A stretch of DNA of 64,000 bases from Eubacterium sp. (lineage in GTDB: Bacteria; Bacillota; Clostridia; Lachnospirales; Lachnospiraceae), in the NCBI GenBank assembly GCA_017619835.1, contig JAFZRN010000038.1, positions 43,658 to 107,657 of the forward strand, in the 5' to 3' direction. The first letter of the stretch is position 1. Each line of letters opens with the position of its first letter. Shown here piece after piece: positions 1 to 64,000 of this stretch. Both the position numbers and the translations under genes were made by a program. Under the pieces are notes generated by a model, which was given only the letters and a program-made list of their open reading frames with translations, made no database searches and was not told the origin of the DNA.

Positions 1-797
1 GTAAGGTCTCTGGTATAGCCTTTTTCCATTAAGCCTTTAACTTCTTCAACAAGTCCTGCTTCTTTCATGATATCAACTCTTTTATTGATCCTGTCATACA
101 GGACTTCTCTATCCATCGTAAGAACGAAGTAAGCGCTGTTATAAGCGGACTCTTTCTGGCGTTGTTCCTTATTATGTTCGGAAATGGGTTTGTTATAAAT
201 GTGATAATATTCAAGAGCTCTGATCACACGGCGGATATTATTTTTATGAATAGCCTCAGCGGATGTGGGGTCAATCTCTTTTAACTTATCGTAGAGCTTG
301 TCGGGGCCACCTTCTTCGTTCGCTATAGCTTCGAGTTTTTCGCGATAATTGTCTAATATATTAGACGAGTCTATATTTTTATCTGATAATTCGGAAGATT
401 TCATGACTTTGTCTAATATGTTAGACGAGTCTGTAAAATCTATATCATACAGAAGCGCCTGGATATAGAATCCGGTACCGCCTACTATGATCGGGATTCG
501 GCCTCTTTCTAATATTTCATCCACCTTTTCCTTGGCAAGGCGCTGAAAAACAGTGACATCAAAAGGTTCATCGGGATCAAGCACATCAATCAGATGATGT
601 GGAATTCCCTGCATTTCTTCTGGTGTCACTTTCGCACTTCCGACATCCATACCTCGATAGACCTGAGCCGAATCGGCTGAAATAATCTCGCCATTTATCA
701 TCTTGGCAAGTCCGATCGATAGGTCGGTCTTTCCGACAGCAGTCGGCCCGGTAAGGATCACAAGAGGTTTTTTAAGTTGTGAAACACTTTCATTCAT
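1..797 (-). CDS. miaA: tRNA dimethylallyltransferase MiaA (partial, C-terminus outside window)
   Basis: The enzyme transfers a dimethylallyl group to N6 of A37 in tRNAs reading UNN codons; MiaB, encoded downstream, then methylthiolates the product. The ATG at 797 opens a protein with a P-loop GPTAVGKT at residues 17-24 and the MiaA motif SADSAQVYRGMD. About 265 residues are visible; the frame runs off the window edge. It lies 9 bases beyond the stop of mutL on the same strand, as in many Clostridia. Between about residues 125 and 150 there is an insertion carrying two copies of the peptide SSNILD, each encoded by a 16-bp DNA palindrome (351-366 and 411-426). I would expect a shorter loop there in other MiaA proteins. 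Identification is secure; the effect of the insertion is unknown. Confidence 0.93.
   Translation of the reverse strand, partial: MNESVSQLKKPLVILTGPTAVGKTDLSIGLAKMINGEIISADSAQVYRGMDVGSAKVTPEEMQGIPHHLIDVLDPDEPFDVTVFQRLAKEKVDEILERGRIPIIVGGTGFYIQALLYDIDFTDSSNILDKVMKSSELSDKNIDSSNILDNYREKLEAIANEEGGPDKLYDKLKEIDPTSAEAIHKNNIRRVIRALEYYHIYNKPISEHNKEQRQKESAYNSAYFVLTMDREVLYDRINKRVDIMKEAGLVEEVKGLMEKGYTRDL
351..366. repeat. In-frame 16-bp palindrome, copy 1 (in miaA)
   Basis: GTCTAATATATTAGAC is a perfect palindrome followed by GAGTCTAT. Read on the minus strand it encodes SNILD inside MiaA. The same unit recurs 60 bases away and in two other genes. Confidence 0.85.
411..426. repeat. In-frame 16-bp palindrome, copy 2 (in miaA)
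   Basis: GTCTAATATGTTAGAC has one base different from a perfect palindrome and is followed by GAGTCTGT. It matches copy 1 over 22 bases with few changes. On the minus strand it encodes SNILD in the same reading frame relation as copy 1. Confidence 0.85.
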
Positions 798-806
798 TAA
801 ATATAG

Positions 807-2789
807 TTACTCTACGATTCGTTTGAATTTCTTATCAAGTTCTGTTTTAGTCATCTTGATTATCGTCGGACGACCGTGCGGGCAAGTATAAGGATTATCA
901 AGGCTCATGAGCCTATCCATAAGTGTCTGGACTTCTTCAAACGTAATCTTCTGATTACCTTTAACAGCTGCCTTACAGCCCATAGTCGCAAGCTTTCTCA
1001 CAAATATATCTTCAGTGAGGTCTTCCAAATCATTTGTAATATAATCGGCAAGCTCCATAAAAACATCTCTCGTACCAAGGCCGAGAAGATTTGCGGGTAC
1101 CGCGGAGACTTTAATCTCATTTCCACCGAAATCCTCGATCTCGAAGCCGAACTTCTGCATGTAATCGGTCTTGGACAGGACGGCCTCTTTTTCACGACTC
1201 GTCATAGTGAAGATTTCAGGCGGGAAAATGTTTTGGCTATGTATCTTCCTTTCCTTAAACTCCTTCAGGAAAGTCTCGTAATTCACCTTTTCGTGGGCAG
1301 CGTGCTGGTCCATCAGATAAAGGCAGTCCTCATATTCGGTGATCCAGTATGTGTCGAAAGCAAGGCCGATAATTCGATGCTTTGGACGAGCCTCTTCGGA
1401 AAGATAACGGGTTTCAGTGAGTTCTTCCTGCTTGAATTCGAACTTTGGTGAAGCCGTACTTTCTGAAGTGTTTTCTATCGGATTATCTGTATTGGTGTTT
1501 GATACACTTTCTTCCACGCTGCGACCAAGCTTCTCACGGTATTCCTTGGGAAGAAGACTCTCAAGGATTGAGAAACTGTTTTCCGAAGTGGATGATTTAG
1601 GTCTGTCTAATATGTTAGACGGATTTTTATGGTCAATCTTGTCTAATGTATTAGACGAATATCTGTTCTGCTCTTCCACTACCATATCCGGTTGAGGAAT
1701 TTTGTTAGAAGCTACAGAACTCAGCTTTGTCTCCGGAACAGGCTGCTTAACCGGCTTCGGAACAGTATAATCAGATGCTGTATCAGGAATGAATTCTTTA
1801 TTCTCGAGAGCATTTTTCACTGCGTGAAATACTCCGCTGAAGAGTTCTTTCTCATTATCAAATCTGAATTCACGCTTGGCCGGATGCACATTTACATCCA
1901 CCATATAAGTCGGAACCTCGATGAATAGAGCCGTATAAGGGAAACGGTGCTGCATTATGTGAGTCTTATATGCTTCTTCAATCGCACGGTTAACAACTGC
2001 ACTCTTTATATAACGTTTGTTTACGAAATAATTTTCAAAACTGCGGTTACCTTTAGAGATAAATGGCTTTCCGACAAAACCGGTCAGCTTTATCTCGCCA
2101 TCCTCAAAGGTATGGGTATAATCGACCTCGAGAAGTCCGCGGGTGATGTCCTTTCCGAAAAGGGAATAAACAGTCTCCTTCAGACGGCCGTCGCCCTGAG
2201 TGTCTACAATAGTCTTGCCACCTGAGATCAGCTTTATAGCTACACCCGGATTAGCTAGAGCAATGTGGACTATGAGATCATTTATATAAGAACCCTCAGT
2301 CATATTGGACTTGAGGAACTTCTTACGCGCAGGGGTATTGAAAAAAAGATTGCGGCTTATGATGGTCGTACCGTCGGGAGCGCCTATTTCCTTGAATTCC
2401 AGCTCCTTGCCGGCTTCGATGACATATCTGATACCTGTCAGAGCATCATGCGTTTTCGTAACCATTTCCACTTCACTTACTGCTGCTATCGTGGAGAGAG
2501 CCTCGCCTCTGAAGCCGAGGGACGTGATGTTCATGAGGTCGTCGATGGTATCGAGCTTGCTGGTCGCGTGGCTGTAATAAGCTTTACGTACATCGTCTGC
2601 ATCGATTCCGGAGCCGTTATCGGTCACACGGATCATGCTGGTTCCGCCGTCGGTAATCTCTATGGTCACACGTGTTGCACCGGCGTCGATTGAGTTCTCA
2701 ACGAGCTCCTTAACTACGGAAGCCGGGCGCTCGATAACCTCACCCGCTGCTATCTTATCAATTGTATGTTGGTCTAATACTCTAATCAT
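807..2789 (-). CDS. mutL: DNA mismatch repair endonuclease MutL
   Basis: MutL couples mismatch recognition by MutS to strand nicking and removal. The 660-residue protein has the GHKL ATPase motifs (ELVENSIDAGA, DNGSGI, GFRGEAL) in the first 110 residues. The C-terminal half has the latent endonuclease motif DQHAAHEKVNYE plus ACKAAVKG and CPHGRPT, so this is the nicking type found in bacteria without MutH. The central linker is disordered and contains two SNTLD/SNILD peptides encoded by palindromes at 1605-1620 and 1641-1656. It sits downstream of mutS with an intergenic palindrome between them, and upstream of miaA. The ATG at 2789 matches the conserved N-terminus. Confidence 0.97.
   Translation of the reverse strand: MIRVLDQHTIDKIAAGEVIERPASVVKELVENSIDAGATRVTIEITDGGTSMIRVTDNGSGIDADDVRKAYYSHATSKLDTIDDLMNITSLGFRGEALSTIAAVSEVEMVTKTHDALTGIRYVIEAGKELEFKEIGAPDGTTIISRNLFFNTPARKKFLKSNMTEGSYINDLIVHIALANPGVAIKLISGGKTIVDTQGDGRLKETVYSLFGKDITRGLLEVDYTHTFEDGEIKLTGFVGKPFISKGNRSFENYFVNKRYIKSAVVNRAIEEAYKTHIMQHRFPYTALFIEVPTYMVDVNVHPAKREFRFDNEKELFSGVFHAVKNALENKEFIPDTASDYTVPKPVKQPVPETKLSSVASNKIPQPDMVVEEQNRYSSNTLDKIDHKNPSNILDRPKSSTSENSFSILESLLPKEYREKLGRSVEESVSNTNTDNPIENTSESTASPKFEFKQEELTETRYLSEEARPKHRIIGLAFDTYWITEYEDCLYLMDQHAAHEKVNYETFLKEFKERKIHSQNIFPPEIFTMTSREKEAVLSKTDYMQKFGFEIEDFGGNEIKVSAVPANLLGLGTRDVFMELADYITNDLEDLTEDIFVRKLATMGCKAAVKGNQKITFEEVQTLMDRLMSLDNPYTCPHGRPTIIKMTKTELDKKFKRIVE
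1605..1620. repeat. In-frame 16-bp palindrome, copy 3 (in mutL)
   Basis: GTCTAATATGTTAGAC is identical to copy 2. It encodes SNILD in the disordered linker of MutL. Confidence 0.85.
1641..1656. repeat. In-frame 16-bp palindrome, copy 4 (in mutL)
   Basis: GTCTAATGTATTAGAC is a near-perfect palindrome lying 20 bases from copy 3. It encodes SNTLD in the MutL linker. Confidence 0.8.
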
Positions 2790-2810
2790 AATTTATGCCT
2801 ATTTGTGTAT

Positions 2811-2845
2811 TTTTTGTGTCCGGGGTCAGACCCCTTTTATGTAAA
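2811..2845. repeat. Palindrome A1 (GGGGTCAGACCCC core)
   Basis: The core is at 2822-2834. The left arm ends TTGTGTCC and the right arm reads CTTTTATGTAAAC, so the two arms are different modules. The right arm touches the mutS stop codon. Confidence 0.85.
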
Positions 2846-5536
2846 CTAGTTCAATCTTTGTTTGAGTTCCTGGAGGTACAGGAGGGCCTTGACGGGAGTC
2901 ATGTTGTCGAGGTCCATGGATTTAAGTTCGGCAGCGACGTTCATTTCTTCGGTTGATGCGAAGAGAGACATCTGGCCTTCGAACTGGCCTTTTCCGTAGG
3001 AGCCTTTTGATCTGCCTTTATCTTCTGCTTTATGCGAAGCGACTGCTTCGAGGTCACGGGACTTACCTGTGATATCTTCCTCTGACAGGAACTCAGCTAT
3101 CTCCTTAGCTCTTTCGGTTACAACAGCGGGAACTCCGGCAAGCTCGGCAACTTCGATTCCGTAGGATCTGTCTGCTCCGCCACGGATTATCTTACGCAGA
3201 AATACAAGTCTGTTCTTATCATGCTTGATCGCGATTGAGTAATTATTTACGGATGAAAGCTTGCCTTCAAGCTCGGTCAGCTCGTGATAATGCGTTGCAA
3301 AAAGGGTCTTGGATCCAAGCATGTCATTATCTGCGATATATTCTACAACCGCCCAGGCAATCGATAATCCGTCAAATGTCGACGTACCGCGTCCGATCTC
3401 ATCCATTATTATCAGCGAATCACGGGTAGCATTTCGAAGAATGTTCGCTACCTCACTCATTTCCACCATAAAGGTCGACTGGCCCTGAGCCAGGTCATCA
3501 CTCGCACCAACTCTTGTAAATATTCTGTCGGATATACTTATATCAGCCATATCAGCGGGCACGAAGGAACCAATCTGCGCCATCAGACATATCAGAGCAG
3601 TCTGACGCATATAGGTTGATTTACCGGCCATATTCGGGCCTGTGATGATCATTATGCGGTTAGCCTGATTGTCAAGTGTCGTATCATTGGGGATAAAGGA
3701 ATCATTTCCGAGAATCTTCTCAATAACCGGATGGCGGCCATTTTTAATCTCGATGGCGCCGGTTGTGTTGAGCGACGGACGGACATAATTCTCCCTCAAA
3801 GCAACTGTGGAAAGCGAAGCCATAACGTCGATAAGTGCAATCTGATATGCAGTCTTCTGAACACGGGCGGTCTCGAGAGAAAGCGCATCACGGAGCTTTA
3901 CAAATTCATCATATTCAAGGCCATAAAGATTCTCTTCAGCGCTCAGGATCTCGGAGGATAGCGACGAAAGCTCATCCGTCGTGAACCTCTCCATATTTGT
4001 GAGGGTCTGCTTCCTGATAAAATAATCAGGCACAAGATTTTTATACGAATTCGTAACCTCGAGGAAGTATCCGAACACGCGGTTGAACTTGATCCTGAGA
4101 TTCTTGATGCCGGTCGCATCCCTCTCTCTCGCCTCAAGCTCGGCGAGAATTGTCTTGGAATTAAGCTTCTTATAACGATAATTATCGATATGCTCATTAT
4201 ATCCGGTCTTGAAAATGCCACCTTCCCGGACAGTTATCGGAGCATCCTCGTCAATCGCCGATTCAAGCAACGCATGGATATCCTCGAGCGTATCAAAGTT
4301 TTCATATATGTCAGCAAAAAGCTGCCCATTCATTTCCCCTACAAGCCTCTTTATGAAAGGCAGGTATTCGAGCGAAGTCTTGAAAGCAAGCATGTCGCGG
4401 GGATTTGCGGTTCTCATTGAGATTCGTGTCATCAGACGCTCGAGATCATAGATTGAGCTAAGGTACTCTCTCATTTCGTCGCGCGAGATGACATTTACAT
4501 TAAGGCTGTCGATCGCATCAAGTCGCTTCTCAATCTCGTTAATATTCATGAGCGGCATTTCAATAAAACTGCGAAGAAGTCGTGCACCCATTGCGGTCTT
4601 TGTCTTATCAAGGACCCAAAGCAAAGAGCCCTGCTTCCTGCCGTCTCTCATAGTCTCGATAAGCTCGAGATTACGGCGGGTTGATGAATCTATAATCATA
4701 TAGTCAGATGTCATGTACATCTCAAGATGATTGATCTGCTGCAGACTGCTCATCTGAGTATCATGAAGATATCTGAGGAGCGCTCCTATAGCAAGAACGG
4801 TTTCGGGAATATCCTTAAGGCCAATGCCTTCGATTCCGGAAACTCCGAACTGCTCTTCGATACGTTTTACGGAGTCGTCGTAATTTACAAAATTATCAGC
4901 AATAACACTCTTTGTTATCGATAATTTTTCTGATAATTCATTTATAGTTAACATAATATCATTATTGTTAACTGAATCACAGAAAATGATTTCACTTGGC
5001 GAAAATTTATTGATTTCATCAAATACTTTCGAAACAGCTTCAACGCTCGTACATACAAATTCACCTGTGGAAATATCCGAGACGGCGATTCCGAACTTCG
5101 AACTATTCTTAGGTGAAGTAAAGCTCATTATGTAGTTATGCTTGTCTTCCTTAAGGCCGGCCTCTTCGATGCTGGTACCGGGAGTCACTACTCTTATGAC
5201 CTTACGCTCAACGAGACCCTTAGCAAGTTTAGGATCCTGAACCTGCTCGCATATAGCAACCTTGTAGCCCTTCTCGATAAGCCTTGATATATAGACTTCG
5301 GCGGCATGATAAGGGATTCCGCACATCGGCGCCCTCTCCTCAAGACCGCAGTCCTTACCAGTAAGAGTCAGTTCAAGCTCACGCGAAACATTTACGGCAT
5401 CATCAAAAAACATCTCATAAAAGTCACCCAGCCTGTAGAAAAGAACACAGTCCGGGTACTCGTCATGAGTCGCAAGATAATGCTTCATCATCGGAGACAG
5501 CTTGCTTATATCAATTTTCTCAGTTAATTCACTCAT
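2846..5536 (-). CDS. mutS: DNA mismatch repair ATPase MutS
   Basis: MutS binds mismatches and small loops and recruits MutL in an ATP-dependent manner. The 896-residue protein carries the N-terminal mismatch-binding motif (FYRLGDFYEMF, with the conserved Phe-x-Glu) near residue 38. In the C-terminal ATPase it has a Walker A motif, GPNMAGKST, and Walker B IIMDEIGRGTS. Length and domain order are those of the family. It is transcribed toward mutL and probably shares a transcript with it. Its TAG stop is directly followed by palindrome A1, whose inserted-looking arm begins at the next base. The miaB gene lies upstream. Confidence 0.98.
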   Translation of the reverse strand: MSELTEKIDISKLSPMMKHYLATHDEYPDCVLFYRLGDFYEMFFDDAVNVSRELELTLTGKDCGLEERAPMCGIPYHAAEVYISRLIEKGYKVAICEQVQDPKLAKGLVERKVIRVVTPGTSIEEAGLKEDKHNYIMSFTSPKNSSKFGIAVSDISTGEFVCTSVEAVSKVFDEINKFSPSEIIFCDSVNNNDIMLTINELSEKLSITKSVIADNFVNYDDSVKRIEEQFGVSGIEGIGLKDIPETVLAIGALLRYLHDTQMSSLQQINHLEMYMTSDYMIIDSSTRRNLELIETMRDGRKQGSLLWVLDKTKTAMGARLLRSFIEMPLMNINEIEKRLDAIDSLNVNVISRDEMREYLSSIYDLERLMTRISMRTANPRDMLAFKTSLEYLPFIKRLVGEMNGQLFADIYENFDTLEDIHALLESAIDEDAPITVREGGIFKTGYNEHIDNYRYKKLNSKTILAELEARERDATGIKNLRIKFNRVFGYFLEVTNSYKNLVPDYFIRKQTLTNMERFTTDELSSLSSEILSAEENLYGLEYDEFVKLRDALSLETARVQKTAYQIALIDVMASLSTVALRENYVRPSLNTTGAIEIKNGRHPVIEKILGNDSFIPNDTTLDNQANRIMIITGPNMAGKSTYMRQTALICLMAQIGSFVPADMADISISDRIFTRVGASDDLAQGQSTFMVEMSEVANILRNATRDSLIIMDEIGRGTSTFDGLSIAWAVVEYIADNDMLGSKTLFATHYHELTELEGKLSSVNNYSIAIKHDKNRLVFLRKIIRGGADRSYGIEVAELAGVPAVVTERAKEIAEFLSEEDITGKSRDLEAVASHKAEDKGRSKGSYGKGQFEGQMSLFASTEEMNVAAELKSMDLDNMTPVKALLYLQELKQRLN

Positions 5537-5562
5537 CTGTTTTCCTTATATAATTGTGTCCA

Positions 5563-5590
5563 TTTTGTGTCCGGGGTCAGACCCCATGTC
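5563..5590. repeat. Palindrome A2 (GGGGTCAGACCCC core)
   Basis: The core is at 5573-5585, between mutS and the end of miaB (stop at 5598). The left arm is TTTTGTGTCC. The right arm (ATGTCGG) resembles that of A6 and not the mirror of the left arm. Confidence 0.8.
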
Positions 5591-5597
5591 GGAATCG

Positions 5598-7046
5598 TTA
5601 CTTTTTTATCGTTCCCATGTAGTAGAAGCCGCAGGCTTTGTCGAGGTGAACGTTGACGAATTGGCCGATAAGGTCTTCACCACCTTCGAAATGAACGAGA
5701 ATGTTGTTATCCATTCTGCCGGTAACGTAGCCTGCCATGTGGTCATTTACGCATTCGACAAGTACTTCCTTAGTCTCGCCCTCGAATCTTGCTGTAACCT
5801 TGGCAGAGGTCTCTCTAACAAGCTCCAGCAGTCTAGAGAATCTCTCATTTACAACATCCTCGGGAAGCTGTTCCCAGGTAGCCGCCGGTGTTCCGGTTCT
5901 CATTGAATATATAAATGTAAAGACCTGATCGTAGCCGGCGCGTCTAACGACATCCATCGTATCCTGAAAATCTTCCTCGGTCTCGCCCGGAAAACCGACC
6001 ATGATATCGGTCGTAAGCGAAACATCCGGAAGCTTTGCCCTGATCCTCTCAACAAGCGCAAGATAATCATCCTTCGTGTAGCGTCGGTTCATCTTACAAA
6101 GCACTTCAGTCGAACCCGACTGGACCGGAAGATGAATATGCCTTGCAACCTTGGGATTTCGCGCAATCACGTCGATCAGCTTATCGGAAAGATCCTTCGG
6201 ATGACTCGTCATGAATCTTACCCTCTTAATGCCCTCGATTTTGCAAATGTCTTCGAGAAGCTCGGGAAAACTGTAAGAGGGATTTGCCTTTATTATTTCA
6301 CTTTCTTCCAGGAAATTTACACCATAAGAGTTAACGTTCTGTCCGAGAAGCATTATCTCGACAAAACCCTCGGAAGCAAGACATTTAACCTCCGCAATAA
6401 TATCCTCCGGTGCTCTGCTTCTCTCACGTCCGCGGACGTATGGCACGATGCAGTAGGTACAGAAATTATTGCAGCCATACATGATATTTACGCCGGATTT
6501 GAAGGAATATTTCTTATGCTCCGGTAGATGCTCGACATTTTCCTCAGGCGCAGCAAGCACTTCGATAACCTGCTTCTTTTCGCCCGAAAGTCTCATATAG
6601 AGAAGTTCTGCAAGCTTATAGAAGTTAAATGTTCCGAATACAAGATCTACGAAACCGAAGCTCTCCTTGATATGTTCGACGATATCCGGCTGCTGCATCA
6701 TGCATCCGCAGATACCTATCATCATATCGGACGATTCCTTCTTTTTCTTAAGGGAACCGAGATGTCCGTAAAGCTTCTGGTTGGCATTTTCACGCACGGT
6801 GCAGGTGTTGTAGATCACAAAGTCCGCTTTATCCTCCGCGGAAGCCTCGGTGTAGCCGATCTTCTCGAGAATTCCTGTCAGCTTCTCGGAATCACGTGCA
6901 TTCATCTGGCATCCAAAGGTCGAAACATAGAAAGTCGGAGCCTTTCCTTTTGTGGAAATGATTTCCTCAATATATTCATGACACCTGTCCATAAAGTATT
7001 GCTGACGGGCAGGTTCTGTTGTGGGTATGTTTATATAGTCGTTCAT
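5598..7046 (-). CDS. miaB: tRNA-2-methylthio-N6-dimethylallyladenosine synthase MiaB
   Basis: This radical-SAM methylthiotransferase adds the 2-methylthio group to i6A37 in tRNA, the step after MiaA. The 482-residue protein has the N-terminal UPF0004 domain beginning STFGCQMNARDSEK. The radical-SAM cluster motif follows as GCNNFCTYCIVPYVRGRE (Cys-x3-Cys-x2-Cys), and there is a C-terminal TRAM-like domain. Additional conserved cysteines in the first domain (NTCTVRE, CGCMMQ) would bind the auxiliary cluster. It lies upstream of mutS in the same direction, with palindrome A2 just after its stop codon. Having miaA and miaB flank mutSL fits a clostridial core gene order. Confidence 0.97.
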   Translation of the reverse strand: MNDYINIPTTEPARQQYFMDRCHEYIEEIISTKGKAPTFYVSTFGCQMNARDSEKLTGILEKIGYTEASAEDKADFVIYNTCTVRENANQKLYGHLGSLKKKKESSDMMIGICGCMMQQPDIVEHIKESFGFVDLVFGTFNFYKLAELLYMRLSGEKKQVIEVLAAPEENVEHLPEHKKYSFKSGVNIMYGCNNFCTYCIVPYVRGRERSRAPEDIIAEVKCLASEGFVEIMLLGQNVNSYGVNFLEESEIIKANPSYSFPELLEDICKIEGIKRVRFMTSHPKDLSDKLIDVIARNPKVARHIHLPVQSGSTEVLCKMNRRYTKDDYLALVERIRAKLPDVSLTTDIMVGFPGETEEDFQDTMDVVRRAGYDQVFTFIYSMRTGTPAATWEQLPEDVVNERFSRLLELVRETSAKVTARFEGETKEVLVECVNDHMAGYVTGRMDNNILVHFEGGEDLIGQFVNVHLDKACGFYYMGTIKK

Positions 7047-7092
7047 GTAAATCTCAATCTTTTATAATTATTTATCTTATATAGTTTCTATC

Positions 7093-9057
7093 TTATAAGC
7101 TCTCAATCTCTTCCATCCACAGCGCGTTCGAAGCATCGCTCGGCATTCTGAGGTCGCCTCTCGGTGACATTGAAACCGAACCGACCTTTACACCGTCCGG
7201 CATGCAGCTACGCTTAAACTGCTGCGAAAACAGACGTTTAAAGTACATAGTCAGCCATTTCTTTATCTCTTCATCGGAATAATCATCCTTGAAAGCCTTC
7301 TTTGCAAGATAATAGATCTTTGAAGGTCCGTAGCCGTATCTCAGGCTGTAGAAAATGAAGAAATCATGCAGCTCATAAGGACCTACGCTGTCCTCGGTCT
7401 TCTGAGTGATATTTCCGTCCTTGTCGGGAGGAAGAAGTTCCGGACTGATAGGAGTATCGAGGATGTCCTTTAATACTGAGCTAGCTTCCGGGAAGACGTC
7501 ATTTTCAATGACAGAATCGATCATCCAGCGAACGAGCGTCTTCGGAATGCTGCCATTTACACCGTACATGCTCATTTGGTCACCGTTATAGGTGCACCAG
7601 CCGAGCGCAAGCTCACTGAGGTCGCCGGTTCCAACAACGAGACCGCCGATCTTATTCGCATAATCCATGAGAACCTGTGTCCTCTCACGCGCCTGTGTGT
7701 TCTCATAAGTCACATCCTTAACGTTTATGTCGTGGCCGATATCCTTAAGATGCTGTGTGCAGGCATCCTTGATATCTATGATGAGTGGCTCAGTACCGAG
7801 AGCCTTGATAAGCTCCAGCGAATTATTAAATGTCCTGTCAGATGTACCGAAAGCAGGCATTGTGATCGCAACGAGATCCTTCGGGTCGCGGTCAAGAGCC
7901 TTAAGAGCCTTTGCGCAGACAAGCAGAGTCAGAGTCGAATCCATACCGCCGGAAACACCGACAACCGGCTTCGAACCGGTGATCTCAAGCCTCTTCACAA
8001 GGCCGCCGACCTGCATATCAAATATCTCGCGGCATCTCTTCACCCTCTTTATCTTCGAAGAAGGAATGAAAGGCTTCTTCGGTACGATCAGGTATTCGCC
8101 GTCCGAACCCTTTACTTCTGTATCCGTAACCTTAACGGTCGTAATCTCACTGATTCTATCACGGAGCAGGTCTTTTGCATCGTTAAATGACGTCGAAACG
8201 ATTCTCTCATGTCTGATCTTACCAAGGTCCATATCAGCAATGAGTATATAATCGCGGGCGATGAAATCATGATTCTCATTTATCAATGCGCCGTTTTCGG
8301 CAAACATCGAGTGACCTGAGAATATGAGGTCCTGAGTGGACTCGGTTGCACCTGCCGAAACATAGAGATATTCGGAAAGATTTGAAGCAGACTGCTGTTT
8401 AACAAGCTGCTTACGATATTCGCGCTTTGCGATAGTCTCGTTACTTGCAGAGATGTTCACGATAAGCTCAGCGCCGCCGAGAGAAAGAACCGTCGACGGG
8501 GAAATAGGTGCCCAGAGGTCCTCGCAGATCTCAACTCCGAGTTTGAAGACATTTTCAATATCATAAAGAATGTTGTTGCCAACCGGAATCTCGTAATCGT
8601 ACTCAGCGTTCGACGGAATACCCAGCTCGGAAAAACTTATCTGGGTTATATCGAGGCTGGCAGCAGAACTGAACCATCTCTTCTCATAAAACTCATTATG
8701 ATTCGGGATGAAAGTCTTGATGGAAATGCCGAGGAGCTTGCCCTTAAGCATCACGAAAGCGCCGTTATAAAGCCTTCCGGAAAACGTGATGGGCGCGCCG
8801 ACGATGACAACCTCATCCCTTCCGTAAGTGCTGGCAAGGATCTCGCCGATGCCGACCTTGGCAGCCTTAAGAAGCGTTTCCTGGAAGAATAGATCCTGGC
8901 AGGTGTAGCCTGTTACGGAAAGCTCCGGAAATGCTATCACCGCGGGACCGTATTCATAGGCCTCCTCCAGCTTCTCAATTATCTTCTTTACGTTATAATT
9001 TACGTCGCCGGGTTTAACCTCGGGCACTGCTGCCGCAACTCTGTAAAAATCAAACAT
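7093..9057 (-). CDS. nadE: Glutamine-dependent NAD+ synthetase
   Basis: NadE makes NAD+ from nicotinic acid adenine dinucleotide, ATP and glutamine in the cytoplasm. The 654-residue protein has an N-terminal nitrilase-type glutaminase domain with the Glu-Lys-Cys triad visible in AFPELSVTGY, a lysine in the KGKLLG/SIKTFIPN region, and GVEICEDLW. The C-terminal synthetase domain has the PP-loop VSGGMDSTLT. The two-domain architecture explains the length; glutamine is the likely nitrogen donor. The ATG at 9057 is preceded by an AAGGAAA-type ribosome site. It is followed by miaB and preceded by recU on the same strand. Confidence 0.95.
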   Translation of the reverse strand: MFDFYRVAAAVPEVKPGDVNYNVKKIIEKLEEAYEYGPAVIAFPELSVTGYTCQDLFFQETLLKAAKVGIGEILASTYGRDEVVIVGAPITFSGRLYNGAFVMLKGKLLGISIKTFIPNHNEFYEKRWFSSAASLDITQISFSELGIPSNAEYDYEIPVGNNILYDIENVFKLGVEICEDLWAPISPSTVLSLGGAELIVNISASNETIAKREYRKQLVKQQSASNLSEYLYVSAGATESTQDLIFSGHSMFAENGALINENHDFIARDYILIADMDLGKIRHERIVSTSFNDAKDLLRDRISEITTVKVTDTEVKGSDGEYLIVPKKPFIPSSKIKRVKRCREIFDMQVGGLVKRLEITGSKPVVGVSGGMDSTLTLLVCAKALKALDRDPKDLVAITMPAFGTSDRTFNNSLELIKALGTEPLIIDIKDACTQHLKDIGHDINVKDVTYENTQARERTQVLMDYANKIGGLVVGTGDLSELALGWCTYNGDQMSMYGVNGSIPKTLVRWMIDSVIENDVFPEASSVLKDILDTPISPELLPPDKDGNITQKTEDSVGPYELHDFFIFYSLRYGYGPSKIYYLAKKAFKDDYSDEEIKKWLTMYFKRLFSQQFKRSCMPDGVKVGSVSMSPRGDLRMPSDASNALWMEEIESL

Positions 9058-9100
9058 AGTTTTTTCCTTTCTTTATCTGAATACAATCGATTGCAATCCA

Positions 9101-9128
9101 ATCGGTTAGCGGTTATCGGTTAGCGGTT
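9101..9128. repeat. Perfect 14-bp tandem duplication at recU stop
   Basis: ATCGGTTAGCGGTT occurs twice head to tail (9101-9114 and 9115-9128). The recU stop codon lies in the second copy, so the first copy is a spare stop region. Confidence 0.9.
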
Positions 9129-9653
9129 TGCGATATCAAGACTGAGGCCGTCTAAATAATGTACAACGGCCGGGCCATTTCCATGAATAAAATAGTCATC
9201 ATCCAGCTCTTCATACTTAAAATTCTTTGCATGGCCGTCACGCTCGACACGCTCAACATACTCCTTAAGCTCGGCGAAGCGCATGTAATACATATCATTT
9301 CGCTCGGTGAAGAGGATCAGCAGAAATGCCACGCCGCCCTGCTCCTCAAAATCGGACATGAATTTGAACTGGTGCTCATGAATGTTCTGCAGGCTGAAGG
9401 TGTCGGTCTTACATTCCTTAGCATCAAAGCAGACCGGAATCTCCTGCACAACGCCGATATAGTCGACCGTCGAATCCTTCTCGAAATACGCCTCGGTTAT
9501 CAGCTTCCTCTCACTGTCAAACTTAAGCGGAGTGATCGGCGTCGGAATCTTCTGCACCAGCGCAAGCCCCTTGTCGCGATAATATTCATTTGTCGCATTT
9601 ATCAGGCTCTCAAAGGCCGAACCCCTGAGCCCCCGCGTCTTCCATGTCGCCAT
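9120..9653 (-). CDS. recU: Holliday junction resolvase RecU
   Basis: RecU cuts four-way DNA junctions during recombination and chromosome segregation in Firmicutes. The 177-residue protein begins WKTRGLRGSAFE, matching the basic N-terminal stalk and first catalytic glutamate. It then shows the nuclease residues in STVDYIGV and FDAKECK (Asp...Glu-x-Lys), as in PD-(D/E)XK resolvases. Length is slightly shorter than Bacillus RecU, from a shorter N-terminus. Usually recU lies beside ponA; here it is between nadE and an RluA-family gene. The stop codon is inside a 14-bp tandem duplication. Identification rests on motif pattern and is good. Confidence 0.88.
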   Translation of the reverse strand: MATWKTRGLRGSAFESLINATNEYYRDKGLALVQKIPTPITPLKFDSERKLITEAYFEKDSTVDYIGVVQEIPVCFDAKECKTDTFSLQNIHEHQFKFMSDFEEQGGVAFLLILFTERNDMYYMRFAELKEYVERVERDGHAKNFKYEELDDDYFIHGNGPAVVHYLDGLSLDIANR

Positions 9654-9668
9654 TTATCTACCCCATTA

Positions 9669-9699
9669 TGTGACAAACAGTTCAGATCATTTTGTCACA
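9669..9699. repeat. Palindrome C1 (TGTGACAAA...TTTGTCACA)
   Basis: Nine-base arms flank CAGTTCAGATCAT. It abuts palindrome B1 and supplies the TGA stop of the pseudouridine synthase gene. Confidence 0.85.
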
Positions 9700-10711
9700 T
9701 ATTTTGTAACACTTTTGTAATGGGGCCTGACCCCATTACAGAAGTGTTAAATCTTTTGCCGTCAGGGAAAATGACTTCGCAGGCTTCAAGCATCTGAGAC
9801 CTGATACCAAAGTCTTCCCGGAACTTTTTATTTATCTTCGGATCACCATACTTGGTGTCGCCTATGATCGGATATCCAAGATGTGCAAGATGCGCCCTGA
9901 TCTGGTGCGATTTACCGGTGATCAGTTCGACACGAAGTGTGGAAATATCCAATTCTTTATTATATTCCAAAACCTCTATCGCTGTCTCTATATATTGTGA
10001 ATTTTTTTCGTTTGGAAATGATTTTTTTGAGGATACATTTAAATCATAGATTGTAACCTGGTTTGTTTTCTGATCTTTAACTAATCTTGCCTTATATGTT
10101 CCTGCCAGATCAGCCTTCCCGACAACAACCGTATGATAATATTTCTTAAGGCTTCTATCCTTGATAATCTCGGACAGATATCTTGAACCTGCGGGAGTTT
10201 TTCCTGCAAGGATTATACCGCTTGTATTTCTGTCAAGACGGTTACATACAGAGGGCCTGAATGTCTGGAGACTCTCCTCAGTTATACTTCCTGATTTGAG
10301 AAGATAATCGATAACCATCTCATTTATAGAATAATCCTGAGGTTTTGCCTTTTGGGAAAGGATCCCGGCGGGCTTATATACAAGAATAATGTCGGCGTCT
10401 TCATAGATGATGCTCGATTCGGACAATCCTTTAAAAGTGACATTTCCATTCTGGTTTTTATTATCAACATCTTTGTTTTTTGTCGAAGAATCTTTTTGAA
10501 ACTCAGCAATCGTCTCATCACTCAGATAAAACTTAACGCTGTCGCCAACCTTAAGAACCTCGGTGCCGTCAGCCTTCTTATCGTTCAGCTTGATGTTCTT
10601 CTTCCGAAGCATTTTATATATAAAGGAGTCAGGCGCCGCCGAAAGAAAGTTAGAGCAGAGCTTCCTGAGCTTGTATCCCTCTTCATTTTTCGTGATTACA
10701 ATTTCTCTCAT
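9695..10711 (-). CDS. RluA-family pseudouridine synthase
   Basis: This enzyme isomerises uridine to pseudouridine in ribosomal RNA, most like the RluC/RluD group. The 338-residue protein has an S4-like RNA-binding region at residues 15-65. The catalytic motif NRLDRNTSG follows, with the nucleophilic aspartate at 160, and later there is the LITGKSHQIRAHL motif. A poorly conserved Asn/Lys-rich stretch (about 72-92) links the domains. The last 14 residues (VMGSGPITKVLQNM) are encoded by two adjoining intergenic-type palindromes, B1 and C1, and the TGA stop belongs to C1. The native C-terminus therefore appears to have been replaced. The exact rRNA target cannot be told from sequence. Confidence 0.9.
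   Translation of the reverse strand: MREIVITKNEEGYKLRKLCSNFLSAAPDSFIYKMLRKKNIKLNDKKADGTEVLKVGDSVKFYLSDETIAEFQKDSSTKNKDVDNKNQNGNVTFKGLSESSIIYEDADIILVYKPAGILSQKAKPQDYSINEMVIDYLLKSGSITEESLQTFRPSVCNRLDRNTSGIILAGKTPAGSRYLSEIIKDRSLKKYYHTVVVGKADLAGTYKARLVKDQKTNQVTIYDLNVSSKKSFPNEKNSQYIETAIEVLEYNKELDISTLRVELITGKSHQIRAHLAHLGYPIIGDTKYGDPKINKKFREDFGIRSQMLEACEVIFPDGKRFNTSVMGSGPITKVLQNM
9706..9750. repeat. Palindrome B1 (GTAACACTTTTGTAAT arms)
   Basis: A 45-bp inverted repeat with core GGGGCCTGACCCC. It matches B2 and B3 except for a few bases, and lies inside the reading frame of the pseudouridine synthase gene. Confidence 0.9.
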
Positions 10712-10716
10712 ATATA

Positions 10717-11382
10717 TTAAAATCCTAAACTAAACAATGTCTCGCGGATGTATTCGTCGGATGTAAGGGCTGCCTCGTCAGCTTCGCGGATGCGGGCGAG
10801 CTCTTTCTTAAATGTATTTATGTTCTCGGTTACAAAGATTCGGCAGGATATTTCGGGATCGGAATTCAGCATCCCCATAAAACTCTTAACCCTCTCACGC
10901 TTCTTCGCGTCCTTCTCATCGGGTGTAAACGCGATAACATTATTATTATAAACACAGACTGCAGGCAGGAAAACCACGCCGTCTTCGTCAGTGATCGTAA
11001 GATCATAATCAATCCTGCGCCCGGTCTCAGCACCGATCGCCTCGACCTTCTCCTGCAAATCCTTATCCAGCGGCTTACATTTAATAGTCATAAAAAGATC
11101 AATGAGATTCCGCGCAAACGGGATCGACATTACACAGGCAATGATCACGAACCAGGTCTTCCTCGTCTTAAAAACAAGCACGCTGATAAGAACGTCCGCC
11201 ACGATCACGGCAAGAAGCAGGAGCACCATCACAAGCCTGATGATCATCCTCTTTTTGATCCGCCCGTACGTCCCCTTCTCGGGTTCGCCGATATGCGAAA
11301 GAAAGCTGTTATCCCAGCTTCTCTCTCTTTTTATAGCTTTATAAGTTGAATTATCTATCTTACTCACGAAGTCATTCTCCAT
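10717..11382 (-). CDS. Hypothetical two-helix membrane protein
   Basis: I do not recognise this protein. With the ATG at 11382 (MENDFVSKI) it has 221 residues. It would have a short basic N-terminus, two adjacent hydrophobic helices (around residues 45-90, LVMVLLLLAVIVADVLI and VIIACVMSI), and a soluble C-terminal domain of about 130 residues. The start overlaps the stop of the upstream RNA methyltransferase gene by 19 bases, which suggests translational coupling; a longer frame back to 11466 is unlikely because it lies wholly inside that gene. No catalytic motif is visible. It may be a membrane-anchored accessory protein. Confidence 0.75.
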   Translation of the reverse strand: MENDFVSKIDNSTYKAIKRERSWDNSFLSHIGEPEKGTYGRIKKRMIIRLVMVLLLLAVIVADVLISVLVFKTRKTWFVIIACVMSIPFARNLIDLFMTIKCKPLDKDLQEKVEAIGAETGRRIDYDLTITDEDGVVFLPAVCVYNNNVIAFTPDEKDAKKRERVKSFMGMLNSDPEISCRIFVTENINTFKKELARIREADEAALTSDEYIRETLFSLGF

Positions 11383-12860
11383 CCCGGAAGGTATTTGTTC
11401 TTGATCGTGCCGCCCGTGTTCTTCGCGAATCCCAGCGGAAATCCTGCGACACAAACGAGCACCCATCCATTCTTTAATTCATTTTTGTCAAATGTCGTCG
11501 CCAGCTCTAAAGCATCAACATCCAGTGTCTCGCCCCTAAGGTATCGGTAGACGTTATTTGAGTCAGCGCTCAGATCTAGTACATTGTCAAAATTATCAGC
11601 TTTAAGCAGCATTGCAAGGCTCTGGCTCGGCTCAAAGCGGTTCTTCTTTAATTCACCTATATAGATTCCGGTCCTCATCGTACGAAGTCCCTTTATATCA
11701 GGCACTCCATCGGGAACCAGGAAAAGTCTGTCTTTGATAAGTTCAAGGTTAGAACGTTTCAAAAGATTCTTTACAGAAGCCGAATCATTTCCACCTGAAA
11801 TAATATGCTTTAGAAACTCCTCAGCATCATCCGGCAGCTTCCCAATTGACTTAATCTTATAATCCGAAACGAAACTTCCGCCATTATACATAACATTAGA
11901 AGCATCTCCGTCTAATATATTAGACGAACTCTCACCTTCAGCAACTTCATCTCCAGTCATCTTCTTAAGCAGTGAAACATAATGCCCCTCACCATGAACC
12001 CTATGAGGGAAAAGATGCGCAGTATATTTTATAGTTTCATCAGCGCCGTCAATCATATATCCCGGAACAAAGCCTTCGCACATATTTATCGGCACAATCT
12101 CAAGTGAAGGATCAAGCGAACGAAGATACATCACCTGCTCTTCATCTTCCATCGTATCAAAGGTGCAGGTCGAATAAAGTATCATTCCGCCAGGTTTAAG
12201 AAGCTTCGGGATCTCATCGAGGATGCTTCTTTGAATTGCGGCGAACTTCTCATTTCCATTCTGCTCCCATGCCGTAACCATCGAAGAGGACTTACGGAAC
12301 ATTCCTTCGCCGGAACATGGAGCATCGATCAGAATCTTATCGAAATACTGCCCAAAATGGCTTGCAAGTCTTTCAGGAGTCTCGCAGGTTATGATGACAT
12401 TTTCGGCACCGAAGGCCTCGACATTTTTCTGAAGCGCCTTAAGACGGGACGCACTGATATCATTCGAAACAAGAACGCCCGTACCTTTAAGCTTAGCCGC
12501 AAGCTCAGTCGTTTTACCGCCCGGTGCAGCGCAGATATCGAGCACTTTATCGCCCGGCTCAATCGGTAAAGTCGCAGCCGGAAGCGTCGCACTAGCCTCC
12601 TGTAGATAATAGAGTCCGGCAAAGTAAAAAGGATGCTTCGAGGGTGAAAATATCGAAGCATCATAATAAAAAGCATTATCTGTCCAGGGCACCGGAGTAA
12701 GCTCAAATGGGCAGATTTCGAGAAATTCGGGTACAGAAAGCTTAAGAGTATTCACTCTGAGGCAATGATTCATAGGTTCGTCAAGCGACGCCTCGTAAAG
12801 CGGATACTCCTCGCCGAGAAGGCTCTGCATTTTTCTGATATAGCTGTCCGGTAATCTCAT
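11364..12860 (-). CDS. NOL1/NOP2/Sun-family RNA cytosine-C5 methyltransferase (RsmF/RsmB-like)
   Basis: It is predicted to methylate cytosine C5 in rRNA using S-adenosylmethionine. The protein (about 498 residues) contains the SAM-binding motif LDICAAPGGKTTELA, the motif IDAPCSGEGMFRK with the first conserved cysteine, and YSTCTFDTMEDE with the catalytic cysteine. The C-terminal region fits an RsmF-type RNA-binding extension (PUA-like). The start MRLPDSYIRKMQ at 12860 fits the family; an ATG at 12872 overlapping the previous stop is also possible. Near residue 325 it carries ESSSNILDGD, where SNILD is encoded by the palindrome at 11910-11925. Downstream it overlaps a small membrane-protein gene. 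Confidence 0.92.
   Translation of the reverse strand: MRLPDSYIRKMQSLLGEEYPLYEASLDEPMNHCLRVNTLKLSVPEFLEICPFELTPVPWTDNAFYYDASIFSPSKHPFYFAGLYYLQEASATLPAATLPIEPGDKVLDICAAPGGKTTELAAKLKGTGVLVSNDISASRLKALQKNVEAFGAENVIITCETPERLASHFGQYFDKILIDAPCSGEGMFRKSSSMVTAWEQNGNEKFAAIQRSILDEIPKLLKPGGMILYSTCTFDTMEDEEQVMYLRSLDPSLEIVPINMCEGFVPGYMIDGADETIKYTAHLFPHRVHGEGHYVSLLKKMTGDEVAEGESSSNILDGDASNVMYNGGSFVSDYKIKSIGKLPDDAEEFLKHIISGGNDSASVKNLLKRSNLELIKDRLFLVPDGVPDIKGLRTMRTGIYIGELKKNRFEPSQSLAMLLKADNFDNVLDLSADSNNVYRYLRGETLDVDALELATTFDKNELKNGWVLVCVAGFPLGFAKNTGGTIKNKYLPGWRMTS
11910..11925. repeat. In-frame 16-bp palindrome, copy 5 (in RNA methyltransferase)
   Basis: GTCTAATATATTAGAC is identical to copy 1. It encodes SNILD in a variable loop of the methyltransferase. 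Confidence 0.85.
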
Positions 12861-12861
12861 T

Positions 12862-13788
12862 TTATTCTTCATCCGATCCATCATTAACAGGCTCTGGGTC
12901 CATGTTAATTCTAGAATATAAAAAGTCGTACTCCTTCCGGTAGGTCTCATTTTCGGGATACTCTTTTATAAGGCGCTCGGCCTTTTCCAGCGCTTCCTCA
13001 TAATCATAGGCAGCCTCGGAAATGACGATGTCGTTGAACATCAGCTTATCAATATAAAGCATGTCATTAGTCTGAAGACCTCTGTTTATCATAGCGCGGG
13101 CATTTTCATAGTCGCCCTTATCGATATAATAAGATGAAAGCTGGTACGCAACATAGCTGTTCATTCCATATACATCTGCATATTGGTTAAATGCTTTCAG
13201 CATCTTATCTGTTTCACCCTGATACTGGTAACAGATTCCAAGGAACAGATTGGCTGAACTGTTGCCGTTTTCGAGCTCATTTTCAAGACTCGAAATAGTC
13301 GAATCATAGATTGCGCCGCTATGCATCTGATCTAGAGCATTTGCAAGCTTGAGATATTCCTCGATCTTATCAGTCGAAACGCTGGTCTTATTCTCTGATT
13401 TAGTCGAATACTTGAAATATATGTCGTATGCCTTCGAGAACTCTCCCGTCCTCATATAGCAGGCAGCGAGATACATCTCGGTGTCGGCATCCATCTTCTC
13501 GGAAAACCACTGCTCGCGGTCAAATGATTCCTGAAGAAGACTTATCGCTTCGTTGTAATTGCCGCTTTTGAAGGCGGCAATTCCCTGTTCACGAAGCTTC
13601 TCTTTATCAGAGATTGAATGAACCACAATGTAGGCCGTGCCGATTATCACGATAATCGAGAATATGGCACACATCACAGCAAGCTTTATATTTCGGCTCT
13701 TACGTGCCTGCCGCTGCTTATCCTTCACCGACTTCACGTCATTTCCTATTCTATTGTCCTCAATAATCTCTTGTTTCTTCTTTTTCAT
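12862..13788 (-). CDS. Membrane-anchored tetratricopeptide-repeat protein
   Basis: The 308-residue protein has a very basic N-terminal tail (MKKKKQ...), one transmembrane helix at about residues 34-57, and then about five TPR-like units. Examples are KSGNYNEAISLLQESF, RTGEFSKAYDIYFKY, DKGDYENARAMI and YEEALEKAERLIKEYP. TPR arrays mediate protein-protein contacts, so a scaffold role outside the membrane is likely, but the partner is not evident. Its stop overlaps the start of the downstream RNA methyltransferase, so the two are translationally linked. Palindrome A3 lies just upstream of the start codon, between this gene and galE. Confidence 0.85.
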   Translation of the reverse strand: MKKKKQEIIEDNRIGNDVKSVKDKQRQARKSRNIKLAVMCAIFSIIVIIGTAYIVVHSISDKEKLREQGIAAFKSGNYNEAISLLQESFDREQWFSEKMDADTEMYLAACYMRTGEFSKAYDIYFKYSTKSENKTSVSTDKIEEYLKLANALDQMHSGAIYDSTISSLENELENGNSSANLFLGICYQYQGETDKMLKAFNQYADVYGMNSYVAYQLSSYYIDKGDYENARAMINRGLQTNDMLYIDKLMFNDIVISEAAYDYEEALEKAERLIKEYPENETYRKEYDFLYSRINMDPEPVNDGSDEE

Positions 13789-13790
13789 GG

Positions 13791-13833
13791 TTTACATAAA
13801 AGGGGTCTGACCCCCTTCACAGAATTTTCACAT
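13791..13833. repeat. Palindrome A3 (mosaic arms)
   Basis: The core GGGGTCTGACCCC is at 13802-13814. The left arm is TTTACATAAAA and the right arm ends AGAATTTTCACATTT. The right arm contains the galE stop codon. Confidence 0.85.
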
Positions 13834-14838
13834 TTGTTCTCGTAGTGTGGTGATTGCGAATTTCCAGGAATCCTTGCACATTCTCTCCAGGTCGAACTTG
13901 GCTTCCCAGCCCAGCTCTTCTTTTGCCTTGGTCGGGTCGGCAAAGCATGTAGCTATATCACCAGCACGACGAGGTTTGATGCTGTAAGGGATACGGATAT
14001 CATTTGCAGCTTCAAATGCTTTCACGATATCGAGAACGCTGTAGCCTGTTCCCGTACCGAGATTATATATATCAACAGACTCAGTCTTATTGATTCTTTC
14101 AACTGCAGCAACGTGTCCGAGGGCAAGATCCGTAACGTGGATATAGTCTCTTACTCCGGTACCGTCGTGAGTATCGTAATCATTTCCGAAAACGCCAAGT
14201 TCAGGCAGATTGCCAAGGGCAACCTGGATGATGTAAGGCATCAGATTGTTCGGAATTCCATTGGGCGACTCGCCGATAAGTCCGCTTTCATCAGCGCCGA
14301 TCGGATTGAAATATCTGAGAAGTATAACCTTCCACTCCTTATCAGGTACGGTAAGATCTGTGAGGATCCTCTCAAGGAAAAGCTTCGTCGTTCCATAAGG
14401 ATTTGTCGTCGAAAGCGGAAAATCTTCGGTTATCGGGCAGCTCTTCGGCGAACCGTATACCGTAGCCGATGATGAGAAGATAATCTTCTTACAGTTGTAT
14501 TTATTCATCATTTTGCAAAGATTGATCGTGCCTGCGATATTATTTTCGTAATAAAGAAGCGGCTTCTGGACCGACTCTCCTACTGCCTTCAGTCCCGCAA
14601 AATGTATCACTGCGTCAAATGTGTTTTCAGCGAAAATGGGTTCCAGCTCTTCAGGCTTCAACATATCAGCCTTATAAAACTTTGGCATAACGCCAGTTAT
14701 CTTCTCAATCAGTTCAAGAGTTACTTCTTTTGAATTGTAGAAATTGTCAAAAATCACTACTTCGTGGCCAGCTTTAATAAGCTCAACAGCCGTGTGGGAA
14801 CCAATATATCCGGTTCCGCCAGTTACTAAAATCTTCAT
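13828..14838 (-). CDS. galE: UDP-glucose 4-epimerase GalE (copy 1)
   Basis: GalE interconverts UDP-glucose and UDP-galactose, using tightly bound NAD+. The 336-residue protein has the Rossmann motif TGGTGYIGSH at the N-terminus, the FSSSATVYG serine motif, the NPYGTTK tyrosine/lysine pair and YNLGTGTGYSVLD near the C-terminus. It ends with REQM and a TGA that is part of palindrome A3. The second GalE of the window (47494-48510) has a longer [13 protein letters not shown] tail. The last residues here may therefore be altered by the insertion. A strong ribosome site (AGGAAA) precedes the ATG at 14838. It is divergent from tRNA-Leu. Confidence 0.96.
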   Translation of the reverse strand: MKILVTGGTGYIGSHTAVELIKAGHEVVIFDNFYNSKEVTLELIEKITGVMPKFYKADMLKPEELEPIFAENTFDAVIHFAGLKAVGESVQKPLLYYENNIAGTINLCKMMNKYNCKKIIFSSSATVYGSPKSCPITEDFPLSTTNPYGTTKLFLERILTDLTVPDKEWKVILLRYFNPIGADESGLIGESPNGIPNNLMPYIIQVALGNLPELGVFGNDYDTHDGTGVRDYIHVTDLALGHVAAVERINKTESVDIYNLGTGTGYSVLDIVKAFEAANDIRIPYSIKPRRAGDIATCFADPTKAKEELGWEAKFDLERMCKDSWKFAITTLREQM

Positions 14839-14893
14839 AAAGTGTTTCCTTTCCTGAGTAAATAAAGCGAATCTCGTTTACTCATTATGTAGT

Positions 14894-14921
14894 TTGACAA
14901 ATAAACACTTGATATGATAAA
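14894..14921 (+). promoter_or_regulatory. Probable promoter of tRNA-Leu
   Basis: TTGACA at 14894-14899 is a consensus -35 box. The best -10 candidate is GATAAA (14916-14921) with a 16-bp spacer, about 30 bases before the mature tRNA. Confidence 0.5.
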
Positions 14922-14951
14922 CTCACTTTGTTTCAAAAAAGCATACATTTC

Positions 14952-15035
14952 GCCGGCGTGTTGGAATTGGCAGACAAGGCAGACTCAAAATCTGTTGGTG
15001 GCAACACCGTGCGGGTTCGACCCCCGCCGCCGGCA
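14952..15035 (+). tRNA. tRNA-Leu (anticodon CAA)
   Basis: The acceptor stem GCCGGCG (14952-14958) pairs perfectly with CGCCGGC (15028-15034), followed by discriminator A; CCA is not encoded. The anticodon loop CTCAAAA is closed by CAGA/TCTG and reads CAA, for UUG leucine codons. A long variable arm (GGTG-GCAA-CACC) marks a class II tRNA, as expected for leucine. The T arm is GCGGG-TTCGACC-CCCGC. Palindrome C2 begins seven bases downstream and ends in a T run, so it probably serves as terminator. Confidence 0.96.
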
Positions 15036-15041
15036 AACTTA

Positions 15042-15079
15042 TGTGACAAACAGTTCAGATCTGTTTGTCACATTTTTTT
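15042..15079 (+). terminator. Palindrome C2 acting as terminator of tRNA-Leu
   Basis: Perfect 12-bp arms TGTGACAAACAG (15042-15053) and CTGTTTGTCACA (15061-15072) surround TTCAGAT and are followed by seven T residues. The sequence belongs to the same family as C1, C3 and C4. On the other strand it sits just after the ytfJ stop codon. Confidence 0.75.
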
Positions 15080-15491
15080 AGAACTCTTCAGTTAAATCCT
15101 GTGCAATTTCTCTTATCTCTTCAGCTTCTTCAGGAGTTACGGTCTTTCTGTTCAGTACTGCCTTCAGCTTTTCTGCCGTGCCCGGAATCATTTCCAGAAC
15201 CTTACCAAGCGAACCTTTTTCTTCGTTGACATTGATGATCTGTGAGTATCCATCCTTGATCACGATAACAGCAGTCGGTGAAAGCTTTCCGCCCATGCCG
15301 CCGCCTGCACTGTCGGTTCTCTTTCCGCCGAGCGCTCCTGCGCCAACGCCGAAATTCACGTCACAAAGCGGAATTATCGTTGTATCACCGACCTGAATCG
15401 GGTCCCCAACAACCGATTTAGATGTCAGAAATGCGTCCATCCCCTTAAAAAGTGAATTAACTGTTGAATTAAAATCATTACCGTTTGCCAT
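15078..15491 (-). CDS. ytfJ: GerW/YtfJ-family sporulation protein
   Basis: The 137-residue protein has the hallmarks of the YtfJ/GerW family: a glycine-rich centre (GVGAGALGGKRTDSAGGGMGG), followed by SPTAVIVIKDG and a hydrophilic C-terminus. In Bacillus, GerW is needed for normal spore germination, but homologues occur in many Firmicutes that do not sporulate. A strong AGGAGG site precedes the ATG at 15491. The neighbouring upstream gene encodes a DUF2953/YtfI-like protein, the usual partner. Whether this organism sporulates cannot be inferred from this pair alone. Confidence 0.88.
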   Translation of the reverse strand: MANGNDFNSTVNSLFKGMDAFLTSKSVVGDPIQVGDTTIIPLCDVNFGVGAGALGGKRTDSAGGGMGGKLSPTAVIVIKDGYSQIINVNEEKGSLGKVLEMIPGTAEKLKAVLNRKTVTPEEAEEIREIAQDLTEEF

Positions 15492-15556
15492 CTTGTAACC
15501 TCCTGAATCTATCTGAATTTGTCTCTATATTCTAATTATGGAAATGTCTTCCTACC

Positions 15557-16594
15557 TTAAATTTTCTTAGCAAGCTTCACGGTTCTCCAGAAGCTCGGGG
15601 TGAGCGCCATGAAGAGCGCCGGTCCGACAAATCTGAAGAGGAAAATCCTTCCTTTTATATCGATGTTGCCCTCTATGACCTTGTAGTAAAAGTCTGGGTC
15701 TATCGTAAGCCATCTTGCATATAGCGGATAAAATGCCGCTATCTTTCCGAGCATCATACCTGTATCTGCTGCACTTCCGAGTCCAATGTGAAGGTAACCT
15801 TTACTCTTCTTCGGTTTTATCGTACCTAACAGCCTTTTTACTATCTTGAGCGCCCGTTTGATTGTCTTTTGTACGAAGACTTTATCAAGGAACTGATCGA
15901 TATGATCAAGCTTTTTCATTAAATCGTTATATTTTTTATCAGCCGCATCGATCTTGATATCCAGCAAGTCGAGCGCATCATCTATCTTATCCGAAAGAGG
16001 CTTCTTTTCTTTATATTCTTTCGGTTTCTTTTCTTTTTTCTTTTTTTCTTTTTTGGGTTTCTTGTCTTTTTTAGATTTTTTGTCCTTTTTGGACTTTTTG
16101 TCTTTCTTTGGATCTTTGTCCTTCTTATCAGAAGATTCGTCGGTGACTTCTGTATTATCTGCTTCGTCATTCGAAGCGACACCCGGTTTTACGGAAGCTC
16201 CCGTATCGACCGTAAGGCTTGAACCTTCTGAAACTGAAAGTGCTCCCTCATATTCCAGAAGCTCCTCTTCATCAGGAAAGCTTACCGACAACATATCGTC
16301 TTCCTTCTTGGGAACCTTGCCGTCCTTTTTCTTCTTATCCTTTGGCGGATAGACCTTGAAGAAAAGCACCTTGACGTAGTAATCCAGTCCTTCTCCTTTT
16401 ATAAACGATACCAAACCATTTACAATAAGAAATCCAACTTTTGCTTCGGCGACGGTCTCATTTTCATTATGAGTCGCCTTTATCCGGTAACTGATAGGCG
16501 AGAACAATACTAACAAAATGATGAGTAGTACTAATCCTAGAATTACCAGAAGAATTATTCCGATTATCTTTAAGATCGTGAGGAGTATAGCCAT
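15557..16594 (-). CDS. DUF2953 (YtfI-like) membrane protein with lysine-rich insert
   Basis: The 345-residue protein has an N-terminal hydrophobic helix (residues 5-32) and a C-terminal domain with GYLHIGLGSAADTGMMLGKIAAFYPL, typical of DUF2953 proteins paired with YtfJ. Between residues 157 and 198 there is an extreme lysine-rich stretch with repeated KKDKKSKK units, encoded by a repetitive AAG/AAA tract. The preceding 60 residues are acidic and Ser/Thr-rich. Such a charged region could contact nucleic acid or membrane lipid, or be an unstable repeat with little function. The ytfJ gene follows 65 bases downstream. Confidence 0.82.
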   Translation of the reverse strand: MAILLTILKIIGIILLVILGLVLLIILLVLFSPISYRIKATHNENETVAEAKVGFLIVNGLVSFIKGEGLDYYVKVLFFKVYPPKDKKKKDGKVPKKEDDMLSVSFPDEEELLEYEGALSVSEGSSLTVDTGASVKPGVASNDEADNTEVTDESSDKKDKDPKKDKKSKKDKKSKKDKKPKKEKKKKEKKPKEYKEKKPLSDKIDDALDLLDIKIDAADKKYNDLMKKLDHIDQFLDKVFVQKTIKRALKIVKRLLGTIKPKKSKGYLHIGLGSAADTGMMLGKIAAFYPLYARWLTIDPDFYYKVIEGNIDIKGRIFLFRFVGPALFMALTPSFWRTVKLAKKI

Positions 16595-16614
16595 AAGCTA
16601 ATTCTCACCGCGGG

Positions 16615-16938
16615 CTAGCCGTCGGCAAACAGCCCCTTTATGTCCGGGCCGCCCAGTTCTCGATAGGCGTCCTCCAATATGTCGCAGACGATCTGCTTCG
16701 CTGCGTCTCGGGACTTCGCGATCCCGTATATGTCAAGCCGCTGCTTCTGCTTCCTGTAAAACGGCTGCAGCAGCTCGTTGTAGTTATAAATCTCCATGAT
16801 ACCGGCTTCGTAAAGAGGCGGTGTTACAACGTATAGATCTTTCACCGGGCGCTTCAAGGAAACCCGGCGAAGCAGCTTCGAGAACTGCTTGTCGGTAATC
16901 TCAGATGAATATACCTTTTTCGAAATATTAAACTTCAT
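16615..16938 (-). CDS. Hypothetical small protein (107 aa)
   Basis: I do not recognise a family. The protein is basic in the first half (MKFNISKKVYSS, RRVSLKRPV) and predicted soluble, with no membrane segment or cysteine motif. A good ribosome site (AAGGAG) precedes the ATG at 16938. It lies between a larger hypothetical gene (stop 17 bases upstream) and the DUF2953 gene (start 21 bases downstream), so all four genes from 18394 to 15078 may form one operon. Codon use resembles the neighbours, supporting it as a real gene. Confidence 0.7.
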   Translation of the reverse strand: MKFNISKKVYSSEITDKQFSKLLRRVSLKRPVKDLYVVTPPLYEAGIMEIYNYNELLQPFYRKQKQRLDIYGIAKSRDAAKQIVCDILEDAYRELGGPDIKGLFADG

Positions 16939-16954
16939 CCGATACTCCTTAGTA

Positions 16955-18394
16955 TTACAACATTATGTCAGAAGCGATGTCGCGGAAGGCGGTGAGCTCT
17001 GCCTTATCGGCGCAGCTGTCAAGCGCATACTTGAAATAGTCGAGGATCTCCTGCTGTGAATTGAAGAATACAGGCATCAGGGAAAGTATCTTTGCCATCA
17101 CGCTTCTCTTCTCGAGCTTTCCGAGATTTTCGAATGCGGCCGAGAGGTCTTCTACGAGGCTCTCGCGGAGCTCTGCGATGTAGATTTCGTCTGCTTCCTC
17201 GGAAACAACAGTGATCTCTTTATCTTCTATATCCATGAAAAGGCTGGTCGATGTCAGTGTCGATGCCTTGTCCAGTGCGTCAAATGATTTCTTTATATCT
17301 TCTGACTCATACACCTCGTAATACGTGCCGTTCAGGTCATCCAGAGACGCCTCGGTAAATGCCACGTCCTCGTATGAATCTTCCTGAGCGCCTTCAAGCT
17401 TAACGAACAACTCATCAAACTGACTTGATGCCTCATATATATCATCAGCTGTAACAAGCTCTTTTAAGATGAGCGCTGCAGTTTCGTACTTTTCATCCAT
17501 CTTTGCGTCGTCGGCAAGGGGGCTTGTGTAAAGTACAATCAGGACGTCATTTATAATCTCAGTAAGCATAAGGTAATCGGTAACTGCAGACTGAATTATC
17601 GAGGTGCCCTCTGTCAGCTTATCGCTAAGGTCGTCGTAACCGGCCTTATCGAGATGCAGATAATCCGCAGCCTTGAAGGCTTTATATATCTCATTCAGAG
17701 CGGGATACTCAGTCTCGAATCCGGCAGGCGGATCAAGAAGCGCAGCATCCCTGATGGTCTGAGCAAAATCATCAACCGAAGTCTGCTCTCCGCCGCGATA
17801 TATCTGAAGCGAGTTCGTGATGATATCGAAGAAACGCGACTTTGTCATGCGGACCGGAAGCTGAGCGATGAACTCCTGGATACGTGTATTTACAAGCATC
17901 TTGTCATTTTCGGAGAAAACGAACTGATACATATTTTCGGCAAGCGCATCTGTGTCGATCGTCTCATCGACAGTATCAAGAACGAGAGGCTCGCGTCTGT
18001 TTAAAATGTATTCGAAGATCTCAAATGCATCGGTATATGCTGTGAGAACCTTCATCTTTGCGGTGATCTTAGCGCGGATCTCTGTGATGGCATCGATGTG
18101 TTCGGTTAATGATTCAGATGATCTTGCGTCGGATGAACCGTCATCTGATGAGCCGTCCACATATACCGCGCGGATTGCTGCGTTTATTGTATCGATATAG
18201 TCCTCAATCTCTTCTCTTCTGTCGAGGTCGATTTCCTCGGACATCTCATACATCGTGAAAAGGTTGAGTGACATTTTGATCGTGGCATATTTTTTGTATG
18301 CAGATGCTGTGAGGCTGAGGAACTCTTTTAAGGAATTCTCGCGTTCACGGTCTGCGTTGATATTTGTAAGTAAGATTTTTGCTTGTTTTTTCAT
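16955..18394 (-). CDS. Hypothetical acidic helical protein (479 aa)
   Basis: I do not recognise this protein. It has no signal peptide, membrane helix or catalytic motif. It is strongly acidic and appears almost wholly alpha-helical. A Ser/Asp-rich linker (GSSDDGSSDARSSES) near residues 80-95 separates an N-terminal basic helical region from a long remainder. The good ribosome site (AGGAAA) and long clean frame make it a real gene. It starts the possible operon with the 107-residue protein, DUF2953 and ytfJ. A structural or regulatory role is possible, but nothing in the sequence decides it. Confidence 0.75.
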   Translation of the reverse strand: MKKQAKILLTNINADRERENSLKEFLSLTASAYKKYATIKMSLNLFTMYEMSEEIDLDRREEIEDYIDTINAAIRAVYVDGSSDDGSSDARSSESLTEHIDAITEIRAKITAKMKVLTAYTDAFEIFEYILNRREPLVLDTVDETIDTDALAENMYQFVFSENDKMLVNTRIQEFIAQLPVRMTKSRFFDIITNSLQIYRGGEQTSVDDFAQTIRDAALLDPPAGFETEYPALNEIYKAFKAADYLHLDKAGYDDLSDKLTEGTSIIQSAVTDYLMLTEIINDVLIVLYTSPLADDAKMDEKYETAALILKELVTADDIYEASSQFDELFVKLEGAQEDSYEDVAFTEASLDDLNGTYYEVYESEDIKKSFDALDKASTLTSTSLFMDIEDKEITVVSEEADEIYIAELRESLVEDLSAAFENLGKLEKRSVMAKILSLMPVFFNSQQEILDYFKYALDSCADKAELTAFRDIASDIML

Positions 18395-18425
18395 AATATT
18401 TCCTGATTTCTATGTTACTTTTTTA

Positions 18426-18456
18426 TGTGACAAAATGATCTGATCCACTTGTCACA
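18426..18456. repeat. Palindrome C3
   Basis: TGTGACAAA...CTTGTCACA, the same length (31 bp) as C1. It is the first of a tandem pair. Confidence 0.8.
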
Positions 18457-18458
18457 TA

Positions 18459-18489
18459 TGTGACAAACTGATCTGATCTACTTGGCACA
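18459..18489. repeat. Palindrome C4
   Basis: TGTGACAAACTGATCTGATCT... ends CTTGGCACA; the right arm has one mismatch. It ends one base before the stop codon of the rhomboid-like gene. Confidence 0.78.
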
Positions 18490-18490
18490 T

Positions 18491-19495
18491 TTATTGGACA
18501 TGCTGGTGGGTGTAGAGGTGCTCGCTGCAGTATTCATAGTTGCCGTTACATTTGGAGCAGAACCTGAATTCCATCTCGGGGTGGCTGATCTCGGTACATC
18601 CGCAGACAGCGCATTTGTGGATGGAAATGCCTTCCGGGTTTCCCGAGCCCGGTGGTATTATCGAGCCATTTGAAAAATGAATAACATCGGCCTTGCCGCG
18701 TTTTCTCTGCGCCTTATAGCCTTTCTGAGTCGCCTTGACAAAGTTTGCTTTCCGCTTCCGGTCTTTCAGGGTCGGCATCGTCTTACTCTTATTGATGTAA
18801 GCATAGATGAAGTAATTCGTAACAGCGCCGACAACGATAAGCTTCGTGAAAAGCCCGCCGGTGATGAAATAATACAGTAACAGCAGGAGGTCAACGTAGC
18901 CCAGCCACTTCATTTTCAGTGGGATCACAAAGTAGAGGTAAACCATATGGTCGCCGCCAACCACAGTAAACGCAAGGAAAATGCTTATCAGCATGAAATG
19001 AGTCACATTGAGGCCCGCATAGATCGAGTCAACGCCATAGTAACCCATAGTCTTCGCAAAATTCAGCTCAGTCGGAAAGCTTGCAACGTGCTCTGCCGCC
19101 GCCGGACTGAAATAGTAATAATAAAATCCGCCGATTACAATTAGAATATCGGTCAGGAGCATTCCGCCGAAAATGTATAGGTTATACATGACTTTTCCCC
19201 AGTAATTTTCGAGCGCACGCCCAAGCGAATAATAAAAGAATAAACTTATAGGCAGGAATAAAAATGATATAAATGAGCCCATGATTTCAAATGGATTCGT
19301 AAAGATCCAGGTGAACAGACGCCAATACTGGTTTTTTACGACTATCATATATGGTATCAGAAGAAGCTGATCATAAAGGCTCGGAGCCATGAATCTGATT
19401 AGATATCCGATGATGATACACGTGATGATAACGATATAAAGGTAAGGTATCGCGAACCTGTCGAGTTTGTTTTCAAGTTTGTATCTAAGCTTCAT
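18491..19495 (-). CDS. Rhomboid/Derlin-like polytopic membrane protein with C-terminal zinc ribbon
   Basis: The protein of about 334 residues starts at MKLRYKLENK (19495); the frame upstream is not supported. About six hydrophobic segments fill residues 15-250. The region IPYMIVVKNQYWRLFTWIFTNPF resembles the WR motif and neighbouring loop of rhomboid-like proteins. I do not see a clear Gly-x-Ser/His catalytic dyad, so it may be a pseudoprotease. The cytoplasmic tail has a basic stretch and then a CxxC...CxxC zinc ribbon (CAVCGC, CSKCN) ending in a His-rich tail (HLYTHQHV). The tandem C3/C4 palindromes follow its stop. Confidence 0.75.
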   Translation of the reverse strand: MKLRYKLENKLDRFAIPYLYIVIITCIIIGYLIRFMAPSLYDQLLLIPYMIVVKNQYWRLFTWIFTNPFEIMGSFISFLFLPISLFFYYSLGRALENYWGKVMYNLYIFGGMLLTDILIVIGGFYYYYFSPAAAEHVASFPTELNFAKTMGYYGVDSIYAGLNVTHFMLISIFLAFTVVGGDHMVYLYFVIPLKMKWLGYVDLLLLLYYFITGGLFTKLIVVGAVTNYFIYAYINKSKTMPTLKDRKRKANFVKATQKGYKAQRKRGKADVIHFSNGSIIPPGSGNPEGISIHKCAVCGCTEISHPEMEFRFCSKCNGNYEYCSEHLYTHQHVQ

Positions 19496-19563
19496 TTTTT
19501 GAGTCCTTTTCTTATATGTACATACGTAGTTTATTATACGACATATGGGCATAAAATACAAGG

Positions 19564-19597
19564 GATGCAACTCGGGTACGGGCACTCGAGTTGCATC
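19564..19597. repeat. Palindrome D1 (GATGCAACTCG arms)
   Basis: Perfect 11-bp arms (19564-19574 and 19587-19597) flank GGTACGGGCACT. It lies eight bases beyond the metH stop codon and may act as its terminator. Confidence 0.8.
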
Positions 19598-19605
19598 GTA
19601 AATTT

Positions 19606-22059
19606 CTAACCAAATATGCTGTCTGCGTATCGAACGGTTGCCATAGCGTCCTTTGCATAGCAGTCGGCGCCTATAGCGTCGGCATATTCCTGAGTCATTA
19701 CTGCTCCGCCGACGACAACCTTCGTGTCGGGCTTTTTCTCACGGAGAAGCTTTATCGTTTCTTCCATGCTTACAACCGTCGTTGTCATAAGCGCACTGAG
19801 GCCCACAAGCTTAACGTCATCCTGAATTGCACGGTCCACGATAACCTCGGGAGGAACATCCTTGCCGAGATCTATAACGTCGTAGCCGTAATTTTCGAGC
19901 ATGACTTTTACTATATTTTTACCTATATCATGAATATCGCCCTTTACTGTGGCGATTATAACCTTTCCCTTGGTCTCCTGCGTCTTTCCGGCCATAGCTT
20001 CTTTTACTACCTCAAATGCCGCCTTTGCCGCATCTGCACTGAGTAAGAGCTGAGGAAGGAATACCGTGCCCTTTTCAAATCCCTTGCCGACTTTATCGAG
20101 AGCAGGGATCAGCTCTGAATTGATTATTTCAAGCGATTCTCTTGTTTCGAGTTCCTTTCGCATTTCGGTTTCGGCAACACCGACCATGCCACGTTCGATG
20201 GCATTTGCGAGAGGCGAGACTTGCGTTGCGGAGCCGGATTTGTCGAGGCCTGATGAGACTTCCGAGGGGGCGCCGGGGGTGTCAGGTGCAGTGGAGCTGG
20301 CGGAGACATTTCCGGACGAAATGACGGAAATGCTTGCGTTCGCATACGCTTCAATGTAGCCCATGCACTGCGGGTCCAGATTCGAAAGCGCGAGGAAGGC
20401 GCGATATGCGCTCATCATCTGCTCATTGTTCGGATTCATGATTGCATAGCTGAGGCCGTTCTGCATCGCCATGGTGAGGAAGTAGGCGTTGATGATCTGG
20501 CGCTGGGGCAGGCCAAACGAAATATTCGAAACGCCGAGGATCGAATGGCCGTTAAACTCGTCGCGGATACGCCTTATGGTCTCGAGGGTCGTGACCGCAG
20601 ACGATGAATCGGACGAAATCGTCATGCAAAGGCCGTCGATTACAATGTCCTTGCGAGGGATTCCGTACCTGTCAGCCGCCTCGTAAATCTTCTGAGCGAT
20701 CCTGATTCGGCCATCGGCTGTCTCGGGAATTCCGTCCTCGTCCAGCGCAAGGCCGACCAGAACGCCGCCGTACTTCTTTACAAGAGGCATAACGGACTCG
20801 ATGACCTCGTGCTTACCGTTAACTGAATTGATCATGGCCTTGCCGTTATAGTAACGAAGGCCCCGCTCGAGAGCCACCGTGTCAGTCGTGTCAAGCTGAA
20901 GCGGCAACCCCGTAACGCCCTGGAGCTTCGTAACGACCTCTCTCATAAGGGCTGGCTCGTCGATTTCCGGGAGTCCGACATTTACATCGAGGATGTCTGC
21001 GCCGGCGTCTTCCTGCTCAAGCCCCTGGGACAGAATGTAGTCCATGTCCTTATCACGGAGCGCCTGTTTGAAGCGGGACTTTCCGGTGGGGTTGATCCTC
21101 TCGCCGATGATTATCGGCTTTTTATCACAAGTGACCGCCTTGCAAAATGACGTCACCACGGTAAGTTCCTTATAGGTGTTTTCCTTGAAAGATTTAGGTT
21201 TTACAGTTTCAACAAGCTTTGCTATATGCTCGGGTGTTGTTCCGCAGCAGCCGCCAAGAACCTGAACACCCATATCGGCAATCTCGCTCATCGTCTTGGC
21301 AAATTCTTCCGGCCCGACATCAAAAACAGTACGTCCGTTTTCGGTTCTCGGAAGTCCGGCATTGGGGTTGATTACGATTGGAACGGAAGCAACTTCCGTG
21401 AGGCGCTTAACCATCGGGATCATAAGATCCGGGCCGAGCCCGCAGTTGATTCCGAGAGCATCTACGCCGAGTCCCTCGAGCATCGCAACGGTCGAGTCTA
21501 CATTGCCTCCTGTCAGAAGCTTTCCTTTTTCATCATATATAGTAGTCACGATCACGGGAAGGTCGCAGCACTCCTTTGCAGCAAGAACCGCAGCCTTAGC
21601 CTCGTAACTATCACTCATGGTTTCAATCAGGACAAGATCTCCGCCGGCTTTAACACCGGCCTTGATGGTTTCGGAGAAAAGTTCAACCGCACGATCAAAG
21701 CTTAGGTCGCCCATGGGTTCGAGAAGCTTTCCTGTGGGACCGATATCGATAGCAATATAAGCATCCTCTCTTCCGGTATTTAATCTTGCTTTCTTGGCCA
21801 GCTCTACAGCAGCCGTCATCAGCTCATCAACCTGACCTGGGAACTTGAGTGAATTAAGTCCAAACGAATTCGTATTAAATATGTCGGCTCCGGCCTTCAG
21901 ATATAATTCATGGAGTTTCAGTATAACTTCGGGTTTTGACAGGTTCCATGTCTCCGGAAGCTCACCTCCCTTAAGTCCGTGCTCCTGTAAAAACGTGCCC
22001 ATTCCGCCATCGCAGAACAGCCACTCCTTACCTAATCTTTCTCGTAAATCTTTCCTCAT
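19606..22059 (-). CDS. metH: Cobalamin-dependent methionine synthase MetH (without activation domain)
   Basis: MetH methylates homocysteine to methionine, using methyltetrahydrofolate and cobalamin. The 817-residue protein has the homocysteine-binding domain with zinc cysteines (GINCG and LGGCCGTTPEH), the pterin-binding domain (IIIGERINPTGK onward) and a helical cap. The B12 motif GDIHDIGKN is near residues 707-715. The activation domain is absent from this chain but encoded by the next gene upstream (22129-22776). A Ser/Pro/Gly-rich linker (GNVSASSTAPDTPGAPSE and onward) between pterin and cobalamin modules is longer than I would expect. The frame extends to 22110 through palindrome B2, but the start MRKDLRERL at 22059 has a GAGA-rich ribosome site. 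Confidence 0.96.
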   Translation of the reverse strand: MRKDLRERLGKEWLFCDGGMGTFLQEHGLKGGELPETWNLSKPEVILKLHELYLKAGADIFNTNSFGLNSLKFPGQVDELMTAAVELAKKARLNTGREDAYIAIDIGPTGKLLEPMGDLSFDRAVELFSETIKAGVKAGGDLVLIETMSDSYEAKAAVLAAKECCDLPVIVTTIYDEKGKLLTGGNVDSTVAMLEGLGVDALGINCGLGPDLMIPMVKRLTEVASVPIVINPNAGLPRTENGRTVFDVGPEEFAKTMSEIADMGVQVLGGCCGTTPEHIAKLVETVKPKSFKENTYKELTVVTSFCKAVTCDKKPIIIGERINPTGKSRFKQALRDKDMDYILSQGLEQEDAGADILDVNVGLPEIDEPALMREVVTKLQGVTGLPLQLDTTDTVALERGLRYYNGKAMINSVNGKHEVIESVMPLVKKYGGVLVGLALDEDGIPETADGRIRIAQKIYEAADRYGIPRKDIVIDGLCMTISSDSSSAVTTLETIRRIRDEFNGHSILGVSNISFGLPQRQIINAYFLTMAMQNGLSYAIMNPNNEQMMSAYRAFLALSNLDPQCMGYIEAYANASISVISSGNVSASSTAPDTPGAPSEVSSGLDKSGSATQVSPLANAIERGMVGVAETEMRKELETRESLEIINSELIPALDKVGKGFEKGTVFLPQLLLSADAAKAAFEVVKEAMAGKTQETKGKVIIATVKGDIHDIGKNIVKVMLENYGYDVIDLGKDVPPEVIVDRAIQDDVKLVGLSALMTTTVVSMEETIKLLREKKPDTKVVVGGAVMTQEYADAIGADCYAKDAMATVRYADSIFG

Positions 22060-22079
22060 AACTATCTCTCTTTCTCTAT

Positions 22080-22124
22080 GTAACACTTTTGTAATGGGGT
22101 CAGGCCCCATTACAAAAGTGTTAC
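22080..22124. repeat. Palindrome B2 (45 bp, perfect 20-bp arms)
   Basis: Arms 22080-22099 and 22105-22124 are perfectly complementary around TCAGG. The whole 45 bp is identical to B3 at 27311-27355. It lies four bases after the stop of the upstream gene. Confidence 0.92.
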
Positions 22125-22128
22125 AAAA

Positions 22129-22776
22129 TCAGCGCGAGTAGGCGCAGGTGTCGTGCATTGTGCATTCTTCGCAGCCGGCGAGGTTGCAGCCCTCGTCTGT
22201 CGGTGCAAGACCGATAACTGCCGTGACTGACTTTGTCGGGGTCATCAGCAGGCTGTCGGATAATGTAACTCCGATCGTCTTCGGCATATCAAGAATCCTG
22301 ACAAAATCCTTTTGTACTTCTAACGGGAAATCTCCGTAGCCCGGCGAAAAACGAGGACGAGCATACAGCCCTCTCGCAGCCGCTTCTTCTTTTATCTTCT
22401 CATTAACTTCATCGCAATATGCTTCAACCATCGCAGCGCCGGTGGCCTGATAGACGTAGGCACGCATGATGTCGCGGACTTCCGTTCTTCTCACCAGCAT
22501 ATCCGGACCGAGGCCGATGGTCGCCGCCATCATCACAATCTCCTTACATCCTTTGATGTTTTTTAGAAGATTCTTTGAGGTAACATGAATATCAGCGAAG
22601 TCAATTGAATCGGGGCCGATTTCTAACGGGTAGGACCTGAATATCGACTTCGGTGCAACTTGCGAAGACATTTCCATGATACAATCGTCGATCATCGCGG
22701 ATATTTGAGCGTCAATCTCGGTCACGCCGCGGTAGCCGAGGTAACGCTGAATCTCGTTTTTGTTTACATTTATCAT
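22129..22776 (-). CDS. MetH activation-domain protein (stand-alone)
   Basis: This protein of about 215 residues corresponds to the C-terminal SAM-binding activation domain of MetH, which reductively remethylates cob(II)alamin. It shows the motif RPRFSPGYGDFPLEVQ, matching the SAM-binding segment of that domain, and ends with a cysteine cluster (GCNLAGCEECTMHDTC) not found in classical MetH. The cysteines could bind a metal or an iron-sulfur centre, perhaps linking to an electron donor. The start at 22776 has GAGG five bases upstream; a GTG at 22782 is less likely. The metH gene follows on the same strand, separated by palindrome B2. Confidence 0.88.
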   Translation of the reverse strand: MINVNKNEIQRYLGYRGVTEIDAQISAMIDDCIMEMSSQVAPKSIFRSYPLEIGPDSIDFADIHVTSKNLLKNIKGCKEIVMMAATIGLGPDMLVRRTEVRDIMRAYVYQATGAAMVEAYCDEVNEKIKEEAAARGLYARPRFSPGYGDFPLEVQKDFVRILDMPKTIGVTLSDSLLMTPTKSVTAVIGLAPTDEGCNLAGCEECTMHDTCAYSR

Positions 22777-22788
22777 AAACACCTCATT

Positions 22789-22836
22789 GGTTTACATAAA
22801 AGGGGTCTGACCCCGGACATAGAATTTTCACATTTG
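22789..22836. repeat. Palindrome A4 (mosaic arms)
   Basis: The core GGGGTCTGACCCC is at 22802-22814. The left arm is TTTACATAAAA; the right arm is GGACATAGAATTTTCACATT. It lies in the 5' leader of the MetH activation gene. Confidence 0.85.
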
Positions 22837-22850
22837 GATTCACAAGTCAC

Positions 22851-22881
22851 ATTATAGCACAAGAAAGACTTCTTTTGACAA
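22851..22881 (-). promoter_or_regulatory. Probable promoter of the metH operon
   Basis: On the minus strand a perfect TATAAT occupies 22856-22851, with TTGTCA at 22881-22876 (19-bp spacer). Its -35 region overlaps that of the divergent ABC-transporter promoter. Confidence 0.55.
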
Positions 22882-22903
22882 TTATTCTACATATATTTAT
22901 AAT
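22875..22903 (+). promoter_or_regulatory. Consensus promoter of the BtuFCD-like operon
   Basis: TTGACA (22875-22880) and TATAAT (22898-22903) are separated by 17 bp, a perfect housekeeping promoter. The leader is only about 35 bases and contains no visible cobalamin riboswitch. Confidence 0.85.
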
Positions 22904-22943
22904 ACTTGTCGAAAGTATAAAAATACTTAAAGGAGATACCCCA

Positions 22944-24041
22944 ATGAAAAAACGTATATTTTCAATAATGATTGCATCAGCAATGATGCTTACTCTTCTC
23001 GCCGGCTGCGGCAAGGCTGAGGGCACCACCGAGTCAAAGTCCGAGGAGCCTAAGACAGTCGAAGCCACCGAGGCTGACACTTCGGAAGATATCGAGGAGC
23101 CCACAGAAGATTCTGCTGCAAATGACGTCGCCGACGACACCGCATCAGAAGATACTGAGCCAACGATTGACCCGGGTGATGGTGAAGCTACAACCGACAG
23201 ATCCGGCAACAATATCGTGATACCGGCTAACGTCGAGCGTATAGTATCAATGGCACCGTCCACAACAAGATTCCTCATCGACATCGGACTTGCCGACAAG
23301 ATCGTCGCAATCGACACCAACTCCTACGCTTACGCTTCATCACTTGCCGAGGACGTTCCGCAGTTCGATATGATGGCACCCGACAACGAAGCTATCGTTT
23401 CACTGAATCCGGACATTATATTCACTTCCGGAATGAGCTCATTTGGCGGTGAGGACGCTTTCCAGAGCGCACGTGACGCAGGCATCTGCGTTGCCGACAT
23501 CCCCACAAGCACAAGCTTCGTTGACATCAAGGATGACCTCGAGTTCATCGCACACTGTGTTCACGCAGAGGACGCTGCAACTGACATAGTCAAGCAGTAT
23601 AAGACAGAGATCGACAATATCTCCGCAACCGGAGCCCTGATAAGTTCAAGAAAGACCATCCTTTTCATGATCTCGCTTCCTACCGAGGACTATCCTTCAA
23701 TCTACACCTTCGGAACCGGAACCTATCTTGACGAGATGATCACTACTATCGGTGCCGAAAATGTCATCCAGGGCCAGGAAGGCTGGGTAAGCATTTCCGA
23801 GGAAGAGGCAATTGCCATGAATCCCGACGTAATCGTTACAAACGTCAACTACGTTGACGACGTTGTAAATGTCATCAAGTCGGCTCAGGGTTGGGAAAAT
23901 GTCACGGCCATTAAAAACGGTGAAGTTTATTACATCGACGCCGACGCAAGCAACCAGCCAAATCAGCACGTTGTAGACGCCATGATTGAAATGGCTACGC
24001 AGGTTTATCCCGAAATATTCAAAGAATACATTACCGAGTAA
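22944..24041 (+). CDS. ABC transporter substrate-binding lipoprotein (BtuF-like)
   Basis: The protein of 365 residues starts at MKKRIFSIM (22944), behind AAAGGAGATA. The signal peptide ends in a lipobox LLAGC, so the mature protein is lipid-anchored. An acidic Glu/Thr/Asp linker of about 60 residues follows. The binding domain has the class III periplasmic-binding-protein pattern: NIVIPANVERIVSMAPSTT, then LNPDIIFTSG and MNPDVIVTN. This fold binds cobalamin, haem or siderophores. The adjoining FecCD permease, ATPase and divergent cobalamin-dependent metH make vitamin B12 the best guess, but the ligand is not proven by sequence. Confidence 0.88.
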   Translation: MKKRIFSIMIASAMMLTLLAGCGKAEGTTESKSEEPKTVEATEADTSEDIEEPTEDSAANDVADDTASEDTEPTIDPGDGEATTDRSGNNIVIPANVERIVSMAPSTTRFLIDIGLADKIVAIDTNSYAYASSLAEDVPQFDMMAPDNEAIVSLNPDIIFTSGMSSFGGEDAFQSARDAGICVADIPTSTSFVDIKDDLEFIAHCVHAEDAATDIVKQYKTEIDNISATGALISSRKTILFMISLPTEDYPSIYTFGTGTYLDEMITTIGAENVIQGQEGWVSISEEEAIAMNPDVIVTNVNYVDDVVNVIKSAQGWENVTAIKNGEVYYIDADASNQPNQHVVDAMIEMATQVYPEIFKEYITE

Positions 24042-24042
24042 A

Positions 24043-24071
24043 TGCAACTCGGGGACTGGGGATCAGTTGCA
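24043..24071. repeat. Palindrome D2 (TGCAACT arms)
   Basis: Arms TGCAACT (24043-24049) and AGTTGCA (24065-24071) flank a G-rich loop. It begins just after the stop codon of the binding-protein gene and ends two bases before the permease ATG. Confidence 0.65.
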
Positions 24072-24073
24072 AA

Positions 24074-25081
24074 ATGAAAAAATATGTATTTTCGATTATT
24101 ATCTGCATATTGATCTTAGTTATGTGCATAAACTTGGGAAGTGTGTCCATCACACTTCCCGAGATTTATTATATTTCTTTGCATAAATTATTTGAACGCA
24201 CTCTTCCGTCTTCTGTTCCCGATATGTCTGTTTCAATTTTCTGGAACATCCGACTCCCCCGCGCACTCGCCGCATTTTTTGTCGGCGGAGCCCTTGCAGT
24301 AAGCGGCGCTGTTATGCAGTCGCTTCTTCAGAACCCCCTTGCTTCTTCTTATACGATGGGAGTTTCTTCCGGGTCGGCGCTTGGTGCTGCAATCATAATC
24401 ATTACCGGAGTCAGGTCATTTGCCGTAAGAAGCATTATGCTTCCGGCGACAGGTTTTACCTTCGCTTTACTGACCGTTCTCCTAGTCATTTTCATATCCC
24501 ACAGAATCGATAAAAATATTCATAGCTATACCATCATCCTGATCGGTATGGTTATTTCGCTTTTCGTCAGCGCGATGCTGACGCTTCTCGCGTCGCTGTT
24601 CCCTGATCATTCGCAGCAGATCTACTTTTGGATGATGGGTTCGTTTTCCTCGAGAAACTGGTCTCACGTGGCTATCCTTGTGCCGGTTTCGATCGTGATC
24701 ACGTTCGTCATCTGCCTCTATTCGAGGGAGCTTGACATCATGACATTTGGGGATGATCAGGCAATGTCGATGGGAGTTGAAACCAGCAGGAAAAAGGTCG
24801 TGCTGATCATTCTCACTGCGCTGCTTACAGGAGTTTCGGTTGCATTCACCGGAACCATCGGATTCATCGACCTCGTGGCGCCGCATGCCGTACGAAAGAT
24901 ATTCGGCGCAAAGCACCGCATAGTGCTGCCCATGAGTTTTATATACGGCGGAGCCTTCATGTCGCTGATGGATCTCGTAGCACGAACCATAATCTCGCCG
25001 CGAGAAATACCCGTCGGCGCAGTAACCGCTCTGATCGGTGCCCCCTTCTTCCTAATCATTTTCCTTAAAGGAAGAAAGTAA
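24074..25081 (+). CDS. FecCD-family ABC transporter permease (BtuC-like)
   Basis: The 335-residue integral membrane protein has about ten hydrophobic helices and the family motifs RLPRALAAFFVGGALAVSGA near the N-terminus and GTIGFIDLVAPHAVRK late in the chain, the latter contacting the ATPase. FecCD permeases import cobalamin, haem or iron-siderophores as dimers. The start at 24074 follows palindrome D2 by two bases and lacks a strong ribosome site, so translation may depend on coupling from the upstream lipoprotein gene. Palindrome A5 begins at the base after its TAA stop. Confidence 0.92.
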   Translation: MKKYVFSIIICILILVMCINLGSVSITLPEIYYISLHKLFERTLPSSVPDMSVSIFWNIRLPRALAAFFVGGALAVSGAVMQSLLQNPLASSYTMGVSSGSALGAAIIIITGVRSFAVRSIMLPATGFTFALLTVLLVIFISHRIDKNIHSYTIILIGMVISLFVSAMLTLLASLFPDHSQQIYFWMMGSFSSRNWSHVAILVPVSIVITFVICLYSRELDIMTFGDDQAMSMGVETSRKKVVLIILTALLTGVSVAFTGTIGFIDLVAPHAVRKIFGAKHRIVLPMSFIYGGAFMSLMDLVARTIISPREIPVGAVTALIGAPFFLIIFLKGRK

Positions 25082-25126
25082 AATGTGAATATTTTGTGTC
25101 CGGGGTCAGACCCCTTTTATGTAAAC
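25082..25126. repeat. Palindrome A5 (mosaic arms)
   Basis: The core GGGGTCAGACCCC is at 25102-25114. The left arm is AATGTGAATATTTTGTGTCC and the right arm CTTTTATGTAAACC. It abuts the permease stop codon. Confidence 0.88.
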
Positions 25127-25140
25127 CAAGTGTGACGTTT

Positions 25141-25935
25141 ATGATGAAAATAGTGAATGTATCCGCGGGATACGAAAAGAATAAGTTAATACTGAAGGAT
25201 GTTTCTACCGAGTTTTTGAATGGTGGGATATGTGGGATTCTCGGACCGAACGGCTCCGGCAAGACCACTCTTCTTCGCGTGCTCGCGGGCATCATGCCTT
25301 ATGAAGGTGATTTGAAGATCGATGATATCTCGCTAAAGAACATGAAGCACGACAAGATCGGCCGCTATATTGCGATGACGCCGCAATTTTCGACTATTTA
25401 CTTCTCTTACACCGTCTACGAGACGATCATGATGGGCCGCTATGTGCATAGAGGTCATACGTTAAATGATTTCCTGGGCGGTACTTCCCAGAGAGATAAG
25501 GACGTGGTCGGGAAGATTATCGAGGAAATGGAGCTTGATAAATTTAAAGATAAGCAGGTCAACCAGCTTTCAGGCGGGCAGCTGGAAAGAGTCCTGCTGG
25601 CGAGGACATTTGCCCAGGAAACGCCTGTTATACTTCTGGATGAGCCGACAAATCACCTCGATATGAAATACCAGATAGAACTTATGGATTATCTTAAGAA
25701 GTGGGCAGTCAAGACAACAACAGTCGACGGTGTTGAATATAAAAACACTGCCATCTCAGTCTTCCACGATATAGGCACTGCTGCCCTGATCTCTGACGAG
25801 ATAATTCTGATGAAGGATGGTGGGATCATCGCAAAGGGACCGGTCAGTGAGATGATCGAAAGAGACAGGCTGAAAGAAATATACGATACAGATGTTGTCG
25901 GGTATTATGATCAGGTAAGTAAATTGATGAATTAA
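25141..25935 (+). CDS. ABC transporter ATP-binding protein (BtuD/FecE-like)
   Basis: The protein of 265 residues powers the importer with the two preceding genes. Motifs in order: Walker A GPNGSGKTTL, Q-loop MTPQFS, signature LSGGQLERV, Walker B VILLDEPTN followed by HLD, and a switch histidine in SVFHDIG. A 15-residue insertion between Walker B and the H-loop (VKTTTVDGVEYKN) is unusual for this subfamily. The frame extends back into palindrome A5, but the tandem ATGs at 25141/25144 begin the conserved MKIVNVSAGY. A strong terminator follows the stop. Confidence 0.93.
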   Translation: MMKIVNVSAGYEKNKLILKDVSTEFLNGGICGILGPNGSGKTTLLRVLAGIMPYEGDLKIDDISLKNMKHDKIGRYIAMTPQFSTIYFSYTVYETIMMGRYVHRGHTLNDFLGGTSQRDKDVVGKIIEEMELDKFKDKQVNQLSGGQLERVLLARTFAQETPVILLDEPTNHLDMKYQIELMDYLKKWAVKTTTVDGVEYKNTAISVFHDIGTAALISDEIILMKDGGIIAKGPVSEMIERDRLKEIYDTDVVGYYDQVSKLMN

Positions 25936-25941
25936 TTAATT

Positions 25942-25982
25942 AAAAGAAAATCGAGGACGATTCCGTCCCCGATTTTCTTTTT
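25942..25982 (+). terminator. Intrinsic terminator after the BtuFCD-like operon
   Basis: AAAATCGAGGACG and CGTCCCCGATTTT form a stem around ATTC followed by CTTTTT. A-rich flanks make it usable in both directions, also ending the convergent gene at 26010. Confidence 0.85.
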
Positions 25983-26009
25983 GCAACTGTTTCCCGTTTC
26001 CGGGTTACA

Positions 26010-26837
26010 TTACCAGGTGCGTTTCCATTCTCGTTTCCAGTCGCCGTTTTCTTCGTATTCCTTCCAGGAATTGGCGAAGCTTATAGTAGCAAGTGTCGCA
26101 TATCCGAAAGCAATTACAGTATAATAAAATCTGAACTGATGATTCTGAACAAGAAATGCAATAAAATATATAACTGTTAAAACTAATCCGGTTATCGCAC
26201 AAGCTCTGCTCTTAAAGATAAGTATACCAAGTCCGAGAGCTATAAGAAATACAGATATAATAATCTGTGTCTGCATGATCTTATCTGTATCGATCATATA
26301 TTCTCCTGCGACACCTAACTGTTCAGCGAGATTATTTACCATTTCAATCTCTCTTTTAAATGTTGAAAGCCAAAAATCAGTTCTTATTAAATCAACTATA
26401 GCAGCTATAATTACAACAATCGAACTGATAACTATCCTGTCACGGTCCTTTCTGTTACGGGGACTGATGTAGAACTCTTTCTTTGAAAGCTTTCGAGGAC
26501 GAAGATCCTCTTCATTTAATCCGTAATTCCCGGGATTATCGTACTGTTCCATGCCGGCATTTGGATTATACACGGCACCGTTCGTTGAAAACGGATCATA
26601 ACTCGGTCCGCCACTTACTCCGACCGTCTGACCCATTGTCTGACCATTCAACTGAGACTCATTCGGTATAGGATTTCCGAACATATCACCGGCAGTCACA
26701 TCAAATTCCTGCTCGGGGTTAAAAAACTCATTGTTACTTACATAAGGATCTGCCGGCTGGGATTGCTGGGGGCTCGATCCGTTGCCGTTTTCGACGTCAT
26801 TTTGCGTCTCATCAGGTTCAATAGGTTTAAGCTGCAT
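26010..26837 (-). CDS. Hypothetical membrane protein with disordered N-terminus
   Basis: I recognise no family. The 275-residue protein begins with about 110 Asn/Pro/Gly/Gln-rich residues that look disordered, then a basic patch (RPRKLSKKEFYISPRNRKDRDR), then four hydrophobic helices grouped as one plus three, and a short charged tail. There is no signal peptide. The ATG at 26837 has a GGAGG site. It is convergent with the BtuFCD-like operon and shares its terminator. Similar proteins with a low-complexity head and a small four-helix membrane domain are common in Lachnospiraceae, but I can assign no function. Confidence 0.72.
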   Translation of the reverse strand: MQLKPIEPDETQNDVENGNGSSPQQSQPADPYVSNNEFFNPEQEFDVTAGDMFGNPIPNESQLNGQTMGQTVGVSGGPSYDPFSTNGAVYNPNAGMEQYDNPGNYGLNEEDLRPRKLSKKEFYISPRNRKDRDRIVISSIVVIIAAIVDLIRTDFWLSTFKREIEMVNNLAEQLGVAGEYMIDTDKIMQTQIIISVFLIALGLGILIFKSRACAITGLVLTVIYFIAFLVQNHQFRFYYTVIAFGYATLATISFANSWKEYEENGDWKREWKRTW

Positions 26838-26907
26838 AATAAATCCTCCACAAAAATAATAAATGAATTATATGATAAAATTGTATATATTTCAACCAAT
26901 ATCCATG

Positions 26908-26936
26908 TTGAAAAATGTCTTCAAAAATGTTATTCT
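26908..26936 (+). promoter_or_regulatory. Promoter of the 98-residue protein gene
   Basis: TTGAAA (26908-26913) and TATTCT (26931-26936) are spaced 17 bp, about 38 bases before the start codon. Confidence 0.65.
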
Positions 26937-26973
26937 AGTAGAGGATAATTCTAACTAACCAAAAGGGGGTTAT

Positions 26974-27270
26974 ATGACTATGAGTGTTGTATACGATGTG
27001 GCTTACAGTAAAGGTGAATGGACTATCGAACTTCGTCCGCGCAACAACGTGCATGAAGGCGAGCCTGACAGAAAAGTCTGGGTTATGAGAAAGGGTCAGG
27101 AAGTCGCCCAGTTCTCAAGTAAATACCGTGGATACGGTCATTACAGAGACCATGAAGAGCTCCTTCCGGAAGACATTGACGATATAGCCAAGAAGATTTG
27201 GGAGAAACTTAAAGAAGCTCCCTTCTCTCCTGAGTTACTTGAAGAAATCAAGGGGATGTTTGCAGAATAA
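26974..27270 (+). CDS. Hypothetical small cytoplasmic protein (98 aa)
   Basis: I do not recognise the family. The protein is soluble and acidic, with a central VWVMRKGQEVAQFSSKYRGYG region and helical C-terminal half (DIDDIAKKIWEKLKEAPFSPELLEEIKGMF). It is a monocistronic unit: a good promoter upstream, a strong GGGGG ribosome site, and an intrinsic terminator 10 bases after the stop. A second in-frame ATG at 26980 is also possible. Such an autonomous arrangement suggests the protein is well expressed. Confidence 0.8.
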   Translation: MTMSVVYDVAYSKGEWTIELRPRNNVHEGEPDRKVWVMRKGQEVAQFSSKYRGYGHYRDHEELLPEDIDDIAKKIWEKLKEAPFSPELLEEIKGMFAE

Positions 27271-27280
27271 ATTGAATATA

Positions 27281-27310
27281 AAAAAATCGGCCTGCGGGCC
27301 GATTTTTTTT
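27281..27310 (+). terminator. Intrinsic terminator
   Basis: AAAAAATCGGCC and GGCCGATTTTTT form a perfect 12-bp stem around TGCG and run into eight T residues. Palindrome B3 starts at the next base. Confidence 0.9.
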
Positions 27311-27355
27311 GTAACACTTTTGTAATGGGGTCAGGCCCCATTACAAAAGTGTTAC
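27311..27355. repeat. Palindrome B3 (identical to B2)
   Basis: All 45 bases are identical to B2. The asnB stop codon (27352-27354) lies in its right end. Confidence 0.92.
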
Positions 27356-29202
27356 ATCTCCACGAAGTACCTCTCATACCAGAGTATGAACACGTAGATC
27401 ATCCAGATTTTCTTCATGTTCTTGGCCACCCCGTTTCGGTGGTCGTCAAGAAGTTTTATGATGTAAGCAACATTGAAGAATTTCTCGGCGGTCTCGCTGT
27501 AAAACTTAAGCTTCACCATGTCGTAGTATTTGTCCTGCTTCAGCCAGTCATTCAGCGGCGTGATGAAGCCTTTTTTGGTCATGAAAGCGGTCTCATGGGG
27601 GAGGTTCTTCGAGGCCGCCTTCCTTAGAATGTATTTGGTCGTGCCGTGAGCAAGACGGTATTTGGCCGGAATCCTCATGGCAACATCCAGCATCTCTTTA
27701 TCGAGAAATGGCACTCTCAGCTCAAGCGAATTAGCCATGCTCATTCTGTCCGCCTTCACAAGAATATCCTGAACAAGCCAGGTATTGATGTCCACATACT
27801 GCATCTTCGATATGTCATCCACAGTGGCACATTTGTCAAAAAACGGCTTGGTATAAGTAGCCGGATTCTGTGCCGGGATCCGCCCGGACAGCACCTGCCC
27901 GATATCATTATGATTAAACACATAATTGTTCCTGATATAGCGGTCTTCTATGCCCTGACGCCCCCTCATCAGGAAACGCTTGCCATGAAATTCTGGTAAA
28001 TCCTGCACGCGGGAGGCAACATCGTCCCTGAGAAACTGGGGGAGCATCTGGTAATATTTGAAATCCAGCGGCTCATGGTAATAATGATAACCGCCGAATA
28101 GTTCGTCAGCGCCCTCTCCGGAAAGCACAACCTTGACTTTCTCGGAAGCAAGCCTGGTCAGAAAATAAAGCGGGATTGCGGACGGATTCGGCAGCGGCTC
28201 GTCCATGTAATACATGATCTCCGGAGTCATTTCGAAGAATTCATCAGATGTGATTTCTTTGGAAATGTTTTCGACCGCTTCACCTTCCGCAAATCTCTTC
28301 GCATCCGGAAGTTCGGAGCAATTTCCCTCGGCAAATCCCACGGAAAAGCTCTTCACATCCATATGCTTTTTCATCTCGTGAACAACGAGACTCGAATCCA
28401 CGCCTGAAGAGAGGAAACAACCGACCTCAACGTCGGAGGTAAGCGCATGAAGGTCGGCGGAAGACCTGAAAGCCTTCTCAATCTCCTCTGCCCAGTATTT
28501 CTCGGACTTCGAGTTATCTATATCATACTTAACTTCGTAGTAAGTGTCCTGCACCAGCTTCCCATCCGAATATTCAAAGTAAGTGCCCGGCGCAAGCTTA
28601 TAAACATCCTTGAAAAGCGTCTCATTTGTGGGAATATATTCAAAACAGAGATAATCCGGGAGGCGCTCGATATTGAACTGCTTCTCAAACCTCGGATTAG
28701 CAAGAAATGCCTTGATCTCGGAAGCAAACATAAAGACATCATTTTTCATATAATAAAAGAAAGGTTTTATTCCGAAAATGTCACGGCCCCCGAAAAGTTT
28801 CTTCTCATTTTTGTCCCATATCACAAATGCAAACATACCACGAAGTTTAGTCAGAACGTCACGTCCCCACTCTTCGTAGCCGACAAGTATTGTCTCGGAA
28901 TCTGTCTTTGTCTTGAAGGTATGGCCCAGCGCCTCAAGTTCAGCTCGAAGATCCTTATAGTTATATATCTCGCCATTAAAAACCAGAACCTTTGTTCCAT
29001 CCTTACTTATAAGAGGCTGACTTCCGCCCTCAAGATCAATGATTGAGAGACGCCTGAAGCCAAGCGAGACATTTTCATCTATATAATAATCGTCCTGATC
29101 GGGGCCGCGGTGAACGATACGGTCCGCCATCGCCCTCACGATCGTCTCGTTATAATTCTTATTGGATGTAATTGTATTTGTAAATCCTACAAATCCACAC
29201 AT
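27352..29202 (-). CDS. Glutamine-hydrolysing asparagine synthetase (AsnB/AsnH-like)
   Basis: The 616-residue protein has the N-terminal class II glutaminase with Cys2 (MCGFVGF), GLGFRRLSIID and NGEIYNY, and the synthetase PP-loop SSGVDSSLV. AsnB enzymes amidate aspartate; the lactococcal homologue AsnH amidates D-Asp already attached to peptidoglycan. Here the gene is last in a tight operon after an ATP-grasp D-aspartate-ligase-like gene and an aspartate racemase, overlapping the racemase by 16 bases. Cross-bridge amidation is therefore a reasonable role, though ordinary asparagine synthesis is not excluded. The stop codon comes from palindrome B3. Confidence 0.93.
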   Translation of the reverse strand: MCGFVGFTNTITSNKNYNETIVRAMADRIVHRGPDQDDYYIDENVSLGFRRLSIIDLEGGSQPLISKDGTKVLVFNGEIYNYKDLRAELEALGHTFKTKTDSETILVGYEEWGRDVLTKLRGMFAFVIWDKNEKKLFGGRDIFGIKPFFYYMKNDVFMFASEIKAFLANPRFEKQFNIERLPDYLCFEYIPTNETLFKDVYKLAPGTYFEYSDGKLVQDTYYEVKYDIDNSKSEKYWAEEIEKAFRSSADLHALTSDVEVGCFLSSGVDSSLVVHEMKKHMDVKSFSVGFAEGNCSELPDAKRFAEGEAVENISKEITSDEFFEMTPEIMYYMDEPLPNPSAIPLYFLTRLASEKVKVVLSGEGADELFGGYHYYHEPLDFKYYQMLPQFLRDDVASRVQDLPEFHGKRFLMRGRQGIEDRYIRNNYVFNHNDIGQVLSGRIPAQNPATYTKPFFDKCATVDDISKMQYVDINTWLVQDILVKADRMSMANSLELRVPFLDKEMLDVAMRIPAKYRLAHGTTKYILRKAASKNLPHETAFMTKKGFITPLNDWLKQDKYYDMVKLKFYSETAEKFFNVAYIIKLLDDHRNGVAKNMKKIWMIYVFILWYERYFVEM

Positions 29203-29918
29203 GCTTTATAATTCTCCTTTACGTGTTTGCCGCACATCCTGATGCTTGCCTCGGCCAGTACGTCCATTGAGTCGACGATGTAATCCATGTGACTGGTGAG
29301 GCTGTTGTTATGGTTGATGATCGAAAGCTCGGTGCACCCGAGGATCACAACATCGCTGCCGTCACGGATAAGCTCGACCACAAGCCTCATGAACTCCACC
29401 ATGTCTACCTTCTTGCCCGCTTTCACCTGATTGTAAATAATGTTCATCAAAGACTCGTTATTCTCGGGGCTGAGGGTGATCTGCTTCAGGCCGTATTTAT
29501 CAAGATATTTCTTGTAAGAACCGGTCTTTAACGTGCCGTCTGTCGCCATGATCCCGATACTCTTTATGTTCGGGTTCCTTTTATAAGCATATTTGACCGT
29601 CTCCTCAAGGATATTGATTATCGGAACATGCACCTGCTCCTGCACCTCATCGTAAAAGTAATGCGCCGTGTTGCAGGGGATCACGATGTAGTCGCAACCG
29701 CACTTCTCAAGCATTTTCGCATCTTCCTCTAATTTGGGAAGCGGGCTCTCGCAATTCTTTCCGAGGATGTAGTCGGTCCTGTCCGGAATGTCGGAATCGT
29801 TCATTACAAGCGTTGGTATGTGGTTCTGATCCGATTCGGCGTCAGTCATTTTCACAAGCAGGTCCATGAAATATACCGTTGCAAGCGGTCCGAGGCCGCC
29901 TAAAACTCCTAACAGCAT
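29187..29918 (-). CDS. Aspartate/glutamate racemase
   Basis: The 243-residue protein belongs to the PLP-independent Asp/Glu racemase family. The two catalytic cysteines are in VIPCNTAHYF and ILGCTELSI, and the N-terminus has the GVLGGLGPLAT loop. The start overlaps the stop of the ATP-grasp gene (TAATG), and the stop overlaps asnB, so all three are translationally coupled. This context favours supply of D-aspartate for a peptidoglycan cross-bridge, with D-glutamate production as the alternative. Confidence 0.9.
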   Translation of the reverse strand: MLLGVLGGLGPLATVYFMDLLVKMTDAESDQNHIPTLVMNDSDIPDRTDYILGKNCESPLPKLEEDAKMLEKCGCDYIVIPCNTAHYFYDEVQEQVHVPIINILEETVKYAYKRNPNIKSIGIMATDGTLKTGSYKKYLDKYGLKQITLSPENNESLMNIIYNQVKAGKKVDMVEFMRLVVELIRDGSDVVILGCTELSIINHNNSLTSHMDYIVDSMDVLAEASIRMCGKHVKENYKACVDL

Positions 29919-31126
29919 TATGCGTACCTCTTAAACTTACTTATATAATGAAGATAATTCAGATATGCGTAATATTTCGACATCATGCTCTTCTCGCCTT
30001 TGTAGAATAGCGGGCGGGAAACACGGCCCTTCTTCCAGAGCTCGATCGCATGGTTCTTAAGCTGGCTGTCCACAACGTACTTCTTGATGACCTGCATCGG
30101 GACAACTGTATAAAGACACTCATTATCTGCCACCGTATATTCAGGCAGTGAATTGAAAATGTATTCGTCAACGATCCATTTTACATGGTTAAAACCGCTT
30201 CCGGTAACATAGAAGTTACTCCTGCCGAGGCGGACGTTGATCTCAAAGAATTTATACTTGCCATCGCGGCTATCATACTTAAGATCAAAATTGGCAAATC
30301 CAACGAAACCGATATGTTCAAGGAATCGGCTGGCTGCGTCGACAATCTCCTGATTAACCTCGTTTAAGATCACTACCGGGTTGCCGATCGCTGTGGGTGT
30401 TGGATCTTCGATCAGCGTGTGTCCGAGTGCCGCAAATCTCACCTTATGATTCCGGTCGCAGTAACAGGTCAGCACATGCATAAATGAGTCGTCGCCCGGG
30501 ATCATATCCTGGATAAGGAGGTTATGGTTGTAGCTCGATGCATCAACGGTGGCCAAAACATTTATCAGATCCTCCTCAGTATTACACTTATAAACTTTCT
30601 TCTTGCCCTCGAAATCGGCATAATGATACATGGCCGAATTGGCGGGCTTCACGATGACCGGGAAGTTGAAATCAAGCTTCGGAGCCTCGTCCTGGTTGCA
30701 TTTATATACAACTGTCTTCGGGTGATCGATGCCCAGCTCCTCGCAAAGATTATAGAAGCTGTCCTTGATCACTATTTTGTCAAGAAGCTCCTTATCTATA
30801 TATGGAATTATGTAATAATCTTTGAGTTTATCCTTGTTCTCGATGATTATACGAACATACCAGTCGCCGCAGCCGAAAAGTATGAGCGGCATGTCGCCGT
30901 ACTCTTCTCCTATCTTAATAAGCTGCTGAACTGCAATGTCAGGATCATCCAGATTATGACATGTTATATTTTCGATAAATGACGAGCTTGCAACGTAGCC
31001 CGTATCCGACATGCCAAGGGACAGCGAACGGATACCATACTCCTCGTGAAAGCTCCTTGCAATAGAATAAGCCGTGATATCCGAACCCAGAATCACCGGC
31101 ATAAATTTATAAAAATGACTCTTCAT
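29918..31126 (-). CDS. ATP-grasp carboxylate-amine ligase, D-aspartate ligase-like
   Basis: The 402-residue protein shows the ATP-grasp pattern: a PVIVKPANSAMYH segment for the nucleotide lysine, LIQDMIPGDD and the metal-binding FFEINVRLGRSN. The N-terminus (VILGSDITAYSIARSFHEEYG) resembles, from memory, the start of Enterococcus faecium D-aspartate ligase, which adds D-Asp to the lysine side chain of the UDP-MurNAc-pentapeptide. Coupling with an aspartate racemase and an asparagine synthetase supports the same role. The substrate remains inference. The leader carries two ATGCCAT repeats spaced 22 bp. Confidence 0.78.
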   Translation of the reverse strand: MKSHFYKFMPVILGSDITAYSIARSFHEEYGIRSLSLGMSDTGYVASSSFIENITCHNLDDPDIAVQQLIKIGEEYGDMPLILFGCGDWYVRIIIENKDKLKDYYIIPYIDKELLDKIVIKDSFYNLCEELGIDHPKTVVYKCNQDEAPKLDFNFPVIVKPANSAMYHYADFEGKKKVYKCNTEEDLINVLATVDASSYNHNLLIQDMIPGDDSFMHVLTCYCDRNHKVRFAALGHTLIEDPTPTAIGNPVVILNEVNQEIVDAASRFLEHIGFVGFANFDLKYDSRDGKYKFFEINVRLGRSNFYVTGSGFNHVKWIVDEYIFNSLPEYTVADNECLYTVVPMQVIKKYVVDSQLKNHAIELWKKGRVSRPLFYKGEKSMMSKYYAYLNYLHYISKFKRYA

Positions 31127-31194
31127 AACTAAAAAACCTCCCTAGTTCTCTCGACTATGAAGGCATTATAAAATACAAAGGTATCATTAAATAT

Positions 31195-31228
31195 AAAAAA
31201 TGGCATGAAAAAGCACAAAATATGGCAT
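31195..31228. repeat. Direct repeat in leader of the D-aspartate operon
   Basis: AAAAAATGGCAT (31195-31206) and AAAATATGGCAT (31217-31228) lie two helical turns apart, just upstream of a minus-strand TATAAT at 31170-31165. They could be a regulator site. Confidence 0.4.
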
Positions 31229-31240
31229 CAAAATTGCATA

Positions 31241-31266
31241 GGTTTACATAAAAGGGGTCTGACCCC
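31241..31266. repeat. Palindrome A6 (GGGGTCTGACCCC core)
   Basis: The core is at 31254-31266 with left arm TTTACATAAAA. The right side (CTATCGGTTTCATGAC) resembles A2. It is the palindrome nearest the transposase gene, about 60 bases from its stop. Confidence 0.85.
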
Positions 31267-31301
31267 CTATCGGTTTCATGACTTTTTTGTCGTTTTTTGA
31301 C

Positions 31302-31324
31302 AATAAAAAAAGCCCTCACGGGCT
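31302..31324 (-). terminator. Intrinsic terminator of the XRE-transposase operon
   Basis: On the minus strand AGCCC-GTGA-GGGCT is followed by a run of T residues, beginning a few bases after the transposase stop. Confidence 0.85.
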
Positions 31325-31326
31325 AA

Positions 31327-31944
31327 TTAATCTATATCCTTAATATCTTTTTTAATAAGTATTTCCTGATCTGTATGGTCTATTCTGTCTTCGACAAACT
31401 GTTTGTACTTATACTGACTGTTTGAATTACACATTCCCAGAATACGATCTGTATCGATCAGATTTGAAATGGCTCGATACGGATCATTTTTATCGAAGCC
31501 ATTTTCATTTACATATGTTTTAAAGCTGCTATAAAAATAGTCGTATGGATCTTTTACCAGATTTGCCTTCACAGGATTTAGATGAATATAGCGGCTGACC
31601 TCGAGAAAGTATCTCTCATCTTCTACCAGACAAGCAGTGTATCTCCCTTCAAACAAATGGCCCGTCAATTCATGACGATAATTATAATCCTCTGCATATG
31701 AAGACAACAACTTCTGCATGATCTTCGAAAGTTCAGTATCTTTCGTCTCTATTAGCATATGGAAATGATTTGACATCAGGCAAAAAGCATGCAAATAAAA
31801 GTCCTGATTATCTTTAACTGTTTTAAGATATGTAAGGAAACGCCTACGGTCGATTTCATCCTTAAATATAGTTGATTTATGGTTCCCACGACTCATAACA
31901 TGGTAAATGGCTCCCGGGTACCAAATCCTTTTACGTCTTGCCAT
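31327..31944 (-). CDS. REP-associated tyrosine transposase (RAYT, TnpA_REP)
   Basis: This 205-residue protein belongs to the single-stranded-DNA HUH transposases related to IS200/IS605. It opens ARRKRIWYPGAIYHVMSRGN and has the HUH motif HFH at residues 60-62 (LMSNHFHMLIE). The candidate catalytic tyrosines are in SSYAEDYNYRHE (83-89), followed by the family motifs GHLFEGRY and YIHLNPVKA. RAYTs are domesticated enzymes, single copy, thought to move or amplify REP palindromes. No flanking transposon ends are visible, but palindromes A6 and A7 bracket the locus. It lies 21 bases after an XRE regulator gene with a GAGGT ribosome site, so the two are likely co-transcribed. Confidence 0.92.
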   Translation of the reverse strand: MARRKRIWYPGAIYHVMSRGNHKSTIFKDEIDRRRFLTYLKTVKDNQDFYLHAFCLMSNHFHMLIETKDTELSKIMQKLLSSYAEDYNYRHELTGHLFEGRYTACLVEDERYFLEVSRYIHLNPVKANLVKDPYDYFYSSFKTYVNENGFDKNDPYRAISNLIDTDRILGMCNSNSQYKYKQFVEDRIDHTDQEILIKKDIKDID

Positions 31945-31965
31945 ATAACTACCTCTACTATTCTG

Positions 31966-32373
31966 TCACTCTATTTTTTTGTCAATAAGATCATCAAATT
32001 CCTTTTTGTATTTATTTATCTGCTCACGATATTCTTCAGACAAAGCATACATATATCCAAGAAGGCGTAGTCTCGAATCATCAGATAATCTGTTATAATC
32101 AGAAATGAATTTTCCCATTTCAGTTTTTTTATCTATCACCAGAAAATCCGGCTCATTATCTTTACTATCTTTCTTTTCTATTCCGGAAAGAAGCCACTCA
32201 GGACTAACTTTCAGCACATGACATATGATCATAATCTTGTCTGCGGATGGATTTGTATTTTTTGATTTCCATTCACTTATCGCACTTTGTGATATTCCGG
32301 TCTTCTTGGAAAATTCCTTCTGTGTCATTTTAATTTCTTTCAATCTTTTGAAAATGCGTTCTGGGATTGTCAT
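31966..32373 (-). CDS. XRE-family transcriptional regulator
   Basis: The 135-residue protein has a helix-turn-helix at residues 8-60 (MTQKEFSKKTGISQSAISEWKS), as in phage Cro/CI-like repressors, and a charged C-terminal helical part (DYNRLSDDSRLRLLGYMYAL) typical for dimerisation. AAGGAG precedes the ATG. The gene heads the operon with the transposase. Upstream, a perfect inverted repeat TTGAATA-TTAG-TATTCAA (32408-32425) overlaps the -35 box of a divergent small-RNA promoter. Autoregulation plus control of the divergent unit is a natural inference. The closely spaced genes make it a plausible guardian of transposase expression. Confidence 0.85.
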   Translation of the reverse strand: MTIPERIFKRLKEIKMTQKEFSKKTGISQSAISEWKSKNTNPSADKIMIICHVLKVSPEWLLSGIEKKDSKDNEPDFLVIDKKTEMGKFISDYNRLSDDSRLRLLGYMYALSEEYREQINKYKKEFDDLIDKKIE

Positions 32374-32407
32374 GATAGGTGCTCCTTATCACTAATAAAA
32401 ATATTGG

Positions 32408-32425
32408 TTGAATATTAGTATTCAA
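32408..32425. promoter_or_regulatory. Putative operator of the XRE regulator
   Basis: TTGAATA and TATTCAA are perfect 7-bp arms separated by TTAG, lying between the XRE gene and the divergent promoter. The left arm includes the -35 box TTGAAT. Confidence 0.6.
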
Positions 32426-32436
32426 CATGTTATATT
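32408..32436 (+). promoter_or_regulatory. Promoter of divergent small RNA
   Basis: TTGAAT (32408-32413) and TATATT (32431-32436) are spaced 17 bp. The expected transcription start is about 32443-32444, at AGGAAGCACC. Confidence 0.65.
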
Positions 32437-32443
32437 GTGAATT

Positions 32444-32543
32444 AGGAAGCACCCACTCCAAAGTGGATGCCTACCGAGAGTGTATACCCAATTAGGGGCA
32501 CGCCTCTCCCGTTGGCAGACAGGGAGAGGCATTTTATTTATTT
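32444..32543 (+). ncRNA. Putative small RNA antisense to the 3' region of the toxin transcript
   Basis: A promoter at 32408-32436 and a terminator hairpin with perfect 9-bp arms (GCCTCTCCC 32502-32510, GGGAGAGGC 32522-32530) followed by ATTTTATTTATTT define an RNA of roughly 90-100 nt with no sizeable reading frame. A second hairpin, GCACCCACT/AGTGGATGC, is near its 5' end. The convergent 38-residue hydrophobic peptide gene ends inside the terminator tail. The RNA would thus be complementary to the end of that mRNA, a type I antitoxin arrangement. Transcription is inferred, not shown. Confidence 0.5.
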
Positions 32544-32654
32544 CGCTTGTCTTTCTTCTCTAAGAAATGAAAGCAATGCTATGATCAGTGAACCGAGCGA
32601 TATCAATAAATTGATCATTCTCAGTATAATTGAAATGATTTCAAATACTGTCAT
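32538..32654 (-). CDS. Small hydrophobic peptide, holin-like/type I toxin candidate (38 aa)
   Basis: This 38-residue peptide (TVFEIISIILRMIN near the start, LISLGSLIIALLSF in the middle, charged REERQAK tail) is a single membrane helix. It resembles the small 'holin-like toxin' peptides of Firmicutes that begin MxxFEAxxLM. A very strong GGGAGG lies eight bases before the ATG at 32654; an in-frame ATG at 32660 is too close to it. The 5' leader starts near 32750, with TATATA about 32761-32766 as a possible -10. It is convergent with the putative small RNA. I infer a type I toxin-antitoxin pair; a short secreted or regulatory peptide is the alternative. Confidence 0.6.
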   Translation of the reverse strand: MTVFEIISIILRMINLLISLGSLIIALLSFLREERQAK

Positions 32655-32819
32655 ACACATCACCTCCCTTCCGATATAATCCGAAAATTTCCGGTATAGG
32701 GGCTCGGGAGGCTACCACCCTGTCATGAGTGCTTCCTGTAAAAGAAACAATAACACTAACATATATATAATACAACAACAAAATTCGCAAATTTTAAATA
32801 ATTCGAAAATACGAATCTA

Positions 32820-32872
32820 AATGTGAAAGAATTGTGTCCGGGGTCAGACCCCGGACACATTTCTTTCACATT
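32820..32872. repeat. Palindrome A7 (symmetrical, 26-bp arms)
   Basis: The core GGGGTCAGACCCC is at 32840-32852. Both arms are the AATGTGAAAGAA-TGTGTCC module with one mismatch. A run of seven T residues at 32871-32877 overlaps its end, so it can also terminate transcription. Confidence 0.92.
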
Positions 32873-32963
32873 TTTTTGTGCGTGATACATTGCTGATACA
32901 TTGGCATATTATATTACAAGCAAGATATGCATTTTTATTCGATTCCACGAAAGGGAAAATATA

Positions 32964-34553
32964 ATGAAAAAGTATAGTAAAACCTCCAAAATTCTCATAT
33001 GCGCCGTGCTCTCGGTTTCCATGCTTCTCTCCCTTACCTCCTGCGGTAAAAAATCCGCACAGGAAATCGATGAGTACGGCGGTGAAGATGCCTCGACTTT
33101 AATATCCGAGGAAGCCACTGAAGATCAGAGTCTTGTCGAAGAACTTGTTGAGCCTTCCGAGGAAGCAGGTGTACAGATCAGTCCTAACGGTGAGATCAGC
33201 TGGAGCGAAGCTCTCACTGTAAAGGGAAATGTCATCGATGTGAACGCATTTGTCGAGGTTCCTGAGCTTAATAGTCTGAATGTTTATAAATCAAATATAA
33301 ATCTTGATGATACTAACGGCGAGGAGGAATTTGTAAACAAGATTTTCGACAGCGATGCCGAGAAGCTCGAGTCGATCAGCTACACAAATGAGACCGACTA
33401 CATCATGCAGCTTTATAAGTATGACAGGATTCAGGATATGCAGTCCGAGTATGGCTTCGATTATGATATGATCGACAAATCATTTGACCAGAAATACGAA
33501 TGGATCAATACTCAGAGCATGTCAATCCATATGTATCAGGGCAAGTTCCAGGGCATCGATTATGTGCTGTTGCTTGGATACGATCACATGAATAATGAAA
33601 AGTATATCAATTTCATGCCTAAAAATATAAATGATTACTTCCCGGAGCACCGTTTCCAGACCATGATGGCCAAACGTTCGGTTCTTGCGGACGGAACCAA
33701 GGATGATTTTGATAACAAATGTCTTCTTTCCGAAGAAGAAGTCACGTCAAGAGCACAGGAATTCCTAGAAGGCCGTGTCGGACTTAACGGAATTGATTCC
33801 AAGGTTGGACTCGATGCCACGGATTATGCTCAGGAAATGTCGGATATGAACCTTGGTATGGAAGACGAAAACCAGGAATTCTGTCTGTCATCGCTTGTTT
33901 TTTCGGAATCTGACCTGTTAAGCACTTATGCAACTATAACTGAATATCAAAGCTACAGGCATAATATGATGCTCGCCGAGCAGGAAGACAAGGTTAAGGA
34001 ATACATGGATGAGCATAAGATGGATGACAGGATGATGGCCACCTTTGATGCTGCTCTTGAAGCTGATCCGGCTCCTGAGGATAAGCTTTATGAAGACGGT
34101 TATGCCGTATACCTTGATGATATATATAATATAAACGCCGGGCATCCCACCAAAGGAAGTGTCACAAATGGCGTGTCCTGGGGATTTTCCTCGGCCATTG
34201 GTAATAAAGGTGCTGTAATGTTGACGCAGGAAGGCATTTTCGGTATAGATTTAAAACTTAAATATGAGACCGTTGATGTTACTGAGGATGTCGAGCTGCT
34301 CGAGTTTGATAAGATCAGAGAATCTGTGATAAATACCCTCAATAAAGAAGTGAATTTTGAAGAGCTTGGAACCGAAAATCTAACACTTCCCGGAATGTCG
34401 CTTTGCTATTCCGAGGTCGGCGAAGGTTCCGAGGTCACACTCATCCCTACCTGGAAATTCGTTGTCTTCTCAGACAAAGCAACTGCCCTGATCAAGATCA
34501 ACGCCATCGACGGCTCGCTCCACTCCTGCGATATCTTTAGCAACCTCGATTAA
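32964..34553 (+). CDS. Secreted lipoprotein of unknown function, paralogue 1
   Basis: The protein of about 529 residues starts at MKKYSKTSK (32964), with an AAGGGAAAA ribosome site. The signal peptide has lipobox LTSC, so it is anchored on the outer face of the membrane. An acidic linker (about residues 25-60) precedes a large domain with VEVPELNSLNVY and YTNETDYIMQLYK. The late motifs NLTLPGMSLCYSE and VPTWKFVVFSD-like PTWKFVVFSD recall substrate-binding or YcdB-like repeat folds, but I cannot name a family. It is nearly half identical to the next gene and probably arose by tandem duplication. Palindromes A7 and A8 flank it. Confidence 0.85.
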   Translation: MKKYSKTSKILICAVLSVSMLLSLTSCGKKSAQEIDEYGGEDASTLISEEATEDQSLVEELVEPSEEAGVQISPNGEISWSEALTVKGNVIDVNAFVEVPELNSLNVYKSNINLDDTNGEEEFVNKIFDSDAEKLESISYTNETDYIMQLYKYDRIQDMQSEYGFDYDMIDKSFDQKYEWINTQSMSIHMYQGKFQGIDYVLLLGYDHMNNEKYINFMPKNINDYFPEHRFQTMMAKRSVLADGTKDDFDNKCLLSEEEVTSRAQEFLEGRVGLNGIDSKVGLDATDYAQEMSDMNLGMEDENQEFCLSSLVFSESDLLSTYATITEYQSYRHNMMLAEQEDKVKEYMDEHKMDDRMMATFDAALEADPAPEDKLYEDGYAVYLDDIYNINAGHPTKGSVTNGVSWGFSSAIGNKGAVMLTQEGIFGIDLKLKYETVDVTEDVELLEFDKIRESVINTLNKEVNFEELGTENLTLPGMSLCYSEVGEGSEVTLIPTWKFVVFSDKATALIKINAIDGSLHSCDIFSNLD

Positions 34554-34600
34554 ATGTGAACATTCTGTGTCCGGGGTCTGACCCCGGACACAATTTTTAC
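34553..34600. repeat. Palindrome A8
   Basis: The core GGGGTCTGACCCC is at 34573-34585, with left arm AATGTGAACATTCTGTGTCC and right arm GGACACAATTTTTAC. It overlaps the last base of the paralogue 1 stop codon. Confidence 0.9.
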
Positions 34601-34619
34601 AAACTTTGGGAGGTACTAC

Positions 34620-36266
34620 ATGAATAAATATACGAGAAATCTTAATCGCAAAATATCTGCTATTCTTATACTTGCACTACTGCTATCGATCACTTCATGC
34701 GGCAAAGCTGCGAGCAATGATATATCCGAATATGGCGGCGAAAATGTAGACATATCATCTATCCCCGAGCCTGATAACTCAAGTCTTTCCGAGGACCTTG
34801 AGATTGCTGATGAATTGTCAAATGAGTCTACAGATGAATCGTCAGATACTTCGAATTTATCAGGCAAGAAGCTTACCTGGAATGAGGTCTACGATACCGG
34901 TGACGCAATAATCAATATCGATTCATTTGTCGAGGTGCCTGATCTTAACAGCCTTAATGTTTATACGGTTGAATCGACATCTTACACTGATGATCAGGAG
35001 GCCACGCTGGTATCGAACCTTTTTGATAGTGATGTTGAGAAGATTGAAAAGCTAGCTTATACAAATGAGACGGATTACATCATGCAGCTTTACAAGCTTG
35101 ATTTTCTCATGGCAATTTACAGCAGAGGCGAACATGAAATCCAGGATTTTGTCCTGATCGATAAGGATTATGATAAAACTTACACCTGGGTCGATAACGA
35201 AAGCTACTCGATCCATATGTATAAAGGCAAGTTCCAGGGCATCGATTACGCGCTTATCCTTTCTTTTGACTATATTTGCGAAGAGCAATACATTTACTTT
35301 ATGCCAGTAAACATCAACGATTACTATCCGGAGCATAGATTTAAAACCCTTCTGGCAAAGCGCGAAATTGATGTTCTGGGCAATTCCACAGGAGTTTCTG
35401 AGAACAAATGTGCCATTTCCGAGGATGAGATCAAGGATAAGGCCAGCGAATTCCTGCAGTATCGGCTCGGGTTAAATGAGAACGACTGCAAGGTCGGCTA
35501 TCATCATCAGGAATATCTTACCTATCTCGCGGATATGAATCTCGGTTTTGCTATGGAGTATACAGATGAAGAAAGTATAACTTCGATAACATTTTCGGAA
35601 GAAGACTATCTGACTACGTTTGCGACTGTCGCAAATGAGCAGATCATCAGAAACAACATCCTGCTTGCTGAACAGGAGGACGTTGCGAAGGAATACATGG
35701 ACGATTCGCATGACGAAACTAATAACAGGATTTCGGCCTCAATGAACGCGGCAGTCAACATGCGAAGTGAAAACCGCGAGCTTGATCCGGACCTCTATTA
35801 CGAAGACGGTTACGCGGTTTATCTAGAGGACATATTCAATATCTATGAGTCGGATTCTCCGACGATAGAGACTACAAACGGCTCAAGCTGGGGCTTCTCG
35901 TCCGAGATTGGTAATAAAGGCTGCGTATATATCACTGAAAATGGCATCTTTGGCGCGGACCTGCTTCTGGTCTTCAGGACCATAGACGAGGTTGAAGATG
36001 TCGAGCTTCTTAAGTTCGATAACATTAAACAATCAGTTAAAAATGTGCTCAAAAACGAGGTAAATTACGATGAAATGGGTAAAGGCAATCTCACTCTGCC
36101 GGGAATGAATCTTTGTTACTCACTTGAAACAGACGAAAAGACCGGTCAGATGTCCCTCGTTCCCACCTGGAAATTCCTTGTTTTCTCAGACACAGGAACA
36201 GCCTTCATCAAAATCAATGCCATCACCGGCGAACTCCAAAACTGCACCTCCTGGAAAAATCAATAA
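34620..36266 (+). CDS. Secreted lipoprotein of unknown function, paralogue 2
   Basis: The 548-residue protein has a signal peptide with lipobox ITSC and an acidic Ser/Asp/Glu linker. Its domain matches paralogue 1 throughout: VEVPDLNSLNVY, YTNETDYIMQLYK, MYKGKFQGIDYAL, WGFSSEIGNKG, NLTLPGMNLCYS and VPTWKFLVFSD. A good GGAGG site precedes the ATG at 34620. The pair is co-directional with only palindrome A8 between them, so expression may be linked or separated by that hairpin. The DGxAVYLxDIFNI region is conserved in both and may mark the core of the fold. Confidence 0.85.
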   Translation: MNKYTRNLNRKISAILILALLLSITSCGKAASNDISEYGGENVDISSIPEPDNSSLSEDLEIADELSNESTDESSDTSNLSGKKLTWNEVYDTGDAIINIDSFVEVPDLNSLNVYTVESTSYTDDQEATLVSNLFDSDVEKIEKLAYTNETDYIMQLYKLDFLMAIYSRGEHEIQDFVLIDKDYDKTYTWVDNESYSIHMYKGKFQGIDYALILSFDYICEEQYIYFMPVNINDYYPEHRFKTLLAKREIDVLGNSTGVSENKCAISEDEIKDKASEFLQYRLGLNENDCKVGYHHQEYLTYLADMNLGFAMEYTDEESITSITFSEEDYLTTFATVANEQIIRNNILLAEQEDVAKEYMDDSHDETNNRISASMNAAVNMRSENRELDPDLYYEDGYAVYLEDIFNIYESDSPTIETTNGSSWGFSSEIGNKGCVYITENGIFGADLLLVFRTIDEVEDVELLKFDNIKQSVKNVLKNEVNYDEMGKGNLTLPGMNLCYSLETDEKTGQMSLVPTWKFLVFSDTGTAFIKINAITGELQNCTSWKNQ

Positions 36267-36318
36267 ATGTGAAAAAAATGTGTCCGGGGTCTGACCCCGG
36301 ACACAATTCTTTCACATT
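36266..36318. repeat. Palindrome A9 (symmetrical)
   Basis: The core GGGGTCTGACCCC is at 36286-36298, with AATGTGAAAAAAATGTGTCC on the left and GGACACAATTCTTTCACATT on the right. It starts at the last base of the paralogue 2 stop codon and separates two convergent genes. Confidence 0.92.
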
Positions 36319-36324
36319 CTTACA

Positions 36325-37413
36325 CTATATAACGTTACAACCATATATCTCACTGGTATTTCCAGCTTTATCATATACATAAAATTTAAGGTAACATGGT
36401 GAATTAAACTTAAGAGTTACTTTATAATATCCTTTGTATTTACCCTTCTTCACCTTCTTTATGTACTTCTTGGCGACTTTCTTTTCTTTTCCGTAATCCT
36501 TAAAATATGTCACCTTCGAAATGCCGCTGGTCTTATCTTTTACATAGAAAGTAATCTTCTTTCCACTATAATAAGTCTGATAGTTTTTAATCTTCTTTAT
36601 CACAGGTGGAACAGAGTCATATTTAAAGGTAAATGAAGACTTATTTCCGCTAAGATCCGTAGCAACAATCTTGTTCTTGCCCTGCTTATACTGAGACATA
36701 TCCTTCAGCATCCAATGTCTGACTTGCTTTCCTTCAAGATTATAAGTATAACTTTTCATATCAATTCCGTTACAGGTAACGGACTTCAGAGCAAGATTAT
36801 CTGAGATACGTATTTTCTTCAGGCCCAGATTATTGATATATTTACTCTTCTTGATCCCGCCGATCACAGGAGCCGTGGTGTCCGTATCGATCTCATTTTT
36901 CCCGCTTGCAGTATAGATATAAAGGTATCCTTCCGCTGTCTTCCCTTTATAATCATAATAAACAGAGCGCTTGTCCTCGGAAACTTCGCCATTTGTCTCG
37001 ATCACGTCCTCGTTAAGCATATATGTCATGTTTATCTTCATCGCATTATAAAGATCCGGAACGCTCGAGCTTTCCGAATTAGAATTAGTCTGCTCGTCGA
37101 TCTTATCGCACGGAACATAAACAAGATTCGGCTTCATGATGCCTGTCTCCAGACCGGCATTCAGCTCATCGTAAGATTTATCCTCAATCTCCGACTTCAT
37201 ATAATAAGTCTTCCCGTCCTCGAGAGTGACCTTCTCATATTTGCTCGTATCACTACTAAGCTGCTTCACTTCGTCTTCAGTATAATAAGCAAATTGCATA
37301 ATCTTCGCGGCCCCCGTCGACGACAGATCATAGGTATAATCATACCTGCAGCCGCACATGGAAATGATTAGGCCAGCCCCAAGCCCCAGAGCCAGTACTT
37401 TTTTTGCTTTCAT
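36325..37413 (-). CDS. Secreted lipoprotein with Ig-like domains
   Basis: With the start at MKAKKVLALG (37413) the protein has about 362 residues. The signal peptide ends ISMCGC, giving lipidation at a cysteine. The N-terminal part (YDYTYDLSSTGAAKI and on) is unassigned. The second half contains bacterial Ig-like segments (TTAPVIGGIKKSKYI, NKIVATDLSGNKSSFTFKYDSVPPVI, FYVKDKTSGISKV, FYVYDKAGNTSEIYG). An adhesion or wall-binding role is plausible. The frame extends upstream through palindrome A10 (MSGVRPRTQ), which I reject as coding. It is convergent with the paralogous lipoproteins. Confidence 0.82.
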   Translation of the reverse strand: MKAKKVLALGLGAGLIISMCGCRYDYTYDLSSTGAAKIMQFAYYTEDEVKQLSSDTSKYEKVTLEDGKTYYMKSEIEDKSYDELNAGLETGIMKPNLVYVPCDKIDEQTNSNSESSSVPDLYNAMKINMTYMLNEDVIETNGEVSEDKRSVYYDYKGKTAEGYLYIYTASGKNEIDTDTTAPVIGGIKKSKYINNLGLKKIRISDNLALKSVTCNGIDMKSYTYNLEGKQVRHWMLKDMSQYKQGKNKIVATDLSGNKSSFTFKYDSVPPVIKKIKNYQTYYSGKKITFYVKDKTSGISKVTYFKDYGKEKKVAKKYIKKVKKGKYKGYYKVTLKFNSPCYLKFYVYDKAGNTSEIYGCNVI

Positions 37414-37428
37414 CCTCAATCTCCTCAA

Positions 37429-37473
37429 AATGTGAACATTCTGTGTCCGGGGTCTGACCCCGGACACATTTTA
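37429..37473. repeat. Palindrome A10
   Basis: The core GGGGTCTGACCCC is at 37449-37461. The left 40 bases are identical to A8. The right arm reaches the alanine dehydrogenase stop codon. This is the last member of the family in the window. Confidence 0.9.
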
Positions 37474-38574
37474 CATTACACTCTTCAGTTCTGTGTATTC
37501 GTAACCAAGTGCATCGGCAACGTTCTTGTTGGTAAGTTTGCCAAGATAACAGTTAACACCGGTTTCAATAGCATAATTCTCACAAGCCTTCTCGAGACCC
37601 TGATTAGCGATCATGAGGCCGTACTTAAGTGTGGCATTTGTAAGCGCGATGGTGCTTGTACGAGGAACCGCACCCGGCATATTACCAACACAATAATGAA
37701 CAACGCCATCCTCGATATAAACAGGATCATCATGCGTGGTAACGCGGCTGCTCTCACCACATCCGCCCTGGTCGATAGCAACATCAACGAATACAGCACC
37801 GTCCTTCATCTCAGGAAGATATCTCTTCTTAAAGAGCTTCGGTGTAGAACCGCCCGGAATAAGAACCGAACCGATAACAAGATCAGCCTCCTTAACAGCC
37901 TTCTCGATATTGCTGTCAGTAGAAACAAGCGTCTGAATATGAGCGCCGAACATGTTGTCAAGTTCCTCTAGTCGCTTAAGATTAATGTCGAGAATGGTGA
38001 CATTTGCCCCCATACCAACTGCGATCTTGCAGGCGTTCATACCAACAGTACCGCCACCGAGGATAACAACATTTGCCTTCGGAGTACCCGGAACACCGGC
38101 AAGTAATATACCTTCGCCCCCGAACTTCTTCTCAAGGTATTTTGCTCCTTCCTGAATAGAAAGCCTTCCGGCAATCTGTGACATCGGAGCAAGACAAGGA
38201 AGTCCGTTATCTACGATGGTCTCATATGCAACAGCCTTAACCTTACCGGCAAGAAGTGCATCTGTCTGAGCCTTGTCAGCAGCAAGATGAAGATATGTAT
38301 AAAGGATGAGTCCTTCATGGAAAAGCTCATACTCACTCTCAAGCGGCTCCTTAACCTTAACCATCATATCAACAAGATTCCAAACCTCTGCAGCATTATC
38401 TATAAGGCTCGCACCCGCATCAACATATTCATTATCAGAAAAGCCCGAACCAACTCCGGCACCCTTCTCCATATAAACATGATGACCTGCTGCTACGTAA
38501 GCCTTAACATTATCGGGTGTAAGACCCACTCTGAATTCATTGTTCTTGATTTCCTTAACGCAACCAATTTTCAT
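37471..38574 (-). CDS. ald: Alanine dehydrogenase
   Basis: Ald interconverts L-alanine and pyruvate plus ammonia with NAD(H). The 367-residue protein has the N-terminal signature IGCVKEIKNNEFRVGLTPDNV, the catalytic lysine and histidine regions (MMVKVKEPLESEY, TYLHLAAD) and the Rossmann motif VVILGGGTVGMNACKIA. A late SRVTTHDDPVY is also conserved in the family. Length agrees with the family. It is monocistronic, and its TAA stop abuts palindrome A10. An AGGAGTTA ribosome site precedes the ATG at 38574. Confidence 0.97.
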   Translation of the reverse strand: MKIGCVKEIKNNEFRVGLTPDNVKAYVAAGHHVYMEKGAGVGSGFSDNEYVDAGASLIDNAAEVWNLVDMMVKVKEPLESEYELFHEGLILYTYLHLAADKAQTDALLAGKVKAVAYETIVDNGLPCLAPMSQIAGRLSIQEGAKYLEKKFGGEGILLAGVPGTPKANVVILGGGTVGMNACKIAVGMGANVTILDINLKRLEELDNMFGAHIQTLVSTDSNIEKAVKEADLVIGSVLIPGGSTPKLFKKRYLPEMKDGAVFVDVAIDQGGCGESSRVTTHDDPVYIEDGVVHYCVGNMPGAVPRTSTIALTNATLKYGLMIANQGLEKACENYAIETGVNCYLGKLTNKNVADALGYEYTELKSVM

Positions 38575-38679
38575 AAAATGTAACTCCTCCTGAATATTTT
38601 TTTATGCATAAACGCACTTTAATCATTATATCTTACAAACATTTATAGCGCAACAACACTAATGCCCAAAGTAAAATAT

Positions 38680-40029
38680 CTACAAGCCAAACCGGAATAT
38701 CGTGATGCCGTCGCGGATATCAACACCTCGCGCATAATAATTGATATGAACGTCGATCTTACCCTTCTCGTTCACGACGAAGTCCATGCCCTCGACCTCC
38801 ACATTCTGCTTCTTAAATGAGCGCTTCCCGATCTTGATCGTATCCGGCAGCCTGATCACGCGGCTCACATTCTCGGAAAACTTCTTGTCCTGCTCGACCG
38901 ACTTTCCGGGCTTATAAACCTTATATTTCACCGCATTTATCTCGGCGCCGTTATTAAAATATCCGCCGCAGATATAGATCGTATTATTATGAACCCTGAA
39001 GCTCTGGAAAACCGACCTCGGCACCACGTTGCACCTCACATTCGCAAGCTGCATCTTCGCCGCCTTGGCGATATCGTACTTGCCGCTATTTTTCACCTTA
39101 TCCAGCGCCTTATCCAGCTTCTTCAGGTCATACGCAACATAATTGATCTCGGTGGAAGTCTCAATCCTGAAAATGATTTGGTTATTCGACTGATCCGCAG
39201 CCACATTCATCCTCTTAACGTCCTGCTTCTCGGCATAGAAGGCAGCCTTGCCTTTGATGACATTTGCCTTCTTGAAGTTCTTGATGCGGACCTTCTTCTT
39301 GATGACCATCTTGTTATTCTTTATTTCAATGGTCAGTCTGTCGATGCACGTTCCGAAACCATTTGAACCGGCCGCCGAAGCAACCCAGACATTATATATA
39401 TCCTTAGATTTCTTCGGAGCAGTCTCCTCAGTAGATTCTTCCGTAGCAGCCTCGGTTGCAGCCTCCGTCGTCTCCTCAGAGCCCGCCTCAGTAGTAGCTT
39501 CCTCAGTCGTAACCTCAGCCTCATCGCAAACTACCTCAGCCTCATCACCAGCTACCTCAGCCTCAACAACTCCTCCGGCCTCAGCACTCGCCTTCTCACT
39601 CTTCTCCGCAACCTCGGTTATCGCGATCGCATCCCCGTGCCCGTACTTCCCAAGCACCTTGGCATCGATACAGGTCGATTTACACTTATCCCCGAAGCCC
39701 TTCTTGATCGTAGACACCGTCAGCAGCGTGTGCACCTGCGACCCCGTATTGCACTCCCCGACCGTAAAGATATACTTCTGATCAGGCGTATACGAGAAGT
39801 TCTGGATCGTATGCGTCGTAACTTTCTTCCCCTTATACTTCTTAATGATACTGTGGATCGAGCCTGACGGCATACTCTTAAGAGTAAGCGCCCGCTTGCT
39901 GCACAAAGTCTTCAATGAAACCGACTTCGTCGACTTCGCCTCGACATCCCCGTTAGCCACTGAAGACATCATAACCAGAACCAAAGCCAATACAAAACAT
40001 AAAACCTTAAAAAGCTTATTTTGCCTCAT
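38680..40029 (-). CDS. Secreted protein with acidic Glu/Ala/Thr repeat linker
   Basis: I do not recognise a family. The 449-residue protein has a clean signal peptide (LCFVLALVLVMMSSVANG) and an N-terminal domain with the segment SYTPDQKYIFTVGECNTGSQ. A low-complexity region of about 75 residues rich in Glu, Ala and Thr (EAEV and EEATTEA-type repeats) follows. The C-terminal domain has propeller-like segments (NVWVASAAGSNGFGTCIDRLTI, VHNNTIYICGGYFNNG). The linker has strongly biased codons and may vary between strains. It is likely exported without lipid or LPXTG anchor. The next genes on this strand encode two related membrane proteins. Confidence 0.78.
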   Translation of the reverse strand: MRQNKLFKVLCFVLALVLVMMSSVANGDVEAKSTKSVSLKTLCSKRALTLKSMPSGSIHSIIKKYKGKKVTTHTIQNFSYTPDQKYIFTVGECNTGSQVHTLLTVSTIKKGFGDKCKSTCIDAKVLGKYGHGDAIAITEVAEKSEKASAEAGGVVEAEVAGDEAEVVCDEAEVTTEEATTEAGSEETTEAATEAATEESTEETAPKKSKDIYNVWVASAAGSNGFGTCIDRLTIEIKNNKMVIKKKVRIKNFKKANVIKGKAAFYAEKQDVKRMNVAADQSNNQIIFRIETSTEINYVAYDLKKLDKALDKVKNSGKYDIAKAAKMQLANVRCNVVPRSVFQSFRVHNNTIYICGGYFNNGAEINAVKYKVYKPGKSVEQDKKFSENVSRVIRLPDTIKIGKRSFKKQNVEVEGMDFVVNEKGKIDVHINYYARGVDIRDGITIFRFGL

Positions 40030-40042
40030 TTACAACTCTCCT

Positions 40043-40822
40043 TTATATTTTATAGTAAAGAATCGTCTTATAATTATAGAAATACCCCAGCTCCAGGATC
40101 TGATTCGTCCTCGTATCATACGAAATGATCATGCAGTCGCCGACTCCGGTATTATAAAGATAACAATAATTCTTAAAGCCCTCGCTATAGTCGACAGTCT
40201 CCTTATAAACCTTGTCATAGGAATACTTAACCTTGCTGAAATCCTCGTCGCATTTGTCGCCAACCTTCAGACCGAACAGCTTATACCTCGGCGAATCGAA
40301 GAAAACCCCCTGCTGCTTGCCACCAATGTAAATGATTCCGAACCCGTCAGCGGTTTTAGCAGTTACTTTCTCCTCCGAAAAAACTCGGACAAGTCTGGCA
40401 AAGTAATCATTTTCAACAAATGTAACATCAAGTGCCTTGGAAAACTGACCCTCATCGTACTTAACCATCTTGGTTACGTTAGTCGGCATCGACTTCAGCG
40501 ACCTGACAAACAATGAAATCGAAGAAATAGACGAGACTATAAATAAGATAATAATGAGTACGATCAGCCTCTTAGACATTTTCTTTGTCTTACTGATAAT
40601 AGACAACTTGCTATTCTCGTAATCATATTTATAGAAATCCTTTGAAACGCCCCCGCCATTCCACTCAGGTTCCTTCTGCTTTGACTCACGACGTCTCCTG
40701 ATGGCCGCCTGCTCCTCATCGATCGGATTATAAACCGGATGATCACCCTTAACCTCCGGCGCCTCCATATTCTCAACTTCCGAATCAGCCTTTAAAAAAT
40801 CTGTAAAACTATATTTATCCAT
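40043..40822 (-). CDS. Single-pass membrane protein, paralogue of the upstream gene
   Basis: The 259-residue protein has a charged cytoplasmic head of about 85 residues, one transmembrane helix (LIVLIIILFIVSSISSISLFV) and an extracytoplasmic domain of about 140 residues. The segment IIYIGGKQQGVFFDSPRYKLFGLKVGD corresponds to VVYVADKQVGVNTDSRNYRFFEVGI in the gene just upstream, which shows the same layout; the two are paralogues of unknown role. There is no catalytic motif. The gene lies 13 bases from the secreted protein gene downstream of it. Confidence 0.75.
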   Translation of the reverse strand: MDKYSFTDFLKADSEVENMEAPEVKGDHPVYNPIDEEQAAIRRRRESKQKEPEWNGGGVSKDFYKYDYENSKLSIISKTKKMSKRLIVLIIILFIVSSISSISLFVRSLKSMPTNVTKMVKYDEGQFSKALDVTFVENDYFARLVRVFSEEKVTAKTADGFGIIYIGGKQQGVFFDSPRYKLFGLKVGDKCDEDFSKVKYSYDKVYKETVDYSEGFKNYCYLYNTGVGDCMIISYDTRTNQILELGYFYNYKTILYYKI

Positions 40823-40869
40823 ATAATACTTCTAACCCCTTTTATATCTCATTAATCACAATCACAAAA

Positions 40870-41625
40870 TCACTGAAGAGTCTCTGTCATTCTCTTGTAG
40901 TCAGTAAAGTAAGTCATATTAACGACCCTCGCCGTATTCTTATTCACCGTCAGAACAAAAACGTCATTATTCTTCTCATTGAAATAAAAATATGAATCCG
41001 AGTTACCTTCAAGTATATCATTTGCAACCACGATACAGTCATCGTATTTGTAGCTCATACTGCCCTGTGCCTGCTTCCACGGCTCGTTAATGCCCACTTC
41101 GAAGAAACGATAATTCCGGCTGTCAGTGTTCACGCCGACCTGCTTATCAGCCACATATACAACGTTTAAGTCCTTGCCGGACCTGACCGTAACTTTACCA
41201 TAGGAATATGACGGAATCGCACGAACCTTTGCCTCATTATCCTCGAATTTAATCTTCATGTCACTCGCAATCTCGTCCTCCGTTTTCGTCAGCTCCTCCG
41301 TGATGTCCTTACCACCCGAGCCCGTCATATAAAACACACCTTTATAAATCAATATACAAACAATAAGTAAAATGACTCCGCCAACGATCTTATATATAAG
41401 GGACCTTCGCTCTGACCCGGACATAACTCCCGACCCTTCATCATTCATAAGCGGCGGTGCCGTATAAGCAGGAAGATCATTTATCTTATCGATATCGACC
41501 TTACCATCACCGAGTCCGCCACGGAACTTACTCTCCGGATCATTCGGATCGAACCCAGCCCCGACAGGTTTATTCTCAGCCGCCTCAGTCACATTGTTCT
41601 CGTCATTTTTCAATTGAATCGCCAT
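40870..41625 (-). CDS. Single-pass membrane protein, paralogue of the downstream gene
   Basis: With the start at 41625 (MAIQLKND; a GAGG site lies ten bases before it) the protein has 251 residues. It has an Asp/Asn/Gly-rich cytoplasmic head, one membrane helix (VGGVILLIVCILIYKGVFYM) and an extracytoplasmic domain with the conserved VGVNTDSRNYRFFEVG segment shared with the next gene. Function is unknown. The three genes from 41625 to 38680 are co-directional and closely spaced, and probably form an operon of envelope proteins. Confidence 0.75.
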   Translation of the reverse strand: MAIQLKNDENNVTEAAENKPVGAGFDPNDPESKFRGGLGDGKVDIDKINDLPAYTAPPLMNDEGSGVMSGSERRSLIYKIVGGVILLIVCILIYKGVFYMTGSGGKDITEELTKTEDEIASDMKIKFEDNEAKVRAIPSYSYGKVTVRSGKDLNVVYVADKQVGVNTDSRNYRFFEVGINEPWKQAQGSMSYKYDDCIVVANDILEGNSDSYFYFNEKNNDVFVLTVNKNTARVVNMTYFTDYKRMTETLQ

Positions 41626-41845
41626 GTTTATCATACCTCATTTAAATATATCTTAGATTCTAACGAACCATCCCCCTCTGATATTTTAACAGAAAAAGAC
41701 TTCTCTTGCGAGTAGTCTTTTTAATAACCGCCAGCTCAAGCTCTCCCATCCCAATTTATTCCTGATTACCGCCAGGATCATAACAACCTCCCCTTCCGAA
41801 ATTAAAAATTTTCAAAATTATACCCGAATTATAAACCAACCAAAA

Positions 41846-41864
41846 ATGTTATGTTTTATAACAT
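41846..41864. promoter_or_regulatory. Inverted repeat, putative operator of the HTH-dehydrogenase
   Basis: ATGTTAT and ATAACAT are perfect arms around GTTTT, 37 bp upstream of the -35 box of the only gene nearby that encodes a DNA-binding domain. Confidence 0.45.
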
Positions 41865-41900
41865 AATATAAACATATTGAAATATTTATATTAGATAAAC

Positions 41901-41928
41901 TTGAAAATCAGCACAAATATGATATAAT
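41901..41928 (+). promoter_or_regulatory. Promoter of the HTH-UDP-glucose dehydrogenase gene
   Basis: TTGAAA (41901-41906) and TATAAT (41923-41928) are spaced 16 bp; AAGGAG lies before the start codon. Confidence 0.7.
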
Positions 41929-41960
41929 TTACAACATATTTAATCGAAAAGGAGTCCCCC

Positions 41961-43460
41961 ATGAAAACCATCTCACTCCCCTTACTCTCCCAAACAATCC
42001 AGACCAAGCGCAAATCCAAAAAGTTCACCCAGCAGGATCTTGCAAAAGCTACAGGTCTTCATAGATCAATAATAAGCAAGATTGAATCCATGGAACATAT
42101 TCCTAACGTCAATCAGCTTCAGGCCCTGTCTGAAGTCCTCGAGTTCAACACTCAGGATTTATTTGTCGAGCCAACCACTGAAAAACCTATAACTAAAAAG
42201 TACAAGATTGCTGTAGCAGGAACCGGTTATGTCGGTCTTTCTCTTGCTGTTCTTCTGGCCCAGCACAACTATGTTACCGCTGTAGATATTATCCCGGAAA
42301 AGGTTGAAAAACTCAACAACTACATCTCTCCCATCCAGGATGAATATATAGAAAAATATCTTTCTGAAGCTAAATCAGGTACCAGAGAACTAAACCTTAA
42401 AGCTACAACAAATGGAACCGAAGCATACAAAGATGCTGACTTCATCATAATCGCCGCACCAACCAACTACGACCCCAAAATGAATCATTTCGATTGTTCT
42501 GCGGTTGAAAATGTCATCGAACTCGTCCTTGACTCAACCAAGAACAATAAAACAAAACCAACGATAGTAATAAAATCCACCATCCCCGTCGGCTACACTG
42601 AATCCATCCGCAAGAAATACCACTCCGACAACATCATCTTCAGCCCCGAATTCCTTCGCGAATCCAAGGCCCTGTATGACAACCTCTACCCCAGCAGGAT
42701 AATCGTAGGCTGCGATGACAACACAAGAGAACAAGCCGAAATCTTCGCTGCTCTCCTCCAACAGGGAGCTATCAAAAATCCAATAGAAAAACTCTTCATG
42801 GGCTACACAGAAGCCGAAGCAACCAAGCTCTTCGTCAATACTTATCTAGCCCTCAGAGTATCCTATTTCAACGAACTCGACACATACGCCGAAATCAAGA
42901 ATCTAGATACAGCTTCCATCATCAAAGGAGTCTGCCTCGATCCCCGTGTCGGCGATTACTATAACAATCCGTCATTTGGCTATGGTGGCTACTGCTTACC
43001 TAAGGACACCAAGCAGCTCCTTGCCAACTACAACGACGTCCCCCAAAACATGATGACTGCCATCGTAGAAAGCAACAGGACAAGGAAAGATTTCATCGCT
43101 GATAGAGTTCTTGAGATAGCAGGAACATACGGAAACAGCGAAAGCTACTCTTCCACCAAAGAATCGCAACAAAAAAATGTAGTTGTAGGCGTATATAGAC
43201 TCACTATGAAAAGCAATAGTGATAATTTCCGTCAATCATCAATACAGGGCGTAATGAAGCGTATTAAAGCTAAAGGAGCCACAGTAGTTATATATGAGCC
43301 AACACTTGAAAATGGCTCGACATTCTTTGGAAGTGAAGTAATTAATGATATTGAAGCATTTAAAAAGAAATGTGGTTGTATTATAGCTAATAGATATGAT
43401 TCTGTTCTTGATGATGTAGAAGAAAAAGTCTATACAAGAGACTTATTTAGAAGAGATTAA
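41961..43460 (+). CDS. XRE helix-turn-helix fused to UDP-glucose 6-dehydrogenase
   Basis: The 499-residue protein has two parts. Residues 8-67 form a XRE-type HTH ([24 protein letters not shown]). Residues 80-499 are a complete UDP-glucose dehydrogenase: Rossmann GTGYVG at 87-92, [16 protein letters not shown], and the catalytic cysteine 345 in [12 protein letters not shown]. The enzyme oxidises UDP-glucose to UDP-glucuronate. An HTH on this metabolic enzyme suggests that it also binds DNA, and a perfect inverted repeat lies upstream of its promoter. The next gene would epimerise its product. The start at 41961 follows AAGGAGTCCCCC, and no internal start near residue 72 looks better. Confidence 0.93.
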
Positions 43461-43469
43461 TACTATAGG

Positions 43470-44573
43470 ATGGTTAAATCAATGAAAAAACATATTGAAT
43501 TAAATGATAAAACAATACTTGTTACCGGAGGCGCCGGATTTATTGGTGCTAATCTAATACTGCGCCTACTAAGAGAAATGACTTCTGGAACGATAGTTAA
43601 TATCGATAACATGAATGATTATTATGATCCCAAGCTAAAGGAATATAGGTTAGGAATAATTAACGAAGCTTCCAAAGAAAGTTCAGTTAATCATGTATTT
43701 ATAAAAGGAAATATCGCTGACAACAACCTGCTTAGAAATACATTTGTAAACTATAAGCCATCTATCGTTGTTAATCTTGCTGCACAAGCAGGCGTTCGAT
43801 ACTCTATTGATCATCCGGATGTATATCTGGAAAGTAATATCATAGGATTCTATGGAATACTTCAGGCTTGTAGATATAGCAAGAATAATGGACATCCCGG
43901 AGTTGAACATTTAGTATATGCTTCTTCATCTTCAGTATATGGAGGAAATAAAAAGGTCCCATTCAGCACTGATGACAGAACGGACAATCCTGTATCACTA
44001 TATGCTGCAACAAAGAAATCAAACGAACTCTTAGCTTATAGCTACAGCAAGCTTTACGATATACCGTCCACCGGTCTTAGATTCTTTACAGTATATGGAC
44101 CAGCCGGAAGACCTGATATGTTCTACTACTCCGCAACGGAAAAGCTGGTACGTGGTGAAAACATAAAAATATTCAATTACGGAAACTGTAAAAGAGATTT
44201 CACTTATGTAGATGATATAGTGGAAGGAATTATTAGAGTTATGCAGGGTGCTCCAGAAAAACAGACTGGCGAAGATGGACTTCCAATAGCTCCTCACGCG
44301 CTATACAACATCGGTGGAGGAACTCCCGAAAATCTTCTCGATTTTATCTCTACTCTCCAAGAGGAACTTGTAAACGCAAAGATTCTTCCGGAAGACTACG
44401 ACTTTGAAGCTCACAGAGAGCTAGTCGGAATGCAACCTGGAGACGTCCCGGTAACATATGCCGACAGCAAAGCTTTAGAGGATGATTTCGGTTTCACTCC
44501 AAGAATAGGAATAAGAGAAGGTTTAAAAAGATTTGCAGAATGGTATAGCCAATATAATACAATAACGAGATAA
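43470..44573 (+). CDS. NAD-dependent epimerase, probable UDP-glucuronate 4-epimerase
   Basis: The 367-residue protein is an extended SDR epimerase. It has TGGAGFIGANL, a serine motif YASSSSVYGGN, the YAATKKSNELLAY Tyr-Lys pair and FFTVYGPAGRPDM, a motif typical of UDP-glucuronate 4-epimerases. It would turn UDP-glucuronate from the preceding dehydrogenase into UDP-galacturonate for an acidic surface polysaccharide. It starts 9 bases after the dehydrogenase stop, so the pair is an operon; MKKHIELNDK (43482) is an alternative start. An IS66 end follows just after the stop, where the strand of the locus changes. Confidence 0.9.
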   Translation: MVKSMKKHIELNDKTILVTGGAGFIGANLILRLLREMTSGTIVNIDNMNDYYDPKLKEYRLGIINEASKESSVNHVFIKGNIADNNLLRNTFVNYKPSIVVNLAAQAGVRYSIDHPDVYLESNIIGFYGILQACRYSKNNGHPGVEHLVYASSSSVYGGNKKVPFSTDDRTDNPVSLYAATKKSNELLAYSYSKLYDIPSTGLRFFTVYGPAGRPDMFYYSATEKLVRGENIKIFNYGNCKRDFTYVDDIVEGIIRVMQGAPEKQTGEDGLPIAPHALYNIGGGTPENLLDFISTLQEELVNAKILPEDYDFEAHRELVGMQPGDVPVTYADSKALEDDFGFTPRIGIREGLKRFAEWYSQYNTITR

Positions 44574-44580
44574 TTTATTA

Positions 44581-44690
44581 GTAAGCGTCAAACCATGCGT
44601 CTTTTGTGATTTAGTACTTTCTGATAGACTCTAAAAAACTATTAGTTTTTTAGGGAGGTACTAAATTTATGGATCAATCAACTCATGAAG
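44581..44690 (+). mobile_element. Left-end remnant of an IS66-family element
   Basis: The segment begins GTAAGCGTCA, the usual start of IS66-family terminal repeats, eight bases after the epimerase stop. A perfect hairpin CTAAAAAACTA/TAGTTTTTTAG (44631-44653), an AGGGAGG ribosome site and ATGGATCAATCAACTCATGAA follow, i.e. MDQSTHE, which I recall as the start of clostridial IS66 orfA proteins. Similarity then stops near 44690. No right end was found nearby, so this is a deletion scar. Confidence 0.65.
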
Positions 44691-44821
44691 CTCTCGTATT
44701 CGGATTCCAATCATCTTCTCACCACCTCCGAGTCAATTCTACAGCTGAACCGACCCGGAGGTCTAAAGTTTATTTGGAATATCTTTGTCCTCTGCTGGAG
44801 GAACGGAAGAATCATACTTAA
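44669..44821 (+). pseudogene. Truncated IS66 orfA (hybrid frame)
   Basis: The frame of 50 codons opens with MDQSTHE behind a good ribosome site and then runs into unrelated sequence antisense to the zinc-ribbon gene, ending at a TAA at 44819. Only the first residues are IS66-like. Confidence 0.55.
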
Positions 44822-44978
44822 CATCGTGATTACCGAAGGTCCCAGGCACCGGGTAAAGGATGTGGAAGCACGCCTCACAAAGTTGCCCAGCGTCATCAAC
44901 AAAATAACGGCGGACGGCTATTGGGGTGTTGATGTCGTAGGGGGTTGGTTTTCCACAGCGGATGCAGAGTTCTTTCAT
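44763..44978 (-). CDS. Small zinc-ribbon protein (71 aa)
   Basis: The protein begins MKELCIRCGKPTPYD and has a second pair in GQLCEACF, giving a CxxC...CxxC zinc ribbon over the first 40 residues, then a polar tail. It is co-directional with the two SEFIR genes and lies 37 bases after the first, so it may be the last gene of that unit. Similar rubredoxin-like or treble-clef mini-proteins act in DNA or RNA binding, or as accessory subunits. No family is evident. The overlap with the truncated IS66 frame is on the other strand. Confidence 0.6.
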   Translation of the reverse strand: MKELCIRCGKPTPYDINTPIAVRRYFVDDAGQLCEACFHILYPVPGTFGNHDVKYDSSVPPAEDKDIPNKL

Positions 44979-45015
44979 ATCACTTTACCAGATGTCAACA
45001 GCCCATAATTACATC

Positions 45016-45969
45016 TCATTCTTTCTCTTCATCTGTCCGGATCTCGTACCGGTCAAATCTGAAATCGGGATGTAGGACTCTGAACTCGTCAAGGAGTTCT
45101 TTCTCTAAGTTCGAGGTAATCTCATCAACCACATGAACCGGGCCATACATAATGGCGTCCAACGCTTTCAGCCCTGCTTCATCATGGATTTTTCCTGTTG
45201 CTGGATTAATAACTTCTTGCCATACTTTTATGCAAACTTTTATTTTTGTTGGATTCGCTTCATCTGCTTTTCTAACAAGATACCCTCTTCCAGCACGAAT
45301 TATCAACCCCTCATCGAGCATGTCACTTAGAATTCGATGTACTGAGGCTTGTGTTCTCCCTGTGAGCACAGCGATGTCTGATGACGTAAATCTCTTATCC
45401 CCTATGTTTTCAAGAACAATCTTTTTTACTGATTCCTTTGTGCCCTTGACCGCTATGCCATCAGCACCACCACGACTGACCTCACCTTCACCTAGCCATA
45501 CCGGTGGTGTGCCAAGAGGTGGTTTTACATTTGCTGGCTTATTATAAACAGCTCGGAGGATTTCTTCAAATCCATGATCTCTGTGACCATCTCTAAAGTC
45601 AATGCCGAGTCTGCTCTTAAGATATGATGGCATGAACTTGAAATCTTCCATAACAACTGGAATGAACTTCTCTTGATTCGACTGACCATAGACATCTGGC
45701 GTAATTATCGCAGTCTCTGTCCCCACGCCTCCTTCACGAGCGTTGGCTTTATCACTATACTTTTTATCGCAAAGGACGAGCACCTTATCGGCCTTCTCTA
45801 TGCTCTGCTCCATAAAAGCGAATCTATCATGCCCAGGTAATAGGTCCCAACGATCTAAAATGACATCAACACTTTTTTCAACCAGCGCCTCCGCAAGTTG
45901 TAGCACTGTTGCTTTATAATCTTCGCTTGTCCAGCTATAAGATATAAACACCTTTGGCGGATTACTCAT
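45016..45969 (-). CDS. SEFIR-domain protein with C-terminal winged helix
   Basis: Residues 1-150 form a SEFIR domain, related to TIR: KVFISYSWTSEDYK, DVILDRWDLLPGHDRFAFMEQ, VLVLCDKKYSDKA and GVGTETAIITPDVYG. A linker leads to a winged helix (around 195-240: TSSDIAVLTGRTQASVHRILSDMLDEG) and a C-terminal domain of about 75 residues. Bacterial SEFIR proteins have been reported as phage-defence NADases. The DNA-binding-like module here could be a sensor or regulator. It starts 13 bases after the stop of the other SEFIR gene. A GGGGAT ribosome site precedes the ATG. Confidence 0.85.
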   Translation of the reverse strand: MSNPPKVFISYSWTSEDYKATVLQLAEALVEKSVDVILDRWDLLPGHDRFAFMEQSIEKADKVLVLCDKKYSDKANAREGGVGTETAIITPDVYGQSNQEKFIPVVMEDFKFMPSYLKSRLGIDFRDGHRDHGFEEILRAVYNKPANVKPPLGTPPVWLGEGEVSRGGADGIAVKGTKESVKKIVLENIGDKRFTSSDIAVLTGRTQASVHRILSDMLDEGLIIRAGRGYLVRKADEANPTKIKVCIKVWQEVINPATGKIHDEAGLKALDAIMYGPVHVVDEITSNLEKELLDEFRVLHPDFRFDRYEIRTDEEKE

Positions 45970-45982
45970 GACTATCCCCTTT

Positions 45983-47434
45983 TTACGGCAGTGTAGCTAC
46001 TTCGTCTATCTTAATCCATGTGAGAATCGCACTGGCTGCTCCATGCCAAGCACCTGAATAATGGTATTCTCTGTCATACGTGCATTTCTCCACTCTTTCT
46101 TTTAGCGCATCTATTGTTTTCACTCCGAAGATGGGCATAACCTTTTCGCAGAATCGTTTTGACTTCAGCCTCTTCCACATAGAGTCGTATTCATCAGCAT
46201 ATACATACAATATTGGGAACCACGGCCCCCATTGAGTTAAACCATCCAACTCCAATCCGTTATAAACTTGATATAAAAACAAATCTGCATTCGCCATTGC
46301 TCTCCCGGAATAGATTGGCATATATTCGCGCTCTGTACATACATAATGCCCAGTCAAAGTAAACTTGCGGGGGAGATTTCCATCTAATGTTGGTTTAATA
46401 TACTCTTCAAGCATCTTGGAATGGAAACGAAGCCATTCATAACAGAATGGTTTCTTATCGCTTCCTAGTCCCGATGTCCTTAAGAAGTATGTATGAACTA
46501 AGAGGTCATGGATATCGCTGTACAATTCAAAATGAAGCATATAGGTAACTGTGCATACGAACAATTCCCACACATGAAGCCTGAACAAGTCAAACTCATT
46601 CTCACCACACGACATTGTTTTCGGGTCAAAGGTATAAGCATTGTAAAGTGCATTGTATAGCCGTTCAAACTCATCCGCCATGGTTGAACCAAAGTGATCA
46701 ACTGAAGAGAACGCTTTTAAGTGATCGAGGAACACGTTTCGGTATTCCTTCATGGCTTTAAAGTTCTCAAGATATGCATCTTTATCGATATTCTTCACAT
46801 AAAACTGCTTTATCGCTTCAATATAGATATCCACAAACTCACGCGCTGCGACGTCCTTCACTCTACCAAGATCGGCTACGCTAAGTTTTTTCACGGCATC
46901 TTTCAATGGGTACAGACCGTCAGGCTGTTCTTCTGTTAACCAGTCTGGGCGTGATCCTATTTCTGGTTTGCGATGAGAAGGTTCGTCAAAAATCGTGCGC
47001 AGCAGCGTCTCATATTCATCTTCGTAGTTTATACCGGAAAGATCACGGAATATTCGTGTTTTCAAATATGCAGGAAGGTACTCTTTTCCTTCATCGTCAC
47101 GCTCCATGACCACAGGGATGAATTTCTGCTGTTCCGCGTTCCCGTAGACTTCTGGTGAAATAATCGTGGTTTCGTCGCCAACGCCGCCTTCACGTTTATC
47201 AGCTTTCTCAGTATAGGACTTGTTGGATAGGATCAGGACTTTATCAATCTTTGGATTTGTTACGCACTGCTCCATGTAGACATACTTATCTTGCCCTTCC
47301 TTCAGATCCCAAACATCAAGCTTTACATCCACACCATCGTGCCGCATGCGAGAGGCAAGGTCAATAATGCTCTGCTGATACTCTTTACTTGTCCAGCTAT
47401 ACGAAATGAATACTTGTGGTGTTCTATCGAGCAT
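45983..47434 (-). CDS. SEFIR-domain protein with large unknown C-terminal domain
   Basis: The 483-residue protein begins with the same domain as its neighbour (QVFISYSWTSKEYQ, DVKLDVWDLKEGQDKYVYMEQ, KVLILSNKSYTEKA, GVGDETTIISPEVYG). The remaining 310 residues are an aromatic-rich helical domain I do not recognise (for example LFRLHVWELFVCTVTYMLHF and GPWFPILYVYADEYDSMW). It may be the phage-sensing or oligomerising part. A GGGAGG site precedes the ATG at 47434. The gene follows galE copy 2 by 59 bases. The pair suggests a two-component defence unit. Confidence 0.83.
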   Translation of the reverse strand: MLDRTPQVFISYSWTSKEYQQSIIDLASRMRHDGVDVKLDVWDLKEGQDKYVYMEQCVTNPKIDKVLILSNKSYTEKADKREGGVGDETTIISPEVYGNAEQQKFIPVVMERDDEGKEYLPAYLKTRIFRDLSGINYEDEYETLLRTIFDEPSHRKPEIGSRPDWLTEEQPDGLYPLKDAVKKLSVADLGRVKDVAAREFVDIYIEAIKQFYVKNIDKDAYLENFKAMKEYRNVFLDHLKAFSSVDHFGSTMADEFERLYNALYNAYTFDPKTMSCGENEFDLFRLHVWELFVCTVTYMLHFELYSDIHDLLVHTYFLRTSGLGSDKKPFCYEWLRFHSKMLEEYIKPTLDGNLPRKFTLTGHYVCTEREYMPIYSGRAMANADLFLYQVYNGLELDGLTQWGPWFPILYVYADEYDSMWKRLKSKRFCEKVMPIFGVKTIDALKERVEKCTYDREYHYSGAWHGAASAILTWIKIDEVATLP

Positions 47435-47493
47435 TAACTTGACCTCCCTTCCCAGTTGTTTGTTTTTATCGTTTCAGCAGCGGTTAATACCTT

Positions 47494-48510
47494 CTACGCT
47501 TCATACCCGTTCGGATTCTTCTTCTGCCAGTTCCAGGAATCACGGACCATATCCTCGATACCGTACTCCGCTTTCCATCCCAGCTCCTCCGCTGCTTTCC
47601 CAGGTGCCGAGTAGCAGGTTCCGATGTCTCCGGGGCGTCGAGGGTCGATAACATAAGGGATCTTCACGCCGTTCACAGACTCAAACGCCTTAATCATATC
47701 CAGAACGCTATACCCTTTTCCGGTTCCGAGGTTGTAGACTTCCACGCCACAGTTGTTTTCGATGGCGGATAAGGCTGCGACATGTCCTCTCGCCAGATCA
47801 ACAACATGGATGTAATCGCGGACTCCCGTCCCATCCGGCGTGTCATAGTCATTACCAAAGACATGGAGCTTTTCCAGTTTACCAACGGCAACCTGTGTAA
47901 TGTATGGCATCAGATTATTCGGTATTCCATTCGGATTCTCGCCGATCAGACCGCTGCTGTGCGCACCGATTGGGTTGAAGTACCGGAGAAGGACGATGTT
48001 CCAGGAGTTGTCAGCTGTGTGAAAGTCAGTAAGTATCTGCTCGATCATCCACTTTGTCCAGCCATAGGGGTTGGTGCAGGTGCCTTTCGGCGCTGTCTCT
48101 GTGATCGGAATCATCGCCGGATCGCCATAGACCGTGGCTGAGGAACTGAAGATGATGTTCTTGCAGCCGTGGAGTCTCAGAACATCGACAAGGACGAGCG
48201 TACCATTGATGTTGTTCTCGTAGTACTCCCAGGGGAGGGATACGGACTCACCAACCGCCTTCAACCCGGCGAAATGAATGCAGGCATCGAAAGCTGTAGT
48301 TGAGCAGATGGTTTCAAGACCAGCACGGTCGCGGATATCGGTTTTGTAGAAGGGGATATGGGTTCCTGTAATCTGTTCTACACGCTTCAGCGATTCAGAA
48401 GAGGAATTGCAGAGATTATCTACCACAGTAACACTGTGGCATGCGTTTATCAATTCAATGATCGTATGAGAGCCTATATATCCGGCCCCGCCTGTAACGA
48501 GGATGTTCAA
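47494..48510 (-). CDS. UDP-glucose 4-epimerase GalE (copy 2)
   Basis: The 338-residue protein has the GalE motifs [27 protein letters not shown] and [13 protein letters not shown], and ends [13 protein letters not shown]. It is clearly related to the copy at 13828-14838 but differs at many positions, so it is not a recent duplication. Its place between the phosphocholine genes and the SEFIR pair suggests that it supplies UDP-galactose for the polysaccharide of this locus. Possibly it arrived with the island. The ATG at 48510 starts the conserved N-terminus. Confidence 0.95.
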
Positions 48511-48604
48511 AATCGTTCACCTGTCCTATGAAACTATTATATCAGGGGTGTCAAGAGAGAATCTATCGGTTTGATTTTTCTCGTTTTACCGTCTATCTTT
48601 GCCA

Positions 48605-49363
48605 TCAAATTATCTCGAAATGCTTCAGTGCCTTCCAGATGCCGTCGCACTCCACGCGATCCGTAACATAATCCGCTTCAGCCTTCACGTTGTCTGGGGC
48701 GTTACCCATTGCGACACCCAAGCCAGCGAACTTCAGCATTTCGATATCATTGTCTCCGTCACCAAAAGCAATAATACTTTCCGTTCCAAGCCTCTCTCGC
48801 TCCATGAACTTCTTGATCCCGTACACTTTCCCTCCATCGGGGAGGAAGATGTCCATTGCGTGATCATGCCATCTGGAGCAAACAAGATTTGTGAAGTTCT
48901 TTTCTTCGCCCCGACCGACAAAGATTGTGGACATGAAAACGGGTGCACCATGATGCTCATCGATCTCGTAAACCGGAGAAGCAATATCATTTTGAACCTG
49001 AACGACATACTTATCATGATAGTTCATGAAAAGGCGATCCTTTTCAACCAGGATCATAGGGGCCTCATGCCGTTCAAAAAGACTGATCAGCTCTTCCTTG
49101 TCCAGACCTTCAATCGTTCTGGCGCTGATGACATCCATACCACTATCCAGCACCAGCTGTCCATTAAGTAGGACGAAACCGTCAAACGGATACTTCAGCA
49201 AGTCAAGCTGCTTCAGCTCCAAAGGATGCCGCCCTGTGCAAAGAACGACACCGATGTCATTCCTCTGCAATTCCTCTATCGCTCTGACCGTACTTTCCGG
49301 AACCACCGAAGAACCGACGGTCAGCAGCGTACCATCCACATCAAAGAATACTATTTTCTTCAT
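48605..49363 (-). CDS. HAD-superfamily (Cof-type) phosphatase
   Basis: The protein of about 252 residues starts at MKKIVFFDVDGTLL (49363), whose DVDGT contains the nucleophile. It has a C2-type cap and ends with GDGDNDIEMLKFAGLGVAMGNA, the Cof motif IV. Such enzymes dephosphorylate sugar phosphates or cofactors; the substrate cannot be told. The frame upstream to 49438 is not supported. It lies between the BCCT transporter and galE copy 2 on the same strand and overlaps a possible 46-residue leader frame, so it may belong to the phosphocholine operon. Confidence 0.88.
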   Translation of the reverse strand: MKKIVFFDVDGTLLTVGSSVVPESTVRAIEELQRNDIGVVLCTGRHPLELKQLDLLKYPFDGFVLLNGQLVLDSGMDVISARTIEGLDKEELISLFERHEAPMILVEKDRLFMNYHDKYVVQVQNDIASPVYEIDEHHGAPVFMSTIFVGRGEEKNFTNLVCSRWHDHAMDIFLPDGGKVYGIKKFMERERLGTESIIAFGDGDNDIEMLKFAGLGVAMGNAPDNVKAEADYVTDRVECDGIWKALKHFEII

Positions 49364-49481
49364 TCGTTTTTCCACTCGCGCTCTGCTGATAGATGTCCCG
49401 GTCACTGTGTCCATGAAAACGGAGCAGCCAATAACCATGGCTTTCTATCAACTCAATCAGTTTTTCAATGATTTTCTTCAT
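49341..49481 (-). CDS. Possible 46-residue small protein overlapping the HAD gene
   Basis: ATG at 49481 opens a frame starting MKKIIEKLIELIESH, ending at a TGA at 49341 and overlapping the HAD start codon by 23 bases. A GGTGGTG is about seven bases upstream. No homology is known to me; it could be a leader that couples translation. Evidence is weak. Confidence 0.3.
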   Translation of the reverse strand: MKKIIEKLIELIESHGYWLLRFHGHSDRDIYQQSASGKTNEENSIL

Positions 49482-49550
49482 CGTCACGCACCACCCGCCG
49501 CCCTCTCAGGAGGAGCCTTAAACTCCTCCCAAGAGAGTCGGCTCAATTCT

Positions 49551-51104
49551 TTATTCCTTATCCAGACCTTTCTCTATCCTATACTTCTTAGCATCCTTAA
49601 AGAAGCTCCAGATCATCAGGATCATGATGATACCAATCGGGAAAGCAGAGATAATGCTTACGCTCTGGATGTTGTTCATGCTGCTCTCACTGAACACCAA
49701 AGCGATGGGCAGAACAATCAGCAGCAGGCACCAAAGCAGCGTGATCATCGTGTGGGGCTTCTCATTCTCTCCCAATTTCTTATAGCTGTAACATGCTGCC
49801 GTATAAGCGATGGAGTCGAAGCTCGTCGCGTAGAACAAGATCATGCAGAGCATCGTGATTATGAGAATGAACGGAGCCGCCGGCATCGTCTTAACGATGT
49901 TGATGATTAAGCTATACAGGTCTTCACTCTCAGCATACTGAGCAATGAAATCTGCCTTCCCAGCTATCTGAGCACCGAGGCCATAGTTGCCGAGAATTAC
50001 AAAAGAACTGATGGTTGATCCGACGCCAAACACATATCCGCCAAGGACAACCTGCTTAACTGTACGGCCACGAGAGATATTACCAATGAAGAACGGCGCG
50101 CAGATGCACCATACCATCCAGTAAGCCCAGTAGTAAATCGTCCAATCCTGCGGGAAGTTGTTTCCACGTACCGGGTCCATGTATGTGCTGAGCCCAATGA
50201 AATTCTGGAACATCTTACCGAGACTCTGCACGCCATTCTCAATGATGAAGCGTCCCTCACCGCCGATGAGCAACACGAAAATCTGCAATCCGAAGAACAG
50301 ATAAATGCAGAGCTTCGCCAGGACACTGATGCCCTTGAATCCGTGAAGGACCGCATAGGTGTACACAGCGCAGGTGATCAGCAGAATGATAATTGTAACA
50401 GCGGTACGGCTGATGCTAATCCCGAACAGAGTAACGATAATCTCGGCCATCAGAGGAGTGGCAACGGAGAAGGTTGTGGCGGTTCCGGCAAGCAGAGCGA
50501 ACAGCGCAAACAGGTCGATAACACGGCCAAGCAGCCCATGGGCATGCTTTTCGCCGATTACAGGCATACAAGCCTCAGAATAGCGCTGCTTGTCCCTCTT
50601 CCGGCAATGAAGCATGAAACCAAATGCAACAGCCAGGACAAGATAGAAAGACCAAGGGATAAAGCTCCAGTGGAACAGGGGGAATACACCCGCCCATTCG
50701 AAAATCCCGCCCTCCATCTCAGCAATGTGAGGATTCGTTGCGTACATTGTCCACTCGGCGAAGCTGTAGAACAGGATATCTGCGGCAAGTCCGCAGGTAA
50801 ACATCATAGAGCCCCATGTGAAGAAGTTGTACTTCGGCTTCTCGTTCTGTTCACCAAGGACGATATTACCATACTTGGAGAAGGAAAGAAAGATGGATAC
50901 GATCAGGAATCCGGCGCCTATAACGATGTAATAGGCTCCCAACGTGTCCCCAAAGAAAAAACGCACCTGACTAATCACACCGTTTGCCTGTTCAGGGAAG
51001 ATGAACAGATATACAGCCAGTCCCATGATAAGAATGAACGGCACAAGCGTGATCATCCAATCGATTCTGCTCTTGTCCGCCGTCTTTAACTGTTTTTCGC
51101 TCAT
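49551..51104 (-). CDS. BCCT-family transporter (choline/betaine/carnitine)
   Basis: The 517-residue protein has about twelve membrane helices and the BCCT signature DWTIYYWAYWMVWCICAP. A conserved ISRGRTVKQ loop follows. Members take up trimethylammonium compounds by Na+ or H+ symport, or exchange. Coupled by four-base overlap (ATGA) to a CTP:phosphocholine cytidylyltransferase-like gene, choline is the likely cargo. In other bacteria the same operon position is taken by the LicB permease of a different family, so this would be a functional substitute. A GC-rich hairpin (about 49500-49530) follows the stop codon, without a T run. Confidence 0.9.
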   Translation of the reverse strand: MSEKQLKTADKSRIDWMITLVPFILIMGLAVYLFIFPEQANGVISQVRFFFGDTLGAYYIVIGAGFLIVSIFLSFSKYGNIVLGEQNEKPKYNFFTWGSMMFTCGLAADILFYSFAEWTMYATNPHIAEMEGGIFEWAGVFPLFHWSFIPWSFYLVLAVAFGFMLHCRKRDKQRYSEACMPVIGEKHAHGLLGRVIDLFALFALLAGTATTFSVATPLMAEIIVTLFGISISRTAVTIIILLITCAVYTYAVLHGFKGISVLAKLCIYLFFGLQIFVLLIGGEGRFIIENGVQSLGKMFQNFIGLSTYMDPVRGNNFPQDWTIYYWAYWMVWCICAPFFIGNISRGRTVKQVVLGGYVFGVGSTISSFVILGNYGLGAQIAGKADFIAQYAESEDLYSLIINIVKTMPAAPFILIITMLCMILFYATSFDSIAYTAACYSYKKLGENEKPHTMITLLWCLLLIVLPIALVFSESSMNNIQSVSIISAFPIGIIMILMIWSFFKDAKKYRIEKGLDKE

Positions 51105-51862
51105 TGGTTTATACCTCCATTATTTTGCTTTTCTTCTGCATTGTGCAGATATGATTGATAGCTGTGGTCGATAGCCACAAGCTCATCTAATCCGTCAATC
51201 TCGATGATGTCGGAACTCTTCATCTCTCGGATGCCGAGCTTATAATCCTCGAAATGGCAGAACATCGCAACATCATCCCAGTAGATTTGCCGGTTGCCAG
51301 ACTCGAACTCGTATTCAAGAAGCTTCTTCAGCTTCGCTCCATCTTCCGCTGTCCAGCGAGAAATAGAATAAAGCTGCCATCCGTGTTTGCCACCAGTCCT
51401 GGAGCAACTTCTCACCACTCCAGCCTCCACATCCATCAGCCATTCATTTGTCTCGCCTTCACACCATACGGCATTGTAGCCGGAAAGTGTGAAATGCGGA
51501 TCAAGAATAGCTGGATTATAGATGATCTGGTCTCCATCCAGGATAATGCAGTCTCCCAGATGCTCACGGGCAACATAGAGTGAGGAGATGTTGTTGCAGG
51601 TATCATAGTAAGGGTTCTCTATGATATGAACACCCGGTTCACCTCGTGCCCACACATAGAAGTGTTGCTTCAAATGGCCGACGACAACATAGATTTCTTC
51701 TATGCCGTTTTTCCTCAGTCCATCAACAACCGTATCGATCATCCTGACACCATTCACTTTGACCAGCGGCTTTGGAATCTCAAAGGTTAAAGGCTGCATC
51801 CGTTTTCCTATTCCCGCCGCCATGATGATAGCTCGTTTGACGATATGGATTTCCTCGTTCAT
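51101..51862 (-). CDS. Nucleotidyltransferase, LicC-like (CTP:phosphocholine cytidylyltransferase)
   Basis: The 253-residue protein has the pyrophosphorylase core: AIIMAAGIGKRMQPLT, EIPKPLVKVNG, NPYYDTCNNISSLYVAR and ILDGDQII. The NxxSLxxA pattern is characteristic of LicC-type cytidylyltransferases that activate phosphocholine as CDP-choline. It overlaps the genes on both sides by four bases, which implies strict translational coupling. The upstream fusion gene carries a second transferase of the same family, so this one may act on a different phospho-amino alcohol or a sugar phosphate. Confidence 0.85.
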   Translation of the reverse strand: MNEEIHIVKRAIIMAAGIGKRMQPLTFEIPKPLVKVNGVRMIDTVVDGLRKNGIEEIYVVVGHLKQHFYVWARGEPGVHIIENPYYDTCNNISSLYVAREHLGDCIILDGDQIIYNPAILDPHFTLSGYNAVWCEGETNEWLMDVEAGVVRSCSRTGGKHGWQLYSISRWTAEDGAKLKKLLEYEFESGNRQIYWDDVAMFCHFEDYKLGIREMKSSDIIEIDGLDELVAIDHSYQSYLHNAEEKQNNGGINQ

Positions 51863-53637
51863 TCTTCCTCGGTTCCTCCCATCTCTTTAACCGCATAGCG
51901 GTAGTAATCTTTAGCAAAGCGGTATTGACGGAGAGAATATTCACCGAATTCTACGCCAAGATTCCGCTTAAACTCACACCAGTTGGACCATAGCAGACCG
52001 CACATGGAAATGTATGCATAAATCTTTGCTCTGGTAGTATTATCACATTTGTTCTCAAAGTAGATATCAATCAGCCAGTCAACCTGTTTCTTGTTGTACA
52101 GGCTGTAGATACAGAACATAGCGATGTCCACATGAGGATCCTGCATACCGGAGTACTCCCAGTCTGTAAGCTGGAGAAGCTCTTTCTCCTCTCCTTCCGG
52201 CTTGTAGAACAGGAAATTATCCGGAACAGCATCAATGTGAGTAAGGCACCAGTCCTTTTCCAAGCTATTGATGAAGGGTATCAAACTCAGCACATTTGCC
52301 TTTGTCTGTTTGTAATCCTTATACATCGACGGCTGCCCTTCCCAGAGCGTCTCGTAGAACTCGATCTGACCGAAGATGTCGAATGTGTGTGGGACAGAAA
52401 GTTTCATCTTATGGAAGGCCCTTAGTTTCGCCATACATCGCTTCAAGTCAGGCACTGACTCTGCATCACAAACCCGGATACCTTCGAGGAATTTGGTGAT
52501 CTTATATCCGTTGGCGGGATTGATATACACAGGGTCATCACAAAGGCCAAGGCCGCTGATTGTTCTAAACACTTCAGCTTCTTCAGCTCTGTTTATCAGC
52601 TGATCGGTTCCCTCGCCCGGTATACGCATGATGTATTTATCACCAAGTACAGAGAAAAGGAAAGAACGGTTTGTCATTCCTTTCTTTAGAACAGTAATGT
52701 CTACGACCTGATCCGGGGTGGTGTGGAAAACCTGGGCAATCACATCCAAAGCATCGGATTTCAGATGGTTGGATTCACCATCCAGTTCTCTCAACTGTTC
52801 ATATGTGTTTATCTCTACCACATTGGCCGCATGGACGACTCGAGCGGGAACGATCATCCTATCACCTTTATAGAGGACTATCTCCCAAAAGTCCTCGTCA
52901 TGCTTTCCGCTGGCTGCTGCTTTCTTTATCTTCTCCCTGATGGCTTTAGCGTCCTCTTCCAGCAGGTAAGTGATTCCAACCATCGCATTTCCGCCCGCGT
53001 GTTCGCCAACTTTCACAAGCTCCATCTTCCGATTGACCCTGACATCACTCTCGTTATCTACGATATCGCTCACCATATACCAAGAGTACATTTCATGGCT
53101 GTTGAACGGATTACGATCACACCAGATATCGGAAGGAACGATATAGGTGTTAGAGATGCGTTCAGCGACAAGAGCAAGGGATGAGAGATTATTCTTGCTT
53201 GCATACTCCGCATTAACGACCAGCTCCACACCATACTCATCTATCAGGTAATCAAAGCTTTCCTTCATGAATCCAACCACAATAGTGATATCCTTCACAC
53301 CGACCTCATGGAGCTGCTTTATCATCCTTTCAATCAGAGGTTCTCCATTTACCTCCAGCATTGCCTTCGGCGTGGACAGGTTTATAGGAACCATGCGCAT
53401 ACCAAAGCCAGCAGCAAGAATGATTGCGTTTTTAGGTGCCTTCGTGTTGTATTCGTGTAGGGCAAGCTGAGTTGGTCTGATGTCCTCAGTCAAGTACCCT
53501 TCTGCAATCAAAGTCTTTAGAGATCGATTCACTACGCCAAGGCTATGTCCAGATGCCTCAGACAGTATGCGCTGGTTGATGAATGGCTCTGCGAAGAGTG
53601 TTCGCAAAATGTCAGATTCTTGTTTGTTCATGAACAA
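51859..53637 (-). CDS. HTH-LicC-LicA fusion (cytidylyltransferase and choline kinase)
   Basis: The 592-residue protein has three parts. Residues 5-60 are a winged HTH (NQRILSEASGHSLGVVNRSLKTL). Residues 69-310 form a nucleotidyltransferase (ILAAGFGMRMVPINLSTPKAMLEVNGEP). Residues 318-590 are a choline-kinase-like domain (CLTHIDAVPDNFLF, LTDWEYSGMQDPHVDIAM). It would phosphorylate choline and make CDP-choline in one chain. An AAGGAG lies seven bases before a TTG at 53637, but 13 before the ATG at 53631; the TTG has better spacing. It heads the operon with LicC and the BCCT transporter. The HTH may autoregulate or sense choline. Confidence 0.9.
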   Translation of the reverse strand: MFMNKQESDILRTLFAEPFINQRILSEASGHSLGVVNRSLKTLIAEGYLTEDIRPTQLALHEYNTKAPKNAIILAAGFGMRMVPINLSTPKAMLEVNGEPLIERMIKQLHEVGVKDITIVVGFMKESFDYLIDEYGVELVVNAEYASKNNLSSLALVAERISNTYIVPSDIWCDRNPFNSHEMYSWYMVSDIVDNESDVRVNRKMELVKVGEHAGGNAMVGITYLLEEDAKAIREKIKKAAASGKHDEDFWEIVLYKGDRMIVPARVVHAANVVEINTYEQLRELDGESNHLKSDALDVIAQVFHTTPDQVVDITVLKKGMTNRSFLFSVLGDKYIMRIPGEGTDQLINRAEEAEVFRTISGLGLCDDPVYINPANGYKITKFLEGIRVCDAESVPDLKRCMAKLRAFHKMKLSVPHTFDIFGQIEFYETLWEGQPSMYKDYKQTKANVLSLIPFINSLEKDWCLTHIDAVPDNFLFYKPEGEEKELLQLTDWEYSGMQDPHVDIAMFCIYSLYNKKQVDWLIDIYFENKCDNTTRAKIYAYISMCGLLWSNWCEFKRNLGVEFGEYSLRQYRFAKDYYRYAVKEMGGTEEE

Positions 53638-53715
53638 TTATAGTCTCCTTTCTCGTGAACTATAGGGCAAACCAAACTTGTGAGATCGAGGATGGATTAA
53701 AAGTGCGCTACGATC

Positions 53716-54801
53716 TTAGTCAAGGTTTAATATATGCAAAAGTTTCTCAGCTCGCCTGTCCATTGAAAAGGCAGATTTTGTTTTTTTGAGTTTTTCTTTC
53801 CACTCCTGAACCAATTCCGGATTGTCTAACACATATTTGATACCATTCTCTAAATCCAAATCTGTATTTCCCACAATCATTCCGGATTCTGCAAGATTAA
53901 TTATCTCCTCTGCTCCGCTAACATTTGTTGATAGTACAGGAATTCCAAGTATTATTGCCTCTGTGCATGCTGTGCTATACCCCTCGCTATAAGAAGAGCA
54001 AATAAATACATCGGCCTTTGAAGTATACTTATGTGGATTCGATTGAGCTCCGATAAATAGTACGCAGTCCTCCATATCAAGTCGCCTTGTTTCATCTATT
54101 AATGCTTGATGATCAGGGCCATCACCAATAAGCCAAAGTTTAAAACAATATCCTTGGTTTTTAAGTTTTGAAAGACATCTAATAAGTCTCTTATAACCCT
54201 TCTCCTCGGAGTGCCTACCAACTGTAACGAATACAGGATCTTTTTCTCTTATGAGGTTAATAGACTGCTGTCCATCCTCACTAATCTTTTTTTCGTCTAT
54301 CAGATTGTATGCAAATTCCGCTTTAATTTCCCCTTTGGATTCATTGAGCAAGCGACTTGAGTTGAACTGTGAAACACATACTACTTTATCAGCCTTTCGT
54401 AAATATGGAAGCATAGTTAGACCAACGTCATATCCGTGCATCCAAACATAATGCATTGCTTTATCTTCTTTATTACTTGAGGTTACAGCAATTGTTGAGG
54501 TTCCATGTTGAAATCCTATTTCAATATCAAACTTATTATCTCCAAATATAAGTTTGTGAAGAAAAGTATGTGGTAATTTATTAACCAATTTAGACATGCC
54601 ATGAAAGAAAAAACCAAATACAGGTTTGACGTTAATCCTTTCATCAATAATCTCAATAGTCTGTTTTTCAAATCGATAAATAGGTTTTAGTGTAACTTGA
54701 ACATCACAATGAGAAACTAAATAATTCGCTATCCCAATGGCTGACCTTGCTATTCCATCAGAATACTGTAAGTGGTTAAATGCAAAGCATAATGATCTCA
54801 T
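53716..54801 (-). CDS. GT4-family glycosyltransferase
   Basis: The protein of about 361 residues starts at MRSLCFAFNHLQYSDG (54801), with AGGAGACGAATA before it; the longer frame lies inside the sulfotransferase gene. The C-terminal half has the GT-B retaining pattern VTVGRHSEEKGYKRLIRCL, LWLIGDGPD and SEGYSTACTEAIILGIPVLSTNVSGAEEI. It would add a sugar to the lipid-linked repeat unit. Acceptor and donor are unknown. It is the last gene of a minus-strand polysaccharide operon extending back to the window edge. Confidence 0.9.
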   Translation of the reverse strand: MRSLCFAFNHLQYSDGIARSAIGIANYLVSHCDVQVTLKPIYRFEKQTIEIIDERINVKPVFGFFFHGMSKLVNKLPHTFLHKLIFGDNKFDIEIGFQHGTSTIAVTSSNKEDKAMHYVWMHGYDVGLTMLPYLRKADKVVCVSQFNSSRLLNESKGEIKAEFAYNLIDEKKISEDGQQSINLIREKDPVFVTVGRHSEEKGYKRLIRCLSKLKNQGYCFKLWLIGDGPDHQALIDETRRLDMEDCVLFIGAQSNPHKYTSKADVFICSSYSEGYSTACTEAIILGIPVLSTNVSGAEEIINLAESGMIVGNTDLDLENGIKYVLDNPELVQEWKEKLKKTKSAFSMDRRAEKLLHILNLD

Positions 54802-54811
54802 TATTCGTCTC

Positions 54812-55864
54812 CTAAAATGGCTTGTTGCTCTCAACATCAATGCCAGCAATACTTACATATTCATAGTCTTCAAAAGGATACAAATAATCAGATAATTTGC
54901 TTTCAATTACACTGATCTCTTTTTCTAATTCAGGATGTCGTAACCATACTCGTGTATTAATTACAGATTCCCTTGGATTTAGTTTTTCAAATTCATTTAA
55001 CATATCCTCAGAAGACAAGCCGATAATATTCTCAATCTTTCTCTTAATATCCGAATATTGAAATATTAAGTCTTCAAAGCGAAGAAAATGAACATTTGGT
55101 AACTTGGTTATATCCTCTGACCCACTATGCCTTGTGTAGAGAAACCATTGGCAGAACTTTTCAGGGCTGTCTGTTGGACATATATGTCCTTTCCAGTAAC
55201 ATTTTTCTAAGACATATATATCTCGAGGATCTCTATCCACAACAAAAACATCTATTGGATTATTAAAGTATCTAAGTACTCGTCCTGTGTTTTGTGAAGG
55301 GACAAGCTGATCAATTTGTAGAAAAGGTAACTTCTCTTTGTTCGCAGCTAACATTAGTTTATCAAGATATGTTCTCGTCTCTTCCAGGAACTTTTCTTTG
55401 CTCGGATGTGAACAATAAGTTTGTTCTTTTTTTAGAATCCCCATTCTTCCGGATGATAGTTTTCTAAGGATTTTATTAATAAATTGCATTCTATAATAAT
55501 AGTTGATTCCGAAATCAAACAAATCATTGAACCACCACCCAGTAAACTGAAAATCAATAAGCTTCTCTAAAAACTCATCGGTGAGTTTTCCAAACTGATT
55601 ATCGAAATATGCGTTATATCTTTTGCTAAATTGATTACCCTCATTGTACTTTGCTAATCGCATAAAGCGTTTTAAAGCATGCCCAGAATTGTGTCGATTG
55701 TGGCATTCACACAAATGGTATTCTAAATCTGACAAACCATCTATATCATGCAAAAAACGAAATTCAAATTCTGACATGTCCTTAACAGTACTATACTCAG
55801 CAACCAAATCAGATAAGGCACTTGACCCACTTCCATAAAAGCTTGCACATGTTATTATTTTCAT
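54812..55864 (-). CDS. Sulfotransferase-like protein
   Basis: The protein of about 350 residues starts at MKIITCASFYGSGSSALSD (55864). The SFYGSGSSAL segment fits the 5'-phosphosulfate-binding loop of PAPS sulfotransferases, and DVFVVDRDPRDIYV corresponds to the 3'-phosphate-binding Arg/Ser segment. AAAGGTG precedes the ATG. In an exopolysaccharide locus it would sulfate a sugar of the repeat unit, rare in Firmicutes. No PAPS synthesis genes are in the window, so a donor must be made elsewhere. The family assignment is from these two motifs. Confidence 0.75.
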   Translation of the reverse strand: MKIITCASFYGSGSSALSDLVAEYSTVKDMSEFEFRFLHDIDGLSDLEYHLCECHNRHNSGHALKRFMRLAKYNEGNQFSKRYNAYFDNQFGKLTDEFLEKLIDFQFTGWWFNDLFDFGINYYYRMQFINKILRKLSSGRMGILKKEQTYCSHPSKEKFLEETRTYLDKLMLAANKEKLPFLQIDQLVPSQNTGRVLRYFNNPIDVFVVDRDPRDIYVLEKCYWKGHICPTDSPEKFCQWFLYTRHSGSEDITKLPNVHFLRFEDLIFQYSDIKRKIENIIGLSSEDMLNEFEKLNPRESVINTRVWLRHPELEKEISVIESKLSDYLYPFEDYEYVSIAGIDVESNKPF

Positions 55865-55870
55865 AATCAA

Positions 55871-57415
55871 TCACCTTTTCTTGCGTAATAATCTCGAAGC
55901 ATACTTGTGAGTCAAAGAACAAGCATATTTGAATTCATTAGACCGAAATGATAGGATAGCTGGTAACATAAAACCTAATAACACTGCAATAAACCCCTTG
56001 ATAATAAAACTAAAAATCGATGCCTGCATAGAAAGCCTCGAGCATATTAAAGAAGCAATAGCGATAGTTAAAACCACCTTAAAAAGCTCAAACCCAATAA
56101 ACTTCAAATAATCTATGCTTTTCATACCGAACGCTTCTTTTGTAACTACAAAGCCTTTTCGAATAGTAGTAAATATAATTAATGGAATCAAGAGGCCGAA
56201 GAAAATTCCAGGCATTGCAAATAACAGACCGCCAATGTATCCCAGGAAAATAGATGATACTGCTTGGATTATCATAAAAAAAGCATCCAATCTATGTAAA
56301 CCCATTGCGTTTTGTATTGATATAACAGGAATGTTTACTAGGTAAAAAACCAAATTGAGTGTTAAGGAAATTACACTGATTGAATTCAAGACAAAAGTTT
56401 GCCCAAATGTAATCATTATAAAGTCCTGGATACAGACATAGAACCCCGCGCACATAATACAAGCAAACCAGTCCATCACAAAGGCAGCTTTTTTGTATGC
56501 TGTAGCCATACGTTTTTCATCATTTTCAACCGCTAAGTTTCCAAAACTTGTGGTAAATGCCCCTCCAAATTGTGTATAGATCATCTCCACCATGCTGATA
56601 ACAAGCTGATAGTTTCCGTAATAACCTACAATACTAATATTGCCTAAAAGGAGGCTAATAAGAATGCTCTTTGCAGAATGAAGAACAGTATTAGCTGTTT
56701 GATTAACAACTAAGGGTTTAACAGTGTTGAATATGGCTTGTTTCTTGTCATTAGAAAGGGCTGTGTGATTCCTCTTGAGATAAGGATGCCGTTTATTTAC
56801 GTAGAATGCGCAGATTGTGTTGCTTGTCGCTTTTTCTGCTATCCAAAGCAAAAGGAAAATTATATATTGATGGAAAACAATGAGCAACAATATTTGAACC
56901 GAACGAAATACGACTTCACATACAGCAGTTACTCCCATACTGACTCGGTTCTTTTGTTCTGCAAAGAGTATACTCCTTTTATAGTTTGTAAGATAGTTAA
57001 CAACAAACGAAATACCAAACAACAAAAAGTATATCCTAACCAGAGACATATCTACTGTGGTAGTAACGAGCCGCTCCATTAGAAAGATATCAACAAAAAC
57101 GCACACCACAAAAAAAGCAGCAGCAATAAGCCGGTATATGGTCCTATAAAAGGACATTATGCCCTTAATCAATTCAATATTCTGGTTCTTAATAGGTTCA
57201 TACAAATGTATGATCATAGCTGAACTTATCCCTAATTCCATAAGGGACATTACACTAACAATGCTTTGAAAGAGGTTATGAAGTCCATTGATCTCTGCAC
57301 CTAGTTGATGAACCAATATTATCCGAACAAAAAAGTTGAGGATAACTGTAATTGCCGATGCGCAAACCCCAAATATACTATTAATTATAGAATTGTAGGT
57401 TCTTGATTTTTCCAT
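55871..57415 (-). CDS. Polysaccharide flippase (Wzx/MATE-like)
   Basis: The protein of about 514 residues has 12-14 hydrophobic segments and the Wzx N-terminal pattern NSIINSIFGVCASAITVILNFFVRIILVHQLGAEINGL. Flippases move undecaprenyl-linked repeat units to the outer face. The ATG at 57415 has AGGAAAG upstream, while the frame extends to a TTG at 57442. It is followed after six bases by the sulfotransferase and preceded by a Wzy-like polymerase, so the locus uses the Wzx/Wzy route. Confidence 0.9.
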   Translation of the reverse strand: MEKSRTYNSIINSIFGVCASAITVILNFFVRIILVHQLGAEINGLHNLFQSIVSVMSLMELGISSAMIIHLYEPIKNQNIELIKGIMSFYRTIYRLIAAAFFVVCVFVDIFLMERLVTTTVDMSLVRIYFLLFGISFVVNYLTNYKRSILFAEQKNRVSMGVTAVCEVVFRSVQILLLIVFHQYIIFLLLWIAEKATSNTICAFYVNKRHPYLKRNHTALSNDKKQAIFNTVKPLVVNQTANTVLHSAKSILISLLLGNISIVGYYGNYQLVISMVEMIYTQFGGAFTTSFGNLAVENDEKRMATAYKKAAFVMDWFACIMCAGFYVCIQDFIMITFGQTFVLNSISVISLTLNLVFYLVNIPVISIQNAMGLHRLDAFFMIIQAVSSIFLGYIGGLLFAMPGIFFGLLIPLIIFTTIRKGFVVTKEAFGMKSIDYLKFIGFELFKVVLTIAIASLICSRLSMQASIFSFIIKGFIAVLLGFMLPAILSFRSNEFKYACSLTHKYASRLLRKKR

Positions 57416-57478
57416 TCTCGTTCTTTCCTCGTATATTTTCAACGATTATTATCAGAGAAGTTCTGACTGTGCATTACT

Positions 57479-58903
57479 TTATAATCTTCTCTTATTAGAA
57501 ATACTATCCGTCATTGAAAGCACAATTAGAAAAGGAATGACGCGAGTATACATCCACGTAACATTAATTGTCATATTTAGCATCATTGCCTCAACTGAAA
57601 ACCACGCCGCTAAAAAAGCATAGACATATTGTCTGTATGAATAGCATGTCTTAAATCTATAGTCAGCCCACCGGAAAGCAATAATGCTTAGTATAGTAAG
57701 CAATGGTCCGAAAATATACCCAAAATATATAATCGATTGCCCTACTAATGGTATGATCTGATCTCCAGTTCCTCCAAACAATCGTCCAATGTATCCATTA
57801 TACTGATAAACCGTAGTCATAGAATGATCAATATAATGATTAAATATCGGCATGTTATTAATCAAATCAGGAAATATGGCAGTTATAGATAACGAACCTG
57901 TCTGTTTTAATCCTATTGAGTTATTTACATTTACAACGCCTGCAAAATATGAGTCAAAATTTGTAGCGTTGAATATATCTTTTATTGATTCTAAGAATGA
58001 AGACCCTCCTCCAATAACATAACCCGCGTTTTTATATGCTGTAATCAGAAGAAGCATTAGTGATGCTGGTATTCCAAATAGTAATGAAAATTTCTTTTTT
58101 TCTTTCGGAAACAAATGAATCAAACAGCCGAGAGACGCAGCTGCGCTTATGACAGTATACCATCTTGAAAATCCAATACTCTCAATAAATGTGACCAGTA
58201 CAAACGCCAAAGTATAAATAACAACTACTGTCGTATGAAGTTTATTATGATCAAGATCATATTTCTCTTTTTCAACCATTATTCCATGCATATACAGCCA
58301 CACGCAAAGAACTTGCCAGATAATATTTGCCAAGCTGCTGTTCACTTCTATATTATTTGAGCCGATAACACCGCTTGTTAATACTCTAAATCCTGAAGAT
58401 AAATCTTTAGCTTTTATTCCTATTCCTAATAGTATTGCTATTACTGCAAAAGCAATAATGAAACCTCCCTTTAGGTGGACACTATTAAACTCTTTTTCTT
58501 TGTTGACGATATTCTCTTCCTTTTTCTTATACTTGAAGCCGGTTATTTCCAATGTAATAAACACACAAATCATTTCATAACACATAAGTATGACGGCTTG
58601 ATTCATATAAGAGTAACTCTTTCCAAAACGAGACATCATGCCCGTTGAATACATAATAATCGGAAGAATACTATACCTACAGATCATCCCAACATTAATA
58701 ATTGCAGCGCCAAGATTATTCTTCATTGTTTGGATATTATGTCTGCAAAGAAAGAGAAGAAAACTATACAATGCAGGAATAATCCACAAAGGAAAATCAA
58801 ACACTGTAAATGATTTTATAAAACAGTATATGGCACTGAAAAAGCAGAATATTTCAGTTGCTATAATCAAAGGTGTTCCCCTAAATAATTTATATCTTCT
58901 CAT
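57479..58903 (-). CDS. O-antigen/capsule polymerase-like membrane protein (Wzy)
   Basis: The 474-residue protein has about twelve membrane helices and one large outer loop of about 80 residues between helices 8 and 9 (near residues 285-370), a layout typical of Wzy polymerases. Sequence motifs are poorly conserved in this family, so the call rests on topology and its place between the flippase and glycosyltransferases. It probably joins lipid-linked repeat units. An AGGAAAG ribosome site precedes the ATG at 58903. Confidence 0.8.
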   Translation of the reverse strand: MRRYKLFRGTPLIIATEIFCFFSAIYCFIKSFTVFDFPLWIIPALYSFLLFLCRHNIQTMKNNLGAAIINVGMICRYSILPIIMYSTGMMSRFGKSYSYMNQAVILMCYEMICVFITLEITGFKYKKKEENIVNKEKEFNSVHLKGGFIIAFAVIAILLGIGIKAKDLSSGFRVLTSGVIGSNNIEVNSSLANIIWQVLCVWLYMHGIMVEKEKYDLDHNKLHTTVVVIYTLAFVLVTFIESIGFSRWYTVISAAASLGCLIHLFPKEKKKFSLLFGIPASLMLLLITAYKNAGYVIGGGSSFLESIKDIFNATNFDSYFAGVVNVNNSIGLKQTGSLSITAIFPDLINNMPIFNHYIDHSMTTVYQYNGYIGRLFGGTGDQIIPLVGQSIIYFGYIFGPLLTILSIIAFRWADYRFKTCYSYRQYVYAFLAAWFSVEAMMLNMTINVTWMYTRVIPFLIVLSMTDSISNKRRL

Positions 58904-58932
58904 TCTTTCCTGAACTCCAGATTACAGTTGTG

Positions 58933-59928
58933 TTATTCAACTTTATTTAACACCCATAATAATCTAATCAATCTACATTTCAGTGTTATGCTAATTATGT
59001 ATCCTTTTATTGAACCAGTAAATTTACAATGATAAACGGCTTTTCGTACTACAGGAGATTTAATCTCATTTAATATCTCACATTTGATATCCTTATATTT
59101 CTTTTTTTCGTTGAATCTTGATTTTGCAACATTAAAAAAACTTTTTGCAATTCTCCTGTTCATTTGATCTTGAACGGCCGGATTGCTCATATCTAATACT
59201 TTAAGCAAGTACTGTATAATAACGTAAAAGCTGCTCCATGACTGACTACGTTTTGCCTTAGTCATTGAATTATTATTCACTCTGTAGTTGTACAAAGGTG
59301 TATTTAAAATGAACATGCTTTCGGCTTTATATATTAAAGGAATTGTGCATGCTCCATCTTCTCCCATTGCGATTCGATTATCCACACCCATTTGAAAAGT
59401 AGTATACAGGTCTCTTTTAAACGCTTTTGCCCATACAGTGGGTAAAAAAGATGTAGCATCAGCGGCTTGAATCAAGTGTGGGTACACTTCCCTTTCGAGA
59501 TCTTCTTTATTATATGCGCCTAAACGTTCGTGCACTATTTGAGGCGTTTTATTAATATCATCTGCAACATAGTAATTAGTGCAAACTACGTCGTAAGCGT
59601 ATGATTCTAGTATCTTATCTATTGTTGCAATATAGTCTGGTTCTATCCAATCATCTCCATCTACACATACGATGTAATCTCCCATTGCTACAGCTGCCCC
59701 TGCTTTCCTTGCACTGACAAGCCCACCATTCTCTTTATGTATAACGATAACTCTATCATCTATATCAGAAAAAGACTTACAAATATTTAAGCAATTATCA
59801 GGTGATCCATCATCAACAAGTATTATCTGAATATTCCTGTATGTTTGATTGATAATGCTCGTGATACATTTTTCTATATATTTTTCAACTTTGTAAATCG
59901 GAACAATAACACTATACTTTTTTCCCAT
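58933..59928 (-). CDS. GT2-family glycosyltransferase
   Basis: The 331-residue protein is a GT-A fold enzyme: SVIVPIYKVEKYIEKCITSIINQTY, ILVDDGSPDN, metal-binding YIVCVDGDDW and MGEDGA. The C-terminal extension (residues 240-331) is basic, perhaps associating with the membrane. It transfers a sugar from a nucleotide donor during repeat-unit assembly. It overlaps no neighbour but lies nine bases from the acyltransferase. Donor unknown; UDP-galacturonate or UDP-galactose are available from genes in this locus. Confidence 0.92.
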   Translation of the reverse strand: MGKKYSVIVPIYKVEKYIEKCITSIINQTYRNIQIILVDDGSPDNCLNICKSFSDIDDRVIVIHKENGGLVSARKAGAAVAMGDYIVCVDGDDWIEPDYIATIDKILESYAYDVVCTNYYVADDINKTPQIVHERLGAYNKEDLEREVYPHLIQAADATSFLPTVWAKAFKRDLYTTFQMGVDNRIAMGEDGACTIPLIYKAESMFILNTPLYNYRVNNNSMTKAKRSQSWSSFYVIIQYLLKVLDMSNPAVQDQMNRRIAKSFFNVAKSRFNEKKKYKDIKCEILNEIKSPVVRKAVYHCKFTGSIKGYIISITLKCRLIRLLWVLNKVE

Positions 59929-59937
59929 ATTATCACC

Positions 59938-60480
59938 TTAAAGATACGTTGTCGTCCTTTTTTGTATCACTTTGCTTCCAGTATTAATTGTTCCTTTAAT
60001 AATACATCCAGCTCCAATTATACAGTTATCACCGATTTTAGTTCCTTTTAAAATAATCGTATTTGCTCCTATCCAGCAATTTTTTCCTATAACTATTTCA
60101 TCTGTCGTAAACTCGGAGCGTAATACGTTATTATTCTCGTCTATTCTATGATCATGATCATATAGAAAAACATTTGGACCAAACATAGTATTATCTCCAA
60201 TCTCTATATGTTTTCTGCAAATAACTCTACATCCTGGTCCAATTCCTGTTTTTTCTCCAAAGACTAGTTTCGCTTGCTTAACACAGACTACTGTACAGTT
60301 TTTATCTAACTTTACTCCATTACCAATGTAAACATCCGCCGTACGGTAAAAGTTTATATCAGCGCCTTTAAAAACACGTAAAAAACCCCCTGAATGTATA
60401 TAAGGGCATTTCACCTTCCATATAGCTTTTTTCAGTAATCCATTTGTGACCGCAAATGCATTTGATATATACTTTCCCAT
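59938..60480 (-). CDS. Left-handed beta-helix acyltransferase
   Basis: The protein of about 180 residues starts at MGKYISNAFAV (60480). It contains hexapeptide repeats (EIVIGKNCWIGANTIILKG, IGDNCIIGAGCIIKG) and the YDHDH motif of maltose/galactoside-type O-acetyltransferases, with histidines in FLYDHDHRID as likely catalytic residues. It should acetylate a sugar in the exopolysaccharide, with acetyl-CoA. The frame before residue 27 lies inside the ATP-grasp gene and is not counted. Confidence 0.85.
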   Translation of the reverse strand: MGKYISNAFAVTNGLLKKAIWKVKCPYIHSGGFLRVFKGADINFYRTADVYIGNGVKLDKNCTVVCVKQAKLVFGEKTGIGPGCRVICRKHIEIGDNTMFGPNVFLYDHDHRIDENNNVLRSEFTTDEIVIGKNCWIGANTIILKGTKIGDNCIIGAGCIIKGTINTGSKVIQKRTTTYL

Positions 60481-60490
60481 ATCTTCACCA

Positions 60491-61432
60491 TTAATGTATT
60501 TTAAAATAATTACCGACAGTATAATCAAAGTCGTCGGGATCATAGACCATATATCCACTAGCGTTGTAAAATGTCAATTCTCCAAATAGAACATTATCAC
60601 CAACACTATATAGATCAACTCTCACATGCAAAAACTCTTTTGCTAACTGCTCGGCTATTGACTTCATAAGCTCAAAATTTTTCGGTTTCTCAATTAATCC
60701 TAAATCGTCATCACCTAGGCGCAGGACAGGCAATTTTTTATAGTCTTTGTCATATATTCCAACGCTTACTTTTTCCCCAACTTGACGATCTCCCATAACA
60801 TATAAAAATTCCGATCTACCATTAAAGCAGAAAAATTTATAATCAATCAATCCATGCTTTTCTTTATGCTCTACGCAAGTAGCTGCTGTTTCTTCGTCAC
60901 TTTTTTCCGGCTCTATATATTTCTCAATTATAATTCTATGTTTTTTTCCACTATAGTACGGCCATTCTCTCCCGTCGCTTTTAACATGAGCATAAATTTT
61001 TGTCCATTCTTTTGCACGTCTTTTTAGTTCAGCAATATCTTCCTTTGTTTTATCTTTTACGATTATGACTGAATTACCTCCCCCTCCCAACGTATCTTTC
61101 ATTACAAATTGGTTAGGTAAAGATTTCCATTCAATATCATCTGCAGAATCAAAGACCCCATAACATGGTATTAGTATTTCCCCTAATCCTTTTGATTTTA
61201 CATATTCTCGTACATCATATTTATCCACGCACTGAATCATCAAAGGATTCTTATAGTAGAGCTTGTACCATTGTATTTTTTCAGTAAACCGTTTGGGATT
61301 ATTTAAATCAAGTTTTCTTCCCATTTTTAGCCTGTACTGAAGTTTTATCATTGGCTTATCTGGGATAAACGAAAGCATCCTAAGTATTCTTCTACGTAAT
61401 GATTGGTTTTTAATAAGGCTTTTATAATTCAT
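60491..61432 (-). CDS. TupA-like ATP-grasp protein
   Basis: The 313-residue protein has LNNPKRFTEKIQWYKLYYKNPLM and DKYDVREYVKSKGLG near the start and QFVMKDTLGGGGNSVIIVKD for ATP binding. The late metal site is in FGELTFYNASGYM. This is the TupA-like group, named for teichuronopeptide synthesis and frequent in polysaccharide loci; it may link an amino acid or polyamine to a uronic acid. With the locus making UDP-glucuronate/galacturonate, amidation of a uronic acid is attractive but unproven. It overlaps the GT4 gene by 11 bases. Confidence 0.85.
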   Translation of the reverse strand: MNYKSLIKNQSLRRRILRMLSFIPDKPMIKLQYRLKMGRKLDLNNPKRFTEKIQWYKLYYKNPLMIQCVDKYDVREYVKSKGLGEILIPCYGVFDSADDIEWKSLPNQFVMKDTLGGGGNSVIIVKDKTKEDIAELKRRAKEWTKIYAHVKSDGREWPYYSGKKHRIIIEKYIEPEKSDEETAATCVEHKEKHGLIDYKFFCFNGRSEFLYVMGDRQVGEKVSVGIYDKDYKKLPVLRLGDDDLGLIEKPKNFELMKSIAEQLAKEFLHVRVDLYSVGDNVLFGELTFYNASGYMVYDPDDFDYTVGNYFKIH

Positions 61433-62522
61433 TAAGATTTACCTTCTTAATTTCGTCCATATACTTTTTTACGACAATCTGTCGATCAAATTCCTTCTCA
61501 ACTTTCGCTCTTCCAGCTAGTCCCATTGCTTTACGTTCTTCTAGGCTTAGACTTAGGAACTTCTCAATCTTCTCAATCAAATCATTGCTATCCTGCTGCT
61601 TGACGACAAAGCCATTCACACCATCTTCAACAACTTCGCGGCAACCAGATCTGTCCGTTGTAATTATCGGACGACCTGAGGCAGCACTCTCCAACAAAAC
61701 ATTACTAAGACCTTCTGGGTAATAGGTGGGATGAACTGTGCAAGAGACTATCTTATAGATCTCTGTCATGTCTGATACGAGGCCATGGTAAATTACAGTA
61801 CCGTTATCATTCAGTTCTTTCAGTATTCCCTCATAATTCTGCTCACAGAATCCGCAGATGTGGAATCGTGTTTCAGGGTGTCTCTTTCGTATCTCTTTCG
61901 CTGCATCCAGATACTGATCAATTCCCTTCTCCTTCATCACACGAGCGATGAAAACAAAGTCCACGGTATCTCCGTCAGGATACGGGAACACGTGGTACTG
62001 ACTAAGATTCACACCTGACCCTGGGAGCATATCGTACGGTACTTTAACTACCCCTTTATTCACCATGAAGTCTCTATTCTCAGCATTCTGGAAGAATACC
62101 TTCTGTGCTCTCCTCAGCCCCATCTTATACAGCGTTAGGCTAACCTTCTGCATGAGTCCGCCGTTTTCTATGGATGTACCAAGACCTGTCACATTCGCTA
62201 CATAGGGAACTCCAAGGCTTGCGCAGGCCATGCCGCCATAGGCATTGGATTTGATCGTGTACGTGAAAACTATGTCGGGTTTAATCTCTCGAAGAACCTT
62301 TTTGTAGAAACTAATGAGTTTCAGTTCTTGAATTGGGTTCGTTCCATGACGATCCATAAGGTTACATGGTACAAATTTGCAGCCAAGTTTCTTAATTATA
62401 TGGACAAAATCACCATACGGAACGCAGAAAAAAACCTCATTCTCTTTGACGATTTCTTCTAATAATTCTCGTCTAAACTTATATAAACCAATGTCTATAT
62501 TTGCTAAAATCAAAATCCGCAT
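61422..62522 (-). CDS. GT4-family glycosyltransferase
   Basis: The 366-residue protein has a GT-B fold with VADMTEIYK-like region after the FIARVMKEKGIDQYLDAAKEI and FHICGFCEQNYEG segments, and the nucleotide-sugar motif PEGLSNVLLESAASGRPIITTDRSGCREVV. It resembles the CapM/PssD-type enzymes that add HexNAc or uronic acid residues. It overlaps the ATP-grasp gene, consistent with one operon. The upstream neighbour is a thiolase gene 17 bases away. Confidence 0.9.
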   Translation of the reverse strand: MRILILANIDIGLYKFRRELLEEIVKENEVFFCVPYGDFVHIIKKLGCKFVPCNLMDRHGTNPIQELKLISFYKKVLREIKPDIVFTYTIKSNAYGGMACASLGVPYVANVTGLGTSIENGGLMQKVSLTLYKMGLRRAQKVFFQNAENRDFMVNKGVVKVPYDMLPGSGVNLSQYHVFPYPDGDTVDFVFIARVMKEKGIDQYLDAAKEIRKRHPETRFHICGFCEQNYEGILKELNDNGTVIYHGLVSDMTEIYKIVSCTVHPTYYPEGLSNVLLESAASGRPIITTDRSGCREVVEDGVNGFVVKQQDSNDLIEKIEKFLSLSLEERKAMGLAGRAKVEKEFDRQIVVKKYMDEIKKVNLNEL

Positions 62523-62539
62523 CCCGACATATTCCTTCC

Positions 62540-63790
62540 TTATTCTTTCCCAACTATGAATACATAGTTCGTTGTTGCACTACCGCCGATATTCAACATC
62601 ATGCCGTTCTGAACACCGTCCACCTGGTAATCTCCCGCTGTTCCAGTCACCTGTTTGTACAGGTCGAGGAACATACGAGTTCCAGACGCTCCAACAGGAT
62701 GGCCACAGCCAATCAACCCGCCAGAAGGATTGATAGGCTTATCTCCACCAAAGGCGATCAAACCTCTCTCTACTGCTTCATACTCTTTTCCTGGTTCGGT
62801 AAGGCCGAAGGCGCTGATTGCTGCGTACTCGGAAGAAGTAAAACAATCATGTGTCTCGAAAACATCAATATCCTCTACATCCAGGCCTGCTCTCCTATAT
62901 GCATCCATGCACGCCTGCCGTGTCCATGGGAGTGTATATTCTGACCCTTCGTTATCCGCCATCTTCTTCTCAAAGAGCATCGGAGCAGTCCTGTGACCAT
63001 AGCCCTTAATGATCGGTTTGTCTTTATATCCGCGTTCAGCCATATACTTCTCGCTGCAGAGCACGACAACTGCTGCACCATCGGTTACCTGTGAGCAATC
63101 CGATACACCGAGCTTGCCGCCGACCAGCGGATTTGTTTCCGTACCTCTCGTGCTCGCCTGCTCGTAGCTCATAAACCATCTGCGGGTCTGGGCCAGAGGA
63201 TTGCGCTTTGCATTGGCAAAGTTAATCACGCTGATGCGCGCCAGTGCGTCCATATAACGCTTCTCATCGAGTTCCGGATATTTCTTCAGCGTTTCATCGG
63301 CCAGCTTTCCGAACAGCTTCGGAAACGGCAGTTCTATTCCCTTCCCTTCTTTCTCGTAGTAAGCAGCGCGGCCCAAAAAGTCTCCACCGGTCAGAGAATC
63401 AACAGTCTTCATCAATTCCCAACCGACCACGATAGCAACATCGTATTCATCTGCTCTGATCTTTGTAGCTGCTGCATCTATCGCTACCGAAGAGCTTGCA
63501 CATGCAGCTTCATACCTTGCGCTTGGTACACCATAAAAAGCTGGATCTACTTCAGTCAGGAAAGCTCCCAGATGTCCCTGATCAACATATTTCTCAGCGA
63601 TGAAGTTTCCAACGAAGCAGGCGACTCTATTCTCCTGATTAAGCCCTTTCACATCATCGAAGGAAAGACCGGCATTCTCTAACCCATCAGCCACCACCTC
63701 TTTCAGAATGGCGACCATACCTTTGCCTTCCTTTTTCCAGTTACGCTCGAAATCGGTCTGAGCGCCTCCGAGTATATAAACCTTACTCAT
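62540..63790 (-). CDS. Thiolase-family acyltransferase (SCP2/acetyl-CoA acetyltransferase type)
   Basis: The 416-residue protein has the active-site cysteine 97 in [16 protein letters not shown], the motif [16 protein letters not shown], an [13 protein letters not shown] motif with a histidine, and the C-terminal [12 protein letters not shown]. It should join or cleave acyl-CoA esters. Its place at the head of a polysaccharide operon, together with the partial partner gene, is odd. It may supply an acyl substituent for the polymer, or be a neighbour by chance. Confidence 0.87.
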
Positions 63791-63795
63791 GTTCG

Positions 63796-64000
63796 TTACC
63801 TCCCGGACTTGAAATAGAGCCTGTAATCATACTTTGAAGGCTTCACATCGGCCAAAAGTCGATCAACATCAACCTTCTCACAGATCTCCGGGAGTCGCTC
63901 TTTGATAAGAGCGGGAACGTTAGCAACAGTGGACAAAGCCTGATACATCGCCATAGGCGGGCACCAGTTGAAACCGGTCGCCATGACGTCATCAGCTGCC
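63796..64000 (-). CDS. C-terminal part of an unidentified enzyme, partner of the thiolase (partial)
   Basis: The open frame continues past the window edge; about 68 residues are visible ([16 protein letters not shown] near the start of the visible part, ending YRLYFKSGR). A start at the internal ATG (63984) is unlikely because the frame before it stays open and in the same style. The pattern with FNWCPP is reminiscent of the C-terminal region of 3-hydroxyacyl-CoA dehydrogenases, which would fit the thiolase next door. Its stop lies five bases before the thiolase start. Confidence 0.45.

What the first reader, a model, noticed from the sequence alone, without database searches (positions are those of the whole stretch)
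31302..32872. XRE regulator, RAYT transposase, divergent sRNA and toxin-like peptide form one module
Between palindromes A6 and A7 the window holds an XRE repressor-like gene co-directional with the RAYT 21 bases away, a palindromic operator, a divergent promoter with a terminator-bounded RNA of about 100 nt, and a convergent 38-residue hydrophobic peptide. A regulated RAYT next to a type I toxin-antitoxin-like unit could be an addiction-stabilised REP-generating locus. I know of no described system of this composition.
Basis: inference. Interest (0 to 1): 0.78.

Follow-up and report, generated by a model that had tools for sequence, protein, structure and literature searches.

The report
Toxin-antitoxin and regulator riding a REP transposase
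In a rumen-type gut bacterium, a transposase that goes with scattered palindromic repeats shares one repeat-bounded unit with its likely repressor and an RNA-controlled toxin pair, and a second lineage carries the same four-part order at a different place, which suggests a repeat-making element that carries its own regulator and possibly an addiction system.

Summary
Between two REP palindromes lie a RAYT gene (31327-31944 -), an XRE gene 21 bases upstream (31966-32373 -), a roughly 99-nt RNA (about 32443-32541 +) and a 38-aa hydrophobic peptide (32538-32654 -). Peptide and RNA look like a type I toxin-antitoxin pair: 24 of 29 family loci match the same antitoxin RNA, and the toxin mRNA's two ends pair with covariation in 27 aligned loci. 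No Rfam family reached its threshold. In 29 fetched loci outside the genus the pair had no RAYT beside it. The XRE family has a RAYT directly downstream in 15 of 83 copies. The complete order recurs in one other lineage, two sister genomes (L149, L155), at a non-syntenic site between two near-identical 81-nt palindromes of another REP type, with a RAYT of another deep clade. So the module is real but rare. XRE repression of RAYT is the better-supported step; addiction is untested.

The parts
31254..31266 (.).
   Evidence: 46 copies of the core in the genome
31327..31944 (-). RAYT (REP-associated tyrosine transposase), 205 aa, HUH (NHFH) and Tyr (RYIHLN) motifs present
   Evidence: NF047646 82.7 bits over cut-off 80; PF01797; motifs
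31966..32373 (-). XRE/Cro-CI type regulator, 135 aa, of a Lachnospiraceae family recurrently found upstream of RAYTs
   Evidence: PF01381 51.8 bits; 15 of 83 family copies have a RAYT ORF within 300 nt downstream of the matched stretch
32407..32426 (.). palindrome GTTGAATA-TTAG-TATTCAAC; overlaps the -35 of the antitoxin promoter; may also regulate XRE (inference)
   Evidence: not conserved in L091
32408..32436 (+). antitoxin promoter TTGAAT-17-TATATT
   Evidence: similar hexamers can be read upstream of the antitoxin in homologues (by eye)
32443..32541 (+). antitoxin RNA, about 99 nt (5' end inferred from the promoter, 3' end from the terminator)
   Evidence: 24 of 29 family loci matched the same search pattern
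32502..32530 (+). antitoxin terminator stem-loop, T-rich tail to 32541
   Evidence: 6 pairs changed on both sides in 28 sequences; not listed by the simple scan
32538..32654 (-). toxin ORF, 38 aa MTVFE..., stop included; SD GGGAGG upstream
   Evidence: PF16935 22.6 bits, just below 23.3; family alignment; 68 of 397 family-level genomes match at E <= 0.01
32440..32740 (-). toxin mRNA (inferred span): leader with anti-SD CCTCCC, ORF, 3' end at hairpin GCATCCACTTTGGAGTGGGTGC; its 5' and 3' ends pair
   Evidence: MFE z -7.9; 27 of 27 rows close 5'-3'; covariation
32719..32737 (-). 5' arm of the long-distance pairing (3' arm 32444-32462)
   Evidence: helix 1: 97.2% of cells paired, 6 of 17 pairs with a change on both sides
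32747..32775 (-). toxin promoter TTGTAT-17-TATTGT (by eye)
   Evidence: same spacing in L091 and L093 in the alignment (by eye); not listed by the scan
32801..32816 (.). candidate XRE-family operator ATTCG-AAAATA-CGAAT, the only RTTCR-N6-YGAAY in the window
32819..32873 (.).
   Evidence: 27-nt arms, 96% complementary

Best explanation
This is a REP-bounded RAYT unit that carries its own regulation and a type I toxin-antitoxin pair. Shown: the anatomy, the conserved RNA structures (by covariation), the recurrence of XRE-RAYT, and the four-part order in a second lineage at another site with another REP type. Inferred: the XRE protein represses the promoter that drives XRE and RAYT (and possibly the toxin), so the transposase is expressed only occasionally and acts on the genome's REPs. 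Inferred: the toxin mRNA is made but kept silent by pairing of its two ends and of its leader with the ribosome-binding site, and the convergent RNA destroys or blocks it. Loss of the unit would stop the short-lived antitoxin first, so the pair stabilises a locus that carries a RAYT.
For: RAYT and REP. In 79 XRE loci (647,498 bases) 17 RAYT ORFs were found, 15 of them directly downstream and co-directional with an XRE. XRE-family motif RTTCR-N6-YGAAY: upstream of 12 of 84 copies and downstream of 6 of 84, against 0.22 and 0.36 in single-letter shuffles; in L157, L182 and L207_1 it lies between XRE and the likely RAYT start. Second lineage: L091/L155 and L149 have the same order between two 81-nt palindromes (for L091, for L149) beside different genes. 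The TA copies of the two lineages group together (83/60, one change on the tree), while their RAYTs fall in two deep clades. TA: conserved antitoxin RNA; 5'-3' pairing with 30 double-changed cells against 10.9 in shuffles and 9 pairs against 4.8, each reached in 0 of 500 shuffles.
Against: Full order in only two lineages; the grouping of their TA copies has weak support (83/60). In the XRE tree (84 rows, 118 columns, many forks open) RAYT-linked XREs are scattered about as much as shuffled labels, so the XRE-RAYT link seems to form and break often. RAYT-centred, only 3 of 29 RAYTs had this XRE. Three of the six downstream motif copies (L147, L162, L196) are not in front of a RAYT. The canonical motif is absent between sRNA and XRE in both TA-bearing lineages, and the one in the window is about what chance gives in 64 kb (my rough estimate). 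No empty site found. Similar repeats on both sides were found for 6 of 13 evaluable RAYT-linked XREs but also for 7 of 63 others, and the window itself did not pass that test (E 0.027; its two REPs share only the 13-nt core). The ribosome-binding site stays paired in the predicted folds even when the 3' end is cut off, so 3' trimming alone does not explain how the toxin would be switched on. No transcript or phenotype data.
Confidence: 0.55

Rival explanations
1. Two independent things side by side: an XRE-RAYT operon (functional) and a widespread free-standing type I TA that happens to sit upstream; the second lineage inherited or received the whole stretch by chance.
For: In 29 fetched loci outside the genus (L220-L248, flanks up to 1.5 kb, some cut at contig ends) the peptide has no RAYT and no XRE of this family beside it; two have weak matches to the XRE profile (L234 4e-4, L237 8e-5). 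In the genus, G023, G027 and G465 have the TA without a RAYT or this XRE; G027's second copy lies about 500 nt from a gene with a weakly related HTH (E 1e-6).
Against: Same order and similar spacing at two non-syntenic loci, both bounded by REPs of the resident type; TA and XRE DNA align as one 667-bp block at 71% while the RAYTs are 33% identical.
Confidence: 0.35
2. The RAYT is domesticated and the unit is immobile; the REPs mark past activity only, and XRE and TA are passengers kept by a REP-rich, rearrangement-prone site.
For: The REP transposase is called domesticated in the literature (PMC8266576, start of abstract in the listing). Single copy here. Neighbouring genes differ between genomes at these sites.
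Against: Two near-identical 81-nt palindromes bracket the whole unit in L091/L155/L149, and the unit lies at different sites.
Confidence: 0.3
3. The XRE acts mainly on the TA (a transcriptional layer over the antisense RNA), and the RAYT is just read through from it.
For: The 32407-32426 palindrome overlaps the antitoxin -35, and the only canonical motif in the window lies upstream of the toxin promoter.
Against: The XRE family sits mostly without this TA (2 of 79 loci have it), and the -35 half of the palindrome also occurs in TA copies without XRE.
Confidence: 0.2

Closest known systems
RAYT/REP units (Nunvar et al. 2010, PMC2817692: passages seen)
   Same: Y1 transposase with HUH and Tyr motifs, gene flanked by REPs, REPs scattered in the genome.
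   Different: Here the REPs also enclose an XRE gene and a type I TA; in the passages seen only RAYT and REPs are described, and the terms toxin and helix-turn-helix have 0 occurrences in that paper's main text.
TA pairs in Tn3-family transposons (PMC7157771: title and start of abstract seen in the listing)
   Same: A toxin-antitoxin pair described as part of a transposition module.
   Different: Here a small hydrophobic peptide with an antisense RNA, a Y1/HUH RAYT, and REP palindromes as boundaries. That the Tn3 pairs are type II is recalled, not read.
aapA/IsoA of Helicobacter pylori (PMC6733600: passages seen)
   Same: Toxin mRNA silenced by 5'-3' long-distance pairing, with anti-SD hairpins and an overlapping antisense RNA.
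   Different: No sequence relation tested; here the pairing is predicted only, and in the predicted folds removal of the 3' end does not free the SD.
BsrG/SR4 and TxpA/RatA of B. subtilis; C. difficile type I TAs (PMC6563280: passages seen)
   Same: 30-60 aa hydrophobic toxin with charged C-terminus, convergent overlapping antisense RNA.
   Different: Rfam BsrG 21.5 bits, cut-off 55; Pfam Hol_Tox just below cut-off; those described there lie mostly in prophages or beside CRISPR arrays.

Membership tests
RAYT | Y1 transposase profile and HUH + Tyr residues | tested here: met
   NF047646 82.7 of 80; NHFH and RYIHLN
RAYT | gene flanked by REPs that are repeated in the genome | tested here: met
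   cores at 31254 and 32840; 46 copies in the genome
RAYT | cleaves or moves REP DNA | not testable with these tools
   needs biochemistry
Type I toxin-antitoxin | small hydrophobic peptide with charged end, own promoter and SD | tested here: met
   (toxin promoter by eye; not listed by the scan)
Type I toxin-antitoxin | overlapping antisense RNA with own promoter and terminator | tested here: met
   (sequence anatomy; no transcript)
Type I toxin-antitoxin | toxicity and neutralisation by the RNA | not testable with these tools
   needs expression tests
Hol_Tox (PF16935) / BsrG (RF01412) | score over the curated cut-off | tested here: not met
   22.6 of 23.3; 21.5 of 55
aapA-like 5'-3' closed toxin mRNA | conserved pairing of mRNA ends | tested here: met
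   27 of 27 folds; covariation over shuffles and slides on four of five measures, the fifth (further pair types) reached by 32 of 500 shuffles
aapA-like 5'-3' closed toxin mRNA | 3' trimming frees the SD and activates translation | tested here: inconclusive
   with the last 55 nt removed, 4 to 6 of 6 SD bases stay paired in all 27 predicted folds; a bench test is needed
TA-bearing transposon (Tn3-like) | TA pair together with the transposase between the element's ends | tested here: inconclusive
   two 81-nt palindromes bracket TA, XRE and RAYT in L091, A6/A7 in the window; that these palindromes are element ends is not shown
TA-bearing transposon (Tn3-like) | type II (protein) antitoxin (recalled) | tested here: not met
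   the predicted antitoxin is an RNA
TA-bearing transposon (Tn3-like) | empty site or new copies showing movement as a unit | tested here: inconclusive
   neighbour genes rearranged, no empty site found

The most novel reading that the evidence does not exclude
A REP-generating transposase has turned into a self-limiting, addiction-stabilised chromosomal element: the XRE keeps RAYT expression low, REP palindromes form the element's ends, and a type I TA kills or arrests cells that lose it; the TA-XRE part is exchanged between RAYTs of different clades.
Probability: 0.25. Interest if true: 0.82.

Novelty: new variant of a known kind. Interest (0 to 1): 0.6.

Why it matters
How single-copy RAYTs persist although REPs spread at low rates is an open question (from my own knowledge). 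A RAYT packaged with a repressor and an addiction pair would be a direct, testable answer. Separately, the antitoxin RNA and the 5'-3' closed toxin mRNA form a family in the family-level set of genomes searched (68 of 397 with the toxin at E <= 0.01) that matched no Rfam family above its threshold in the seven sources scanned (2.2 kb of the window; six loci).

Tried and rejected
Rfam matches to miRNA and other families over A7, the RAYT gene and the TA: all far below gathering scores, rejected as chance. BsrG match (E 0.02) kept only as resemblance. Reading the 32407-32426 palindrome as the XRE family's operator: rejected as shown, because its half-site order is the reverse of the family motif and it is absent in L091. 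Mobile XRE alone, from L207's two 99.7% identical copies: set aside because an N gap suggests an assembly fault. Empty-site search at both loci: no clean junction. Phage or plasmid origin of the toxin: no tblastn match in either collection at E <= 1, which says little for a 38-aa query. Literature on RAYT with TA, RAYT/REPIN in Clostridia, RAYT with XRE, TA with IS200/IS605, and Hol-Tox in Lachnospiraceae: the listings I read showed no such composite; the held library is open-access only and most listed papers were not opened.

Rows dropped: of 29 family TA loci (L220-L248) five did not match the antitoxin search pattern (L230, L237, L238, L240, L244), nor did L095 of the genus, which I added to A4 and A5 by hand. 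L222 was cut at a contig end for the leader and is missing from A5. L149 was left out of A4 and A5 as a near-copy of L091, and G027's decayed second copy was not used there. Five leaders missed by the first pattern were added with looser words. L237, L238, L240 and L244 look like variant antitoxins by eye. In one search, 30 of the 32 RAYT places had been fetched; L051 gave no RAYT ORF; L027 has a weak, different HTH beside its RAYT (E 3e-4). In the RAYT tree, rows of 120 aa or less were dropped (L207_1). In one search, 3 RAYT-linked and 5 other XREs had short flanks. The query alignment A1 held three RAYT-linked XREs, so 13 of the 15 linked copies are outside it, and L149/L155 are sister genomes. 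Two of the 15 linked RAYT ORFs are truncated (L193 132 aa, L207_1 58 aa), and L207_2 (158 aa) may be. The two RAYTs not directly downstream lie upstream of the XRE (L206) and about 1.5 kb downstream (L216). Counts of 84 XREs include the window, 83 do not.
Full report
Anatomy. The window lies in a 2.75-Mb assembly (G000). By the named relatives that came up it is of the rumen Lachnospiraceae kind (inference). Between the REP core at 31254-31266 and the REP palindrome at 32819-32873 there are four genes: RAYT (31327-31944 -), XRE (31966-32373 -), a small RNA (about 32443-32541 +) and a 38-aa hydrophobic ORF (32538-32654 -). The 21-base gap between XRE and RAYT is as reported. The RAYT passes its curated model (82.7 bits, cut-off 80), is the only Y1_Tnp match in the assembly, and keeps the HUH and Tyr motifs. 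The REP core GGGGTCWGACCCC occurs 46 times in the genome, with 0 in the backward control; 10 of the 46 are in this window, which is 2.3% of the assembly.

The TA pair. The ORF falls just short of Pfam Hol_Tox (22.6 of 23.3), and Rfam BsrG covers the region end to end but far below threshold (21.5 of 55). In the relatives set (61 genomes with the window's) the peptide was found at E < 1e-6 in G012, G023 and G027, with weak matches (E 0.3 to 0.7) in G022, G047 and G056 and a second place in G012. A profile of five peptides (A3) found it in 68 of 397 genomes drawn from the window's family at E <= 0.01 and in 6 of 61 genomes of the genus at E <= 1e-4. Of the 29 loci fetched besides the window's (L220-L248), 24 matched one antitoxin search pattern. 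In the 28-sequence alignment the antitoxin has a 5' hairpin with the invariant core CTCC, a terminator with 6 pairs changed on both sides, and a T-rich tail. The 5' hairpin itself shows no double change. The window's sRNA folds better than all 200 shuffles (z -4.4).

The toxin mRNA closes on itself. Its first 19 or so bases pair with its 3' end. The predicted fold is better than all 200 shuffles in the window (z -7.9), L091 (z -7.3) and L093 (z -10.5). In 27 aligned loci every minimum-energy fold has at least 12 pairs between the first 45 and the last 50 bases. On the structure taken from the window, 9 pairs and 30 cells are changed on both sides (shuffled means 4.8 and 10.9, reached in 0 of 500), and sliding the partner lowers every measure. 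One measure is weaker: further pair types, reached by 32 of 500 shuffles. Helix 3, nearer the ORF, is kept in only 69% of cells. The structure was derived from the window itself, which favours it on cells paired. The leader's CCTCCC pairs with the ribosome-binding site in 10 of 27 full-length folds and in 23 of 27 when the last 55 nt are removed (my count). So the site is hidden either way, which fits a silent message but leaves open what switches it on. The hairpin GCATCCACTTTGGAGTGGGTGC at the 3' end is followed by at least 6 T in 9 in 21 of 27 rows, but by 5 in the window and 3 in L091. So the toxin message may read on into XRE and RAYT in the two module lineages (inference from two cases; L093, L229, L241 and L246, without this XRE or a RAYT beside them, also have fewer than 6).

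XRE and RAYT. A scan of one genome per species gave 79 loci with XRE relatives (the best 80 of 283 confirmed), 83 copies, 80 with at least 500 nt downstream. A RAYT ORF lies within 300 nt downstream on the same strand of 15 copies. These loci hold 17 RAYT ORFs in all over 647,498 bases, so 15 of 17 fall into a slot that makes up about 4% of the sequence. Twelve control loci with weaker XRE relatives had none. Seen from the RAYT side the link is less common: 3 of 29 RAYTs. On the XRE tree the RAYT-linked copies are scattered (14 changes between linked and unlinked, at least 8 forced by well-supported branches; shuffled mean 14.9), so the pairing seems to have formed or broken many times. The motif RTTCR-N6-YGAAY occurs within 200 nt upstream of 12 of 84 XRE copies and downstream of 6 of 84, against 0.22 and 0.36 in single-letter shuffles. 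Three of the six downstream copies lie in front of a RAYT (L157, L182, L207_1), and in L182 and L207_1 the copy contains TATAAT; the other three (L147, L162, L196) do not precede a RAYT. This makes repression of RAYT by XRE the best-supported regulatory step, though no binding has been shown. In the window the only such site is at 32801-32816, upstream of the toxin promoter; by my rough estimate about one is expected in 64 kb by chance. In L149/L091 the single site is a hairpin inside the toxin leader and is probably RNA structure.

The four-part order elsewhere. L091 (G012, the same contig as L155) and its sister L149 (also seen as G461) carry toxin-antitoxin-XRE-RAYT in the same order, between a topoisomerase-like gene and a gene like cystathionine gamma-synthase (names by eye, from recall), not beside the window's neighbours. 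In L091 two 81-nt palindromes, 100% identical, bracket the whole unit; L149 has the same pair with small differences. Searching with this palindrome gave 24 matching pieces in G012, both strands and the two bracketing copies counted, and none in G000, G002, G005 and G008. TA and XRE align with the window as one 667-bp block at 71%, but the RAYTs are 33% identical and fall in two deep clades. The TA copies of the two lineages group together with modest support (83/60). The simplest reading is one TA-XRE union whose RAYT partner and REP type were exchanged, but two captures are not excluded. Other XRE-RAYT pairs also lie among REP-like repeats: L141 and L157/L092, where three 103-nt copies lie before XRE, between XRE and RAYT, and after RAYT. 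A search for similar repeats on both sides was positive in 6 of 13 evaluable RAYT-linked XREs (the window not among the six) and 7 of 63 others.

What is against it. The TA is usually free-standing: in the 29 loci there was no RAYT within the fetched flanks, of up to 1.5 kb and in some cases cut by contig ends, and no XRE of this family (two weak profile matches, L234 and L237). G023, G027 and G465 in the window's own genus have it without them. The upstream neighbours of the window's ATP-grasp operon differ between genomes, and none of the seven relatives looked at has the unit there; six relatives of the L091 site gave no empty junction either. Nothing here shows transcription, toxicity, repression, addiction or movement.

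Known relatives. RAYTs flanked by REPs are known (PMC2817692, passages). Long-distance closed toxin mRNAs are known from aapA/IsoA (PMC6733600, passages). Convergent type I pairs in Clostridia are reviewed in PMC6563280 (passages), where most lie in prophage regions or by CRISPR arrays. TA pairs as part of a transposition module are described for Tn3 transposons (PMC7157771, listing only). In the listings I saw no RAYT with XRE or type I TA. I therefore call it a new variant of known kinds, with the TA RNA family as a second, separate result.

Noticed in passing
loci L220-L248 and window 32438-32746: A type I TA family with a covarying antitoxin terminator and 5'-3' closed toxin mRNA; no Rfam match above threshold in the sources scanned.
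   Followed up: yes
L187:2347 onward: An XRE of the same family is followed by ORFs that look like IS200/IS605 TnpA and a second transposon ORF, i.e. another Y1 transposase coupled to this XRE (by eye).
   Followed up: no
window 2822, 5573, 13802, 22802, 25102, 31254, 32840, 34573, 36286, 37449: 10 of 46 genome copies of the REP core lie in this window (2.3% of the genome): REPs crowd around the RAYT. Half-arms come in two kinds (TGTGTCC and TTTACATAAAA).
   Followed up: partly
L093:13434-13680: Second TA copy in G027 has lost the leader and the antitoxin 5' part: a decayed copy with the ORF kept, about 500 nt from a long ORF with a weakly related HTH.
   Followed up: no
L238, L240, L244: Toxin with a different antitoxin 5' end (L240/L244: GAGGTCAACCACTTTGTGGGCGGTTG on the toxin strand; L238 similar with an insert), probably a sub-family with its own pairing code.
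   Followed up: no
L207:369-744 and 2651-3026: Two 99.7% identical XRE copies next to an N gap; either recent duplication or an assembly fault.
   Followed up: partly
window 32964-36266: Two neighbouring, similar lipoprotein-like ORFs (529 and 548 aa) separated by a REP core at 34573; the first has no Pfam match at E <= 1.
   Followed up: no
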